Shown: positions 1 to 52,965 of the stretch, in pieces
Position numbering within the stretch: the stretch's first letter is position 1
Layout: each line of letters begins with the position of its first letter
From: an uncultured Bacteroidia bacterium
GTDB lineage: Bacteria > Bacteroidota > Bacteroidia > J057 > CALLMJ01
Direction of reading: 5' to 3'
NCBI GenBank assembly: GCA_938006875.1
Contig: CALLMJ010000072.1
Coordinates: 1 to 52,965, forward strand
DNA: 52,965 nt
Program-made: the position numbers and the translations under genes
Notes under the pieces: model-generated
What the model was told of the DNA's origin: nothing
Databases searched by the model: none
What the model saw: only the letters and a program-made list of their open reading frames with translations

Positions 1-371
1 AATAATTCTTCTTTGGATTTTAATAGATAATTCAAATCAAAATCGGGTTCAGCAACAAAATGAAACCAATAATCATGCCCAATAAGCAAAAGGGTTGCTA
101 TAAAAGTTATCCATAAATAAGAAGCAAAAACTTTGCGAAAAGGGTAATAACCGGGATATTTTTTTTTTATAGTGTAAATAGCTAAAAAACCCACGGACAT
201 AAAAATGAAAAATATAGTTAAAATTAAAATAGCAGGAGACCACATTTTCCATATCCAACCTGACCGCAAAAATAATAAGTGAAAGCCAACGGAAATACTT
301 CCTAACAAAAAGCCCCACCAACTTAAATACCATAAAGGTACTTTTGCGGTTTCAAAACTCGTATTGTTCAT
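1..371 (-). CDS. DUF4199-like membrane protein, 3' end beyond window
   Basis: Partial gene running off the left edge. The frame starts at the ATG at 371 (MNNTSFETAKVPLWYLSWW) and stays open for 123 codons. Three hydrophobic segments are visible at about residues 17-34, 43-65 and 83-103. The stretch KKYPGYYPFRKVFASYL, followed by a membrane segment and an acidic region, resembles the DUF4199 family of small four-helix membrane proteins of Bacteroidota; that assignment is from memory. The start lies inside the last codons of the SDR gene upstream (20-base overlap), so translation is probably coupled. Function unknown. Confidence 0.7.
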   Translation of the reverse strand, partial: MNNTSFETAKVPLWYLSWWGFLLGSISVGFHLLFLRSGWIWKMWSPAILILTIFFIFMSVGFLAIYTIKKKYPGYYPFRKVFASYLWITFIATLLLIGHDYWFHFVAEPDFDLNYLLKSKEEL

Positions 372-1191
372 GAGGGAAAAACTGAATAAAATCAGTAGAT
401 TGATATTTTTCTAATTTTCTGTTCCAAACATCAATAGCGGGTTCCCCAAAAATCATATGAACGGGAAGTTTTTCTTTTTGAGAAGCACACAATAAAATAG
501 AAGCAATTTGTTCTGGATTACCGGGTTGTTTTCCATCGGCTTCTGACATATAGTCGTGAACTCTTTGGTTCAGTTCGTAGTAAGGAGAAGATTTATCTAA
601 TGTTTTTAGGTTTTCGGATTTTACTAATGAACGACCAGCCCAATCTGTTCTATAAGGGCCTGGTGCTACTGCAACTACTTTGATGCCAAATGGTTCTAAT
701 TCGTTGGCTAAAGCTTCTGATAAACCGGTAACTGCAAATTTACTAGCATTATAAATGGACATTCCTGCAATTCCACGTTTCCCAGCAATGGAGGATATAT
801 TAAAAATGTAACCATTTTTTTGTTTTCGCATGATGGGTAATACTTTTTGAGTGATTTCTACTAATCCCAAAAAGTTAGTATCCATTTGTTTACGAATGTC
901 TTCCATTTTAAGTTCTTCAAAAGCACCCTCTAATCCATAACCCGCATTATTCACTAAAACATCAATGCTACCAAATTTTTCTAGGATTTTTTGAATAGCT
1001 TCCTCAATTTGAGAACTTTCTATGACATCCAACGTAAGTTTAAGAAGATTTTCTGAAGGTATTAAATAATCTAAGGAATTGATATTTCTTGCAGTAGCTA
1101 CAACATTATGACCTGCTTCAAGAGCTTTTTGAGCAAAAGCTTTTCCAAGCCCAGTAGAACAGCCTGTAATGAACCAAACTTGTTTTTTCAT
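352..1191 (-). CDS. Short-chain dehydrogenase/reductase (SDR)
   Basis: 279-residue classical SDR oxidoreductase, presumably cytosolic and NAD(P)H dependent. The nucleotide-binding glycine motif TGCSTGLG is at residues 9-16, the NNAG structural motif near residue 81, and the catalytic YNASK near 150, preceded by the Ser of FNISSIAG. The post-catalytic PGP motif is also present. The substrate cannot be told from sequence. The -7 box of a good promoter ends only 4 bases before the ATG at 1191, which predicts an essentially leaderless mRNA. The last 20 bases overlap the DUF4199-like gene downstream. It is divergent from prfA. Confidence 0.92.
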   Translation of the reverse strand: MKKQVWFITGCSTGLGKAFAQKALEAGHNVVATARNINSLDYLIPSENLLKLTLDVIESSQIEEAIQKILEKFGSIDVLVNNAGYGLEGAFEELKMEDIRKQMDTNFLGLVEITQKVLPIMRKQKNGYIFNISSIAGKRGIAGMSIYNASKFAVTGLSEALANELEPFGIKVVAVAPGPYRTDWAGRSLVKSENLKTLDKSSPYYELNQRVHDYMSEADGKQPGNPEQIASILLCASQKEKLPVHMIFGEPAIDVWNRKLEKYQSTDFIQFFPHEQYEF

Positions 1192-1195
1192 GAAG

Positions 1196-1226
1196 CAAAA
1201 TTAGATAAGAGTTTACTTTTTGCAAA
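1196..1226 (-). promoter_or_regulatory. Promoter of the SDR gene
   Basis: Reading the minus strand, TTTG (1226-1223), 19 bases, then TAATTTTG (1203-1196). This matches the Bacteroidota primary sigma consensus TTTG-N(about 19)-TAnnTTTG. Only four bases separate the -7 box from the ATG at 1191. Confidence 0.75.
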
Positions 1227-1342
1227 AAGTTTTCAGAAATTATTGAATATTTATCATAAATGAATTTATTAAGGTTTGCAATAAAAATTGCAAGATTTTT
1301 TGTAGCCTAAAAATTTTCAAATATAGCAATTCATAAATTTTG

Positions 1343-1350
1343 TATCTTTG
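1343..1350 (+). promoter_or_regulatory. Promoter -7 element of prfA
   Basis: TATCTTTG fits the Bacteroidota -7 consensus TAnnTTTG and ends 14 bases before the prfA ATG. I see no convincing TTTG at the expected -33 distance, so only the -7 element is called. Confidence 0.55.
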
Positions 1351-1364
1351 CATAATAAATTGGT

Positions 1365-2441
1365 ATGTTAGATAAATTGAGTAACATAGAGGAAAGGTTT
1401 GAAGAGGTCAATAGAATGTTGGCTGATGTTGAGATTATGTCTAAACCTCAAGAAATGAAAAAGTTAGGTAAAGAATTAAAAGACTTAACCAAAATTGTTG
1501 AAGTTGGGCGAAAATATAAATCAACATTAAAAAATTTAGAATCAGCAAAACAAGTTTTAGCTGAAGAAACAGATGAAGAAATGCGAGAGTTAGCAAAAGA
1601 AGAAATAAATTCTTTAGAAGAATTAATTCCCAAATTAGAAGAAGATTTAAAACAACTTCTCATTCCTAAAGACCCTGAGGACTCAATGGACTGTATTTTA
1701 GAGATACGTGCTGGAACAGGTGGTGATGAAGCATGTTTATTTGCAAATGAACTTTTTAGAATGTATCAACGATACTGCGAACAAAAAAAATGGAAATTTG
1801 AAGTGAGTAGTGTTACAGAAGGTTCTTCTGGAGGTATCAAAGAAGCCATAGTTTTCATAGAAGGCGAAGACTGTTTTGGTTCCTTAAAATATGAATCTGG
1901 CGTTCATCGTGTTCAAAGAGTACCTCAAACAGAAGCCAATGGGCGTATTCACACTTCTGCTGCTACTGTTGCAGTTTTACCCGCTCCCGAAGAAATAGAA
2001 GTTGAATTAAATATGAATGATATTCATAAAGAGACTTTCTGTGCTTCTGGAAATGGCGGTCAATCCGTAAATACTACCTATTCTGCTGTTAGGCTTACCC
2101 ACATTCCAACAGGAATTGTAGTTTCTATGCAAGATGAACGTTCTCAAATTAAAAATTATGAAAAAGCTATTAAAATTCTAAAAGCAAGAATTTATGAAAT
2201 TGAAATGAACAAACGATTAGAAGCCACTTCTGCTTTAAGACGTTCTTTAGTTTCAACAGGAGACCGCTCTGCTAAAATTCGTACTTATAACTTTCCACAA
2301 AGTAGAGTAACTGACCATAGAATTGGATTGACTTTATATAATTTACCTGCTATCATGGACGGCAATATTCAAGAAATCATTGATGCTTTAAGAATTGCTG
2401 AAAATACAGAAAAATTAGCAGAAGGTGCTAAAACTGCTTAA
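1365..2441 (+). CDS. prfA: Peptide chain release factor 1
   Basis: 358 residues, the normal RF1 length. RF1 recognises UAA and UAG in the ribosomal A site and triggers peptide release. The GGQ peptidyl-hydrolysis motif is at residues 231-233. The tripeptide that reads the stop codon is P-Q-T at 187-189 within RVPQTEANGRIHTSA, which is the RF1 (PxT) form and not the SPF form of RF2. The N-terminal coiled-coil domain (about 1-105) is intact. A -7 promoter element ends 14 bases upstream. The BatB-like gene follows 18 bases after the stop and may be cotranscribed. No prmC methyltransferase gene is adjacent. Confidence 0.97.
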   Translation: MLDKLSNIEERFEEVNRMLADVEIMSKPQEMKKLGKELKDLTKIVEVGRKYKSTLKNLESAKQVLAEETDEEMRELAKEEINSLEELIPKLEEDLKQLLIPKDPEDSMDCILEIRAGTGGDEACLFANELFRMYQRYCEQKKWKFEVSSVTEGSSGGIKEAIVFIEGEDCFGSLKYESGVHRVQRVPQTEANGRIHTSAATVAVLPAPEEIEVELNMNDIHKETFCASGNGGQSVNTTYSAVRLTHIPTGIVVSMQDERSQIKNYEKAIKILKARIYEIEMNKRLEATSALRRSLVSTGDRSAKIRTYNFPQSRVTDHRIGLTLYNLPAIMDGNIQEIIDALRIAENTEKLAEGAKTA

Positions 2442-2459
2442 TTCTGAATATTTTTATTC

Positions 2460-3443
2460 ATGAAGTTTGTTTTTATTGACCATTTATGGTTTTTGCTATT
2501 TATTTTGCCTATATCTTTACTACTTTTGTTCTGGGTTTATAAACGTTCAAGTTTTATTATACCCTATTATTTTGACGTTAAAAAAATTCATTTCTTTCAG
2601 CCTCAATTAAAAGCTAATTTAAGAACCATTTCTTTGTTTTTTATTAGTTTTTCATTTTTAGGTCCTTATTTTGAAGGAGATAATCAATTAGTGCCAATAA
2701 TCAACAAAGAAATTATATTTTTATTAGATGTTTCTGCTTCTATGAATTGTGAAGATGTTCAACCTTCAAGATTAAAAAAAGCCAAAAAAGAAATTAAAAT
2801 GATGGTTCAAAGACTTCAAGGATGTAAAATGGGATTAATTGTTTTTACTTCATTTCCTTATGTTCAAAGCCCTTTAACCAACGACCCCAAGGCAATTGAG
2901 ATGTTTTTAGATTTATTAGAAACCAATCAGTTTGCTAATACTGGTACTGATTTTCGTAAGGCTTTATTGAAAGCCGCTGAAAGATTTACTCCTGATAGTT
3001 TATCCAATGAAGCCAGCAAATCTATCATTTTGATTAGTGATGGTGAAGATTTTGGAGAAAAATATACCTCCGTAATTGAACGTTTAAAACAACTTAATAT
3101 CAAAGTTTATTGCGTAGGAGTTGGAACGCATCAAGGAAGTAAAATTCCTAAGACCGAAGGGGGGTTTTTCCTTAATAATAATGGGGAAATAGCCATTTCA
3201 CGGCTTAAAAATCAGTCTTTAAAGTCTATTTCCAAAAAATTTGAAACCCCTTATTACGAACTTCAAACTATAAACGATCATTTAGATGCTTTATCGGAAC
3301 AATTGGAAAAAGAAAAATTTACGGTTCTTGGTGTTGAAGAACAAATTAAAGAAGCAAATTTTTATCAGTGGTTTTTATTTTCTGGTTTTATTTTATTGTT
3401 GATTTCTAATATTTGGATACCTATAAAAAAAGAAGGAAAATAA
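2460..3443 (+). CDS. BatB-like VWA-domain membrane protein
   Basis: 327 residues. N-terminal membrane segments at about 8-27 and 54-70, then a von Willebrand A domain (about 85-270), and a C-terminal membrane helix near 303-320. The metal-ion-dependent adhesion site is intact: DVSAS near residue 90, a Thr in the TGT loop near 160 and Asp in ISDGED near 194. This layout matches BatA/BatB of the Bacteroidota aerotolerance operon and related VWA proteins that often accompany MoxR ATPases. Here it stands alone behind prfA, with no MoxR, BatA or TPR partner in the window. Function is inferred only by family. Confidence 0.8.
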   Translation: MKFVFIDHLWFLLFILPISLLLLFWVYKRSSFIIPYYFDVKKIHFFQPQLKANLRTISLFFISFSFLGPYFEGDNQLVPIINKEIIFLLDVSASMNCEDVQPSRLKKAKKEIKMMVQRLQGCKMGLIVFTSFPYVQSPLTNDPKAIEMFLDLLETNQFANTGTDFRKALLKAAERFTPDSLSNEASKSIILISDGEDFGEKYTSVIERLKQLNIKVYCVGVGTHQGSKIPKTEGGFFLNNNGEIAISRLKNQSLKSISKKFETPYYELQTINDHLDALSEQLEKEKFTVLGVEEQIKEANFYQWFLFSGFILLLISNIWIPIKKEGK

Positions 3444-3499
3444 ATAGGATTTCAGTAAGAGTTTAAAATATAAAAAACAATAACCTGATTTATTTTAAG

Positions 3500-3573
3500 T
3501 GGTCCCACAAGGGCTCGAACCTTGGACCTACTGATTATGAGTCAGTTGCTCTAACCACCTGAGCTATGGGACC
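3500..3573 (-). tRNA. tRNA with CAT anticodon (Met, or Ile2)
   Basis: 74-nt cloverleaf on the minus strand. The acceptor stem is GGTCCCA/TGGGACC with discriminator A. The anticodon stem ACTGA/TCAGT encloses the loop CTCATAA, giving anticodon CAT. The T arm carries GGTTCGAGCC. CCA is not encoded. The loop fits elongator Met or the lysidine-modified Ile2 tRNA, and sequence alone does not settle which. It is not the initiator on stem features that I can judge. A strong promoter lies just upstream. Confidence 0.93.
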
Positions 3574-3588
3574 TTAAATTTGAGACTG

Positions 3589-3619
3589 CAAAATTAAATA
3601 TTTTTTTTGAAGCTACAAA
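3589..3619 (-). promoter_or_regulatory. Promoter of the tRNA(CAT) gene
   Basis: On the minus strand TTTG (3619-3616), 19 bases, TAATTTTG (3596-3589), then 15 bases to the first tRNA base. This is a near-perfect Bacteroidota consensus. Confidence 0.8.
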
Positions 3620-3625
3620 TTTTTT

Positions 3626-4072
3626 TTATTTTTTTATGATATAAGTTTTTTTTCCTTTGCTGTTTGTGATTTCTTGTATAAATACTTTTACAACAGACTC
3701 AGAACTAGAATTTTGGGTAAATGTATTAATTAAGGGTCTTACTTTATATCCATAAGCTTCTCTATAAGTTTTATCAACAGAAGGTATAAAAATATCCTCA
3801 TCTTCATAATCAGAAGGAGTAATATCTGCAGTTTTTACTACCCACAAATTAGTACATTTAGAGCGTCTAGCGTATTGTTCTTTTGCAAAAAGTAATGCTA
3901 ACTCTGCACTTGGAGCATGAACACATCCAACATGAACATGTTGCTCTCCTCTACTTCTTTGATGAAATACTTCATAAGTTTGCCACTGATCAAGTTCTTG
4001 TGCTTCTTCAAAACCTTCATTATATTCTTTTGGCAAATTCAATCGATTGACTCTTGGATCTAAAAACTTCAT
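3626..4072 (-). CDS. paaB: Phenylacetyl-CoA 1,2-epoxidase subunit PaaB
   Basis: 148 residues. The family signature is clear in residues 32-80: WQTYEVFHQ, HVHVGCVHAPSAELALLFAKEQYARR, then NLWVVKTADI. PaaB is a small subunit of the PaaABCE multicomponent monooxygenase that epoxidises the ring of phenylacetyl-CoA; it is thought to link the PaaAC catalytic core to the reductase. The ATG overlaps the stop of the unknown gene upstream by four bases (ATGA), so translation is coupled. The C-terminal 45 residues (Ser/Lys-rich) run past the usual short PaaB. PaaC, PaaD and PaaE are not in the window; the next gene downstream is a tRNA on the same strand. Confidence 0.9.
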   Translation of the reverse strand: MKFLDPRVNRLNLPKEYNEGFEEAQELDQWQTYEVFHQRSRGEQHVHVGCVHAPSAELALLFAKEQYARRSKCTNLWVVKTADITPSDYEDEDIFIPSVDKTYREAYGYKVRPLINTFTQNSSSESVVKVFIQEITNSKGKKTYIIKK

Positions 4073-5088
4073 TTTAGGGTAATTTTTGATTGCAAATATA
4101 ATAAAACCCCTGATAACTTTTCCAATTCTTGAGGATTTTTTATTAATTTCAATTTTTCTAATATTAAAATCTTTACATTTTGTGGTAAATTTTCATATTC
4201 AAAATTCAAAGTATAGTTCTGATTTTGATAACTGATAGGGACTAATACTTTAGATTGTTTTAAAAAATTTAGGATTTGCATCGGATCACTTTTTAACCAT
4301 TCATTTTTTAATTGATCAAACCATAAAATATTATTAAAATTAGACTTTTTTAATGTAAACCAAAGCAATCCTAATTTATCTACATAACTTTGAACTGATA
4401 ATTCTGAAGGATTAATTCTAGAAGCCTGATTAAAAGGAAGATTTTCATAAACATCATTCTCTAAAAATATTTTTTTATTGAAACTTAAAGTTGCATTAAA
4501 ATAATAGAAATCCGTTTCTCTATCTTTCAGAATTGTATAAACAGAAAGCTCTTGACCCAGCAAAGAATACATAGTTTCAACCCATTTCTTGAGTTTATTT
4601 ATTGTAAATTTTTCATCAAGGTATATCCATTTATTAGATTTAGTATCCCAAAAAACATCAATCTTTAAAACTCCATTAATTTGTTTGATATACTTTTTTA
4701 CAAGAGTATCTTGATTTAATTTTTGGGCAGAATACAAGCCATATTTTAATAATAACAAAAAAGTATCTTGGTTATGAATATGAATATTGTTGTCATCAAT
4801 AGTTTTTATAATGGATTCATAATTTTCTTGAAGTAAATAGTTTTGAATGATTTTTATAAGATATTGAGATTGGTTGATGTTATTTTCATAAAGTTTTTTC
4901 CAAATTCGTAATGCATTGGGATAATCTTTATTATATTCTAAGCTATTAGCGTGGTTATTCAAATAATGAAAACGTGTTTCCGTTTTTTGAAAAAAAATGA
5001 GAAACACATTAAAAATAAAAAAAATAAAAGTCCCAAAGAAATAAAACACTTTCCATTGATTGATGGTAGATTCTTTGGGGCTTTTCAT
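4069..5088 (-). CDS. Unknown membrane-anchored helical-repeat protein within the paaA-paaB unit
   Basis: 339 residues, not recognised. One membrane segment at about 12-35 (WKVFYFFGTFIFFIFNVFLIFF) is followed by a largely helical region (about 40-145). Spaced aromatic/Leu/Ala positions in NSLEYNKDYPNALRIWKKLY and the next two helices look TPR-like. The C-terminal 190 residues show no motif known to me. It begins 14 bases after paaA stops and overlaps the paaB start by four bases, so it is almost certainly made together with the epoxidase subunits. A membrane anchor or assembly role for the monooxygenase is possible, but the placement could be accidental. The codon usage looks like its neighbours. 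Confidence 0.8.
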   Translation of the reverse strand: MKSPKESTINQWKVFYFFGTFIFFIFNVFLIFFQKTETRFHYLNNHANSLEYNKDYPNALRIWKKLYENNINQSQYLIKIIQNYLLQENYESIIKTIDDNNIHIHNQDTFLLLLKYGLYSAQKLNQDTLVKKYIKQINGVLKIDVFWDTKSNKWIYLDEKFTINKLKKWVETMYSLLGQELSVYTILKDRETDFYYFNATLSFNKKIFLENDVYENLPFNQASRINPSELSVQSYVDKLGLLWFTLKKSNFNNILWFDQLKNEWLKSDPMQILNFLKQSKVLVPISYQNQNYTLNFEYENLPQNVKILILEKLKLIKNPQELEKLSGVLLYLQSKITLK

Positions 5089-5102
5089 AAATAATTTTAT
5101 TA

Positions 5103-6089
5103 TTATGCTAATGGAGTTACGTACTTTTCAGTGGGTGATAAAAGAGCTTTTCTGACCCATCTTCCTTTTTCTTCTGCTACTCTTCTTACGGCTAATCTTT
5201 CTTTATTACAAGGACCATCACCATTGATTACTCTCATAAACTCATCCCAGTCGGGCTCTGTATATTCCCAAACACCATTACTATTTTTTTTCAAATTGGG
5301 ATCTGGAATAACGAGTTCTAACTCCCAGATTTTGGGGACATACATATTCAAAAATTCTTGACGCATAGCATCATTTGAAGCCATTTTTACTTGCCATTTC
5401 ATTAATATTTCAGAATGAACAGAAGCTTTATCAGGAGGTCCAAAAAAGTGCATAATTGGAGTCCACCATCTATTTAAAGCTTCTTGAACCATTTGCCTTT
5501 GTGTTGGAGTACCTGTTGCTAAATGTACTACATTGTCGTATCCATATTTTAAATGAAAAGATTCTTCGTAACATATTCTTTCTAATGCTCTACAATAAGG
5601 ACCATAAGAACCTTTTGCATTTGTAACCTGATTAATAATTGCACCTGCATCAATTAACCATGCAATTATAGCAGAATCCGCCCAAGTTACTGCAGGATAA
5701 TTGAATACATTAGAATATTTGGATTTCCCAGAAATTAAGTCGTTTATCATTTCTTCTCTGGATTTACCTAATGTCTCCGCAGCAGAGTAGAGCAATTGGG
5801 CATGACCCACTTCATCTTGAACTTTAGCCAATAAAGCTAATTTTCTTTTAAAACCGGGTGCACGGGTTATCCAAGTACCTTCTGGTAAAGCACCAATTAT
5901 TTCTGAATGAGCGTGCTGCTCTATCATTCTGATTAACTGCCTTCTATATTCATAGGGCATCCAATCCATTGGCTCAATTTTTTCGCCTCTTTCTATTCTA
6001 GCTTCAAATTCTGCAAGCTTTTTAGGGTCTTCTTCATGGTATTTTTTTCCATGATTGTCATATTCTACTATACTTAAACTTCCATACAT
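5103..6089 (-). CDS. paaA: Phenylacetyl-CoA 1,2-epoxidase catalytic subunit PaaA
   Basis: 328 residues, close to the usual PaaA length. PaaA is the diiron oxygenase subunit that epoxidises phenylacetyl-CoA. Ferritin-like metal-ligand motifs are intact: the Glu at 63 in HAHSE, E93xxH96 in QDEVGHAQ, and E176xxH179 in [10 protein letters not shown]. The region [18 protein letters not shown] is typical of PaaA. First gene of a tight three-gene unit with the unknown membrane protein and paaB. A -7-like TATTTTTG on the minus strand (6113-6106) ends 16 bases before the ATG, but no clear -33 box is seen. The partner subunit PaaC must be encoded elsewhere. Confidence 0.95.
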
Positions 6090-6184
6090 AGATTTAAGAT
6101 TTTTACAAAAATACTAACAATTTTCATTTCTAAAAAGTTTTTTCTAAAAAATCAAATTTTTTTTATGGTTCATTGATAATTTTT

Positions 6185-6347
6185 AGGGCATGCTCTTATG
6201 CTAAGGCTACAGGGTCGGGCTCCAATGTTTTCATTGAGCTTGCCGAAGTGGGCTTAGCTATCCTTCGGCAAGCTCAATGTATCACAATCCTTTTGCTACT
6301 TTTTTCAAAAACACCAAAAGGCAGTATATCCTTCGCATCCTTAACGC
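6185..6347. repeat. Composite palindromic repeat (REP-like)
   Basis: A run of nested inverted repeats with no coding content. It opens with GGGCATGC and GGGTCGGGCT (6212-6221). Next is a perfect 17-bp inverted repeat, CATTGAGCTTGCCGAAG at 6232-6248 against its complement at 6263-6279, with a 14-base loop. A second hairpin pairs CCTTTTG (6289-6295) with CAAAAGG (6315-6321). It ends with TATATCCTTCGCATCCTTAACGC up to 6347. Palindromic intergenic repeats with GGGTCGGGCT and TTGAGCTTGNCGAA cores are, from memory, common in Bacteroidota genomes. The element abuts a truncated gene. No transposase of the RAYT type is in the window. Confidence 0.7.
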
Positions 6348-6350
6348 TTA

Positions 6351-6680
6351 TCAAAAGCCTTGCTTATCCTCTCTTATCCTTAATAATTCTTGATAAATAT
6401 CTTCCAACTTTTCTTGCTTTAAACGTCTCAATACAAAATCTACATTAGATTGATTGACAAAGTTTTCTGTTATAGAAATTCCATTTTTCAAATTTATCAC
6501 TTGATGTGCCCAACCACTGGGCGTAAAAACCAAATCTCCGGGATATTGAACACAAGTATAAGGATGTGCATTTTTTAATAAAGGAAATTTTTCATAATCA
6601 GGATAAAAAGCATCTACTTTTAAATCATAAAGAAACTCAAAATCTACAGGAGAAAAAAATATCCAAATTTTACAACCTGA
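6351..6680 (-). pseudogene. Remnant of a JmjC/cupin_8-type dioxygenase gene
   Basis: Reading the minus strand directly after the pyrE stop, an open frame of 109 codons without a start encodes the C-terminal half of a JmjC/cupin-like protein. It begins at GCKIWIFFSPVDFEF, which matches the G-x-K-x-W-x-L-F-P strand of the family, and continues through HPYTCVQYPGDLVFTPSGWAHQVINL to ENFVN. The distal metal-binding His (in SGWAHQ) is kept. The N-terminal half with the first His and the acidic ligand is missing, because an in-frame stop (6681-6683) and then pyrE coding sequence lie upstream. The only internal ATG (6533) would give 60 residues. I take it as a 5'-deleted pseudogene; its 3' end touches the REP-like element. 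Confidence 0.75.
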
Positions 6681-6685
6681 TTAAA

Positions 6686-7324
6686 TTATTGATTTTTTTG
6701 GGGATTTTGAATCCAATGAAATAACCAATTTTTATCTTCCTCAGAAAAATTTCCATTCTGAATTAATGTTTGAAAATCTGTTAAAGAAGAAAAAGGGATT
6801 TGATGATTTTGAAAATGTAATTGAGCCTGAGGGAAACCATATTGAAAAATACTCATAAGATATTGAATTTGAGCACCTTTTTCTTGTAAAGCTAAGCAAG
6901 CACTCAAACTACTTCCGCCAGTAGAAATTAAATCTTCAATGACAACAACTTTTGCATTATCTGGCAAATAACCTTCAATTTGGTTACCTAAACCATGTTT
7001 TTTAGGTTCAGAACGTACATAAACAAATGGTAAATTAAAAATTTCAGCAACTAATATTCCCCATGCTATACCACCTGTTGCGACTCCAGCTATACAATTA
7101 AAATCTAGGTTGAAAGATTTTAAGCTTTCACAAAAAGCTTCAACTATTAATCTTCTTTCTTTGGGATAAGATAACATTTTTCGATTATCACAATAAATAG
7201 GTGATAGTATTCCTGAACTCCAACGAAATAACTGCTTAGTGTTGATTTTTACAGCTTCTTTTTCTATTAATAATTCACTAATTTTTTTTTGATTTTCGTT
7301 TACCTTTTGATTTTCGTTTACCAT
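6686..7324 (-). CDS. pyrE: Orotate phosphoribosyltransferase
   Basis: 212 residues from the ATG at 7324. It joins orotate to PRPP to make OMP in pyrimidine synthesis. The PRPP-binding motif VVVIEDLISTGGSS lies near residues 119-132, and the FRWSSGILSPIYCDNR substrate segment near 34-49. A GTG six bases further upstream is open but lies on the -7-like box TATTTTTG (7337-7330), so the ATG is preferred; the mRNA would then be nearly leaderless. Odd feature: residues 2-13 are a perfect duplication of VNENQK, from an 18-bp tandem repeat at 7287-7322. The downstream neighbour is a pseudogene remnant. Confidence 0.94.
   Translation of the reverse strand: MVNENQKVNENQKKISELLIEKEAVKINTKQLFRWSSGILSPIYCDNRKMLSYPKERRLIVEAFCESLKSFNLDFNCIAGVATGGIAWGILVAEIFNLPFVYVRSEPKKHGLGNQIEGYLPDNAKVVVIEDLISTGGSSLSACLALQEKGAQIQYLMSIFQYGFPQAQLHFQNHQIPFSSLTDFQTLIQNGNFSEEDKNWLFHWIQNPQKNQ
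7287..7322 (-). repeat. 18-bp tandem duplication at the pyrE 5' end
   Basis: Two identical adjacent 18-base units (7287-7304 and 7305-7322) encode VNENQK twice right after the initiator Met of PyrE. The insertion is in frame and only lengthens the N-terminal tail. Confidence 0.9.
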
Positions 7325-7337
7325 AGCCACAAAAATA

Positions 7338-7610
7338 AATAAATAATGAATGAAAAAAGAAGCCTTTAATTTATATCAAAGAAAGTTTTTATAAGGCAAA
7401 GATTTAATCATTTCACCAAAAGCTAATATTTTTTCTCCTTGAAACTTTTTTCAAATTTTACGGTAATTTCTACCATTTTTATTATCAATTTTGATTTATA
7501 AATTAATACCGTTAATACCTGATTTTAAAGAAGATGACACCGTTTGCAAAAGGAAAAGTTACTATCTTTAAGAAACTAACTCTGTAAAAATATGGATTTT
7601 TGTTTACCAT
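7338..7610. other. Intergenic stretch between pyrE and thiolase
   Basis: Divergent intergenic region of about 335 bases in all, from 7325 to 7659. Apart from the pyrE -7-like box (7330-7337) and the thiolase promoter (7611-7642) I see no gene, RNA or clear repeat in it. Confidence 0.5.
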
Positions 7611-7642
7611 TTTGGAATTTTGATAATATTATTGTATTTTTG
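7611..7642 (+). promoter_or_regulatory. Promoter of the thiolase gene
   Basis: TTTG (7611-7614), 20 bases, TATTTTTG (7635-7642). It matches the Bacteroidota consensus and ends 17 bases before the thiolase ATG. Confidence 0.75.
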
Positions 7643-7659
7643 CAACAATTTTTATAAAA

Positions 7660-8838
7660 ATGAAAGAAGTGTATATTGTAGCTGCCAAAAGAACTCCTAT
7701 AGGCAGTTTTCTAGGTTCTTTATCTCAAATTCCAGCCCCTGTTCTTGGCGGCTACGCAGTAAAAGCAGCAATTCAACAAGCCAATTTAGCACCTGAATAT
7801 GTTCAAGAATTATTATTCGGTAATGTAGTAAATGCTAATTTAGGACAAGCACCAGCTTCTCAAGTTGCTTATTATGGTGGTTTATTAAACACAGTTCCAT
7901 GTACTCATATCAACAAAGTTTGTGCATCTGGAATGAAAGCTATTATGTTTGGTGCTCAAAGCATAATGTTAGGTCATAATGATATTGTAATGACAGGTGG
8001 TATGGAAAATATGAGTTTAATCCCTCATTATTTACCCAATGTAAGAACAGGAATGAAATATGGTAATATCAATCTTTTAGATGGCATTAATCGTGATGGT
8101 TTACAAGATCCATTTGATAGTAGTTTAATGGGTATTTGCGGTGAACTTTGTGCTTCTGAATATAAAATTTCCCGTGAAGACAATGATAATTACGCAATTC
8201 AATCTTATAAAAGGGCTATTGAAGCTACTCAAAAAGGTTATTTCAAAAATGAAATGGCTCCAATTACTATTTCTGGTAAATCAGCAGATATTATCATTGA
8301 TAAAGATGAAGAAATAGATAAAGTAAAATTTGATAAAGTTTCTTCTTTAAAACCAGCATTCCAAAAAGAGGGTACAATTACAGCTGCAAATTCATCAAAA
8401 TTAGGCGATGGAGCATCTGCTGTTTTATTAGCATCAGGCGAAGCAGTTAAAAAACATGGTTTAAAACCCTTAGCTAAAATCATTAGTTTTGCAGACGCTG
8501 CATTGGAATCTAAATGGTTTTCTATTGCCCCTTCTAAAGCTATGCCAAAAGCATTGCAAATAGCTGGATTAACCATGAATGATATGGATGCCGTAGAAAT
8601 TAATGAAGCTTTTGCAACAATTGTTTTGGTAAACCAAAAATTAATGAATATTCCTAATGAAAAATTAAACATTTTAGGTGGTTCAATTTCTTTAGGTCAT
8701 CCCCTGGGAAGTTCTGGTGCAAGAATCATGGCAACCTTGATTTCTGCTTTAGAAGTTACGAATGGTAAATATGGAATGATTGGTATTTGTAATGGTGGAG
8801 GTGGTGCTTCTTCTGTTGTTATTGAAAGATTAAAATAG
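7660..8838 (+). CDS. Acetyl-CoA acetyltransferase (thiolase)
   Basis: 392 residues, the usual thiolase length. It catalyses thiolytic cleavage of 3-ketoacyl-CoA or condensation of two acetyl-CoA. The acyl-carrying Cys is C88 in INKVCASGMKA. The catalytic His is H347 in LGHPLGSSGAR, and the second Cys is C377 in CNGGGGASS. NEAFA near residue 313 is the substrate-binding signature. The closest match by feel is the acetoacetyl-CoA (AtoB/PhaA) type and not the long-chain FadA type. Monocistronic, with its own promoter and a strong terminator. It could also serve the last step of phenylacetate breakdown, but that is speculation. Confidence 0.93.
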   Translation: MKEVYIVAAKRTPIGSFLGSLSQIPAPVLGGYAVKAAIQQANLAPEYVQELLFGNVVNANLGQAPASQVAYYGGLLNTVPCTHINKVCASGMKAIMFGAQSIMLGHNDIVMTGGMENMSLIPHYLPNVRTGMKYGNINLLDGINRDGLQDPFDSSLMGICGELCASEYKISREDNDNYAIQSYKRAIEATQKGYFKNEMAPITISGKSADIIIDKDEEIDKVKFDKVSSLKPAFQKEGTITAANSSKLGDGASAVLLASGEAVKKHGLKPLAKIISFADAALESKWFSIAPSKAMPKALQIAGLTMNDMDAVEINEAFATIVLVNQKLMNIPNEKLNILGGSISLGHPLGSSGARIMATLISALEVTNGKYGMIGICNGGGGASSVVIERLK

Positions 8839-8860
8839 TTTTTTTATCTTATTGATAATC

Positions 8861-8896
8861 AAAATGGTTACAAATATTTTGTAACCATTTTTTTTT
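8861..8896 (+). terminator. Rho-independent terminator after the thiolase gene
   Basis: Perfect 14-bp stem: AAAATGGTTACAAA (8861-8874), loop TAT, complement at 8878-8891, ending in a run of nine T (8888-8896). The strongest terminator in the window. It separates the thiolase from nadE. Confidence 0.92.
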
Positions 8897-8933
8897 GTTA
8901 TTCAGAATTCTTTATTTTGCATATTATTTCACC

Positions 8934-10862
8934 ATGAAAATTTTAAAAATTGCAGGCTCTTGTTTAAATCAAACACCTTTAGCTTGGACAAAAAATGTTC
9001 AAAACATCATTGATTGTATTCGTTTAGCAAAATCACAACAAGTTGATATTTTGTGTTTGCCCGAATTATCCATTAGTGGTTATGGATGTGAGGATACTTT
9101 TTTTAGCAATAATGTTTTAAGCCAATCCTTAGAAGGCTTAAAAGATATTTTACCTGAAACAGAAAACATTTTTGTAACAATTGGTTTACCAATGACTTAT
9201 GAAAATTGCTTATATAATGTTGTTGCTGTAATTTGTAATAAAAAAATACTCGGTTTTGTAGCCAAACAAGAATTAGCGGGCGATGGTATTCATTACGAAC
9301 CTAGATGGTTTAAAACTTGGAAAGAACATTTAGTAGTTCAATATACTTATGAAAATCAACAATATCCATTTGGAGATATAATCTTTGAAGTAGATGGAGT
9401 ACGAATTGGCTTTGAAATTTGTGAAGATGCTTGGAATGGAAATCGCCCTGCACAAAGACACTTTTTGAAAAATGTAGATTTAATTTTAAATCCTTCTGCT
9501 TCTCATTTTGCTTTTGGTAAAACAAAAACTAGGGATTTAATCGTTAAAGAAGCTTCTCGTTCTTTTACCTGTACTTATGTTTACTCCAATTTGCTAGGAA
9601 ATGAAGCGGGTAGAGTCATTTATGATGGGGAAATCATCATTGCTCAAAATGGTACTTTATATAATAAAAACAAACGTTTTAGTTACCAAGATTATCAAAT
9701 TCTTTGTTCCACATTAGATTTGCATACACCTCGTATAGTAAAGAAAAAATCTTTTAATTTCGAATTTGAAATTCCTAATAATTTAGTAAAATCGGATTTT
9801 CATTTTGAAGAAAAAAACTTAATTGATAAACCTTTAATAAATTGGCAATATGAATCTAAAGAAGAAGAATTTTTTAAAGCCGTTACATTAGGATTATTTG
9901 ATTACATGAGAAAAAGTTATTCCAATGGATTTATGTTATCACTTTCCGGAGGTGCAGATTCTTGCGCATGTGCGGTTTTAGTGGCAAAATGTTTTGAACT
10001 TGCAGAAAAAGATTTAGGAAAAGAAGCATTACAAAAAAAATTAGCTTATCTAAAAATAGATTGGTCAAAACCTATTACTAAGCAGTTATTAACTTGTGTT
10101 TATCAAGCAACAGAAAATTCAGGAGAAAAAACTTTACAAAGTGCAAGAGAATTGGCTTTTGAGTTGGGAGCTGAATTTCATTTATGGAATATTCAAGAAA
10201 ATTTGAATGGATATCATAAAATGATTGAGGAAACAATTGCACGTAAACTTTCATGGGAGTTAGATGATATTACACTACAAAATATACAAGCACGTGTTCG
10301 TGCACCGGGAATTTGGATGTTAGCAAATATCAAGAATGCTTTATTAATCACTACATCAAACCGAAGCGAAGCTGCTGTTGGTTACTGTACAATGGATGGT
10401 GATACTGCTGGTGGTTTGGCACCTATTGGTGGTATTGATAAAGCCTCTTTAAAAAGTTGGTTAATTTGGGCTCAAAAAGAATTAAGTATCAATGCTTTAC
10501 AATATGTTAATAACCTTCAACCTTCTGCAGAATTACGTCCTCAATCAGAAGAGCAAACTGACGAAAAAGATTTAATGCCCTATCCCATTCTAGACCAAAT
10601 TGAGAAATGCTTTATTAGGGATTATCAATCTCCGATTGAAGTTTTTAGAACATTGAAAGGAATTTTTCCAGATAATACTTTAAAATCTTATATTCGTAAG
10701 TTTTACCAGTTATGGTCAAGAAATCAATGGAAAAGAGAACGTTATGCACCTAGCTTCCATTTAGATGACGAAAATTTAGACCCACGTACTTGGTGTAGAT
10801 TCCCTATTCTAAGTGGTGCTTATGAAGAAGAATTAAAACTATTGGATTTTTATAATGAATAA
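8934..10862 (+). CDS. nadE: Glutamine-dependent NAD+ synthetase
   Basis: 642 residues from the ATG at 8934; a further upstream ATG (8895) lies within the terminator T-run and is rejected. It amidates nicotinic acid adenine dinucleotide to NAD+, with ammonia channelled from glutamine. The N-terminal nitrilase-type glutaminase domain (about 1-290) has the E44-K111-C163 triad (LPELSISGYG, AKQEL, FEICEDAW). The C-terminal synthetase domain carries the ATP-pyrophosphatase loop SGGADS at 338-343. Length is typical of the two-domain enzyme. A weak -7-like TTATTTTG lies at 8912-8919. Confidence 0.95.
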   Translation: MKILKIAGSCLNQTPLAWTKNVQNIIDCIRLAKSQQVDILCLPELSISGYGCEDTFFSNNVLSQSLEGLKDILPETENIFVTIGLPMTYENCLYNVVAVICNKKILGFVAKQELAGDGIHYEPRWFKTWKEHLVVQYTYENQQYPFGDIIFEVDGVRIGFEICEDAWNGNRPAQRHFLKNVDLILNPSASHFAFGKTKTRDLIVKEASRSFTCTYVYSNLLGNEAGRVIYDGEIIIAQNGTLYNKNKRFSYQDYQILCSTLDLHTPRIVKKKSFNFEFEIPNNLVKSDFHFEEKNLIDKPLINWQYESKEEEFFKAVTLGLFDYMRKSYSNGFMLSLSGGADSCACAVLVAKCFELAEKDLGKEALQKKLAYLKIDWSKPITKQLLTCVYQATENSGEKTLQSARELAFELGAEFHLWNIQENLNGYHKMIEETIARKLSWELDDITLQNIQARVRAPGIWMLANIKNALLITTSNRSEAAVGYCTMDGDTAGGLAPIGGIDKASLKSWLIWAQKELSINALQYVNNLQPSAELRPQSEEQTDEKDLMPYPILDQIEKCFIRDYQSPIEVFRTLKGIFPDNTLKSYIRKFYQLWSRNQWKRERYAPSFHLDDENLDPRTWCRFPILSGAYEEELKLLDFYNE

Positions 10863-10904
10863 AATTTATTTGGGTTTGATAAAAATAATTCATATTCTTG
10901 TTAA

Positions 10905-10999
10905 AATTTGATGTATTTATAAAAAATCATTGGATTAAACTTTACTTTTGGATTTTAATTGCTTACATAGTTTCAACAAGTTGTAAAAAAGAAATACGT
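10905..10999 (+). pseudogene. Possible lipoprotein signal-peptide remnant
   Basis: A short frame without a usable ATG reads FLLKFDVFIKNHWIKLYF then WILIAYIVSTSCKKEIR and a stop. A hydrophobic stretch followed by STSC and two lysines looks like a lipobox and the start of a lipoprotein that ends five residues later. It could be a decayed gene end beside the repeat cluster, or chance. Weakly supported. Confidence 0.3.
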
Positions 11000-11080
11000 T
11001 AGAGTTTATGAACAATTCATTAAAAATGGTTTACCAGTTAATGGTTAGCGATTAATGAGGAAATCTAAAAGATTTTGGAT

Positions 11081-11620
11081 ATTCGGTTGTTGAGTAGTGA
11101 GTGAAGCGAACATACCGAAACAACCGCTTCTCCACGCAAAATGGTCATTTCGGTACGGCTACGCCTACTCAATGACTAAAACATATGCGGTTGTTGAGTA
11201 GTGAGAGAAGCGAACATACCGAAACAACCGCTTCTCCACGCAAAATGGTCATTTCGGTACGGCTACGCCTACTCAATGACCACAATTACGGCTACGGCTA
11301 CTCAATGACCACAGGTACGGCAACGCCTACTCAATGACCAATCCTTTTGTATATATTCGGTTGTTGAGTAATGAGTGAAGCGAACATACCGAAACAACCG
11401 ATTTCCCACGAAAAATGGTCATTTCGGTACGGCTACGCCTACTCAATGACCACAATTACGGCTACGCCTACTCAATGACCAGTCCATAGGTATATATTCG
11501 GTTGTTGAGTAGTGAGAGAAGCGAACATACCGAAACAACCGATTTCCCACGAAAAATGCTCATTTCGGTACGGCTGCGCCTACTCAATGCCCACAGGTAC
11601 GGCTACGCCTACTCAATGAC
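11081..11620. repeat. Cluster of four REP-pair (BIME-like) repeats
   Basis: Four units of about 96 bases start at 11081, 11185, 11355 and 11496. Each joins an A hairpin (43 nt, arms CGGTTGTT/AACAACCG; 11084-11126, 11188-11230, 11358-11400, 11499-11541) to a B hairpin (arms GGTCATT/AATGACC, apex GGCTACGCC). B is an inverted, diverged version of A: both, read the right way, run GGTyrTTGAGTAG...TACCGAAAyrACC. The 29-base 3' half of B is repeated in tandem after units 2 (twice), 3 and 4. Units 1 and 2 share one A-B linker and units 3 and 4 another. There is no coding capacity. This resembles REP pairs mobilised by RAYT enzymes in other bacteria. Confidence 0.88.
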
Positions 11621-11812
11621 TAATCCTTAAAATAATCCTGACTAAACATCAGAAAATAAATTTTCAACATTTAGATAAATCAAACTATAATCCTTTGTAA
11701 TTAGGTTTCAAAATGTTGATATCTCTTACATAATTAATTTAAAAACAATTAGTTATAGCCTAAACGAAAATTCAGTTCAAAATCTCTATTATTCAAAAGG
11801 CTCTACATGATT

Positions 11813-12073
11813 TTACATGCAATTTTTCCCAATGAGAAAAGTATCATACGGGCAAAGTTGTATTTGTCTATACACATGAAACTTATCTAACGTGATATTA
11901 GATTGAGGAAGCCGAACCCTCAAGGGCTTATAGTAATCTTCCAATTTAGCATATATCTTTATTTTTTCTACTTCCTTGACCTCTTTATCTTACATTTTCT
12001 CTACTTTTTCTTTACATATACAGTACGGAGGTAGAATTGCTATTAAATCCTTCAAAAATTTCTTAATGTCCAT
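11813..12073 (-). pseudogene. Possible decayed ORF, transposase-like at best
   Basis: On the minus strand an ATG at 12073 opens MDIKKFLKDLIAILPPYCIC, with an in-frame stop after 27 codons. The same frame then continues for 58 more codons with protein-like composition, including LEDYYKPLRVRLPQSNITLD and KFHVYRQ, before a second stop. The ITLDKFHV stretch faintly recalls the Asp-x-Phe-His motif of ISL3-type transposases, but that is a guess. No terminal repeats were found. The remaining bases between the REP cluster and the next gene show nothing else. Confidence 0.3.
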
Positions 12074-12091
12074 AATTTTTTTACTTTTTTA

Positions 12092-12121
12092 TTTGCTAAA
12101 TAAATTTTCTATATATATTTG
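12092..12121 (+). promoter_or_regulatory. Promoter of the secreted KPVIYLYP protein gene
   Basis: TTTG (12092-12095), 18 bases, TATATTTG (12114-12121), 28 bases before the ATG. Good Bacteroidota consensus, so the gene is expected to be expressed despite lying among repeats. Confidence 0.7.
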
Positions 12122-12149
12122 AAAGCAGTTTCATTTAAATCCTCTAAAA

Positions 12150-13202
12150 ATGAAAAATTGTTTTTTAATTATTCAATGGATAATATTGATTTCTATATTG
12201 CAAGCACAAATCAGTCTTGCTCAAGAACATCAGTTCAAATGGATATCCCAAACACCAATAACTGACAACAATCCTAATACGAAGCTTGAAGTTCGAGCCG
12301 ATACAACTTTAAATCTAGGTTTTGAAGTTAAACCAAATAATTATGAAGGGGAACTAGATAAAATAATCGTAAAATTTAGAAAAGATAACGAACATCTTCT
12401 TCCTAAAAGAATGCAATTAAGAATTATTTACGAACACACAGGAATTACTGAAGATGGTGAATACACTGATTTAGTTATATTTTTAGATACAATCGTGCCT
12501 GTCAAAGAAAATACACTAATTTACCAATACAATGATAAAAACAAATTAACTGAAGCAAATTTAATCGTAAAATTTTATCCTAATAAAAATTATTCTGAAA
12601 AATATTGGATAGAGGATATTTTCATAACACGTAAAAATTTTCAGATATATGAAGAACCCGATGAAAAACCTGTAATCTATTTATATCCAGAAGAAACCAC
12701 CATCGTTTCTGTAAAGCATCTAAATTCAGAAAAGTTTACTTTTAGTTATCCAAATTACCAGCAAGGATGGAATTTCAAGGTATATCCTAGCGGAGAAATA
12801 GAGGATAAAACCGCAAAACGTTATCCATATTTATTTTGGGAAGGTTTATCCGATATAAAAGCCTCTAACAAGATGGGCTATTGTGTACATAAGGATAGTA
12901 TGGTAACGTTTTTAGAAGATAAATTAAGCTATCAAGGTTTAAACGATAAAGAGATCACGGATTTTATTACGTATTGGGCTCCAAGAATGCAAGAATTTCC
13001 TTACTACTTCATTTATTTTGCTAATCAAGAATTTGAGAAGGAATATCCTGTTCAAGTAAACCCAAAGCCCGATAGCCAAATCAGAATATTCATGGTCGCA
13101 AAACCTTTGCTATACCCCGAAAAAATTAAAGGACAACCCTTGCAAAAATTAGAAAGGAAAGGTTTTACTTATGTAGAATGGGGCGGAAAACTAATCCATT
13201 AA
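12150..13202 (+). CDS. Secreted protein of the uncharacterised KPVIYLYP family
   Basis: 350 residues with a signal peptide (about 1-24, cleavage after SLAQ). The first half (about 25-170) is a beta-rich region without a known domain. The second half opens with EKPVIYLYPEE at about 172-182, followed by YPNYQQGWNFKVYPSGEIED, YPYLFWEG and YWAPRMQEFPYYFIYFA. These blocks recur, from memory, in secreted hypothetical proteins of several phyla without an assigned function. No C-terminal T9SS signal or membrane anchor is visible. It has its own promoter. It is isolated between the REP cluster and another repeat remnant, which suggests a variable spot of the chromosome. Confidence 0.82.
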   Translation: MKNCFLIIQWIILISILQAQISLAQEHQFKWISQTPITDNNPNTKLEVRADTTLNLGFEVKPNNYEGELDKIIVKFRKDNEHLLPKRMQLRIIYEHTGITEDGEYTDLVIFLDTIVPVKENTLIYQYNDKNKLTEANLIVKFYPNKNYSEKYWIEDIFITRKNFQIYEEPDEKPVIYLYPEETTIVSVKHLNSEKFTFSYPNYQQGWNFKVYPSGEIEDKTAKRYPYLFWEGLSDIKASNKMGYCVHKDSMVTFLEDKLSYQGLNDKEITDFITYWAPRMQEFPYYFIYFANQEFEKEYPVQVNPKPDSQIRIFMVAKPLLYPEKIKGQPLQKLERKGFTYVEWGGKLIH

Positions 13203-13541
13203 TTTTTTAAAGAAATGAACTACGGTGGCTGAGTGGTTTCATACTATGAATTTTTCAAAGTGCTAAACGTCTTGAAGCCGCAGTTTGTTATTCCTATACA
13301 TTTCGCTAAGCTCAATTACTCAACGACCTTAATGCAATTCCCCCCAAAAAATCAATGAGACAAGCTCCACTATTATACATTTTCTTCTCTTCCATTTTTT
13401 TGCTTATGATGGAGATTCATCGTAACGCCCATCAATTCATTTGCTTTCTTTTATAAAAACTATGCTCAAGGAATACGAATTTCTTATATTCAAAATGCTT
13501 TTTTCCACTTCTTAACACATTAAAAGTGAATAAATTTTTTA
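13203..13541. other. Intergenic region with a degenerate REP remnant
   Basis: About 400 bases separate the secreted-protein gene from pdxJ. The only structure I see is at 13299-13327, whose complement reads GGTCGTTGAGT and then TTGAGCTTAGCGAAATG. It combines the GGTCrTTGAGT core of the 11.1-11.6 kb repeats with the TTGAGCTTGCCGAA core of the 6.2 kb element. A weak match, GGTGGCTGAGTGG, lies near 13224-13236. The rest holds no gene that I can support. Confidence 0.5.
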
Positions 13542-13570
13542 TTGTTTGCAATTAAATACTGATAATTTTG
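13542..13570 (+). promoter_or_regulatory. Promoter of pdxJ
   Basis: TTG (13542-13544), 18 bases, TAATTTTG (13563-13570), 37 bases before the ATG at 13608. Confidence 0.6.
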
Positions 13571-13607
13571 CAAAGAATGATATAAATTAGCAGTTTTGCA
13601 AGTTCAA

Positions 13608-14336
13608 ATGGTTCAGTTAAGCGTTAATATCAATAAAGTAGCTTTATTAAGAAATTCAAGAGGAGAGAATTATCCCAATTTAATAGAATTTGCAAAAAAA
13701 TGTTTGGATTTTGGCGCAAATGGTATTACAGTTCATCCAAGACCCGATGAAAGACATATTCGTTATGCTGATGTTTATGAATTAAAAGATTTGCTAAAAA
13801 AATATAACAAAGAATTAAACGTAGAAGGATATCCTTCTGATTCTTTTCTTAAAATGATGGAAGATGTTCAACCTGCTCAATGTACTTTAGTACCAGACCC
13901 ACCTAACGCTTTAACCTCCAGTACAGGTTGGGATACAAGAAAAAATTTCCGCTTTCTTCATGAAATTATTACTTACTTGAAAACCTTAAAAATCCGTGTT
14001 TCTCTTTTCCTAAATTGCGATAATGAACTTTTACAATACTCCCAAAAATTAGGAACCCATAGAATTGAACTATATACCGGTCCTTACGCAAAATATTATC
14101 CTTATAACCCTCATCTAGCTGTACAGCCTTATGTAGAAACCGCAAGATTAGCTGAAATTTTAGGAATTGAAGTCAATGCAGGGCACGATTTGAATAGTGA
14201 AAATTTAAAATATTTTGCTCAAAATGTACCTCAACTGAAAGAAGTTTCTATTGGACATGCTATTATATCAGAAAGTTTGTATTTAGGGTTAGAAGAAACC
14301 TTAAAAAAATATATCAACTGTTTAAAAACTACTTAA
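13608..14336 (+). CDS. pdxJ: Pyridoxine 5'-phosphate synthase
   Basis: 242 residues from the ATG at 13608. A TTG four codons upstream also keeps the frame open, but the protein naturally begins MVQLSVNINKVALLRNSRG. PdxJ condenses 3-amino-1-hydroxyacetone phosphate with deoxyxylulose phosphate in vitamin B6 synthesis. Visible signatures are the N-terminal SVNINKVALLRN, ITVHPRPDERHIR near residues 41-53 with the catalytic His and Arg, NVEGYPS, IELYTGPYA, and NAGHDLNSEN. It is 12 bases upstream of the SpoIIE-type phosphatase gene, and its stop codon forms part of a possible -7 box (TAAATTTG, 14334-14341) for that gene. Confidence 0.95.
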   Translation: MVQLSVNINKVALLRNSRGENYPNLIEFAKKCLDFGANGITVHPRPDERHIRYADVYELKDLLKKYNKELNVEGYPSDSFLKMMEDVQPAQCTLVPDPPNALTSSTGWDTRKNFRFLHEIITYLKTLKIRVSLFLNCDNELLQYSQKLGTHRIELYTGPYAKYYPYNPHLAVQPYVETARLAEILGIEVNAGHDLNSENLKYFAQNVPQLKEVSIGHAIISESLYLGLEETLKKYINCLKTT

Positions 14337-14348
14337 ATTTGCAAAATC

Positions 14349-17300
14349 ATGAAAAAAAGTGGAGTTACTAACCGTTTTACTACTCTGTTTTATTTAATAC
14401 TTTTTTTGGTTGCTGTGCCTTTATCGGTAAGCATTTATTTAGTTTGGCAAGAAAAAAATGAACATCTTCCTAAATTAGAACAAACTCGCTTAATCGAACT
14501 CAAATTAGAAGCTCTTAAAAAAATTGCAACCAAAAAAATTGCAATCGTTCTTTCTAATGATACTTTACCTTTCCAAGATAGTGTGAAAGATGATGAACTT
14601 TACCAAAATAGTAATGAACTAAAACGTATTGCTAAAGATTTTTTAGACATTGATTCTTTGTCTCATCTTGCAAAAATTACAGATCAATTTGAAAATACTT
14701 TAAAAACTTACATAGGCGTTAAACAAAATTATGCTAACCAAGCACCCAAAGAAAAAGATGAAGCAACTTTAAATTCGGTTTTGAGTTATGGAAAAGAATT
14801 AGCCAGTTTATATACTACCATTCAAGAAACTATCATTAACCTTCTCAATGATTTAGATAAGAAAAAAGAAGTTGTTAATACTCAATTTGCTTACAACCAA
14901 TTTGTTTTATTTTTGGTTTTAGGAGCAAGCCTGATTTTATTTTTGATTGCGATTATAATAACGATTTTTTATTTTAATATTTCACTCAAAAAACCTATTC
15001 AACAAATTAGTGATACTTTGTTAAAATTTAAGTCAGGTGAAATTAAAACGAATGACTTGGTTATTGAAAATAGCCCTATACCTTTGTTATCTGAAACTTT
15101 ACAACAACAAAAAATAAAAAATGACGCTATTCAAGAATATGTAAAATGTATTATCGAAGATAAAAATCCCTCTCTTTCTTCAGAACAAATTCCTCATGAA
15201 CTTTTACAAGATTTGAAAAATATTCAAGAACGATTTAAATCCCTAAAAAGCAATATTAACCAATTTAACAAAGAACTTGAAGATTTAAAAGTTTCTTGTG
15301 CAACAAAAGAAGAAGAACAAAGAAGACAAATTATAAAATTAAATCATCGATTACTGGGAGTTGATGCTTTTATTGCTATTGCGGAATCTGATTTACAAGG
15401 TAAGATTATTTACTGCAATAATTTATTTGCTAATTTATTTGAATATCAGAATTCTGAATTGTTAAATCAATCTTTTAAAATTCTAAATTCCGGTTATCAT
15501 GATAAAGAATTTTTTAAAGATTTATGGGATACCATCAACAAAGGTAAAACTTGGAAAGGACAAATTAGAAACAAAACTAAAAATGGACAAACCTTATGGC
15601 TTGCTGTTTCTATTCAACCCATTCAAGATGCTCTTGGAAAAATTACCAAATTTATTTATACAGCTTTAAATATTCAATCTTTAAAACAAAATGATGAGGA
15701 AATTCAAAATGCTTTAAATGTAGCTGTAAAAGAGTTAGATACCTTAAAGTCTCTTTACAGTAAGTCTATTCAAGAAAGAGATGAAATTAAAAAATTGTAT
15801 GATGCACAAAAGCAGTTAGAATACCGTTTAATTCAGCAACAAGCTGCTTTACAAGAATTTACTAGAAATCCTGATTTAAAAGAAGGAAAAATCGCAGAAT
15901 CTATTAGAACTATCACAGAATCAACTTGTTACACTTTAAATCATGATAGAGTAGGTTTTTGGATTTTCAATGAAGAAGATAAAACCCTTAATTGTGTTGA
16001 TTTATTTGATAGGCAAAACCTACAACATATTGATAATCTTGAAATTCAAGAGAAATACGCAAAAGAATTCTTTGAAACCTTAAAACAAAATTATTTACTT
16101 CAAGTAGATGACGTTTTAAATCATGAAAGCACCAAAAGAATGGCAGATTATTATTTCATTCCCTATAATATATCATCATTAATAGCAGCTCCGATACGTT
16201 TAGGAGGAAATGTTGTGGGCTGTTTTACCGTTGAACATGCCGGCAAACCTATTCAATGGACCCCAGACCAAGTTTCTTTTACCAATGCAGTAGCTGATGT
16301 AGTTTCCATGGCTTTAGAACAAGGAAATCGAAAAGTCATGGAAGAAGAACTAAGAACCTCCTTAGAAGAATCTCAAGCTTTAGAAGAAGAACTAAGACAA
16401 AATGCCGAAGAAATTGAAGCAACAAATGAAGAGTTAAGAAGAGCACAAATTGAATTAAAAGGACAAATTGAAGCTCTTAACTCCGCGGCTATTGTTTCAG
16501 AAACCAATGTAAACGGGCTTATTACTTATGTCAACTCTGAGTTTTTACAAATTTATAACTATCAAAAAGAAGAAGTTTTTGGGAAAAATCATAAAATTCT
16601 GAAATCCGGTGAGCATCCTACTGAATTCTATAAAGATATGTGGGATACTATCTTACGAGGTAAAATTTGGAAAGGCGAAATTAAAAATAAATCTAAAGAT
16701 GGATGGTATTACTGGATTAATTTAACGATTACTCCTGTTATAGGTTCTGATGGTAAACCTTACAAGTTTATTGCCGTAGGTTTTAATATATCCTCCCAGA
16801 AACTCCAAGAAGAACAATTAAAAACAGCATTAGAAGTTGCTTTACAACAAGAAGAAATGTTAAGAGAAAATACTGAAGAGTTGTTGGCAGCTAACGAAGA
16901 AATGCGTAGAACCCAAGTAGAGTTAATAGGTCAGATTTCTGCACTTAATAATTCTTCTATGGTTTTTGAAACTGACATGGAAGGAAATATCACTTACCTC
17001 AATAATCAATTACTCGTGAACTTAAAATTTGAAAAAGATGAGTTAATGGGTAAGAGATATACCATTCTAAAATCACCCAATCAGAGTGATAAAATCTATC
17101 AGGAGCAATGGAAAAGTGTATTAAATGGTAAGATTTGGGAAGGTGAAATTGAATTAAAAGCAAAAGATGGTCAATCGGTATGGGTTTGGATGACCAATAC
17201 CCCTGTTTTAGACTCTGATGGAGAACCTATCAAATCTATAAACGTTTTATTTGATATTACTCCACAAAAAGAACAAGAATTTAGATTAAAAAGACAACAA

Positions 17301-18647
17301 TCTGCATTATTAGAAGTTACTTCTCATCCATCTGTTAAAGAAGCTAAAACAGACGAAGCATTTGCAATTATTGCTCAAATTGGCTTAGCAACATTAGAAG
17401 TAGATAGAGCTTCTATTTGGTTGTTTGAGGAAGGTGATACTCGTATTCGCTGTATGACTACCGCACAATCTGATGGTGTTGTGCATAAATACCAAAAAGG
17501 TACTGTTCTGCAAAGAGATTTTTATCCTAATTACTTTAAAACGTTAGAAAAAGATCGTGTTATTGCTGCTAATGAAGCCGTTAATGATTCAAGAACCAAA
17601 GAATTGGCTATTCCTTTATTAGTTCCTAGTGGAATTCAATCCGTTTTGGATTCTTCTATAAGACAAGGCGTTAAAACGGTTGGTATTTTATCTTTTGAAA
17701 GTAGAGGGAAAATCAGAAATTGGACATTAGATGAACAAAATTTTGCAGCTTCTCTTGCGGATACAATTGCATTAGTTTTAGAACAACATGAAAGACTTAA
17801 AACTGATAAACTCAAAGAAGCTTATTCCCAATTAGAACTCATTAATCAAGAAGTTATTAAACAAAAAGAAGAAATTGAAGAAAATGCTAAAAGTTTAACA
17901 GAAAGTATTAAATACGCAAAAAGAATTCAACAAAATATCTTACCAACCAAAGAACTTCTTAATAGTTTATTCAAAAATTATTTTGTGATTTTTAGACCTC
18001 GTGATATTGTTGGAGGAGATTTTTACTGGGTAACGGGGCATGAAAATAAACGTGTGGTAGTAGTTGCCGATGGTACAGGACACGGTGTCCCTGGTGCTTT
18101 CTTAACCATGATTGGAAATATCCTCCTTAACCAAATTGTGAATGAAAAGAAAATTTTAAAACCTGCGGATATACTTTATTGGTTACATATTGGCGTAAGA
18201 CAGACCCTTAAACAAGATGTTGAAGATTCTACTTCAAGAGATGGTATGGATGTTACTTTGGTAACCATCAATATAGAAACTCACGAATGTGAGTACGCCG
18301 GTGCAAATTTGCCTTGTAATTATTACCAAGATTGGGAAGTTCATGAAATCAAACCTGATAAACAATCTATTGGAGGTGAACAAATGGAAGAAGAGCGTAT
18401 CTTTACCAATCATAAAATTCAATTAAAACCTGGTGATGCAATTTATTTATATACTGATGGTTTTGTGGATCAACTTGGTGGCCCTGATGAAAAAAGATTT
18501 TCTACAAGACGCTTCCGAGACCTTATTTTGAGAACTCAAACCGAATCCATGGCTACCCAAAGGGCTTTATTAAATATGGAATGGAAAGAATGGAAAGGCG
18601 ATCTAGAGCAATTAGATGACGTTACCGTTTTTGGTCTTAGAGTATAA
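14349..18647 (+). CDS. Membrane PAS/GAF sensor with SpoIIE-type PP2C phosphatase
   Basis: 1432 residues. Membrane helices at about 12-32 and 184-209 flank an extracytoplasmic helical sensor region. The cytoplasmic part holds PAS (about 337-447), GAF (510-657), PAS (710-817), PAS (864-970), GAF (997-1150) and a C-terminal SpoIIE/PP2C domain (1190-1432). The phosphatase metal motifs are present: RDIVGGDFYW, VADGTGHGVPGA and YTDGFVDQ. Charged coiled-coil linkers (EELRQNAEEIEATNEELRRA, and a close copy before the third PAS) join the modules. No kinase or response-regulator domain is present, so it probably dephosphorylates an anti-sigma-factor antagonist encoded elsewhere. polA follows after five bases. 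Confidence 0.9.
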   Translation: MKKSGVTNRFTTLFYLILFLVAVPLSVSIYLVWQEKNEHLPKLEQTRLIELKLEALKKIATKKIAIVLSNDTLPFQDSVKDDELYQNSNELKRIAKDFLDIDSLSHLAKITDQFENTLKTYIGVKQNYANQAPKEKDEATLNSVLSYGKELASLYTTIQETIINLLNDLDKKKEVVNTQFAYNQFVLFLVLGASLILFLIAIIITIFYFNISLKKPIQQISDTLLKFKSGEIKTNDLVIENSPIPLLSETLQQQKIKNDAIQEYVKCIIEDKNPSLSSEQIPHELLQDLKNIQERFKSLKSNINQFNKELEDLKVSCATKEEEQRRQIIKLNHRLLGVDAFIAIAESDLQGKIIYCNNLFANLFEYQNSELLNQSFKILNSGYHDKEFFKDLWDTINKGKTWKGQIRNKTKNGQTLWLAVSIQPIQDALGKITKFIYTALNIQSLKQNDEEIQNALNVAVKELDTLKSLYSKSIQERDEIKKLYDAQKQLEYRLIQQQAALQEFTRNPDLKEGKIAESIRTITESTCYTLNHDRVGFWIFNEEDKTLNCVDLFDRQNLQHIDNLEIQEKYAKEFFETLKQNYLLQVDDVLNHESTKRMADYYFIPYNISSLIAAPIRLGGNVVGCFTVEHAGKPIQWTPDQVSFTNAVADVVSMALEQGNRKVMEEELRTSLEESQALEEELRQNAEEIEATNEELRRAQIELKGQIEALNSAAIVSETNVNGLITYVNSEFLQIYNYQKEEVFGKNHKILKSGEHPTEFYKDMWDTILRGKIWKGEIKNKSKDGWYYWINLTITPVIGSDGKPYKFIAVGFNISSQKLQEEQLKTALEVALQQEEMLRENTEELLAANEEMRRTQVELIGQISALNNSSMVFETDMEGNITYLNNQLLVNLKFEKDELMGKRYTILKSPNQSDKIYQEQWKSVLNGKIWEGEIELKAKDGQSVWVWMTNTPVLDSDGEPIKSINVLFDITPQKEQEFRLKRQQSALLEVTSHPSVKEAKTDEAFAIIAQIGLATLEVDRASIWLFEEGDTRIRCMTTAQSDGVVHKYQKGTVLQRDFYPNYFKTLEKDRVIAANEAVNDSRTKELAIPLLVPSGIQSVLDSSIRQGVKTVGILSFESRGKIRNWTLDEQNFAASLADTIALVLEQHERLKTDKLKEAYSQLELINQEVIKQKEEIEENAKSLTESIKYAKRIQQNILPTKELLNSLFKNYFVIFRPRDIVGGDFYWVTGHENKRVVVVADGTGHGVPGAFLTMIGNILLNQIVNEKKILKPADILYWLHIGVRQTLKQDVEDSTSRDGMDVTLVTINIETHECEYAGANLPCNYYQDWEVHEIKPDKQSIGGEQMEEERIFTNHKIQLKPGDAIYLYTDGFVDQLGGPDEKRFSTRRFRDLILRTQTESMATQRALLNMEWKEWKGDLEQLDDVTVFGLRV

Positions 18648-18652
18648 ATATC

Positions 18653-21415
18653 ATGAAATTATTTCTAATTGACGCCCTTGCATTGATTTATCGGTCTCAT
18701 TTTGCTTTTATGAAAAGTCCTAGAATCACCAGCTACGGCAAAAATACCTCAGCAACCTTCGGTTTTGTGAATACACTTTATGAACTCATTCAAAAAGAAA
18801 AACCTACTCACTTAGGTGTTGCATTTGACCCCCCCGGACCTACCAAACGTCATGAAGAATTTGAAAATTATAAAGCTCAAAGGCAAGAAACCCCTGAAGA
18901 TATTATTCAATCCATTCCAGACATCAAAAGAATTTTAAAGGCTTGGCATATTCCTATCCTAGAAATTAATGGTTATGAAGCAGATGACGTCATCGGAACT
19001 TTAGCCAAACAAGCCTCCGCTCAAAATATTGATGTTTTTATGGTTACCCCTGATAAAGATTATGCCCAATTGGTAGATGACCATATTTGGATGTATAAAC
19101 CTGCCATCGGAAAAAATCCTTTTGAGCTTTTAGACAAAAACAAAGTCAAAGAAAAATTTGGTGTATACCCCGAACAAATTCCTGATTTACTTGGGCTTAT
19201 GGGGGACTCTTCAGATAATTATCCTGGTATTCCCAAAATTGGTGAAAAAACTGCTCTGGAATTAATTCTAAAATATCATAATCTTGAAAACGTTCTAGAA
19301 AACGCTAAAAACATTGAAAAAAAATCTATTCAAGAAACTTTATTAAATAATGGGCAAATGGGTATTGCTTCTAAAAAATTAGCTACTATTTACACCGATA
19401 TTGATATTCAATTGAATATGAATGATTTAAAATTAGACCCTCCCAATGAAAGTGAACTACTACAAATTTTTACAGAATTAGAATTTAGAACCTTAGCACA
19501 AAGAATCTTAGGAAAATCTATACATTATAATCAAAAAAATTCTTCTCCCGATTTATTTAGCTCTAATCTTGAAAATCCTTCATTAAAAACCCAGTCTCAT
19601 AATTCGCTTCAAAATATAGAAACTGTAAATCATCAGTATATTACATTAACCTCAGAAAGTGAAATAAAAAATTTTGTTGAAGAACTTTGCAAGCAAACCG
19701 CAGTATGTTTTGATTCTGAAACTGACCAACTAGAAGTTATTGATTCTCATTTAATTGGTTTAAGTTTTTGTTTTGAAAAGCATAAAGCTTTTTATATTCC
19801 TATTCCACCTCATTTTGAAGATGCTTTAAAAATCGTTCAATTATTTAAGCCATTTTTTGAAAATCCTAATATACTAAAAATCGGGCAAAACCTCAAATAT
19901 GATTTATTAGCTCTAAAAAATTACCATATTCATGTCTCACCACCTTTTTTTGATACCATGTTAGCCCATTATGTTTTGGACGCAGAAAGCAAGCACAACA
20001 TGGATTTTCTTTCCGAAAAATATTTGAATTATACTCCGATTTCCATAGAAACCTTAATTGGGAAAAAAGGAAAAAATCAAAAAAGTATGAAAGAAGTAGA
20101 CCTTTATAAAGTGGCTGAATACTCTGCAGAGGATGCGGATATAACCTTTCAACTATATGAAAAATTTAAACTATTAATAATTGATAATCAAGTAGAAAAA
20201 ATTTTTTATCAAATTGAAGAGCCACTTATGCCTGTGTTAGTGGATATGGAATTTCATGGAGTTAAAATTGATTGCAATATATTAAAAGACATTTCTTTTG
20301 AGCTTCAAAAAGAATTAGAAGTTTTAGAAAAACAAATCTATGAATTAGCGGGAACGGTTTTTAATATTCAATCTCCTAAACAGTTATCTGAAATATTATT
20401 TGAAAAATTAGAATTAAAAAAAGGCAAAAAAACCGCTACGGGACAATTATCTACGAATGAAGAAACCTTAATAGAATTAGCCCATGAACATGAAATTGTT
20501 CGTAAAATTTTAGATTATCGCCAAACCGCTAAATTAAAATCTACTTATGTTGATGCTTTACCAGAATTAATAAATCCTAAAACTCAAAGGCTCCATACTA
20601 CTTTTGCTCAAACCGTTGCGGTTACGGGTCGTTTAAGTTCTGTAAACCCCAACTTGCAAAATATACCTATAAGGACAGAAAAAGGAAAAGAAGTCAGAAA
20701 AGCTTTTATTGCTTCTGAAAATCATGTATTACTTTCTTTTGACTATTCACAAATAGAATTAAGAATCATGGCGGCTTTGAGTAGAGATGAAAATATGATA
20801 GAAGCATTCGCAAAAAATGAAGATATTCACGTAGCCACAGCAGCAAGAATTTTTAATATTCCATTAGAGGAAGTAAATTCTGATATGCGTAGAAAAGCAA
20901 AAACCGCAAATTTTGGGATTATTTATGGAATTTCTGCTTATGGTTTATCTCAAAGGCTTAATATTAGCCGTTCTGAAGCCAAAAAACTTATTGATACTTA
21001 TTTTGAAAAGTATCCCAAAGTAAAAGAATATATGGAAAATTCCATTAAAAATGCAAGAGATAAAGGTTTTGTTGAAACTTTAATGGGTAGAAGAAGATAC
21101 TTAAAAGATATACATTCCGCAAATTTTACGGTAAGAAGTTTTGCTGAAAGAACAGCTATTAACACACCTATTCAAGGTACTGCAGCCGATATTATCAAAT
21201 TAGCAATGATTAAAATTTATGAATTAATTCAAAAAAATCAATGGAAAACCCGTATGATTCTACAAGTTCATGATGAATTGTTATTTGAAGTTCCTTTGGA
21301 AGAAATAGAAATAGTACAAAAACCCATTCAATTAGCAATGGAAAATGCTTATTCTATGTCTGTACCTCTGGAAGTCAATTTAGGAATTGGAAAAAATTGG
21401 TTAGAAGCTCATTAA
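18653..21415 (+). CDS. polA: DNA polymerase I
   Basis: 920 residues, full-length three-domain enzyme for Okazaki fragment maturation and repair. The 5' nuclease domain (about 1-290) shows FDPPGPTKRHEEF, NGYEADDVIGTLA and DKDYAQLVDD. The 3'-5' exonuclease domain (about 345-510) keeps the proofreading acids, with FDSETD near residue 350, NLKYD, and YSAEDADIT. The polymerase domain has FDYSQIELRIMAAL (motif A), RRKAKTANFGIIYG (motif B) and QVHDELLFEVP (motif C). It starts five bases after the phosphatase gene and ends one base before the CPBP gene, so all three may share a transcript. Confidence 0.97.
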   Translation: MKLFLIDALALIYRSHFAFMKSPRITSYGKNTSATFGFVNTLYELIQKEKPTHLGVAFDPPGPTKRHEEFENYKAQRQETPEDIIQSIPDIKRILKAWHIPILEINGYEADDVIGTLAKQASAQNIDVFMVTPDKDYAQLVDDHIWMYKPAIGKNPFELLDKNKVKEKFGVYPEQIPDLLGLMGDSSDNYPGIPKIGEKTALELILKYHNLENVLENAKNIEKKSIQETLLNNGQMGIASKKLATIYTDIDIQLNMNDLKLDPPNESELLQIFTELEFRTLAQRILGKSIHYNQKNSSPDLFSSNLENPSLKTQSHNSLQNIETVNHQYITLTSESEIKNFVEELCKQTAVCFDSETDQLEVIDSHLIGLSFCFEKHKAFYIPIPPHFEDALKIVQLFKPFFENPNILKIGQNLKYDLLALKNYHIHVSPPFFDTMLAHYVLDAESKHNMDFLSEKYLNYTPISIETLIGKKGKNQKSMKEVDLYKVAEYSAEDADITFQLYEKFKLLIIDNQVEKIFYQIEEPLMPVLVDMEFHGVKIDCNILKDISFELQKELEVLEKQIYELAGTVFNIQSPKQLSEILFEKLELKKGKKTATGQLSTNEETLIELAHEHEIVRKILDYRQTAKLKSTYVDALPELINPKTQRLHTTFAQTVAVTGRLSSVNPNLQNIPIRTEKGKEVRKAFIASENHVLLSFDYSQIELRIMAALSRDENMIEAFAKNEDIHVATAARIFNIPLEEVNSDMRRKAKTANFGIIYGISAYGLSQRLNISRSEAKKLIDTYFEKYPKVKEYMENSIKNARDKGFVETLMGRRRYLKDIHSANFTVRSFAERTAINTPIQGTAADIIKLAMIKIYELIQKNQWKTRMILQVHDELLFEVPLEEIEIVQKPIQLAMENAYSMSVPLEVNLGIGKNWLEAH

Positions 21416-21416
21416 A

Positions 21417-22379
21417 ATGAATACTCAAAATCCTTTAAAAACTGTTGGAATTTTTACGATAACTCTCTTTTTATTGAGTTTTTCTTTAGCTTTTATTTAT
21501 CATTTGATAGGTGGTAAATGGAACCATTATACAGCCGCTATTATTATTTTGTTGAACTCTTTTATGCCTTTAATTACTGTAATCATGCTACATAAATTTA
21601 TACTCAATACCCCCATAAGCAATTCTATCGGTAAAATTAAAATATGGAATCTATGGAACGTGGTCGTAATTTTAGGACCTATGGTTTATGTTTTATTAAC
21701 CATAGTTTTACTTTCCTTATTTCCGGGAATAGAAATCAATCCTAATAAACCCCTATTTTTAGAACAATTCAAAATTTTTCTTTCACCATTAATTTATGAC
21801 AATATTTATATTGATGCTTATAAATCAGGAATTCCTATTTTTTGGTTAAATTTGTTGGTTGCCATAATTTGGGGATTAAGCTTTAATTTTGTGGTTGGTT
21901 TTTCTGAGGAAATTGCTTGGAGAGGTTTTTTATTTTATCAACTTCATCATCAAAGTTTTTTAAAACAAGCATTATTACAAGGTGCTATATGGGCATTATG
22001 GTACTCGCCTTTTGTTTGGTTCGCAGCTGTGATTAATCCTTTTTGGGCTGTTTTAATTAATACTATTTTTTTTCTTTTACTTTCTCCTATCTATTTATTT
22101 ATCCGATATGCTTCTAATTCCATCATTTCCGTTGCAATATTACATGGTATCATTTCTAGTTATTCTTACTTTGCAGATGTAATTATAAATGATAACCAAG
22201 CTCAATGGTTGAGTAGTTATATTCAAGTAAATTTTTATCTTTTGATTTTATGCAACTTAATATTGTTTATTTATATTTATGCAGTAAACCCCGTTTTTAA
22301 AGTAGAATTTCAAGAAAACACAAGTAATTTCATACGTAAAACAGTATCTATGAAACCCTTTAAGAAAGAAAAAAACTAG
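21417..22379 (+). CDS. CPBP-type intramembrane protease-like protein
   Basis: 320 residues with about eight membrane segments. The CPBP (Abi/Rce1) motif 1 is present as SEEIAWRGFLFYQL (EExxxR). Motif 3 is partly kept as AILHGIISS. Motif 2, normally FxxxH (as in FALWHLP), reads WALWYSP here: a Tyr (TAC) replaces the metal-binding His. Activity is therefore uncertain; it could be a non-catalytic relative. It begins one base after the polA stop. CPBP proteins process prenylated or peptide substrates in the membrane; nothing nearby suggests a particular target. Confidence 0.82.
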   Translation: MNTQNPLKTVGIFTITLFLLSFSLAFIYHLIGGKWNHYTAAIIILLNSFMPLITVIMLHKFILNTPISNSIGKIKIWNLWNVVVILGPMVYVLLTIVLLSLFPGIEINPNKPLFLEQFKIFLSPLIYDNIYIDAYKSGIPIFWLNLLVAIIWGLSFNFVVGFSEEIAWRGFLFYQLHHQSFLKQALLQGAIWALWYSPFVWFAAVINPFWAVLINTIFFLLLSPIYLFIRYASNSIISVAILHGIISSYSYFADVIINDNQAQWLSSYIQVNFYLLILCNLILFIYIYAVNPVFKVEFQENTSNFIRKTVSMKPFKKEKN

Positions 22380-22417
22380 AATGTTCTTTGTAACTAAATG
22401 ACCTCCTGTCTAATGAT

Positions 22418-23581
22418 TTATTTTTCTTTAAGTTTAGCAAAGTAAACCATTAAAAACCAAGAAACTACGGCAGAAGTAATAAATGTAAACTCAGAACCTA
22501 AAAAATTCCATAAAAATCCAGCAAAACTACTAGCAAATAATGCACAAATACTCTGAAAACCAGCATAAGTTCCAATCGCCGTTGCGATATGCTCTTTTTC
22601 AACGATATTAGAAATCCATGCTTTTGCTATGCCCTCAGTAGAAGCTGCATAAATTCCATAAAGAAAAAATAAACCTATAAATCCATATAAGTTTTGAGGA
22701 AGTGCCATACCAAAATAAACTAATCCAAAAATAAAAAGTCCAATAATAAAAACTTTCTTAATGCCTATTTTATCCGCAAGAATACCCATTGGAAATGCAA
22801 AAAGGGCATAAATAAGATTATAGAAAATATATATTCCTAAAACCCAAGTATCATTTAATCCTGAATTTTTGGCTTTTAGAATTAAAAAAACATCAGAACT
22901 ATTTACTAAAGCAAAAACCCATAGTCCAAAAGCCAGTTTTTTGTAATTTATAGAACTTTCTTTCCAATAATTTAAAAAAGGAAAAAATGTGGTATTCCAA
23001 GGAATTTTTGTTGTATTTTTTGATTTGTCTTTAAGAAAAGAAGTGATAATGATGGCGAATAATCCGGGTATAAAAGCAATCAAAAAAAGCGTAGTATAAT
23101 CTTTCGGGAAGTAATAGAGGTATATTAAAGCCATCAAGGGACCCACAACAGCACCCAAGGTATCCATAGAACGATGAAAACCAAATACTTTTGCTTTATT
23201 TTGTGATGTACTTTCTTCTGATAATAAAGCATCTCTTGCACCAGTTCTTATGCCTTTTCCCAGCCTATCTAAACTTCTTACACCAAAAATCCAAAAGGGA
23301 TAAGTAAATAAAATCATTAAAGGTTTAGAAACTGCGCTTAGTGCATATCCGAATTGAACAAATGGAACTCTCTTTTGTGATTGGTCTGAAATCTTTCCAA
23401 AATAACTTTTACTTAAACCCGTTAATGCTTCAGCAAATCCTTCTAAAATGCCGATAATCAACACGGAAAATCCAATTTCCTTTAAATAAATGGGCATAAC
23501 AGGATACAACATTTCAGAAGCCGTATCCGTAAATAAACTAATTAAAGATAAAAACCAAATAGTTTTGGTCAGGTATTTCAT
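22418..23581 (-). CDS. MFS transporter
   Basis: 387 residues with about 11-12 hydrophobic segments, in two halves of six. Family signatures are GISDQSQKRVPFVQFGY (loop 2-3) and RSLDRLGKGIRTGARDALLSEE, which resembles the tetracycline/multidrug-like MFS group common in bacteria. Substrate unknown. It is the last gene of a six-gene minus-strand run, 14 bases after the FemAB/GNAT-like gene. The convergent CPBP gene ends 38 bases away, with no clear terminator between them. Confidence 0.9.
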   Translation of the reverse strand: MKYLTKTIWFLSLISLFTDTASEMLYPVMPIYLKEIGFSVLIIGILEGFAEALTGLSKSYFGKISDQSQKRVPFVQFGYALSAVSKPLMILFTYPFWIFGVRSLDRLGKGIRTGARDALLSEESTSQNKAKVFGFHRSMDTLGAVVGPLMALIYLYYFPKDYTTLFLIAFIPGLFAIIITSFLKDKSKNTTKIPWNTTFFPFLNYWKESSINYKKLAFGLWVFALVNSSDVFLILKAKNSGLNDTWVLGIYIFYNLIYALFAFPMGILADKIGIKKVFIIGLFIFGLVYFGMALPQNLYGFIGLFFLYGIYAASTEGIAKAWISNIVEKEHIATAIGTYAGFQSICALFASSFAGFLWNFLGSEFTFITSAVVSWFLMVYFAKLKEK

Positions 23582-23595
23582 AAAATAGACGCAAT

Positions 23596-24444
23596 TTATA
23601 AAAGGATTTTTTTTATTACAGAATAATTTTCAAATTCAATTTTTCCCCAGCTTTCATAAAATTTTTGTATCGTTTGAATATTAGAACCTTCAAAATCCAG
23701 ATATTGAACTTTTTCTACAAAATTTTGAATCATAAAATCAAACATTAATGTATTGACACCTTTTTCTTTAATTGAACCACCTAAATAAATTACTCGATGA
23801 AAATCTAATAAAAATAAACTTACACCAACAATTTGATTTTGATGGTAAACTGTCAAAAGATATAACTTGTTTCTTTGCAAAGAATTATAAACCAATTTTT
23901 TAATTATAATTTTCCAAGAGTTTTGAAAAAAATCTTTTTTTTCCCATTGTTCAAACCAAAAAGCTAAAGCATCTTCTATATTCTGATTGATTTTTAATGA
24001 ATAAGAAAGTTTCTGAATTTTTTTTAGTTCCCTTTTTCGTAAATCAGAATAATTTTGATAGAGAGTTTCATAAGAATACTGTAAATTCAATAAACTATTT
24101 TTTTTGATTTCTGATGCAGGATAGTTAGAAAAAGCATGTAAGTTTAAATGAATTTTAGGATAATAACCAATTTTGTTAATAAGAATTTTTAAATCAATAT
24201 TTTGCGTAGAAAAACAACCCAATTGCTGACAAAAAGGAGGTTGGGCTACCCAAGGAATAAATCCCCATTTTTTAGAAATAGGTACAGGAAATACAAAATC
24301 ATAATTTTCATTGGTTATTCCATACCAGTATTCGCAAACGCTATCTAAATACCAAGTTAATGCGTAAATTCTTGGATTCTCCGATTTTTCTACACATTGA
24401 TTCCATAAATCATCTTTAATTTGATTTCTTTTCAAGCGAATCAT
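23596..24444 (-). CDS. GNAT/FemAB-like acyl- or aminoacyltransferase
   Basis: 282 residues. The N-terminal NPRIYALTWYLDSVCEYWYG and FVFPVPISKKWGFIPWVAQPPFCQQLG resemble FemAB/GNAT-fold proteins common in Bacteroidota. The C-terminal half has VGVSLFLLDFHRVIYLGGSIKEKG and YLDFEGSNIQTIQKFYESWG, typical of a second acetyltransferase fold. Substrate unknown; cell-envelope modification is a family-based guess. The start overlaps the preceding gene by 29 bases, indicating translational coupling. Confidence 0.78.
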   Translation of the reverse strand: MIRLKRNQIKDDLWNQCVEKSENPRIYALTWYLDSVCEYWYGITNENYDFVFPVPISKKWGFIPWVAQPPFCQQLGCFSTQNIDLKILINKIGYYPKIHLNLHAFSNYPASEIKKNSLLNLQYSYETLYQNYSDLRKRELKKIQKLSYSLKINQNIEDALAFWFEQWEKKDFFQNSWKIIIKKLVYNSLQRNKLYLLTVYHQNQIVGVSLFLLDFHRVIYLGGSIKEKGVNTLMFDFMIQNFVEKVQYLDFEGSNIQTIQKFYESWGKIEFENYSVIKKILL

Positions 24445-25096
24445 ACAAAATGGGTAATCTAAAATCTAAAAGAATTTCTTTGGTTAAAGCGTCAACCAAT
24501 CTCACTAAATAAATGTCTTTTTTAAAACAGGAAGGCTCAAAATTCCAAAAATTGAGTTCATGAGATTGGTGATAAAGAAAAGCGGTATTAATTTCTTCTC
24601 CTATACTATTATAAAAACGTAAAAGCAAATCGGTTTGATATGGAATTTGATAACCTATTAAAATTTTGCAATTTTCTAAATCATAACAAGCAAATAAACC
24701 TTTTTTTTGAGTATAATTGAGGTTATGTACTGTTATGGTCGTAGTATCATAGGGATTAACCCATCTTAAACGAATAAAACCATAAAGGTTTTTAGGTAAG
24801 CGTTGAAAATACAAATTTTGATTATTAGAATAAGTGTTTATAAAATTCCAATCTAAACCATTAAAGGAATGCTCTAAAAGCCATGACCCATTTAAAAGAT
24901 TTTGATTTACCCAAACAAAAGTTAAATTTTGAGGATTTTCATAGAGATTATGATGTTCTAAAATGGGCAAGTGGTTTTGGCTATATATTGAAAAAAAAGC
25001 AATCCATTGAAAAACAAATAAATAAAAATATGAAAGCAATTTTTTATTTAGGTTTATTATCAACATCAAAGAAATTTTTAATACAAAACTAATCAT
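24416..25096 (-). CDS. Small secreted protein of unknown function
   Basis: 226 residues, not recognised. A signal peptide is likely; the ATG at 25066 (MLIINLNKKLLSYFYLFVFQ, cleavage near SIYSQ) gives a more normal one than the ATG at 25096. The remainder is beta-rich and Asn/Tyr/Trp-rich. The C-terminal 75 residues (LLLRFYNSIGEEI and KKDIYLVRLVDALTKE) faintly resemble a type IX secretion sorting domain, but the canonical ending is lacking. It starts 41 bases after the RlmI-like gene, and its 3' end overlaps the next gene. Confidence 0.65.
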   Translation of the reverse strand: MISFVLKISLMLIINLNKKLLSYFYLFVFQWIAFFSIYSQNHLPILEHHNLYENPQNLTFVWVNQNLLNGSWLLEHSFNGLDWNFINTYSNNQNLYFQRLPKNLYGFIRLRWVNPYDTTTITVHNLNYTQKKGLFACYDLENCKILIGYQIPYQTDLLLRFYNSIGEEINTAFLYHQSHELNFWNFEPSCFKKDIYLVRLVDALTKEILLDFRLPILYDSLEKKSN

Positions 25097-25137
25097 TTTA
25101 AAAACAATGAACCTATGTTTTTAACCAAAGGATTAAA

Positions 25138-26310
25138 TTACTCTACCTGTAACCAAAAACCTTTTAAGTATTCTCCTTCCAAATGAAATAAACTGGAAGC
25201 ATGGTCTTCGGATTGCCCTAATGTTTTGATAATTCTTACATGACGATTAGCATCACTAGCAGCATCAAATAAAATTTTTCTAAATAATTCTAAACCCACA
25301 ACTTGTGAACAAGAGTAAGTAAAAATATATCCACCGGATTTTATTTTTTTGAATGCTTGTAAATTGATTTCTTTGTAACCTCTATAAGCTTGAGCTACTG
25401 CAGATTGATGTTTCGCAAAAGCTGGTGGATCAAGAATAATAATATCCATTTCGTTTTCTGGCATTTGTTTTAACCATGTGAATGCTTCTTGAGTGATACT
25501 TTGATGATTAGAAATATTACCAAAATTTTTTTGAATATTTTTTTCAAGAATAGAAATGGCTCTATCAGAAGAATCTATAGAATAGACCTTTTTTGCTTGA
25601 TTCTGCAAGGCATATAACGAAAACCCACCCGAGTAAGCAAATACATTTGCAATAATATGATTTTGAGATACTTTTCCTAATAACGCACGATTATTTTTTT
25701 GGTCTAAAAAAAAGCCTGTTTTTTGTCCTTCTTCTACATCACAAAGAAATTGAATTCCATTTTCTTGAAACCAAATTTCATTAGGGTTTTTATGGAGCCA
25801 TTGTTTACGAGGAGTGATTCCTTCTTTTTGTAAGATTTTGGAATCAGATTTATCAAAATGGTAAAATATATTTTGAGAGTTTAAGAATTTTTGAAGCAAT
25901 GGTAGCAAGTGATAGGTTCCAGCAGTAAGTGCTTGAATAACCGCCGTATTGTTATAAATATCCACAATTAAGCCGGGTACTTCATCTCCTTCTGCATGAA
26001 TAAAACGAAAACCATTGGTATTATTTTCTAGTAAACTTACTTTGAACTTCCATATTTTTTGCCATTTTTCTATCCAATACTGCTCATCAATTACTTTTGG
26101 AGAATGAGTAAACTCGAAAATTCTTATAGATATTTGGCTTTCTTTTGAAAAAAAACCATAACCAAGCAATTGATTTTCTGAACTCAAGACTTGAACAATT
26201 TCTCCAGAAAATATTTCATTAGGAATTTTTTTTAAAGCACCTGAAAAAATCCATGGATGACGATGAAGTACAGTTTTTTCTCTTCCTTTATTTAAAATAA
26301 TTGACTGCAT
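25138..26310 (-). CDS. rlmI: RlmI-like 23S rRNA cytosine-C5 methyltransferase
   Basis: 390 residues. An N-terminal PUA domain (about 1-75; HRHPWIFSGALKKIP) is followed by the linker domain and a class I SAM-dependent methyltransferase. The SAM-binding strand is NVFAYSGGFSLYAL with the acidic end in VYSIDSS. The catalytic loop is ILDPPAFAKH, and the SCS segment (TYSCSQVV) holds the likely second Cys. This is the RlmI (YccW) architecture, which methylates C1962 of 23S rRNA in Escherichia coli. Target in this organism is inferred. It starts nine bases after the DUF350 gene. Confidence 0.9.
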   Translation of the reverse strand: MQSIILNKGREKTVLHRHPWIFSGALKKIPNEIFSGEIVQVLSSENQLLGYGFFSKESQISIRIFEFTHSPKVIDEQYWIEKWQKIWKFKVSLLENNTNGFRFIHAEGDEVPGLIVDIYNNTAVIQALTAGTYHLLPLLQKFLNSQNIFYHFDKSDSKILQKEGITPRKQWLHKNPNEIWFQENGIQFLCDVEEGQKTGFFLDQKNNRALLGKVSQNHIIANVFAYSGGFSLYALQNQAKKVYSIDSSDRAISILEKNIQKNFGNISNHQSITQEAFTWLKQMPENEMDIIILDPPAFAKHQSAVAQAYRGYKEINLQAFKKIKSGGYIFTYSCSQVVGLELFRKILFDAASDANRHVRIIKTLGQSEDHASSLFHLEGEYLKGFWLQVE

Positions 26311-26319
26311 GGGAGGTTA

Positions 26320-26835
26320 TTACTGAAAATGTTTAGGATAGGGAATCATAGATTCTAACAATAAAACCGTAGAATCGCGAACAAAAAAAGCAATTACTAT
26401 AATGATTACACCAGTTATAAGACCTACAGCTTGGTTATTTTTACTGATTTCTTCAAATTCGTTGATATTGTAAGTAAGTTTGGTAAAAAGATAAACTCCT
26501 AAAATGGTGTTGATTAAAGCAATAATAAATGCTACAAAAGCGAATCCTAATACGTATTGAATACTTGAAAATATCCAATTATAAGTACCTTGACTTTTTT
26601 GGATTTCTAATCTTACAATATTTAAAACAGGTTGAATTGCACCGGAAATAATATACCCAACACCTAATAAAACACCTGAAATAAAATAAGCAAAAGACAT
26701 ATTATCCATGGAAAGTGAATAATATTTTTCAATGACCATTCTAATGACTTTATAGGCTAAAAATGCTACAACAATAGCAAAAGATAATGATAAAATAAGT
26801 TGAATAGTTGCTAGTATAAATAAGTTGTTAAACAT
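26320..26835 (-). CDS. DUF350 membrane protein
   Basis: 171 residues from the ATG at 26835. An in-frame ATG at 26877 would overlap the GNAT gene by 22 bases and add a 14-residue hydrophobic extension. A -7-like TATTTTTG (26848-26841) ends five bases before 26835, which favours the shorter form. Four membrane segments form two similar halves, each with a YxxxG or TxxxG-type turn (FAYFISGVLLGVGYI, NQAVGLITGVIIIVIAF), the pattern of DUF350/YjfL proteins. Function unknown. Confidence 0.8.
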   Translation of the reverse strand: MFNNLFILATIQLILSLSFAIVVAFLAYKVIRMVIEKYYSLSMDNMSFAYFISGVLLGVGYIISGAIQPVLNIVRLEIQKSQGTYNWIFSSIQYVLGFAFVAFIIALINTILGVYLFTKLTYNINEFEEISKNNQAVGLITGVIIIVIAFFVRDSTVLLLESMIPYPKHFQ

Positions 26836-26855
26836 GAACGCAAAAATAAAGATTT

Positions 26856-27974
26856 TTATAAATGTTTGATAAAACAACGCTTTCTTTTATGCTGAATATG
26901 TTCATAATTTTTCCAAGTTTGGATAGCCTTTTGATTCGTTTCTACCATTGCAGTAGTTTCAACATATTTTATTCCATTTTCTAAAAGTACTTTTTGAAGT
27001 TCTGTAATTAATACTGCAGGGATTCCTTGTCTTTGATATTCTGGATGGACACCGGTTAACAGCAGGTCAGCAACAGTATTTTTTTTCATAGCATTCAAAA
27101 TATACCACCAACCGAAGGGTAGTAATCGTCCTTTAGCTTTTTGAAAAGCTTCTGATAAAGAAGGCATTCCAATAATAAAACCTAAAACTTCTTGATTTTC
27201 GTTTTCTACCATTTTGACAAATTTAGGATTCAAAACTTTTAAGTATTTATGAATATAAAAATCACGCATTTTAGGACTTAATTCTACCATTCCAAAAATT
27301 TCATCAAAAGATTTATTGATTAATTCAAAAACTTTATGTCCATATTTTATCATTTCAGAGTTTTTAGTAAAATGAATGACTTTAAGCTTATAACGCTCCT
27401 TAATTACTTCGTTTAAACGTAATGCTTTTTCGGGTATTTCTTTGATTGTCAAGCGAAATTCTAACCAATCAATTTCTTTTTCATAACCACAATTTTCTAT
27501 ACGTTTTTGGTAATAAGGAAAATGATACTCAGAGGCAATAGATGGTAAGTAATCAAACCCTTCAATTAATATTCCTTGATGGTCTAAATTAGAGAAACCT
27601 AAAGGTCCATGAACTTTGTTCATACCTTGTTTTGCAATCCAATTTTCAGCGGTATCTAATAATTTTTTTACAACATATTCATTATCAATAAATTCAATTC
27701 TTGAAAATCTCCCAAATTGCTCTTGGACTTTTTCATTAAATTTATAGTTAATCATTGCGCCAATTCTCCCAACAATTTTACCGTCTTTAATAGCTATCCA
27801 AAATTTTGAATTGCAATAATCAAAAGCTGGATTTTTTGATGGCTTTAACGAAGCAATTTCATCATTAATCATGGGCGGTATCCAGTATTTATTACCCTTA
27901 TAAAGTTGGTAAGGAAAATATACAAATTCTTTGATTTCTTTATCCGTTACCACTTCTTTGATTTCTACGGTCAT
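26856..27974 (-). CDS. GNAT-family N-acetyltransferase
   Basis: 372 residues. The N-terminal part has YFPYQLYKGNKYWIPPM and SKFWIAIKDGKIVGRIGAMIN. A second acetyltransferase-like half contains DLLLTGVHPEYQRQGIPAVLITELQ, with the Q/R-x-x-G-x acetyl-CoA loop, then YVETTAMVETNQKAIQTWKN. This two-half protein is widespread in Bacteroidota without a known substrate. It is the first gene of the six-gene minus-strand operon, and a consensus promoter lies at 28004-28034. Confidence 0.85.
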   Translation of the reverse strand: MTVEIKEVVTDKEIKEFVYFPYQLYKGNKYWIPPMINDEIASLKPSKNPAFDYCNSKFWIAIKDGKIVGRIGAMINYKFNEKVQEQFGRFSRIEFIDNEYVVKKLLDTAENWIAKQGMNKVHGPLGFSNLDHQGILIEGFDYLPSIASEYHFPYYQKRIENCGYEKEIDWLEFRLTIKEIPEKALRLNEVIKERYKLKVIHFTKNSEMIKYGHKVFELINKSFDEIFGMVELSPKMRDFYIHKYLKVLNPKFVKMVENENQEVLGFIIGMPSLSEAFQKAKGRLLPFGWWYILNAMKKNTVADLLLTGVHPEYQRQGIPAVLITELQKVLLENGIKYVETTAMVETNQKAIQTWKNYEHIQHKRKRCFIKHL

Positions 27975-28003
27975 ATATTATTTTATCCAAGCTTACAAAC
28001 CTT

Positions 28004-28034
28004 CAAAACTAATACAAAAATTTAATCTATCAAA
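28004..28034 (-). promoter_or_regulatory. Promoter of the GNAT-DUF350-rlmI operon
   Basis: On the minus strand TTTG (28034-28031), 19 bases, TAGTTTTG (28011-28004), 29 bases before the ATG at 27974. Confidence 0.65.
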
Positions 28035-28214
28035 ATTCTAAATCGAAGTTTTTGAAATATCTTAATTCTGACTTTTTAACTCAGATTACTTAATAGAAAA
28101 AGTATATTATTAAGGAGAACACAGCGAAGCTCGAAAATCTTTTATTTATTTTATTTTTTCATAGGTGAAAAAATGTAGTTCAGGCTCCAAATGTCCCATA
28201 TAATTAATTTATTA

Positions 28215-28685
28215 CTACCATAAACGATTCATTTTTCTAATTTTAGCTTCATCTAATCTCAAAAATATTCTAGCAATAAACAAAAATACTACTACAAGAA
28301 TTGGGAAAATGATGCCTAAGTAAACTAAATTTCCTTTAATGGATTCAACAAATTGGTACATCAATAAAAACTGAAACATTGCAGGGAATGTACCGAATAA
28401 ACAAAACTTCATTTGTTTTGTTCTTTCATTGGGAATGGTTACTCCATAAATAGTTGTCATACCAGTAACTACTGCCATAGTAAAAGCAATTTGGATTCTC
28501 CAAATTTCGTTTTTGGTTAATTCAGAAACTATTTTGGATTCAATATTCACTAATCCTGTTAATGAATAACCCACAGAATCAATTTCAACAAAAGAAAATA
28601 AAACAGAAAAAAAAGTACATAACACTGCTAACAGCATCATGTAAGTCTTAGGTCTATAGAAATCAGGGTTTTTGAATACATTCAT
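28215..28685 (-). CDS. DUF4293-like membrane protein
   Basis: 156 residues with four membrane segments at about 17-34, 66-84, 96-112 and 118-140. The spacing and the C-terminal end RLDEAKIRKMNRLW fit DUF4293, a Bacteroidota-only family whose members end in a similar charged R-x-R-L tail. The usual N-terminal MIQRIQ is not seen, so the family call is moderate. Function unknown. Own consensus promoter upstream. Confidence 0.72.
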   Translation of the reverse strand: MNVFKNPDFYRPKTYMMLLAVLCTFFSVLFSFVEIDSVGYSLTGLVNIESKIVSELTKNEIWRIQIAFTMAVVTGMTTIYGVTIPNERTKQMKFCLFGTFPAMFQFLLMYQFVESIKGNLVYLGIIFPILVVVFLFIARIFLRLDEAKIRKMNRLW

Positions 28686-28702
28686 AAATAATCAATAAAA
28701 TG

Positions 28703-28733
28703 CAAAATTAATTTTTTAATACGTAATTCCAAA
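28703..28733 (-). promoter_or_regulatory. Promoter of the DUF4293-like gene
   Basis: Minus strand TTTG (28733-28730), 19 bases, TAATTTTG (28710-28703), 17 bases before the ATG. Confidence 0.75.
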
Positions 28734-28820
28734 ATGATTTATAAAATGTTTTTTTGAACTCAAAATCTCTAATAAATAACTCTTTAACTTAGAAAAAAAT
28801 CATTGTAATTTGAAAAAAAA

Positions 28821-28853
28821 TTTGGAGAATTGCAAACATACTTGTTATATTTG
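28821..28853 (+). promoter_or_regulatory. Promoter of the small Asn-rich secreted protein gene
   Basis: TTTG (28821-28824), 21 bases, TATATTTG (28846-28853), 23 bases before the ATG. Confidence 0.7.
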
Positions 28854-28876
28854 TTGAATATTTTAATATTTAGTTT

Positions 28877-29146
28877 ATGAAAAAAATTGTTTTAATTTTT
28901 GGAATATTTTTAGCTACGCATGTAGTTTATGGTCAGCAAAATGGTGTAAAACAAACCACTATTAATGGAACAAAAATTCAGCAGAATAATGGTAATGTAA
29001 AAGTAAAAGCTGTTGAAGGTCAAAAAGATGTTAATCAAATTAAGGTTAATAACAACAATGTAAAAGTTAACAGTACCAACGGCAATACCACCACAAACCC
29101 TACAAAGGACGTAAAGCAAATTACTCCTCAAGGAAAAAAAGACTAA
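28877..29146 (+). CDS. Small Asn/Lys-rich secreted protein
   Basis: 89 residues; a signal peptide (about 1-19, MKKIVLIFGIFLATHVVYG, then QQ) leaves a mature protein of about 70 residues rich in N, K, V, T and Q and free of Cys. Two approximate internal repeats are visible: QQNNGNVKVKAVEG and VNNNNVKVNSTNG. It has its own consensus promoter and a hairpin terminator, which supports a real expressed gene. No family recognised; possibly an exported low-complexity or envelope-associated protein. Confidence 0.75.
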   Translation: MKKIVLIFGIFLATHVVYGQQNGVKQTTINGTKIQQNNGNVKVKAVEGQKDVNQIKVNNNNVKVNSTNGNTTTNPTKDVKQITPQGKKD

Positions 29147-29148
29147 AA

Positions 29149-29177
29149 AATAAGGGCTACTAAAAAGTAGCCTTATT
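29149..29177. terminator. Bidirectional terminator between convergent genes
   Basis: AATAAGGGCTAC (29149-29160), loop TAAAAA, GTAGCCTTATT (29167-29177), an 11-bp stem with one bulged G. The T-run is strong for the minus strand (downstream of the DUF4294 gene) and short for the plus strand. It overlaps the stop codon of the minus-strand gene by one base. Confidence 0.75.
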
Positions 29178-29752
29178 TATGAATTTTCAAAATCTCTTTT
29201 AATAATAAATTCAATATCTTTATGCTTACCATTGGGTTCGTAATCTTCTTTTAAGTTAGAACCAAAAAATTTAGCCACCATGTTCCAAAAAATAGCAGAA
29301 CGCCAACTTTTTAAGTCTTTGATAATATCAAAAGTAGTTTGATTAAGTTGCCTATCAATTAAAAGAACTAATATTCTTCCTTGATGAACAGAAAGGTTTT
29401 TTAATTCTTCTTCCCATCTGGCAAACAACTCTTTTTCACGTTTTTTAAAATAAGCACTTTTATCTGCTTTAGAATCTAAACATTGGATTTCAGTTTGAAT
29501 TTTTTTGTAAATATCACTAGCAATCAAAGCGTAAGGATATACTTTTCTTACATTATAAACCAAGCGGTGATATTCTTGTTGCTTTTTCATGGATTCCCTG
29601 ATTTCCTTTTTTGAGGGAGCTTTAGCGACAATCTCAATACCTTCAATCCAAATCATGGGTAAACCATCGGGAGCAACTTGAACTTGTTTTTGAGCAAATA
29701 AATTGCTAAAAAATATAGCACAAAAAACTAAAAAGAAACTCCATTTTTTCAT
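29177..29752 (-). CDS. DUF4294 secreted protein
   Basis: 191 residues with a signal peptide (about 1-20, ending SNLFAQ). The mature protein is helical, with VYNVRKVYPYALIASDIYKKI, GRILVLLIDRQLNQTTFDIIKDL and WNMVAKFFGSNLKEDYEP. These blocks match DUF4294, a conserved Bacteroidota family of unknown role. A -7-like TAACTTTG sits at 29802-29795 on the minus strand. Its upstream region overlaps the -33 box of the divergent ctaB promoter. Confidence 0.85.
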   Translation of the reverse strand: MKKWSFFLVFCAIFFSNLFAQKQVQVAPDGLPMIWIEGIEIVAKAPSKKEIRESMKKQQEYHRLVYNVRKVYPYALIASDIYKKIQTEIQCLDSKADKSAYFKKREKELFARWEEELKNLSVHQGRILVLLIDRQLNQTTFDIIKDLKSWRSAIFWNMVAKFFGSNLKEDYEPNGKHKDIEFIIKRDFENS

Positions 29753-29813
29753 AAATTGTAATGTTCAATATTTACTTATACGCAATTAGAATGCCAAAGT
29801 TACAAAAAAAGTA

Positions 29814-29845
29814 TTTGCAATAAGCTAAAATGATGTATATATTTG
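29814..29845 (+). promoter_or_regulatory. Promoter of ctaB
   Basis: TTTG (29814-29817), 20 bases, TATATTTG (29838-29845). The -7 box ends seven bases before the ctaB ATG, so transcripts should start at or next to the start codon. Confidence 0.78.
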
Positions 29846-29852
29846 CAACTTT

Positions 29853-30734
29853 ATGAGCAAAGTAATTCATAAAAATCACGTGCAAGAATTTATTAAATCC
29901 TACATTGAACTCGGAAAATTAAGGTTATCCTCATTTGTGATTTTATCTGCATTTTTGGGATTTTGTATTGGTAGTAAACATTTTCATTTTATGAATGCTA
30001 TGATTTTGAGTTTAGGGGGCTTATTAATCACCGTAGCTTCTAATACACTAAACCAAATTCATGAAGTAGAATTAGATAGTTTGATGACACGAACTCAAAA
30101 TCGACCATTACCTCTCGGAAAATTAAGTTTAAAACAAGCTCAACACTTTGCTTTATATACAGGTATTTCAGGTTTCTTTATATTAGCGTATTTTTTAAAT
30201 TTAAAAAGCGCATTAGTATCCCTGATTTCCTTAATTATGTACGCATACATATATACACCCATGAAACAAAAAACTAGTTTTGCTGTATTTGTAGGGGCAT
30301 TTCCTGGAGCATTTCCTCCATTGATAGGATACATTGCTGCAACCAATCAATTAGATATTACAGGATGGTTAATTTTTGCTATTCAATTTTTTTGGCAGTT
30401 TCCACATTTTTGGGCTATTGCATGGGTAGCATTTGAAGATTATAAAAAAGCTGGATTACATCTATTACCTTCAAAAGGGGGTAGAGATTTATCCTCAGCA
30501 TTACAAATTTTAATTTATACTTCTGTGCTCGTGCCCGTCAGTTTACTTCCTTATACTTATGGGATTGTAGGAATTTTATATTTTATGATTGCTCTTATTA
30601 CAGGAACTATTTTTATATATCAATCCGTTATTTTATTGATAAAAAGAACTAGACAAGCGGCTTTGCAGTTAATGTTTGGTTCATTTTTTTATTTACCCAC
30701 TATTTTAATAACTTTTTATATTGATAAAATATGA
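29853..30734 (+). CDS. ctaB: Protoheme IX farnesyltransferase
   Basis: 293 residues, a UbiA-type membrane prenyltransferase with about nine helices. It converts heme B to heme O for heme-copper oxidases. The prenyl-diphosphate-binding region is NTLNQIHEVELDSLMTRTQNRPLP (residues about 67-90) and the second conserved loop is YTPMKQKTSFAVFVGAFPGAFPPLIGY; HFWAIAWVAFEDYKKAGLHLLP is also typical. The stop overlaps the oxidase subunit III start by four bases (ATGA). The respiratory function of the pair is clear from context. Confidence 0.95.
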   Translation: MSKVIHKNHVQEFIKSYIELGKLRLSSFVILSAFLGFCIGSKHFHFMNAMILSLGGLLITVASNTLNQIHEVELDSLMTRTQNRPLPLGKLSLKQAQHFALYTGISGFFILAYFLNLKSALVSLISLIMYAYIYTPMKQKTSFAVFVGAFPGAFPPLIGYIAATNQLDITGWLIFAIQFFWQFPHFWAIAWVAFEDYKKAGLHLLPSKGGRDLSSALQILIYTSVLVPVSLLPYTYGIVGILYFMIALITGTIFIYQSVILLIKRTRQAALQLMFGSFFYLPTILITFYIDKI

Positions 30735-31291
30735 TACTATCAGAAGATAATAAACGCTTTAAAGCAGTAAAAATGTTGATGTATTTATACATTATTTCCG
30801 TTATAATGATTTTTGCAGGACTTACAAGTGCTTATATTGTAAGAAAAGCAGAAGGAAATTGGAGATTTTTTGAATTGCCTAACGTGTTTTGGATGAGTAC
30901 AATTATGATTTTAATGAGTTCAATTACTCACCATTTAGCATTAAATTCCGCAAAAAAAAATGAAATCACTAAAATTAGTACTTATCTTATTATCACTTTA
31001 ATATTGGGAATTGGATTTGCTTTTACTCAATTTATTGGTTGGCAAAAACTCGTTGGAATCAAAGTTCATTTAGTTGGAAACCCCTCAGAATCATTTGTTT
31101 ACATTTTAACAGGAATGCACTTAGTTCACATGATTGGCGCCATAGTATTTTTAATTTGGGTTACTGTTAAATCCTTAAAATATTACTTCCATCAAAACAA
31201 CTATCAAGCATTAGAATTATGTGCTAAATTTTGGCACTTTTTAGACTTCTTATGGGTATATTTATTTTTTTTCCTTTTGTTAATTAGATAG
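30731..31291 (+). CDS. Cytochrome c oxidase subunit III-like protein
   Basis: 186 residues with five membrane helices, the short form of heme-copper oxidase subunit III. Visible signatures are MIFAGLTSAYIVRK, FVYILTGMHLVHMIGA and AKFWHFLDFLWVYLFFF. It is translationally coupled to ctaB. Subunits I and II and a second subunit III are not in the window; in many Bacteroidota a further subunit III follows, but here a tRNA gene does. Confidence 0.9.
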   Translation: MILSEDNKRFKAVKMLMYLYIISVIMIFAGLTSAYIVRKAEGNWRFFELPNVFWMSTIMILMSSITHHLALNSAKKNEITKISTYLIITLILGIGFAFTQFIGWQKLVGIKVHLVGNPSESFVYILTGMHLVHMIGAIVFLIWVTVKSLKYYFHQNNYQALELCAKFWHFLDFLWVYLFFFLLLIR

Positions 31292-31314
31292 TTACAAAAA
31301 AAATTAATAAATAA

Positions 31315-31346
31315 TTTGCAGCATAAAATTTTTTCGTCTAATTTTG
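31315..31346 (+). promoter_or_regulatory. Promoter of tRNA-Phe
   Basis: TTTG (31315-31318), 20 bases, TAATTTTG (31339-31346), 18 bases before the tRNA. Confidence 0.8.
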
Positions 31347-31364
31347 CATTCTCAATTTTGGTAA

Positions 31365-31437
31365 GGTCAGATAGCTCAGTCGGTAGAGCAAAGGACTGAA
31401 AATCCTTGTGTCGGGGGTTCGATTCCCTCTCTGACCA
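31365..31437 (+). tRNA. tRNA-Phe (GAA)
   Basis: 73-nt cloverleaf: acceptor GGTCAGA/TCTGACC with discriminator A, D arm GCTC/GAGC, anticodon stem AAGGA/TCCTT around CTGAAAA (anticodon GAA), and T arm with GGTTCGATT. CCA is not encoded. The Nudix gene starts ten bases after the last tRNA base with no promoter or terminator between. Confidence 0.96.
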
Positions 31438-31446
31438 CTTCTCAAT

Positions 31447-31995
31447 ATGAAAAATCCATGGAAAATATTATTTTCTACTCCTATCTATCAAAATCCATGG
31501 ATAGAACTAACAGAACATCAAGTAATAAATCCTAATGGAGGTAAAGGCATTTATGGTGTTGTAAGTTTTAAAAATATAGCCATCGGAATAATCCCCTTAG
31601 ATGAAAATTTTAATACTTGGATTGTAGGTCAATACCGTTTTCCTCTGAATGAATACTCTTGGGAAATCCCCGAAGGAGGAGGAAAAAAAGATTTGCCTAT
31701 ATTAGAATCTGCCAAACGTGAATTATTAGAAGAATGCGGTATTATTGCCAATCAATGGGATTTAATATTAAAAATGCACTTGTCTAATTCTGTTTCTGAT
31801 GAAGTGGGATATGTATTCGTTGCACGAGATTTGTCATTTACTCAATCACAACCCGATGAAACAGAACAATTAGAAGTTCAAAAAATCCCTTTTGATTTAT
31901 TATATCAAAAAGTGATGGAGGGACGAATAACCGATTCTTTAAGCGTAGCAGGAGTATTAAAACTGAAATGTTTATTAAACGACAAAAAATTTTAA
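31447..31995 (+). CDS. Nudix hydrolase (ADP-sugar pyrophosphatase-like)
   Basis: 182 residues. The Nudix box spans EGGGKKDLPILESAKRELLE and ECGI at about residues 76-99. The metal-binding R-E-L-L-E-E is intact. The first Glu of the consensus (G-x5-E) is not where expected: Leu occupies the place, with an Asp nearby. WEIPEGGG before the box and SNSVSDEVGYVFVARDL after it resemble the ADP-ribose/ADP-sugar pyrophosphatase group. The gene begins only nine bases after tRNA-Phe, so it is probably cotranscribed with it and released by tRNA 3' processing. Substrate not determinable. Confidence 0.9.
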   Translation: MKNPWKILFSTPIYQNPWIELTEHQVINPNGGKGIYGVVSFKNIAIGIIPLDENFNTWIVGQYRFPLNEYSWEIPEGGGKKDLPILESAKRELLEECGIIANQWDLILKMHLSNSVSDEVGYVFVARDLSFTQSQPDETEQLEVQKIPFDLLYQKVMEGRITDSLSVAGVLKLKCLLNDKKF

Positions 31996-32091
31996 AAATC
32001 TGTTTTTTATTCATTTACGAATAACAAAAACCTAATTCATAATCATAAAAATATTTTTTTATTTCTTTGTTAAGTTAGTAAATTTGTGGTT

Positions 32092-32997
32092 ATGAAAGTA
32101 ATTGTTGGTATATTTTGTTTTTGGTTTATTGTTCAAAATGCTTATAATCAAGAGCTTTTCTGTAGAGTAAATATTCAGGCGCCAGGGATAACGGGGATTG
32201 ACCGTAATATTTTAAATCAACTACAACAGGATATTACGCAATATATGAACAACAGAAAATGGACTAACCATAATTTTGAACCCAACGAAAGAATTAAATG
32301 TATTATCAATTTGGTAATAACACGTTTACCATCTCCGGATAGATTTGAAGCCAATGCGACCATTCAAGCAACTAGACCTGTTTATAATTCCACTTTTGAA
32401 ACTGTTACCTTTAATTACCAAGATAAAACCTTTAATTTCAATTATTTACCTACTCAAAATTTAGTTTTTTCAGAAACCAATTACGAAAACAATTTAGTTA
32501 CATTACTTAACTTTTACGCTTTTGTCATTTTGGGAATGGATTATGATAGTTTTTCACCTCTTGGAGGTACTGTTCAATTCAACCGTGCTTTGAATATGAT
32601 AAATTTAGCAGCTTCTTCTGGCGAAAGCGGTTGGAGAGCTTTTGATGGTGATGGGCGTAGAAATAGATACTGGTTAGTGGAAAATTTATTAAATAATTCC
32701 TATAAAAATTTTAGAACAGCAATCTATAAATATCACAGAGAGGGTCTTGATAAAATGGAATCCGATGTAAATGCTGGTAGAGAAAAAATTGTGGAAGCTA
32801 TTGAAGACATCCAAAAAGTTCATTTACAAAATCCTAACATTTTTTTAACTCAAGTATTTTTTGAAACCAAAAGCCAAGAGCTAGTCAATATTTTAAAAAA
32901 CGCATTCCCTGAACTCAAACAACGATTTTTAAGAGCTGTAGAAACTACTGATCCTTCCCGTATGAACACTTATTCTACCATCAATCAAAAACAGTAA
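32092..32997 (+). CDS. DUF4835 secreted protein (possibly T9SS-linked, PorD)
   Basis: 301 residues from the ATG at 32092; a GTG two codons upstream overlaps the last base of a -7-like box (TAAATTTG, 32079-32086), which favours the ATG and a nearly leaderless mRNA. A signal peptide of about 18 residues ends before QELFCRVNI. Family signatures are NRKWTNHNFEPNERIKC, ATRPVYNSTFETVTFNYQDK, NLVTLLNFYAFVILGMDYDSF and SGWRAFDGDGRRNRYWLVEN. DUF4835 members are annotated as type IX secretion protein PorD in some genomes, from memory; that role is not proven by this sequence. Confidence 0.85.
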   Translation: MKVIVGIFCFWFIVQNAYNQELFCRVNIQAPGITGIDRNILNQLQQDITQYMNNRKWTNHNFEPNERIKCIINLVITRLPSPDRFEANATIQATRPVYNSTFETVTFNYQDKTFNFNYLPTQNLVFSETNYENNLVTLLNFYAFVILGMDYDSFSPLGGTVQFNRALNMINLAASSGESGWRAFDGDGRRNRYWLVENLLNNSYKNFRTAIYKYHREGLDKMESDVNAGREKIVEAIEDIQKVHLQNPNIFLTQVFFETKSQELVNILKNAFPELKQRFLRAVETTDPSRMNTYSTINQKQ

Positions 32998-33152
32998 TTA
33001 TCCATTTTTAGAGGTTGATTTGGAAGTTTATAATTGGGCTATTTTGATAATTAATCAATTCTATAGAAACCAATTTGGGACTGGATTTTGCATAAATTAA
33101 ATTTTATATGTTTATGCTAACAAAAAAAATGTATTTTTGCGCCGAAAATTCA

Positions 33153-34910
33153 ATGAAATTTCTTAATACTTATATATTCTTGTTTCTAAGTTTACTAAAT
33201 GTTTATGCTCAACCTCAATCCCCTGAAAAAAGAGCAGAAGCATTTTTCAAAAATGGTTTTTCTGAATTTGAATCCAGAAATTATGATTTTGCGTTAACAG
33301 AATTTAAAAAAGTTTTTTCACTCTACGAAACACCTCACCATGACCCCGCTTACTTTTATGCGGGTTTGTGCTATTTTCATAAAAAAGATTACGAACAAGC
33401 CATTAAACATTTTCAAAAAAATATTGATAAACAACCAGAATCTAAATATAAACAAGAAGCCATTTATCATAAAGGTTTGTGCATGTTGGCTCAAAATAGT
33501 ATTACAAGCAGAGAAGGCGGGCTTTATTTACTGATGGATTTGGAAGAAAAAACTTCTAACCAATCTTTAAAAGATGATATAAAAAATTCCATCTTAAGTT
33601 TTTTATTTAGGTCTAGAATTTTTTTCTTAGAAAATTATTACGAAAAAGTTCGTTCTTCCTATAAAACTTATGTTGCCGAAGCTTTAGCCTATCAATACCA
33701 TTTAGAAAATCAAAAAGATAAACTCAATGAATTTTTGAATGACTATGAAAAAAAGTACACCTTGTCTTTGAATTTAAAAAAAATTAAAGATTTACAAAAT
33801 GATAATTCCAATGAAAATAAAGAAAAATGGAATGATACTTTGAAAGTAGCTATTGTTCTACCTTTTAATATAAAAGAATACTCCGATAGTTCACAAGCTA
33901 TCAAATTGATAAACAAATATGCTTTAGAATTTTTTTATGGTTTAGAATATGGTTTACAAAACAAAAGGTTACCCAATATACAAAAGGTTATCGTAAAAAC
34001 TTTTGACTCTCAAAGAGATAGTAACTATGTCAAACTATTAATCAAAAAAGATTTAGCAGAATTTAAACCCAATATATTAATTGGAGAATTTGTGGCATCT
34101 AATACCCAAATTTTATCTCATTATTGTGAATTGAATGGAATTTTACAAATTATTCCTTTCGCAAATCATGAAAATCTAACTGCTAATAAAAAATTTACTT
34201 TTTTGCAAAATGCTACTTTATCCAATCAAACAGCTGTTTTAGCTAAATGGATTGCCAATAAATCAGACTATCAAAATGTTGTAGGAATTTTTGATGATAC
34301 ACCCGATGGAAAAAAATCTTCTGAAATTTTCAAACAAGAATTAGAAAAATCAAAAATCAATTTAAAAATTCAATATTTTGAACATGGAAACTGGCAAAAC
34401 TCTTTAAACCAAATTGTTAAAGTTTGTTTGGATACTTTAAATCTGGTAGATGCTGTTTTTATGAATATTCAAAAACAAGAACATTTTGAACTTTTGATGA
34501 ACCGTTTGACTCGTTCTGATACCACTCAATTTACTTTATTGACTATCAATGATATAAAAAATTTTAATCGTATTGATGGGAAAAAATGGTTTTACTTTTC
34601 AACTATTTTTACTCAATTTTATGACCCAAATAATAAGTTGAATGAAAAAGCAAGTATCCAAAACGAAGTTATGAACCGTTATAAGATTGTTCCTAACACA
34701 AATTTTTATCAAGGAATAGATGTTTGGGAGATTTTATCATTTGCATTGATTGAAAAATACAATGGAAATTCATGGAAAGAAAGTTTTCAGAGTATTAAAG
34801 CATTTCAAGGGTATAATCAAAATTATTATTTTGGTCAATCCAACAGTAATCAATCCATAAAAATATATCAGTTCCAAAAAAATGGAGTGAATCAATTAGA
34901 AACTTGGTAA
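33153..34910 (+). CDS. Exported TPR plus type 1 periplasmic-binding-fold protein
   Basis: 585 residues from the ATG at 33153, preferred over in-frame starts at 33108 and 33129 because it opens a clean signal peptide (MKFLNTYIFLFLSLLNVYAQ) and follows a -7-like TATTTTTG (33132-33139). TPR-like repeats occupy about 30-130 (AEAFFKNGFSEFESRNYDFA, DPAYFYAGLCYFHKKDYEQA). The C-terminal part from about 230 (LKVAIVLPFNIKEY, ILIGEFVASNTQILSHYCE, NVVGIFDDTPDGKKSSEIF) has the periplasmic-binding/LpoA-like fold. No ABC transporter is linked. YfhO follows after one base, so the protein may sense or support envelope glycan work. Confidence 0.8.
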   Translation: MKFLNTYIFLFLSLLNVYAQPQSPEKRAEAFFKNGFSEFESRNYDFALTEFKKVFSLYETPHHDPAYFYAGLCYFHKKDYEQAIKHFQKNIDKQPESKYKQEAIYHKGLCMLAQNSITSREGGLYLLMDLEEKTSNQSLKDDIKNSILSFLFRSRIFFLENYYEKVRSSYKTYVAEALAYQYHLENQKDKLNEFLNDYEKKYTLSLNLKKIKDLQNDNSNENKEKWNDTLKVAIVLPFNIKEYSDSSQAIKLINKYALEFFYGLEYGLQNKRLPNIQKVIVKTFDSQRDSNYVKLLIKKDLAEFKPNILIGEFVASNTQILSHYCELNGILQIIPFANHENLTANKKFTFLQNATLSNQTAVLAKWIANKSDYQNVVGIFDDTPDGKKSSEIFKQELEKSKINLKIQYFEHGNWQNSLNQIVKVCLDTLNLVDAVFMNIQKQEHFELLMNRLTRSDTTQFTLLTINDIKNFNRIDGKKWFYFSTIFTQFYDPNNKLNEKASIQNEVMNRYKIVPNTNFYQGIDVWEILSFALIEKYNGNSWKESFQSIKAFQGYNQNYYFGQSNSNQSIKIYQFQKNGVNQLETW

Positions 34911-34911
34911 C

Positions 34912-37596
34912 ATGTCAATTATAGATTTTTTTAAAAAAACAGAAACTAAACAAGGCCTTATTGCAATTGCAATATTTTTCGTGATTTCCATTTTTTATTT
35001 TAGTCCTTTACTAAATAAAAAAGTATTACAACAGTCAGACACTATATTGGTACAAGGTATGTCCAAAAATATAGAAGATTTTAGGAAAAATCACAATGGA
35101 CAAGAGCCATATTGGAGTACTACTATGTTTAGTGGTATGCCAAGCTACACCATATCAGCAAATTATTCAGGAAATTTAATACAATATTTAAAAATTGGAT
35201 TGGATTTAGGTCTTCCCCACCCCATCGGTATACTTTTTCTTGGAATGACTTTATTTTTCTTTTTGGGTAGGTCTTTAAATATTGACACATGGGTAAGTAT
35301 GGGAGGTGCAATTGCTTATGGATTAACTACTTATCACATTCTCATCATGGAAGCTGGGCACTACCAAAAAATTTATGCTCTTATGTACGCCCCAGGTGTA
35401 ATCGCAGGTTTAATTTGGCTTTATCAAAAAAAATGGATTTTAGGTTCAATTTTTTTATTTATCACCTTAGGACTTGAAGTGTATGCGGCTCACGTCCAAA
35501 TGACTTATTACTTGCTATTTGTTATTTTACCTTTGTTAACTTATTTTGGTATTCAAGCAATTATTCAGAAAGATTATAAAAACTTCTTGATTTCTACGGG
35601 CTTAGCAGGAACCATGGCTATTTTATCTTTAGTAATTAATGCGAATAATTTATATCCATTATATCAATATCAAAAACTTTCTATTCGCGGAGCATCAGAA
35701 TTAGCTAGTACCAAAGAAGAACTCAAAACTGGTGGATTAGATAAAGATTATGCTTACGCATGGTCTCAAGGTAGAGTAGAATTAACCACTTTCTTGATTC
35801 CCAATGCCGTTGGTGGTGCATCGGGTTCAGAATTAGGAAAAAATTCTGCTTCCTTTAAGGTATTAAGTCAAGTTACTCCGAATGCATTAGAAATTTTGAA
35901 ACGTTGGCCTACTTACTGGGGTGACCAATCCTTTACCTCTGGTCCCTATTATAGTGGAATTATTATTTTAGCCTTAGCCATTTTAGCTCTTTATGTTGTA
36001 CCCAGTGGTTTGAAATTTCCTTTACTTTATGCGACCCTACTCTCTCTGTTGCTTGCATTAGGAAAAAATAGTTTTTCTGTTACAGAAGCTTTTGTTATTT
36101 TGGCTTTACCTGTTATTGCTTATTTTAAACCCAAAAATTTACAAATTTCTTCTGATGTTTATGGAACAACTGTAGGTTTGGGAGGGTCTTTATTGGTTTT
36201 TGCTATTGCAGGGGATCCTAATGACGCCTACCGTTTTAAAGATTTATTCTTTGATTATCTGCCTCTTTACAACAAATTCCGGGTTCCATCCTCTATGTTA
36301 GTGATTGCTCAATTAGCCATTCCAATTTTAGCTATTTTAGGTCTTTTTGAGTTTTTGAAAGATAATCAACAAATTTCAAAAGAAGAAAAATTAAAAAAAC
36401 TCTATTTTGCTTTTGGAATTCCTATTGGAGTAATTGCAATTTTATGGTTAATGCCTAGCATTTTGTATGGAGATTTTTCAAGTGCTCAAGATATAGACTT
36501 CCAAAATCAATTAATGAATATGACCCAAGGAAATAAATCTTTGGTGGACAATATCATGAATGCTTTGCGAGAAGACCGAGAATCTATGATGAAAGCTGAT
36601 GCTCAAAGAAGCTTATTTTTCTTATTGGTTATGGGTGGAATCTTATGGGCATACGTAAAAGGTTCAATTCAAAACGTAAAAGTGGTTATGCTATCTTTTG
36701 CAATATTGACGTTCATAGATTTATATACTTTGAGCCGTAGATATCTGAACAACGATTCTTACACTCCTAAAAAAGATTACCAAATGAATTTTCAGGCTCG
36801 TGAAGCTGATGAGTTTTTATCTCAAAACGATAAATCGTATTTTAGAGTATTTCCATTAGATAGAAATCCATTTAATGACGGTAGAACTGTTTACCATTTA
36901 CGTTCTATTGGAGGTTATAACGCCGCTAAAATCAAACGTTACCAACAAATGATTGAAAAGCATTTAGCAGGAACTTTAAACCCATTTGTTATTAATATGC
37001 TAAATACCAAGTATTTAATAACCTCTAAACCATTAAATTCCCCTCAATACGTAGCTATCCAAAAAACTCAGGACGGTGAAGTAATTTACTTAAATGTTAT
37101 GAACAATGGACCCGCTTGGTTTGTGAATGATGTATTAGTGGTAAATTCGCCAGATGAAGCATTGGATACTTTAAACAGTTTAGATACTCGTAATAAAGCA
37201 GTAATTGAAAATAAAGATAAATCTTTACTCCAAAACTATTCCAACTCCGCCATTGATAGTTCGGAAATTATTGAAATTCAAATATTTGATAATAACTATT
37301 TAAAATATAAATCTCAATCAAATGAAGACCGTTTTGCAGTATTTTCAGAGATTTATTATAATCGTGGTTGGAAAGCATTTATAGACGGAAGAGAAGTACC
37401 TATATTACAAACCAATTTTGTTTTAAGAGGATTAAATGTTCCAAAAGGAGAACATACCATTGAGTTTAAATTTGAACCAGAAGATGTAAAGTTCGGTGAA
37501 ATGTTATCTTATATTGGTTCAGGAATCATGATTTTGTTATTGATAATAGGAGGATATTTCTTTTGGAAGGAACAAAAAACACATGAGCAAAGTTAA
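34912..37596 (+). CDS. YfhO-family membrane protein
   Basis: 894 residues with roughly 12-13 membrane helices and a soluble C-terminal domain (about 625-865) before the last helix. Family blocks are QSDTILVQGMSKNIEDFRK, WSTTMFSGMPSYTIS, VRVFPLD-like FRVFPLDRNPFNDGRTVYHL, NMLNTKYLI and FSEIYYNRGWKAFIDGREV, typical of YfhO proteins, which belong to the GT-C glycosyltransferase-like superfamily. YfhO members are linked to glycosylation of lipoteichoic acid or envelope polymers in Firmicutes; the substrate here is unknown. The 3' end overlaps the glycosyltransferase gene by 14 bases. Confidence 0.9.
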   Translation: MSIIDFFKKTETKQGLIAIAIFFVISIFYFSPLLNKKVLQQSDTILVQGMSKNIEDFRKNHNGQEPYWSTTMFSGMPSYTISANYSGNLIQYLKIGLDLGLPHPIGILFLGMTLFFFLGRSLNIDTWVSMGGAIAYGLTTYHILIMEAGHYQKIYALMYAPGVIAGLIWLYQKKWILGSIFLFITLGLEVYAAHVQMTYYLLFVILPLLTYFGIQAIIQKDYKNFLISTGLAGTMAILSLVINANNLYPLYQYQKLSIRGASELASTKEELKTGGLDKDYAYAWSQGRVELTTFLIPNAVGGASGSELGKNSASFKVLSQVTPNALEILKRWPTYWGDQSFTSGPYYSGIIILALAILALYVVPSGLKFPLLYATLLSLLLALGKNSFSVTEAFVILALPVIAYFKPKNLQISSDVYGTTVGLGGSLLVFAIAGDPNDAYRFKDLFFDYLPLYNKFRVPSSMLVIAQLAIPILAILGLFEFLKDNQQISKEEKLKKLYFAFGIPIGVIAILWLMPSILYGDFSSAQDIDFQNQLMNMTQGNKSLVDNIMNALREDRESMMKADAQRSLFFLLVMGGILWAYVKGSIQNVKVVMLSFAILTFIDLYTLSRRYLNNDSYTPKKDYQMNFQAREADEFLSQNDKSYFRVFPLDRNPFNDGRTVYHLRSIGGYNAAKIKRYQQMIEKHLAGTLNPFVINMLNTKYLITSKPLNSPQYVAIQKTQDGEVIYLNVMNNGPAWFVNDVLVVNSPDEALDTLNSLDTRNKAVIENKDKSLLQNYSNSAIDSSEIIEIQIFDNNYLKYKSQSNEDRFAVFSEIYYNRGWKAFIDGREVPILQTNFVLRGLNVPKGEHTIEFKFEPEDVKFGEMLSYIGSGIMILLLIIGGYFFWKEQKTHEQS

Positions 37597-38782
37597 GGTA
37601 TTATTTACTTTTTATGCTTTACCTCCTTATTTGATTGCTCTTTTAAACCAAATAAACAAAAACGGTATTGAAATTTTGGTAGTTATTCCTGAAAATTCTC
37701 AAATTACACAAGGTAAAAATGTTTATCAGGAGTATGCAGATGCAAAATTTCAAATTAAAAGAGTAACTCAAAAAAAACATTGGCTTTCTCAAAAGGAATT
37801 TTTAATAGGTTTAGAAGAAGTCATTAAAAATTTTGAACCCAATTATTTGGTTACTTGCTGGCCTTACGTAATTCAAATTGCATTTAATTTTTCTTTAAGA
37901 ACCTATATGAAAAAAAAGGGAATCCGTTGGGGTTTAAAACATATTCCATACCAAATTCCTAAATACCATGAAGCAATGAAATATTATACGGAAAAGGGGA
38001 TTTTTGATGAAGAGTTGAATGTAGAAAAAGCCATCGGTTGGAAAAAAAAAATTAAATTTCATATTCTCAAAGAATTAAACAAATATCTTTTTAATGCCGC
38101 CCAATTCCATTTTTGTTATATTTCAGATGCACCCGAAATTTTAAAAACTTATGGTGTAAACCCTCAAAATGTAATCGTTACCTATAATTCTGGTGATACA
38201 CATAAATTATTAGATGCTTATGAACGGGCTTTCAATCAACCTAATGAACCCAAAGAAAAGTTTAGATTTATTTTTGTTGGTAGGCTTGTAAGATGGAAAA
38301 AAGTTGATATACTAATAAAAACATTTTCTGAACTTTGTTCTAAATATAAAGACCTTGAGCTTCTAATTGTTGGTACAGGTCCAGAATGGGAAAATCTAAA
38401 ATTGTATGCACAAAAATTATCCCTTCAAGAAAAAATTATTTTTACAGGTGGAATATATGATTACAATTTATTAGCTGAAAAATTCAAAATCAGTGATGTT
38501 TTTGTTTTAACAGGTGCAGGAGGTTTAGCTATTAATGATGCAATGACATTTGCAAAACCTGTTATTTGTACTTATGCAGATGGCACAGAAAAGGATTTAG
38601 TGGTTCCCAATGAAACAGGTTTTATTTATCAAAACCAAGAAGAACTGAAAAACTACATGGAATTTTTTATAAAAAATCCTTTTAAAGCCAAAGAAATGGG
38701 TAAAAAAGCCCAAGAAAAAATATTGAATGAAATCCATTTAGAAAAAGTAGCAAAGAAATATATAGATTTTTTTGTATCATAA
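37583..38782 (+). CDS. Glycosyltransferase family 4-like protein
   Basis: 399 residues, GT-B fold. The C-terminal domain shows FIFVGRLVRWKKVDILIKTF, LLIVGTGPEWENLK and IIFTGGIYDYNLLAEKFKISD. The nucleotide-sugar region reads VLTGAGGLAINDAMTFAKPV, so the usual E-x7-E pair is G-x7-D. That may mark a subfamily or altered donor handling. Overlap with YfhO and the upstream TPR/binding-fold gene argue for a common envelope-polysaccharide role. The enzyme's acceptor is unknown. Confidence 0.9.
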   Translation: MSKVKVLFTFYALPPYLIALLNQINKNGIEILVVIPENSQITQGKNVYQEYADAKFQIKRVTQKKHWLSQKEFLIGLEEVIKNFEPNYLVTCWPYVIQIAFNFSLRTYMKKKGIRWGLKHIPYQIPKYHEAMKYYTEKGIFDEELNVEKAIGWKKKIKFHILKELNKYLFNAAQFHFCYISDAPEILKTYGVNPQNVIVTYNSGDTHKLLDAYERAFNQPNEPKEKFRFIFVGRLVRWKKVDILIKTFSELCSKYKDLELLIVGTGPEWENLKLYAQKLSLQEKIIFTGGIYDYNLLAEKFKISDVFVLTGAGGLAINDAMTFAKPVICTYADGTEKDLVVPNETGFIYQNQEELKNYMEFFIKNPFKAKEMGKKAQEKILNEIHLEKVAKKYIDFFVS

Positions 38783-38810
38783 AAAACCTTTTTCATAATA
38801 CGATTTTTAG

Positions 38811-41282
38811 TTAAAATTTTGCAATCACTCTTACATTTAACATTCTTGCTGATAAGTAATTAGGAATTGCATATTGAATGCCTGCAAAATCTTGTATCCA
38901 TAAATAGGAAACGGTATTGGGTCTACCAAATAGATTGAAAATTTCTAAGGAACCCCATAAAGATTTTAAGCCGAATTTTTTTTGAGGGTCTCTTAATACC
39001 AATAATTTACTGAAGCCTAAATCTACACGGTGATAGGAAGGCATTTTGAAAACGGATTTATTTTCTATGTTGGCGGGAGGTCCAAAAGGAATGCCACTAC
39101 CATAAATATAATTTACGTGTACTTTGAATGTAGGATTTAAAGGAAATTCATCTTGAAAATAAAAACTTACGGTAAAGCGTTGGTCGGTAGGTCTTCTTAT
39201 AAAACCTTGATTATCATTAATTAAATCTTCCATAGTTTTTAAGTAACTAATGTTTATCCAAGAATCAATTCCACGAATAAATTCTCCGCTTAATTTGGTA
39301 TCTAAACCATAGGCAAAACCATTTGCGGAATTTTCACCATAATAACGAACTCTCACATTATCAATTTCATAAGGAACTAAATCTTTCAAAATTTTATAAT
39401 AAGCTTCTGCAAAAACTTTAAAAGGTCTTCCAAAGGCTTCAAATAAATAGTCTCCACCTGCGATAAAGTGATAGGATTTTTGTGCCCTAACGGACGGGTT
39501 CACAAAACCTTGTAAATTACGTAATTCACGATAAAAGGGAGGTTGCTGATATAAGCCTAAAGCCAACCGAAATTGCCAAGGATTTTGTAAGTTATCATAT
39601 TTTAAAGAAGGATCAATAACTAATTGAAAACGAGGGCTAATTAATAATTGTTGGTTTAAAGTCCAATAATGGGTTCTAGCTCCTAAAACCGTTCTCATCA
39701 TAGGAGAAAGTCTAAAACTTCCTTGTAAATAACCTTCAAGTCTTTGAGAAACTAATTGGTTTTCACTTCGGATTACTTCTTTGATTTTAACATAATCAGC
39801 GGAATCAATTGCAGACCATTCTTTAATACGGTCATTAATAAATTCAGATTTCCATCGTAAACCCCAACTGATTTGATGCTTTGCTGCGTTAGATGTCCAC
39901 CATGAACCTTTATGTTCTACCGAAAATACATTGGCGTATAATCGGTTTCTGGCAAAATGTATAAAAGAACCAATTCCTCGAATAGAAACAATTTCATTAA
40001 AACGGTCTGAGCCTAAATTATTGGAGACATCAGCTAGGCGGTAAGCACCTTCTACATCAATTTGTTCTTTTTCATTAGTTTGAAAACCAGAAATAATTTG
40101 GGTAAGATTTAAACGGTAGGAAGGTTTGAAGGTCATTTTAAATGCACCAAATTGAGTAAAGTAACTCGTGATTTCAGCACCACCAAATCCCACCAAAAGT
40201 CTTAAAGGAATGTTAATGGTACCTAGATTAGTTTCACGGGTTTGAGGTTCAAAGAAATAATAGTTTTTAGCGGTATGTAAAAATAACTGAAATTCTATGG
40301 GTTTTTCTGGTACAAAAAGGGTGTCTCCTGAAGAAGTATATTTAATTCCTTTATGTTTGGCAATTTTAGAATAAGTAAATAACCCTTGAGCATCCCAAAA
40401 TAAAGGCTTGTACTCGCCTTGTGTATCTAATGTACGAAGTAAATTGGTAATCGAAAACCTACGCCCACCTAATAAATAAGTAAAATTACCAGCTTGTAGA
40501 GAATCTTCACGATTTTTGGAAGAACCTTCTAAATGAAGATTTTGAGTTAATAAACCTGCTTCTGCAGTTCCTTTAAAACGTTTAGGTTTACGATATTCAA
40601 TGGCTAAAACAGAAGACATTTTATCGGCGTATTTGGGCTCAAAACCACCAGTACTAAATGCAATATCATTCACTAATGCACTATTCGTAAAACCTAAACC
40701 TTCTTGGAAACCAGCACGGACTAATTGAGGTCTATAAATTTCAATATCATTAACATATACAGCATTTTCATCAAAATTTCCTCCTCTTACACGGTATTGA
40801 GAACTAAATTCATTATTGGTTGCAACACCAGGCATCATCACAATTTTACTTTCGATATCTGATTTAAAAGTGGGCATAGAAGCAATATCTTTAGTTGGAA
40901 ATCTTTCAAACTGGATTTGGTCAGCTCTTTGTTTTCGGTCATTTTTTGCGGTTATATCAGTTCCTTCTAACTCAATATCTTTGGAAGTTAAAATTATTGG
41001 TATATATTTTTTTTCTCCTGCTTGTACTTTAATATCCAATTCCATAGATTGATAATTCAAATGCTTGATTTGTAAACGATAACGCCCTGCATTGATGTTA
41101 ATGGAAAAGTTCCCTGAACTATCAGAAAGAGTTTTTTGCCCAGTTTCAATAATTTCTAGTACCGCATCCGTAACCGTTTGGTTATTTTTATCTTTGATTT
41201 TACCAAAAATAGAAGCATTTTGAGAGTAATTTTTAGAAAACTGTAAAATTCCTATGATGAAAATAATGAAAATTCTTTGCAC
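38811..41282 (-). CDS. TonB-dependent receptor with carboxypeptidase-like domain
   Basis: 823 residues, outer-membrane receptor. The start is a GTG at 41282; there is no ATG, an in-frame stop lies upstream, and a -7-like TAGCTTTG is at 41312-41305. A signal peptide (about 1-20) precedes a CarboxypepD_reg-like beta domain (about 23-105: IFGKIKDKNNQTVTDAVLEI). The plug is near 130-235 (VMMPGVATNNEFSSQYRVRG, VYVNDIEIYRP, VLAIEYRKP). The rest is a beta barrel ending in the terminal Phe (RVIAKF). No SusD-like partner lies next to it, so this is not a SusCD pair; ligand unknown. Confidence 0.93.
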   Translation of the reverse strand: MQRIFIIFIIGILQFSKNYSQNASIFGKIKDKNNQTVTDAVLEIIETGQKTLSDSSGNFSININAGRYRLQIKHLNYQSMELDIKVQAGEKKYIPIILTSKDIELEGTDITAKNDRKQRADQIQFERFPTKDIASMPTFKSDIESKIVMMPGVATNNEFSSQYRVRGGNFDENAVYVNDIEIYRPQLVRAGFQEGLGFTNSALVNDIAFSTGGFEPKYADKMSSVLAIEYRKPKRFKGTAEAGLLTQNLHLEGSSKNREDSLQAGNFTYLLGGRRFSITNLLRTLDTQGEYKPLFWDAQGLFTYSKIAKHKGIKYTSSGDTLFVPEKPIEFQLFLHTAKNYYFFEPQTRETNLGTINIPLRLLVGFGGAEITSYFTQFGAFKMTFKPSYRLNLTQIISGFQTNEKEQIDVEGAYRLADVSNNLGSDRFNEIVSIRGIGSFIHFARNRLYANVFSVEHKGSWWTSNAAKHQISWGLRWKSEFINDRIKEWSAIDSADYVKIKEVIRSENQLVSQRLEGYLQGSFRLSPMMRTVLGARTHYWTLNQQLLISPRFQLVIDPSLKYDNLQNPWQFRLALGLYQQPPFYRELRNLQGFVNPSVRAQKSYHFIAGGDYLFEAFGRPFKVFAEAYYKILKDLVPYEIDNVRVRYYGENSANGFAYGLDTKLSGEFIRGIDSWINISYLKTMEDLINDNQGFIRRPTDQRFTVSFYFQDEFPLNPTFKVHVNYIYGSGIPFGPPANIENKSVFKMPSYHRVDLGFSKLLVLRDPQKKFGLKSLWGSLEIFNLFGRPNTVSYLWIQDFAGIQYAIPNYLSARMLNVRVIAKF

Positions 41283-41357
41283 TGAATAAATTTCCTATAA
41301 AACGCAAAGCTAAGTTTTTTTTGCATTCTAAGAATGTGAAATTTTCAAAAATTTCTT

Positions 41358-42008
41358 TTATGCCAAAGTATAAAACTCTACTTGTTCTGTATTATGAGAA
41401 CGAATAATTCCTGAACAAATTAAATTGACAATAATTCTACTAGCTCTTCTTCTGGAAATATTGACCAATTTTGTAAACTCATTTAGAGTAATACGTTGAT
41501 TTTTTTCTAAATATTGAAGCAATGCTTTTTCTTTTGAAGAATATTCAATTAAAATATCTTCTTGGTTAGTTTCTTTTTTTAGCACATCTACTACAATTTT
41601 AGAAGCTAAAACCGATTGGTCATTGACACGAATATAAACCCACCATTTTCCTTCTTCATCTTTTGCATAATGAGGTTTACAATTACTTTCTGGAACTTCA
41701 ACCACCAAAACCGATTTATTTTGGATTTCAAATAAATGAAATTCAACGGATATATCAGGTTTAGAATAAAATTCTGCGGCACCTTCAATCATGTAAATTT
41801 CTTCCTCGGATTTAATACCTGTAATTTTTCCTTGGTCATTAACACCAATAATTAAACGCCCACCGCGTGTATTGGCAAATGAAACAATCGTTTTAGCAAT
41901 TTTGATTTGAGAAGAAATGGTTTTTTTAAAATCTTGTTGAATACCCTCACCTTCCTGTATCCACATCATTAATTGCCTGTTGTTATTTTGGTGATGAACG
42001 GTTTTCAT
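41358..42008 (-). CDS. AlbA_2 domain plus winged-helix regulator
   Basis: 216 residues. The AlbA_2 (Schlafen-related, COG2865-type) domain spans about 12-130: EGIQQDFKKTISSQIKIAKTI, SFANTRGGRLIIGVNDQGKITGI and YIRVNDQSVLASK. The C-terminal part (about 155-216; EKALLQYLEKNQRITLNEFT and ISRRRASRIIVNLICSGII) is a winged helix. Such proteins are predicted DNA-binding transcriptional regulators. A -7-like TAATTTTG is at 42040-42033. Target unknown. Confidence 0.88.
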   Translation of the reverse strand: MKTVHHQNNNRQLMMWIQEGEGIQQDFKKTISSQIKIAKTIVSFANTRGGRLIIGVNDQGKITGIKSEEEIYMIEGAAEFYSKPDISVEFHLFEIQNKSVLVVEVPESNCKPHYAKDEEGKWWVYIRVNDQSVLASKIVVDVLKKETNQEDILIEYSSKEKALLQYLEKNQRITLNEFTKLVNISRRRASRIIVNLICSGIIRSHNTEQVEFYTLA

Positions 42009-42103
42009 TAAAAGAAGAAATAAATTCTATTGCAAAATTATAAAGAAAATAAATTAAAGAGTGAATAAAAATAAATTGATTAAAATTTTTCAAAATATAG
42101 TTT

Positions 42104-42137
42104 GGGCGTGCCACTTGCTACGCTGCGGGTCGGGCTT
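42104..42137. repeat. Truncated REP-like repeat
   Basis: GGGCGTGCC (42104-42112) and GCGGGTCGGGCTT (42125-42137) match the start of the 6.2 kb element (GGGCATGC, GGGTCGGGCT). It appears as an isolated partial copy in a 220-base intergenic stretch between convergent-oriented neighbours on the same strand. Nothing else is seen there. Confidence 0.55.
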
Positions 42138-42228
42138 GCTGGTCTAAAACTATAAATATTTAAAAAATCTTGCGGATTTGATTATTTTTAAACATACTGA
42201 ATTTTTATACTAAAAAAACTATCAAAAT

Positions 42229-44514
42229 TTATTCATCAAAATTTACTTGTTCTTGGATAACATCAGTTTTATTTTTTTCGTAATATTTTTTGCAGTCTAA
42301 TAAATCGTCTTTAAAATTAGCAGGTTTTCGGAATTTATCATAGACATTATAGCCAATGGTAGGGTCGTCATATACTTTTTTAGCGAATTTCCCCCAAATC
42401 GGCATTGCCATAACTGCACCTTGACCCAGTTGAATTTTTTGGAAATGTACATTTCTATCATCACATCCGACCCAGACACCAGCAACAAAATGAGGAGTAA
42501 AACCCACAAACCAACCATCAGAATGATTTTGTGTGGTTCCTGTTTTTCCTGCAACTTCTAAAGCCCAGTGAAGTTGAGCAATCCATCTTAATGCAGAGCC
42601 TGTTCCCTTTTGAATAACGGTTTTTAGCATATCAATCATTAAATAAGCGGTTGTTGGGCTTAGTGCTTCTCGAGAGTTTGGGGTATGTTGAAATAAAATA
42701 TTTCCATTTTTATCTTCAATACGTTCAATAAAAAAAGGTTCATACCATTTTCCTAGGTTTAAAATAGTTCCATAACCAGAAGTTAGTTCCAAAACGTTCA
42801 AATCCATAGTTCCTAATGCAATAGAATAAACGGGTTCAATAGGAGAGTTGATACCCATTTTTGAAGCGTATTCCACAACCGTAGGGGGTCCAACTTTTTG
42901 AATAACCCTAGCAGAAATGGTGTTTAAAGAATTAGCTAAAGCATATCTTAAAGTTACTTCACCTCCAGAAGTTTTATCAGAATTTTCAGGTCTCCAAACT
43001 TTACCGTCTCCTGAAGGGATAGCTGGTGGTTGATTTAATTCTTTATCACAAGGATGAAAACCATTATCAAATGCTGTTGCATAAACGAAAGGTTTAAAGG
43101 TAGAACCAATTTGTCTTTTACCTTTTTCTACATGGTCATATTTAAAAAATTTATGATTAATACCTCCCACCCATGTTAATATTTTCCCAGAAGTAGGGTC
43201 AATAGCAACCATCCCTGGTTGTAAAAACTTAGAATAATAAATTAAAGAATCCCAAGGACTTATTACCGTATCTTTTTCATAGTTTACGGTTTCGTCCCAA
43301 ACAAATAGTTTCATAGGAATTTTGGTTTTAAAATCTTTTAAGATTTCTTTTTCATTCAAGCCTTCTTTTTTTAGAGCTTGGTATCTAGCAGAATGCCTCA
43401 TAGCTCTTGGAATAATAGAAGAATCTATTTCCCAAGGTTTTTTTTCTAAGGATTTTAGTTCTGCATCAAATTTAGATTGTAAATCTTTTAAGTGTTCACG
43501 CATAGCTTCTTCTGCATACTCTTGCATTTTGGCATCAATAGTAGTAAATACTCTTAAACCATCTCTATAAATATTATATCCATTTTGATTTGCCCATTTT
43601 TTGATATATAACCTTAAATGTTCACGAAAATAAGGAGCTAAACCTTCGCTATGATATTCTAAATTGGCACCTTTACCAACAACATCTAACGGTCTTTTTT
43701 TGATTGCGTTTGCTTCTTTTTCGGAAACTAAACCATATTTTTGCATTTGCTCAATCACTGTATTTCTACGATTTAAAGCTCTTTCAGGGTACTTAAAAGG
43801 ATTATAAAAGGTTGGTCCCTTTAATAATGCTACAATTAATGCGGCTTCATGAGCTTTTAATTTAGAAAATTCTTTTTGAAAGTAAAATTTTGATGCTGAT
43901 TGAACACCATAAGTATTAGAACCAAAAGGTACAGTATTCAAATAATATTTTAAGATTTCCTCTTTTGTATAATTTCTTTCCAAGTAAATAGAAACAATGG
44001 CTTCCTTAAATTTTCTAAAAACTGTTTTAAAAGAACTAGAACGTTCATTACCAACAACTTCTGAATATAGATTTCTAGCTAATTGTTGAGTAATAGAACT
44101 ACCACCACGAGGATCCAAAGTAATAATAGAAAAAAATATATTTAATGTACCCACAAAATCAATTCCTGCATGTTGATAAAAACGAATATCCTCTGTGGCA
44201 ATTAAAGCCTTTACAAAAGTATCATTGATTGCATCTGTTGATTTTAAATAAATTCTATTTTCTTCATCAAATAAAGAACCTAAAATTTTGCCATTTCTAT
44301 CTAAAATTTGGGTAGATAAATTCGATTTAGGATTTTCTAAAATGTTTAATGGAGGCATCTCCCAAATGATATACGCAACTAAAATGATAAAAAGGATAAT
44401 TCCTGAACCCAAAAAATACAAAATAAAGTTTCTATATTTTTTGAATTGTTTATCAAAATAAAAAAGATTTTTTAATTTTTCTTGAAAAACCAACCAATAT
44501 TTCTTCCAGTCCAT
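42229..44514 (-). CDS. Bifunctional penicillin-binding protein 1A
   Basis: 761 residues. A cytoplasmic tail and a membrane helix (about 28-49) precede a GT51 glycosyltransferase domain (about 75-250: ATEDIRFYQHAGID, GGSSITQQLARNLYSEV, YLERNYTKEEILKYYLN). A class A transpeptidase domain (about 410-700) follows. Its motifs are S471-x-x-K474 in QIGSTFKPF, SLN in YALANSLNTISAR, and KTGT in VAGKTGTTQNHSDGW. It polymerises and cross-links peptidoglycan on the outer face of the inner membrane. A -7-like TAACTTTG is at 44536-44529. Length and layout are normal. Confidence 0.96.
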   Translation of the reverse strand: MDWKKYWLVFQEKLKNLFYFDKQFKKYRNFILYFLGSGIILFIILVAYIIWEMPPLNILENPKSNLSTQILDRNGKILGSLFDEENRIYLKSTDAINDTFVKALIATEDIRFYQHAGIDFVGTLNIFFSIITLDPRGGSSITQQLARNLYSEVVGNERSSSFKTVFRKFKEAIVSIYLERNYTKEEILKYYLNTVPFGSNTYGVQSASKFYFQKEFSKLKAHEAALIVALLKGPTFYNPFKYPERALNRRNTVIEQMQKYGLVSEKEANAIKKRPLDVVGKGANLEYHSEGLAPYFREHLRLYIKKWANQNGYNIYRDGLRVFTTIDAKMQEYAEEAMREHLKDLQSKFDAELKSLEKKPWEIDSSIIPRAMRHSARYQALKKEGLNEKEILKDFKTKIPMKLFVWDETVNYEKDTVISPWDSLIYYSKFLQPGMVAIDPTSGKILTWVGGINHKFFKYDHVEKGKRQIGSTFKPFVYATAFDNGFHPCDKELNQPPAIPSGDGKVWRPENSDKTSGGEVTLRYALANSLNTISARVIQKVGPPTVVEYASKMGINSPIEPVYSIALGTMDLNVLELTSGYGTILNLGKWYEPFFIERIEDKNGNILFQHTPNSREALSPTTAYLMIDMLKTVIQKGTGSALRWIAQLHWALEVAGKTGTTQNHSDGWFVGFTPHFVAGVWVGCDDRNVHFQKIQLGQGAVMAMPIWGKFAKKVYDDPTIGYNVYDKFRKPANFKDDLLDCKKYYEKNKTDVIQEQVNFDE

Positions 44515-44616
44515 TACACTTAAAAACGCAAAGTTAATAAATTTTATATTTTTTGATGTTGCTCATGCTAATCTATAAAACTGAAATTTCTTGAATTTCA
44601 ATATTTAGAATATAAA

Positions 44617-44648
44617 TTTGTTTGGGTAATAAAAATATCGTAATTTTG
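44617..44648 (+). promoter_or_regulatory. Promoter of the DEAD-box helicase gene
   Basis: TTTG (44617-44620), 20 bases, TAATTTTG (44641-44648). It overlaps the 5' part of the longest open frame, so the real start codon must lie downstream, at 44679. Confidence 0.75.
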
Positions 44649-44678
44649 CGAACGAATAAAAAACAAAAATATATCACA

Positions 44679-46466
44679 TTGACAACGTTCACAGAATTAG
44701 GGTTGAACCCTGAAATCCTTGAAGCAATTCAAGAAATTGGATATTTAAATCCAACGGAAATTCAAGAAAAGTCTTTACCTATTTTATTAACCAATGATTG
44801 CGATTTTATTGGTTTGGCTCAAACTGGTACAGGAAAGACTGCGGCTTATGGGCTTCCGTTGTTGCACAAAATTGATTTTAAAGTAAATGTACCTCAAGCT
44901 CTCATTTTAAGTCCTACGCGTGAGCTTTGTGTACAAATTGCTGGAGAATTAGAAAAATTTGCTAAGAATATCAAACAAGCTCAGATAGCTTGCGTTTATG
45001 GAGGAGTAAGTATGGAAAAACAAACCAAAGAACTTAATAGAGGTCCTCAAATTATTGTGGCTACTCCAGGAAGGATGATAGACCATCTCAACAGAAAAAA
45101 TACCAATCTACAAAATCTTAAGTATATCATCTTAGATGAAGCCGATGAGATGCTTAACATGGGTTTTCGTGAAGAGGTAGATGAAATTTTAAGATTTACT
45201 TCCCAAAATGAAAAATATACATGGCTTTTTTCTGCTACTATGCCCTCAGAAATCAGGCAAATGATCAATAAATATATGTCTGAACCAGAAGAGGTTTCTA
45301 TTGGAAGAAAAAATACTATAGCTCAAAATATTCGTAATGAGGCTTATGTAATTGACAAAGATTTTCGTTATGAAGCTCTAAAAAGAATTGTAGATTTTTA
45401 TCCGGATATTTATGGTATAATTTTTACTAGAACGAAAAATGAAGCTCAAGAAATTGCAGAGCAACTCATTAAAGATGGTTATAATGCAGATGCTTTGCAT
45501 GGTGATTTAAGCCAAGCCATTCGTGATAAAGTAATGATGCGTTTTCGTGATAGAAGTTTACAAATATTAGTTGCTACAGATGTTGCTGCTAGAGGGATTG
45601 ATGTAGATAGCATTACGCACGTTATTCATTATGGTGTTCCTGATGATATTGAATCTTATATCCACCGTTCTGGGCGTACTGCAAGAGCAGGAAAAACAGG
45701 TGTTTCTATCAGTATTGTTACTAATTCACAAAAACAACGTTTAAAACAGGTTGAACAACTTATTAAAACCAAAATTGAAATTTTGCCTATTCCTACTGCT
45801 CAAGATGTAATAGAAAAACGTTTGCTCCACTTCTTTGAAGATTTTAGAAATATCCAAATTGATAATGATATAATTAACAAATATCAAAATTCCATTCTCG
45901 AACAATTAAAAGATTTATCTCGTGAAGAAATTTTATTACGTTTTTGTACTTTAGAATTTCAACGTTTTACAGATTATTACAAAGATGCTGTTGACCTTAA
46001 CGTTTTAAATAATTCTAAACAGGTTCGTTTATTTATTAATATCGGTAGAAAAGATGGTTTTGATAAATTGGAATTTGTTCAATGGCTTCATAGAATGACT
46101 GATATCCCCAAAAAATTTATCAATAATGTAAGAATGAATGATTCTTATTCCTTTTTTGAAGTTTCAGAAAAGGATAAAAATACAGTTTTTGAGCGTTTAG
46201 AAAATATTAAATTAGGAAAAAGATTTATTGAAATTGAGATGGCAAATGCCTCTTCAAAAGAAAGTGGTAAGTCCAATAGAGAATCTTCCAATAGAAATAG
46301 AAGAAGGAGAGGAGAATCTAGTTATAATTCTGAATATCAGAAACCTAAATACAACGATTATCAAACTGAAAAGAAAAGTTATTCAAGAGGTACCTCAAAA
46401 TCAGATATTACTAAGGAAAAAAAATCTATGAGTATGTTTGAAAATTTCAGAAAGAAGAAAAATTAA
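44679..46466 (+). CDS. deaD: DEAD-box RNA helicase (DeaD/CsdA type)
   Basis: 595 residues starting at a TTG (44679), giving MTTFTELGLNPEILEAIQEI. The frame is open to a TTG at 44622, but the promoter's -7 box lies at 44641-44648, within that stretch, and no ATG exists before 45000. Helicase motifs are Q motif (PTEIQEKSLP), TGTGKT, PTRELCVQ, DEAD, SATMP, FTRTKNEAQE and HRSGRTARAG. The DbpA-like RNA-binding domain (about 455-535: VRLFINIGRKDGFDKLEF) is followed by a basic Ser/Arg/Asn tail. Such helicases act in ribosome assembly and RNA decay, often at low temperature. Confidence 0.93.
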   Translation: MTTFTELGLNPEILEAIQEIGYLNPTEIQEKSLPILLTNDCDFIGLAQTGTGKTAAYGLPLLHKIDFKVNVPQALILSPTRELCVQIAGELEKFAKNIKQAQIACVYGGVSMEKQTKELNRGPQIIVATPGRMIDHLNRKNTNLQNLKYIILDEADEMLNMGFREEVDEILRFTSQNEKYTWLFSATMPSEIRQMINKYMSEPEEVSIGRKNTIAQNIRNEAYVIDKDFRYEALKRIVDFYPDIYGIIFTRTKNEAQEIAEQLIKDGYNADALHGDLSQAIRDKVMMRFRDRSLQILVATDVAARGIDVDSITHVIHYGVPDDIESYIHRSGRTARAGKTGVSISIVTNSQKQRLKQVEQLIKTKIEILPIPTAQDVIEKRLLHFFEDFRNIQIDNDIINKYQNSILEQLKDLSREEILLRFCTLEFQRFTDYYKDAVDLNVLNNSKQVRLFINIGRKDGFDKLEFVQWLHRMTDIPKKFINNVRMNDSYSFFEVSEKDKNTVFERLENIKLGKRFIEIEMANASSKESGKSNRESSNRNRRRRGESSYNSEYQKPKYNDYQTEKKSYSRGTSKSDITKEKKSMSMFENFRKKKN

Positions 46467-46483
46467 TAGTGAAATTTTAATTT

Positions 46484-46530
46484 GAATATGGGGGTTGTAT
46501 TGATTTTAATACTTCCCTCATTCATTTTTT
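46484..46530 (+). terminator. Likely terminator after the DEAD-box helicase
   Basis: Imperfect hairpin: GAAT, GGGG and GTATT (46484-46501) pair with AATAC, CCC and ATTC (46508-46523), followed by six T. It lies between the convergent helicase and UbiD genes. Confidence 0.55.
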
Positions 46531-46542
46531 AATGCTTTTAAC

Positions 46543-48384
46543 TTATCTCAAAGAATACAAACTGCCACCTTTTTCAAAAAGTCTATCTACTTTTTCTTCA
46601 ATTTTAGGATTTTTTTCTAATGCAGGTGCATGATGGGGTTTAATTCTTGCATCTATTATTAATGCACCTTTAGAACCCCAATGTTTAAATTCTGTAAATT
46701 CACCTACACCATAAACATCATGAGAAGGATTCGCTCTGGTATATGTAACCCATAACCAATTGTTTAAAGTTTTAGAAACAAATTCACTATCATCACAAAT
46801 GATTATATGTGCAATGCCTTTCAAATCTTCAAAGTGATTTTCATAAAGATAATTTCCTAGTTCTTTTAAAATATAATTCTCATGTTTATAATTCTGAAAA
46901 GGTTTTGCTTGGATAGCTAAAACTCCTGGAAAAACGATTTTAGGATTAAAGAAACCTTCTGGAAGGGTTAATTTATTAGGAACATCTTTAGAAAGTACTC
47001 TTTTGGGTTTGCCAACCGCAGCAATTACCATTTTAGAACCTGTATTTAAACCATCTCCCGAGTAATCTAAAGTATCTATGGTAGTTCTTGTATAAAAATG
47101 AACATCATTTTGAAAATCAACACGTTCTAATAAATGTTCAAAATAAGCTTGAATATCATGAGTATGAAGATTAGGATTATCTTGATGGTTAGCAATATAT
47201 AAAAACTTAGCTAAAGACATTTGACCTGTACCCAAAATATGATTAGCAATGGTAAGTAATTCTTGGGGTTTTTGAAGTTCATAATAAGGAGTATAACGTT
47301 CTGAACCAATGGCAATTAGTAAAGGATGTACACCCGAAGCATCAACAGCATGAACTTCTTTAACACCAGGTATTTCTGAGGGGATTACGTCGCCTGTAAG
47401 TTCATGAATTAAAGCTCCAAAACTGGTATCTTCTTGGGGAGGTCTTCCTACAACCGTGAAAGCCCAAATTGCATTCTTTTTGGCATATACCTTTTTTACT
47501 CTCATTAAAGGGAAATCATGTTTTAAACTATAATAACCTAAATGGTCTCCAAAAGGACCTTCTGGCTTATTTTCGTTAGGATAAACATAACCTGTAATCA
47601 CAAAATCTGCATCATTAGCAATGCAAAATCCTTCTTGGTCATAAAAATATCTGAACCTTCTGTTACCTAAAGCACCCGCAAAAGTCAATTCCGGAATTCC
47701 TTCTGGAAGAGGCATAACTGCACTAAAAGTTAAACTGGGTGGTCCTCCAATAAATATACTCACTTTTAAAGGTTGACCTTTTAAATTACTTTTAGTTTGA
47801 TGAACACCAATACCTCTATGAAGTTGATAATGTAAACCTATTTCTTTATCTTGAATATAATCATTTCCAGATAATTGTATTCTATACATACCAATATTAG
47901 AAGCCATTACTCCCGGCTTGTCAATATCTTCAGTATAAACAATAGGCAAAGTTACAAATGCCCCTCCATCTTTTTCCCAACATTGAATTAACGGTAAATT
48001 TGAAATTTTGATTTCATCAAATGAATTTTTAAAATAAACTTTTTTGGGTAAAGCATTTATAGCAAAAAGACCTAAATTCCAGTATTTTAAAGGATTTTTT
48101 AGGAGTTTGGACGGGTCAGCTTTAATTTGGATTACTTGTTTTACTTTTTCAATACTATCACGAAATAAAAAACGACTTCTTTCAATAGAACCAAATAAAT
48201 TAGATACAGCGCGATATTGAGAATTTTTTATATTTTCAAATAAAAGTGCGGGACCTTTTTTTTCATATACTCTCAAATGAATTGCAGCCATTTCTAAATA
48301 AGGGTCAACTTCTTCTTTTATTCGGATTAAATGTCCATGTTTTTCTAAATCTTGAACACAATCCTCCATACTTTTATATCCCAT
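46543..48384 (-). CDS. UbiD-family (prenylated-FMN) decarboxylase
   Basis: 613 residues, the long form seen in Bacteroidota. Signatures are MEDCVQDLEKHGHLIRIKEE at the N-terminus, MYRIQLSGNDYIQDKEIGLH and HRGIG (prFMN/metal region), and KPEGPFGDHLGYYSL around residues 270-284, with the catalytic Glu. The enzyme removes a carboxylate from an aromatic or related acid with prenylated FMN made by UbiX. A step in menaquinone biosynthesis is likely in a quinone-respiring Bacteroidota, but that is inference; no UbiX or menaquinone genes are adjacent. Confidence 0.9.
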   Translation of the reverse strand: MGYKSMEDCVQDLEKHGHLIRIKEEVDPYLEMAAIHLRVYEKKGPALLFENIKNSQYRAVSNLFGSIERSRFLFRDSIEKVKQVIQIKADPSKLLKNPLKYWNLGLFAINALPKKVYFKNSFDEIKISNLPLIQCWEKDGGAFVTLPIVYTEDIDKPGVMASNIGMYRIQLSGNDYIQDKEIGLHYQLHRGIGVHQTKSNLKGQPLKVSIFIGGPPSLTFSAVMPLPEGIPELTFAGALGNRRFRYFYDQEGFCIANDADFVITGYVYPNENKPEGPFGDHLGYYSLKHDFPLMRVKKVYAKKNAIWAFTVVGRPPQEDTSFGALIHELTGDVIPSEIPGVKEVHAVDASGVHPLLIAIGSERYTPYYELQKPQELLTIANHILGTGQMSLAKFLYIANHQDNPNLHTHDIQAYFEHLLERVDFQNDVHFYTRTTIDTLDYSGDGLNTGSKMVIAAVGKPKRVLSKDVPNKLTLPEGFFNPKIVFPGVLAIQAKPFQNYKHENYILKELGNYLYENHFEDLKGIAHIIICDDSEFVSKTLNNWLWVTYTRANPSHDVYGVGEFTEFKHWGSKGALIIDARIKPHHAPALEKNPKIEEKVDRLFEKGGSLYSLR

Positions 48385-48533
48385 GCTTATTTAACAAGAA
48401 AATTGTAAAATTAGTTGAATATTTTATGAAAGGAAAAATAAAAAACTTGTAATTTAAAAATGAGTGTTTATTTAGAATTGTTCTAAATTTTGAGAAAAAT
48501 GGTAGATATTTTTTTTAAAATTGAACAAAAGAC

Positions 48534-48541
48534 TAATTTTG
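48534..48541 (+). promoter_or_regulatory. Promoter -7 element of sdhCAB
   Basis: TAATTTTG, 37 bases before the sdhC ATG. No clear -33 box. Confidence 0.5.
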
Positions 48542-48578
48542 CGTTGTTTTAAATATTAGTAAAGAAAATAACAAAATA

Positions 48579-49265
48579 ATGGATACAACCAAACAAGTTC
48601 CAAGTTTATTGGCAACATCAATCGGAAGAAAGATTGTAATGGGAATAACAGGGTTATTCTTGTGTACATTCTTAATTGCTCATTTATCTGGTAATTTTTT
48701 ATTGTTAAAACCTTTGTTTGACCCAACTGACGGCGGCAAAGCGTTTAATGAATATGCAGAATTTATGTCTAAAAGTCCGTTAATCAGATTACCCGAAATT
48801 ATAATGTTTTTGGGTTTTATGATACATATCGGATTAGCGGCAAAGCTTACTTCTCAAAATAAAAATGCAAGACCACAAGGCTATGTTTATCAAGCGAATG
48901 ATGGCAAAACCTCTATATTCTCTAAATATATGGGAGTTACAGGTTCTATAGTACTTATTTTCTTGTTAATACATTTATATTCCTTCTTTGTAAAGCATCG
49001 TATCATAGGTACAGAAGAAACCATGTATGAGACAGTAAAGATTGCATTTTCTAATCCTATTTATGTATTGTTTTATGTGATTGCACAAATTTTATTAGCT
49101 TTTCACTTAAATCATGGTTTTCAAAGTGGTTTTCAATCATTAGGTTTAAAGAAAAATCCTAAATGGAATACTTTAATTAACAAGGTGGGACTGGGTTTTA
49201 GCATTTTAATTCCCTTAGGCTTTGCAATTATTCCAATCATTATGTACATTCAATCCATTCAATGA
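48579..49265 (+). CDS. sdhC: Succinate dehydrogenase cytochrome b subunit
   Basis: 228 residues with five membrane helices (about 20-40, 65-85, 110-135, 155-175, 200-225). His residues that could bind the two hemes lie in LIAHLSGNFL, MIHIGLA, IHLYSFF and AFHLNHGFQ. This is the type B (diheme) succinate:quinone oxidoreductase anchor, which works with menaquinone. First gene of sdhCAB; sdhA starts 23 bases after the stop. Confidence 0.95.
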   Translation: MDTTKQVPSLLATSIGRKIVMGITGLFLCTFLIAHLSGNFLLLKPLFDPTDGGKAFNEYAEFMSKSPLIRLPEIIMFLGFMIHIGLAAKLTSQNKNARPQGYVYQANDGKTSIFSKYMGVTGSIVLIFLLIHLYSFFVKHRIIGTEETMYETVKIAFSNPIYVLFYVIAQILLAFHLNHGFQSGFQSLGLKKNPKWNTLINKVGLGFSILIPLGFAIIPIIMYIQSIQ

Positions 49266-49288
49266 ATTAAATATAAAAGAATAAAGTT

Positions 49289-51268
49289 ATGGCAAAATTA
49301 GAATCAAAAATACCAGAAGGTGATATTTCAACCAAGTGGTCAAAACATAAATCTAAAATTAAAATAGTAGCACCACATAATAAAAGAAAATACAAAATAT
49401 TAGTGATAGGAAGCGGATTAGCAGGTGCTTCTGCAGCTGCAAGTTTAGCAGAATTAGGGTATAATGTACATTGTTTTTGTTATCAAGATAGTCCAAGACG
49501 TGCTCACTCGATTGCTGCTCAGGGGGGTATTAATGCTGCAAAAAACTACAGAAATGATGGTGATTCCGTTTTTAGGTTGTTTTATGACACCATCAAAGGC
49601 GGAGATTTTCGTGCCAGAGAAGCTAATGTTCATCGTTTAGCTGAAGTTTCAGTCAATATTATAGACCAATGTGTAGCACAAGGTGTTCCTTTTGCAAGAG
49701 AATACGGCGGGTTATTAGATAACCGTTCATTTGGTGGTACTCAAGTATCAAGAACTTTCTATGCAGCAGGCCAAACTGGACAACAATTATTAATTGGTGC
49801 ATATCAAGCATTATCCCGCCAAATCAATATGGGTACTGTTAAAATGCACGCAAGAAAAGAATTGTTAGAAATCGTCATTATTGATGGAAAAGCGAAAGGT
49901 ATTATTACTCGTGATTTAGAAAACGGAAAAATTGAAAGGCATTTTGGTCATGCAGTAGTTTTAGCAACAGGCGGTTATGGTAATGTTTTTTATTTATCAA
50001 CAAATGCTAAAAACTCCAATGCAACAGCAATTTTCCGTGCATACAAAAAAGGTGCTTGCTTTGGAAATCCTTGTTTTACTCAAATTCACCCGACATGTAT
50101 TCCTGTTTCTGGTGATTATCAATCAAAATTGACACTAATGTCAGAATCATTAAGAAACGATGGTAGAGTATGGGTACCCAAAAATAAAGATGACAAAAGA
50201 GCTCCTAATCAAATTCCAGAAGAAGAAAGAGATTACTATTTAGAGAGAAGATACCCCGCATTTGGCAATTTAGTTCCACGTGATGTAGCATCAAGAGCAG
50301 CAAAAGAAAGATGCGACGCAGGCTATGGTGTAGGTCAATCAAAAATGGCGGTTTATTTAGATTTTGCATCTGCTATTATGCGTTATGGTAGAATTGAAGC
50401 AAATAAACAAAAATTAGATAATCCATCAGACGCTGATATAAAACGGTTAGGGAAAGGAATTATAAAGGAAAAGTATGGTAATTTATTTGAAATGTACGAA
50501 AAAATTACCGATGAAAATCCTTATGAAGTTCCAATGAGAATTTATCCAGCTGTTCATTATACTATGGGTGGTTTATGGGTAGATTATAATTTAATGACGA
50601 CCATACCTGGTCTTTATGCGTTAGGAGAAGCCAATTTCTCTGACCATGGTGCTAATCGTTTAGGTGCTTCTGCCTTGATGCAGGGTCTTGCTGATGGTTA
50701 TTTTGTGATTCCTTATACTATTGGAGATTACCTTGCTGATGAACCCACTACCGAAATAACCACTGACCATCCCGCATTTATTGATGCTGAAAATGCAGTA
50801 AGAAACAGAATTTCTAAACTTTTGTCTATCAATGGAACTAAAACCGTTGATGAATTTCATAGAGCTTTAGGTAAAATTATGTGGGATTACTGTGGTATGG
50901 CCAGAAATAAAGAAGGTTTAGAATATGCACGTAAAGAAATTCAAAAATTACGTGAAGAATTTTGGAGAGAAGTAAAAGTATTGGGTAAAAATGAAACCTT
51001 TAATCAATCCTTAGAAAAAGCGGGTAGAGTTGCTGACTTTTTAGAATTAGGGGAATTAATGGTAATAGATGCTTTACATAGAAATGAATCTTGTGGAGGT
51101 CATTTTAGAGAGGAGTATCAAACTCCAGAAGGTGAAGCACTTAGAGATGACGATAACTATTGTTATGCAGCTGCATGGGAATATGCTGGTGATAATAATG
51201 ACCCTATTTTAAACAAAGAACCCTTAACTTTTGAATACGTTAAATTAACTCAAAGAAGCTATAAATAA
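49289..51268 (+). CDS. sdhA: Succinate dehydrogenase flavoprotein subunit
   Basis: 659 residues. The FAD-binding fold is at 37-60 ([20 protein letters not shown]). The covalent FAD His is in [17 protein letters not shown], near residue 73. Active-site segments are [11 protein letters not shown] and [20 protein letters not shown]. The protein oxidises succinate to fumarate at the cytoplasmic face, with electrons passed to SdhB. Long type-B form; the C-terminal [16 protein letters not shown] is typical. Gap to sdhB is 11 bases. Confidence 0.97.
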
Positions 51269-51279
51269 AATTTTTAATT

Positions 51280-52032
51280 ATGCGTACAATGAAATTAAAA
51301 CTCCATGTTTGGAGACAAGAAAATAGAAACTCTCAAGGACGTATGGAAACTTATACTATAGAAGGTGTTAATGAACATATGTCTTTTTTAGAAATGTTAG
51401 ATGTATTAAATGAAAAATTAATTAAAGAAGGGAAAGAACCTGTTGCATTTGATCATGATTGTAGAGAAGGTATTTGCGGTTCTTGTGGAATGGTAATTAA
51501 TGGTAGGGCTCATGGTCCATGGTACAAAACCACAACTTGCCAGCTACATATGCGTGAGTTTAAAGATGGTGATGAAATCTACATAGAACCATTCAGAGCA
51601 TCTGCATTTCCCGTAATTAAAGATTTAGTGGTAGATCGTTCTGCATTTGACAGAATTATTCAAGCAGGTGGTTATGTATCAGTAAATACAGGTGGTGTTC
51701 CTGATGCTAATGCTATTCCTATTGGAAAAGAAACTGCTGACCAAGCATTTGAAGCGGCTACTTGTATTGGTTGTGGTGCTTGCGTTGCAACTTGTAAAAA
51801 TGCTTCTGCAATGTTGTTTGTGAGTGCAAAAATTTCTCATCTTGGCTTATTGCCTCAAGGGCAACCTGAACGAATGCAAAGAGTTCTAGATATGGTAGCT
51901 CAAATGGATAAAGAAGGCTTTGGAAATTGTACTAATACGGGTGCTTGTGAAGTTGAGTGCCCAAAAGGAATTTCATTGGTAAATATTGCTAGAATGAACT
52001 ACGATTACTTTAAGGCTCAACTAAAAAAATAA
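51280..52032 (+). CDS. sdhB: Succinate dehydrogenase iron-sulfur subunit
   Basis: 250 residues. The plant-type 2Fe-2S cluster is bound by C61, C66, C69 and C87 ([17 protein letters not shown]). C162, C165, C168 and C172 ([11 protein letters not shown]) with [14 protein letters not shown] bind the second and third clusters. It passes electrons from SdhA to the quinone site in SdhC. Last gene of the operon. A second ATG at 51289 ([10 protein letters not shown]) is an equally plausible start. Confidence 0.97.
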
Positions 52033-52057
52033 TTAAATTGAAAAAAAATAAAAAAAG

Positions 52058-52094
52058 TATAGGCACGAATAAAAAATATGCCTATATTTGTGCC
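52058..52094. promoter_or_regulatory. Overlapping dyads at the promoter of the PorG-like gene
   Basis: The -7 element TATATTTG lies at 52083-52090. Two alternative inverted repeats overlap it: TATAGGCA (52058-52065) with TGCCTATA (52079-52086), perfect; and GGCACGAATA (52062-52071) with TATTTGTGCC (52085-52094), one wobble. This could be an operator or chance in AT-rich DNA. No T-run follows, so it is not a typical terminator. Confidence 0.4.
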
Positions 52095-52122
52095 TTAATA
52101 AATTAATCGACAAAAATAAAAT

Positions 52123-52965
52123 ATGCTAAACATGAAGCTTTTTTCAATATTTATTCTGTTTATAGCGTTTAATCAATTAAATGCGCAGGTAAGTAAAAGT
52201 TATATATCAGTAGGTCCATCTTTAGGTGCTACCAATTATAAAGGAGACTTAGATGATGACTTTACTTTAAGATTTACTAAACCTGGTTTAGGTGCTGTTT
52301 TTAATTGGCATTTTCATCCAAATTTTAGATTTAGATTAACCTATATACATGGTTGGATGGGTGCTGCTGACTCTGTATCTAAAAATCCTGCAAGAAATTG
52401 GAGAAATTTAAGTTTTCGTTCTAGAATTGATGAAATTTCAGCTCAAATTGTTTATGATTTATTAGGTTCTTCCAGAAGACCTAAGTATAGACCACAATAT
52501 ACTCCCTATGTTTTTGCTGGTGTTGCTGTTTATAATTATAATCCACAAGCAAAATTAGATGGTAAATGGTATAATCTTCATGATTATGGAACTGAAGGTC
52601 AAAAATTACCAGGAGCAACTAATAAATATTCTCTTACTCAAATTGCAATTCCAGTAGGTTTAGGCTTTAAATATAAGTTAAATAATTATTGGGATTTAGC
52701 TGTTGAAATGGGGGTAAGAAAGTTATTTACAGACTATTTAGATGATGTAAGTGATAAATATGTCGATCCCAAAGAATTATTAGCAACAGGTGGCCCAATT
52801 GCTGTAAAATTAGCTGATAGAAGTAAATACACTTTACAGGGGAGTAGTGGATTTGAAGCCAAGGATATTAGAGGTTTTAAAGAACAAAATGATTGGTATA
52901 TTTATACAGGTTTTATTTTAACCCGAATTATTGACGGTGGTAATAAGTGTCCTAAATTTCAATAA
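52123..52965 (+). CDS. DUF6089/PorG-like outer-membrane beta-barrel protein
   Basis: 280 residues (277 from the alternative ATG at 52132, which opens a cleaner signal peptide, MKLFSIFILFIAFNQLNAQ). The mature protein is an eight-strand-like barrel with YISVGPSLGATNYKGDL, FNWHFHPNFRFRLTYIHGW, RNWRNLSFRSRIDEISAQIVY and YTPYVFAGVAVYNYNPQAKL, matching the DUF6089 family that includes PorG of the type IX secretion system. The stop codon is the last codon of the window. It follows sdhB by 90 bases with its own -7 element, so it is probably a separate unit. Confidence 0.85.
   Translation: MLNMKLFSIFILFIAFNQLNAQVSKSYISVGPSLGATNYKGDLDDDFTLRFTKPGLGAVFNWHFHPNFRFRLTYIHGWMGAADSVSKNPARNWRNLSFRSRIDEISAQIVYDLLGSSRRPKYRPQYTPYVFAGVAVYNYNPQAKLDGKWYNLHDYGTEGQKLPGATNKYSLTQIAIPVGLGFKYKLNNYWDLAVEMGVRKLFTDYLDDVSDKYVDPKELLATGGPIAVKLADRSKYTLQGSSGFEAKDIRGFKEQNDWYIYTGFILTRIIDGGNKCPKFQ

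Follow-up and report, generated by a model that had tools for sequence, protein, structure and literature searches.

The hairpin array found in the window (the whole 52,965-nucleotide stretch of DNA analysed here) is most likely the variable centre of a MITE, itself a derivative of an IS5-family (DDE) insertion sequence (IS), in which a REP-like hairpin pair expands in tandem; we give this reading a probability of about 0.8. The original prediction had described REP pairs in a BIME-like array and had likened them to REP sequences moved by RAYT transposases. The dispersed, REP-like inverted palindromes withstood the analysis, and mobilization by a RAYT did not.

Four A-linker-B hairpin pairs, with B inverted relative to A, occupy positions 11085–11621 of the window. 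Hairpin A, with the layout GGTTGTT-GAGTA-loop-TACCGA-AACAACC, lies on the forward strand at 11085–11125, 11189–11229, 11359–11399 and 11500–11540 in units 1 to 4, respectively; hairpin B, with the layout GGTCATT-GAGTA-GGCGTAGCC-G-TACCGA-AATGACC, lies on the reverse strand at 11143–11177, 11247–11281, 11417–11451 and 11558–11592. All eight were located by pattern, and the two of unit 1 by folding as well. The stems of A and B differ at two positions, both compensated (GGTTGTT/AACAACC versus GGTCATT/AATGACC), and the B stem of unit 4 is degenerate (GGGCATT/AATGAGC). Partial B copies of 29 bases follow in tandem on the reverse strand, two after unit 2 (11282–11339) and one each after unit 3 (11452–11480) and unit 4 (11593–11621). 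Units 1 and 2 contain the linker GCTTCTCCACGCAAAAT and units 3 and 4 a different one, GATTTCCCACGAAAAAT; the two linker types are two unit lineages. The inverted pairs, the two compensated stem differences, the tandem B copies and the grouping by linker had all been predicted, and all were recovered from the window sequence. Shuffled sequences gave an expectation of 0 matches to the core patterns in the window. Compared with such shuffles, both hairpins folded better, whether treated as single-stranded DNA (z = −2.5 for A and −3.4 for B) or as RNA, and no Rfam family matched them.

To place the array in its genomic context, we used three Bacteroidota assemblies: that of the window genome (G000; 2.87 Mb in 185 contigs, rated 97% complete), that of a congener (G001) and a distant MAG (G059). 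The exact core TGAGTAG-N(4,30)-TACCGAAA had 114 matches in the window genome versus 0 for a reversed-pattern control, and hairpin A with up to three mismatches occurred 84 times. Overall there are about 80 A copies; window-genome counts beyond the examined stretches come from such pattern searches. In the window together with 38 stretches around copies we identified 78 A-B pairs in approximately 40 arrays, so the hairpins are dispersed over the genome rather than limited to this locus. The order was invariably A(+)-B(−), with a linker of 17 nt (16–18 nt in nearly all pairs). The arrays were nearly all intergenic, and neither the arrangement of the neighboring genes (++ 7, −− 6, −+ 5, +− 4) nor the orientation of the arrays showed a preference. 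Searches of phage and plasmid records yielded none of the hairpins. An occurrence on viral contigs was also considered: of 38 isolated matches, only three had a stem of at least 6 bp, those three were one identical sequence, and the matches were treated as chance.

Comparison of the copies revealed a 789-bp element at 11000–11788 (forward strand), of which the array forms just the middle; this element had been missed in the original prediction and was recognized as a complete MITE copy by its conserved ends and unrelated flanks. Blocks of ~85–110 bp on the left and 180 bp on the right are common to most arrays, and both end sharply in an inverted repeat of ~15 nt (TAGAGTTTATGAACA on the left and TAGAGATTTTGAACA on the right, matching at 13 of 15 positions). 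Within the window, the left terminal inverted repeat (TIR), TAGAGTTTATGAACAA, spans 11000–11015 and is followed by the left arm at 11016–11084. The right arm, at 11622–11773, was delimited by alignment and by its match to another locus, L161, the right end of which it resembles over the full length (170 nt, 96% identity). The right TIR, found by genome scan and comparison of copies, lies on the reverse strand at 11774–11788 (reverse complement TAGAGATTTTGAACT, consensus TAGAGATTTTGAACA). In a scan of the genome, TAGAGWTTWTGAACA with no more than one mismatch had 60 occurrences, most of them at arrays, whereas the control had 2. MITE ends were present at 37 of 41 arrays, both ends at 21 and one end at 16 (often cut by contig ends), and were missing from 4; the few hairpin copies outside any MITE are at L150, L165 and L179. 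Between the common ends there are 1 to 6 A-B units, and 17 copies with both ends measured 236–931 bp. Homology between the flanks of different loci stops at the TIRs, outside of which the sequences are unrelated. The window genome and its congener share a 350-bp copy with a single pair at 98% identity, compared with ~80% for aligned genes; this match also ends at the TIRs, and the flanks differ.

The bases bordering the element fit a 3-bp ANT target, a habit of the ISL2 group within the IS5 family. An ANT triplet was present on the right side in 17 of 17 copies and on the left side in most, and possible target-site triplets in the window are GTT at 10998–11000 and ATT at 11788–11790. Across the presumed 3-bp duplication, the middle base agreed in 12 of 17 copies versus 9 expected, which is not significant (317 of 2000 shuffles were as good). 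No empty site was found in G000 versus G001 at three elements, as the two congeners are not syntenic across the tested loci. That gene order breaks at every MITE tested (three elements) is an observation in its own right; the MITEs may sit at sites of rearrangement, or the two genomes may just share little synteny. Two other observations concern the right end. An identical 40 bp past it is repeated on several contigs (contig ends L151, L155 and L250), probably owing to assembly ambiguity at a repeat. Beside a truncated right end, at L248:159–183, lies another palindromic-type repeat, TTGCTGCTCTTTGCTCGCAATGACG, which resembles the CGTC-tagged REPs.

A candidate source of the element was identified in the same genome. 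At the start of one contig lies the C-terminus of a transposase, which stops immediately ahead of the 16-nt terminus TAGAGTTTATGAACAA; a search with this peptide located a second, decayed copy of the IS in the window genome, as well as four IS ends of this kind in G001. The longer reading frame matched Pfam DDE_Tnp_4 (2.6e-17) and NCBIfam transpos_IS5_4 (5.9e-17). The MITE left terminus is identical to the IS 3′ end over 16 nt, and the IS is present in both congeners. The alignment between the left arm and the IS 3′ end continues past the TIR, so the MITE probably arose from the IS by deletion. Intact copies of the IS were not found: in G000 there are C-terminal pieces only, and G001 has a single nearly complete copy, which is broken. 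Of the two IS ends one could be compared, and no match between the IS 5′ end and the right TIR was obtainable. An IS630/Tc1-mariner origin with TA duplication had been considered because of the TA at both ends, and was dropped, the linked transposase being of the IS5 family. We propose that an internal deletion of the IS would have produced a MITE with a left TIR and arm, one or more pairs of A, a 17-nt linker and B, and a right arm and TIR, and that the IS transposase, acting in trans on the MITE ends, may disperse it. The TIRs, a terminus in common with a transposase-encoding IS of the same genome, and the many copies with unrelated flanks are traits of IS5-family MITEs.

The stepwise growth of the array that had been proposed was borne out by the junctions between units, in which right-arm sequence (CCAATCCTT, CCAATCC) is joined to left-arm sequence (GTATATATTC) or to shortened forms. 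Because they join right arm to left arm, extra units arose by tandem duplication of the element centre and not by new insertion. Units were also more alike within a locus than between loci (mean identity 93.5% versus 89.9%), which, together with the junction sequences, indicated that the pairs multiplied in place. Replication slippage or unequal exchange, aided by the hairpins, could account for this multiplication.

It had further been proposed that differences between stems are compensated. Hairpins were collected using patterns without any stem requirement, and the stems were tested afterwards. Around a constant TGAGTA...TACCGAA frame we found eight or more distinct, complementary outer stems in the window genome (GGTTGTT, GGTCATT and GGTCGTT with their complements), G001 (GGGCGTT, GGTGGCT), G059 (GGTGATT, GGCCATT) and Anaerolineae (GCGGGTT). 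A full stem was formed by 12 of 17 distinct arm pairs in G001 (mean 5.0 and maximum 10 in 1000 shuffles) and by 11 of 22 arm pairs in G059 (7.2 for shuffles, maximum 11). For the window genome taken alone the number of full stems was not above shuffles (23 versus 18.9, maximum 26), but the number of paired cells was (309 versus 290.7, maximum 305). Compensation is thus real across the window genome and its relatives, with full stems in the window genome alone at shuffle level. The apical stem of the G059 hairpins varies as well, with complementarity kept (CCTGTAAGG, CTCGCAGAG and AACGAAGTT). The constant part is the internal frame TGAG(TA...TAC)CGAA, whose bases suggest a tandem G·A mismatch. 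It was also observed that bases just beyond the 7-bp stems at the G059 loci L213–L232 show an excess of complementarity over chance (24 extra pairs versus 11.2; 34 of 5000 shuffles), as if the hairpins had been inserted into pre-existing palindromes or terminators. The same frame is carried by Chloroflexota MAGs of the Anaerolineae/Anaerolineales (L080, L103, L111, L113 and L140), and the stem in L080 is 17 bp.

Some hairpins occur outside the MITE. At L165:3825–3859 a DUF7948/SBBP gene contains an isolated B hairpin in frame, which adds a peptide that contains SFRYGYAYSMT. At one site of the IS, four copies have a 24-nt short-form hairpin, AGGTTAGTGAGCATAGTCGAACTA, and two lack it, a filled/empty pair for a TGAG..CGAA hairpin (L271:140–240 and L277:350–450 versus L272, L273, L275 and L274). 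G059 carries lone hairpins without the IS. It follows from these three findings that the hairpins spread, or once spread, by a route of their own. These findings, together with the frame in Anaerolineae, are what an independently mobile hairpin pair would leave, one moved by another enzyme, with the MITE serving just as its carrier or as a preferred landing site. This alternative is rather unlikely given that in this genus nearly every pair sits in the MITE and shows the same junctions, a pattern that points to a single capture, after which the pair spread as part of the MITE. In the MITE reading, REP-like hairpins with a constant frame and interchangeable stems would have been captured by the MITE and would have a second mode of spread, now or formerly. 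Two forms, the long TGAGTAG-stem-TACCGAA and the short TGAGCYTGTCGAA, occur together in one genome; a short hairpin such as GGGTT-GAGCCTGTCGA-AACCC stands beside the long form in Anaerolineae Nak19 (L103, L113), and G059 carries short forms as well. We tentatively suggest, as one possibility, that the TGAG...CGAA hairpins form a REP superfamily that spans phyla and is defined by an internal loop able to form tandem G·A mismatches, that they are moved by an enzyme other than a Y1 RAYT, and that they were captured here by an IS5-type MITE.

Retention of the arrays for a host function, as terminator, mRNA stabilizer or binding site for the nucleoid or gyrase, like exapted BIMEs, would fit their intergenic location and the stable hairpins on both strands, and the stem compensation implies selection on the folded form. 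We nevertheless regard it as improbable, because the arrays lack a preferred orientation or gene arrangement, the hairpins match no Rfam family, and the sites differ in the congener.

Mobilization by a RAYT was the part of the original prediction that found no support. A true REP/BIME system, in which inverted REP pairs are cut and pasted by a RAYT (TnpA-REP, Y1 HUH) missed by the assembly, would account for inverted palindrome pairs that are intergenic, dispersed and variable in their stems with compensation, all of which we observed. The assemblies also break at arrays, so that any gene lying between two of them might have gone missing. However, a search for Y1_Tnp, in which control genomes gave matches as expected, returned no match in the window genome or G059 and none that was significant in G001, where a loose threshold gave one match (E 0.06) in a 746-aa frame; the three genomes are rich in copies and rated 97–100% complete. 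Likewise, no Y1_Tnp gene flanked by these hairpins was found, and in four Anaerolineae genomes that carry the frame, none of the hairpins lay within ~1.5 kb of the RAYT-type genes. The GT[AG]G foot is absent from the stem base, where mostly TTC or TGC precedes; GTAG is present only within the internal loop. Finally, IS5-type ends bound the arrays, and the dispersal unit is a TIR-bounded MITE. A RAYT (Y1_Tnp) was therefore rejected as the mobilizer in these genomes, and with fragmented assemblies there is a small chance that its gene is missing from all three, which leaves this explanation very improbable. An integron attC site was rejected by motif comparison, its box order being inverted.

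That REP-like hairpin pairs ride in an IS5-type MITE and expand there into BIME-like arrays means that a BIME-like array alone is no proof of a RAYT, and the spread of REP palindromes without a cognate transposase becomes a testable question. Searching the literature for nested REP/MITE systems, we found nothing, and text searches of the open literature for the hairpin core sequences gave no match; the constant frame with interchangeable stems, which occurs in Bacteroidota as well as Anaerolineae, sets apart a REP group that these core-sequence searches did not recover.

Among known systems, the REP/BIME/REPIN elements with their RAYTs (PMC3733652, PMC6006769) share with these arrays the inverted palindrome pairs, the clustering, the compensated stems, variable loops with GGC/GCC termini and the occurrence of a REP within a coding gene; they differ in that here there is no GTAG foot and no host Y1_Tnp, and the pair lies inside a TIR-bounded MITE. 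The CGTC-tagged REPs, a dispersed superfamily without a dedicated transposase that has been reported in Bacteroidetes too (PMC3733652), are similar in these respects, but the conserved part here is the internal TGAG...CGAA frame and not an unpaired CGTC end. With IS5-family MITEs the elements have in common TIRs shared with an IS5-family element, a non-coding sequence and flanks fitting a 3-bp ANT target, and they depart from them in the expandable internal hairpin array. Compared by architecture, they resemble the BOX element of Streptococcus pneumoniae, whose ends boxA and boxC surround a variable number of tandem boxB modules and which has MITE features (PMC3049150): both have two conserved ends and a variable centre, are intergenic and form hairpins. 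Unlike in BOX, the central module here consists of a pair of REP-like hairpins in inverted orientation, and an IS5-family element identified in the genome matches one of the ends.
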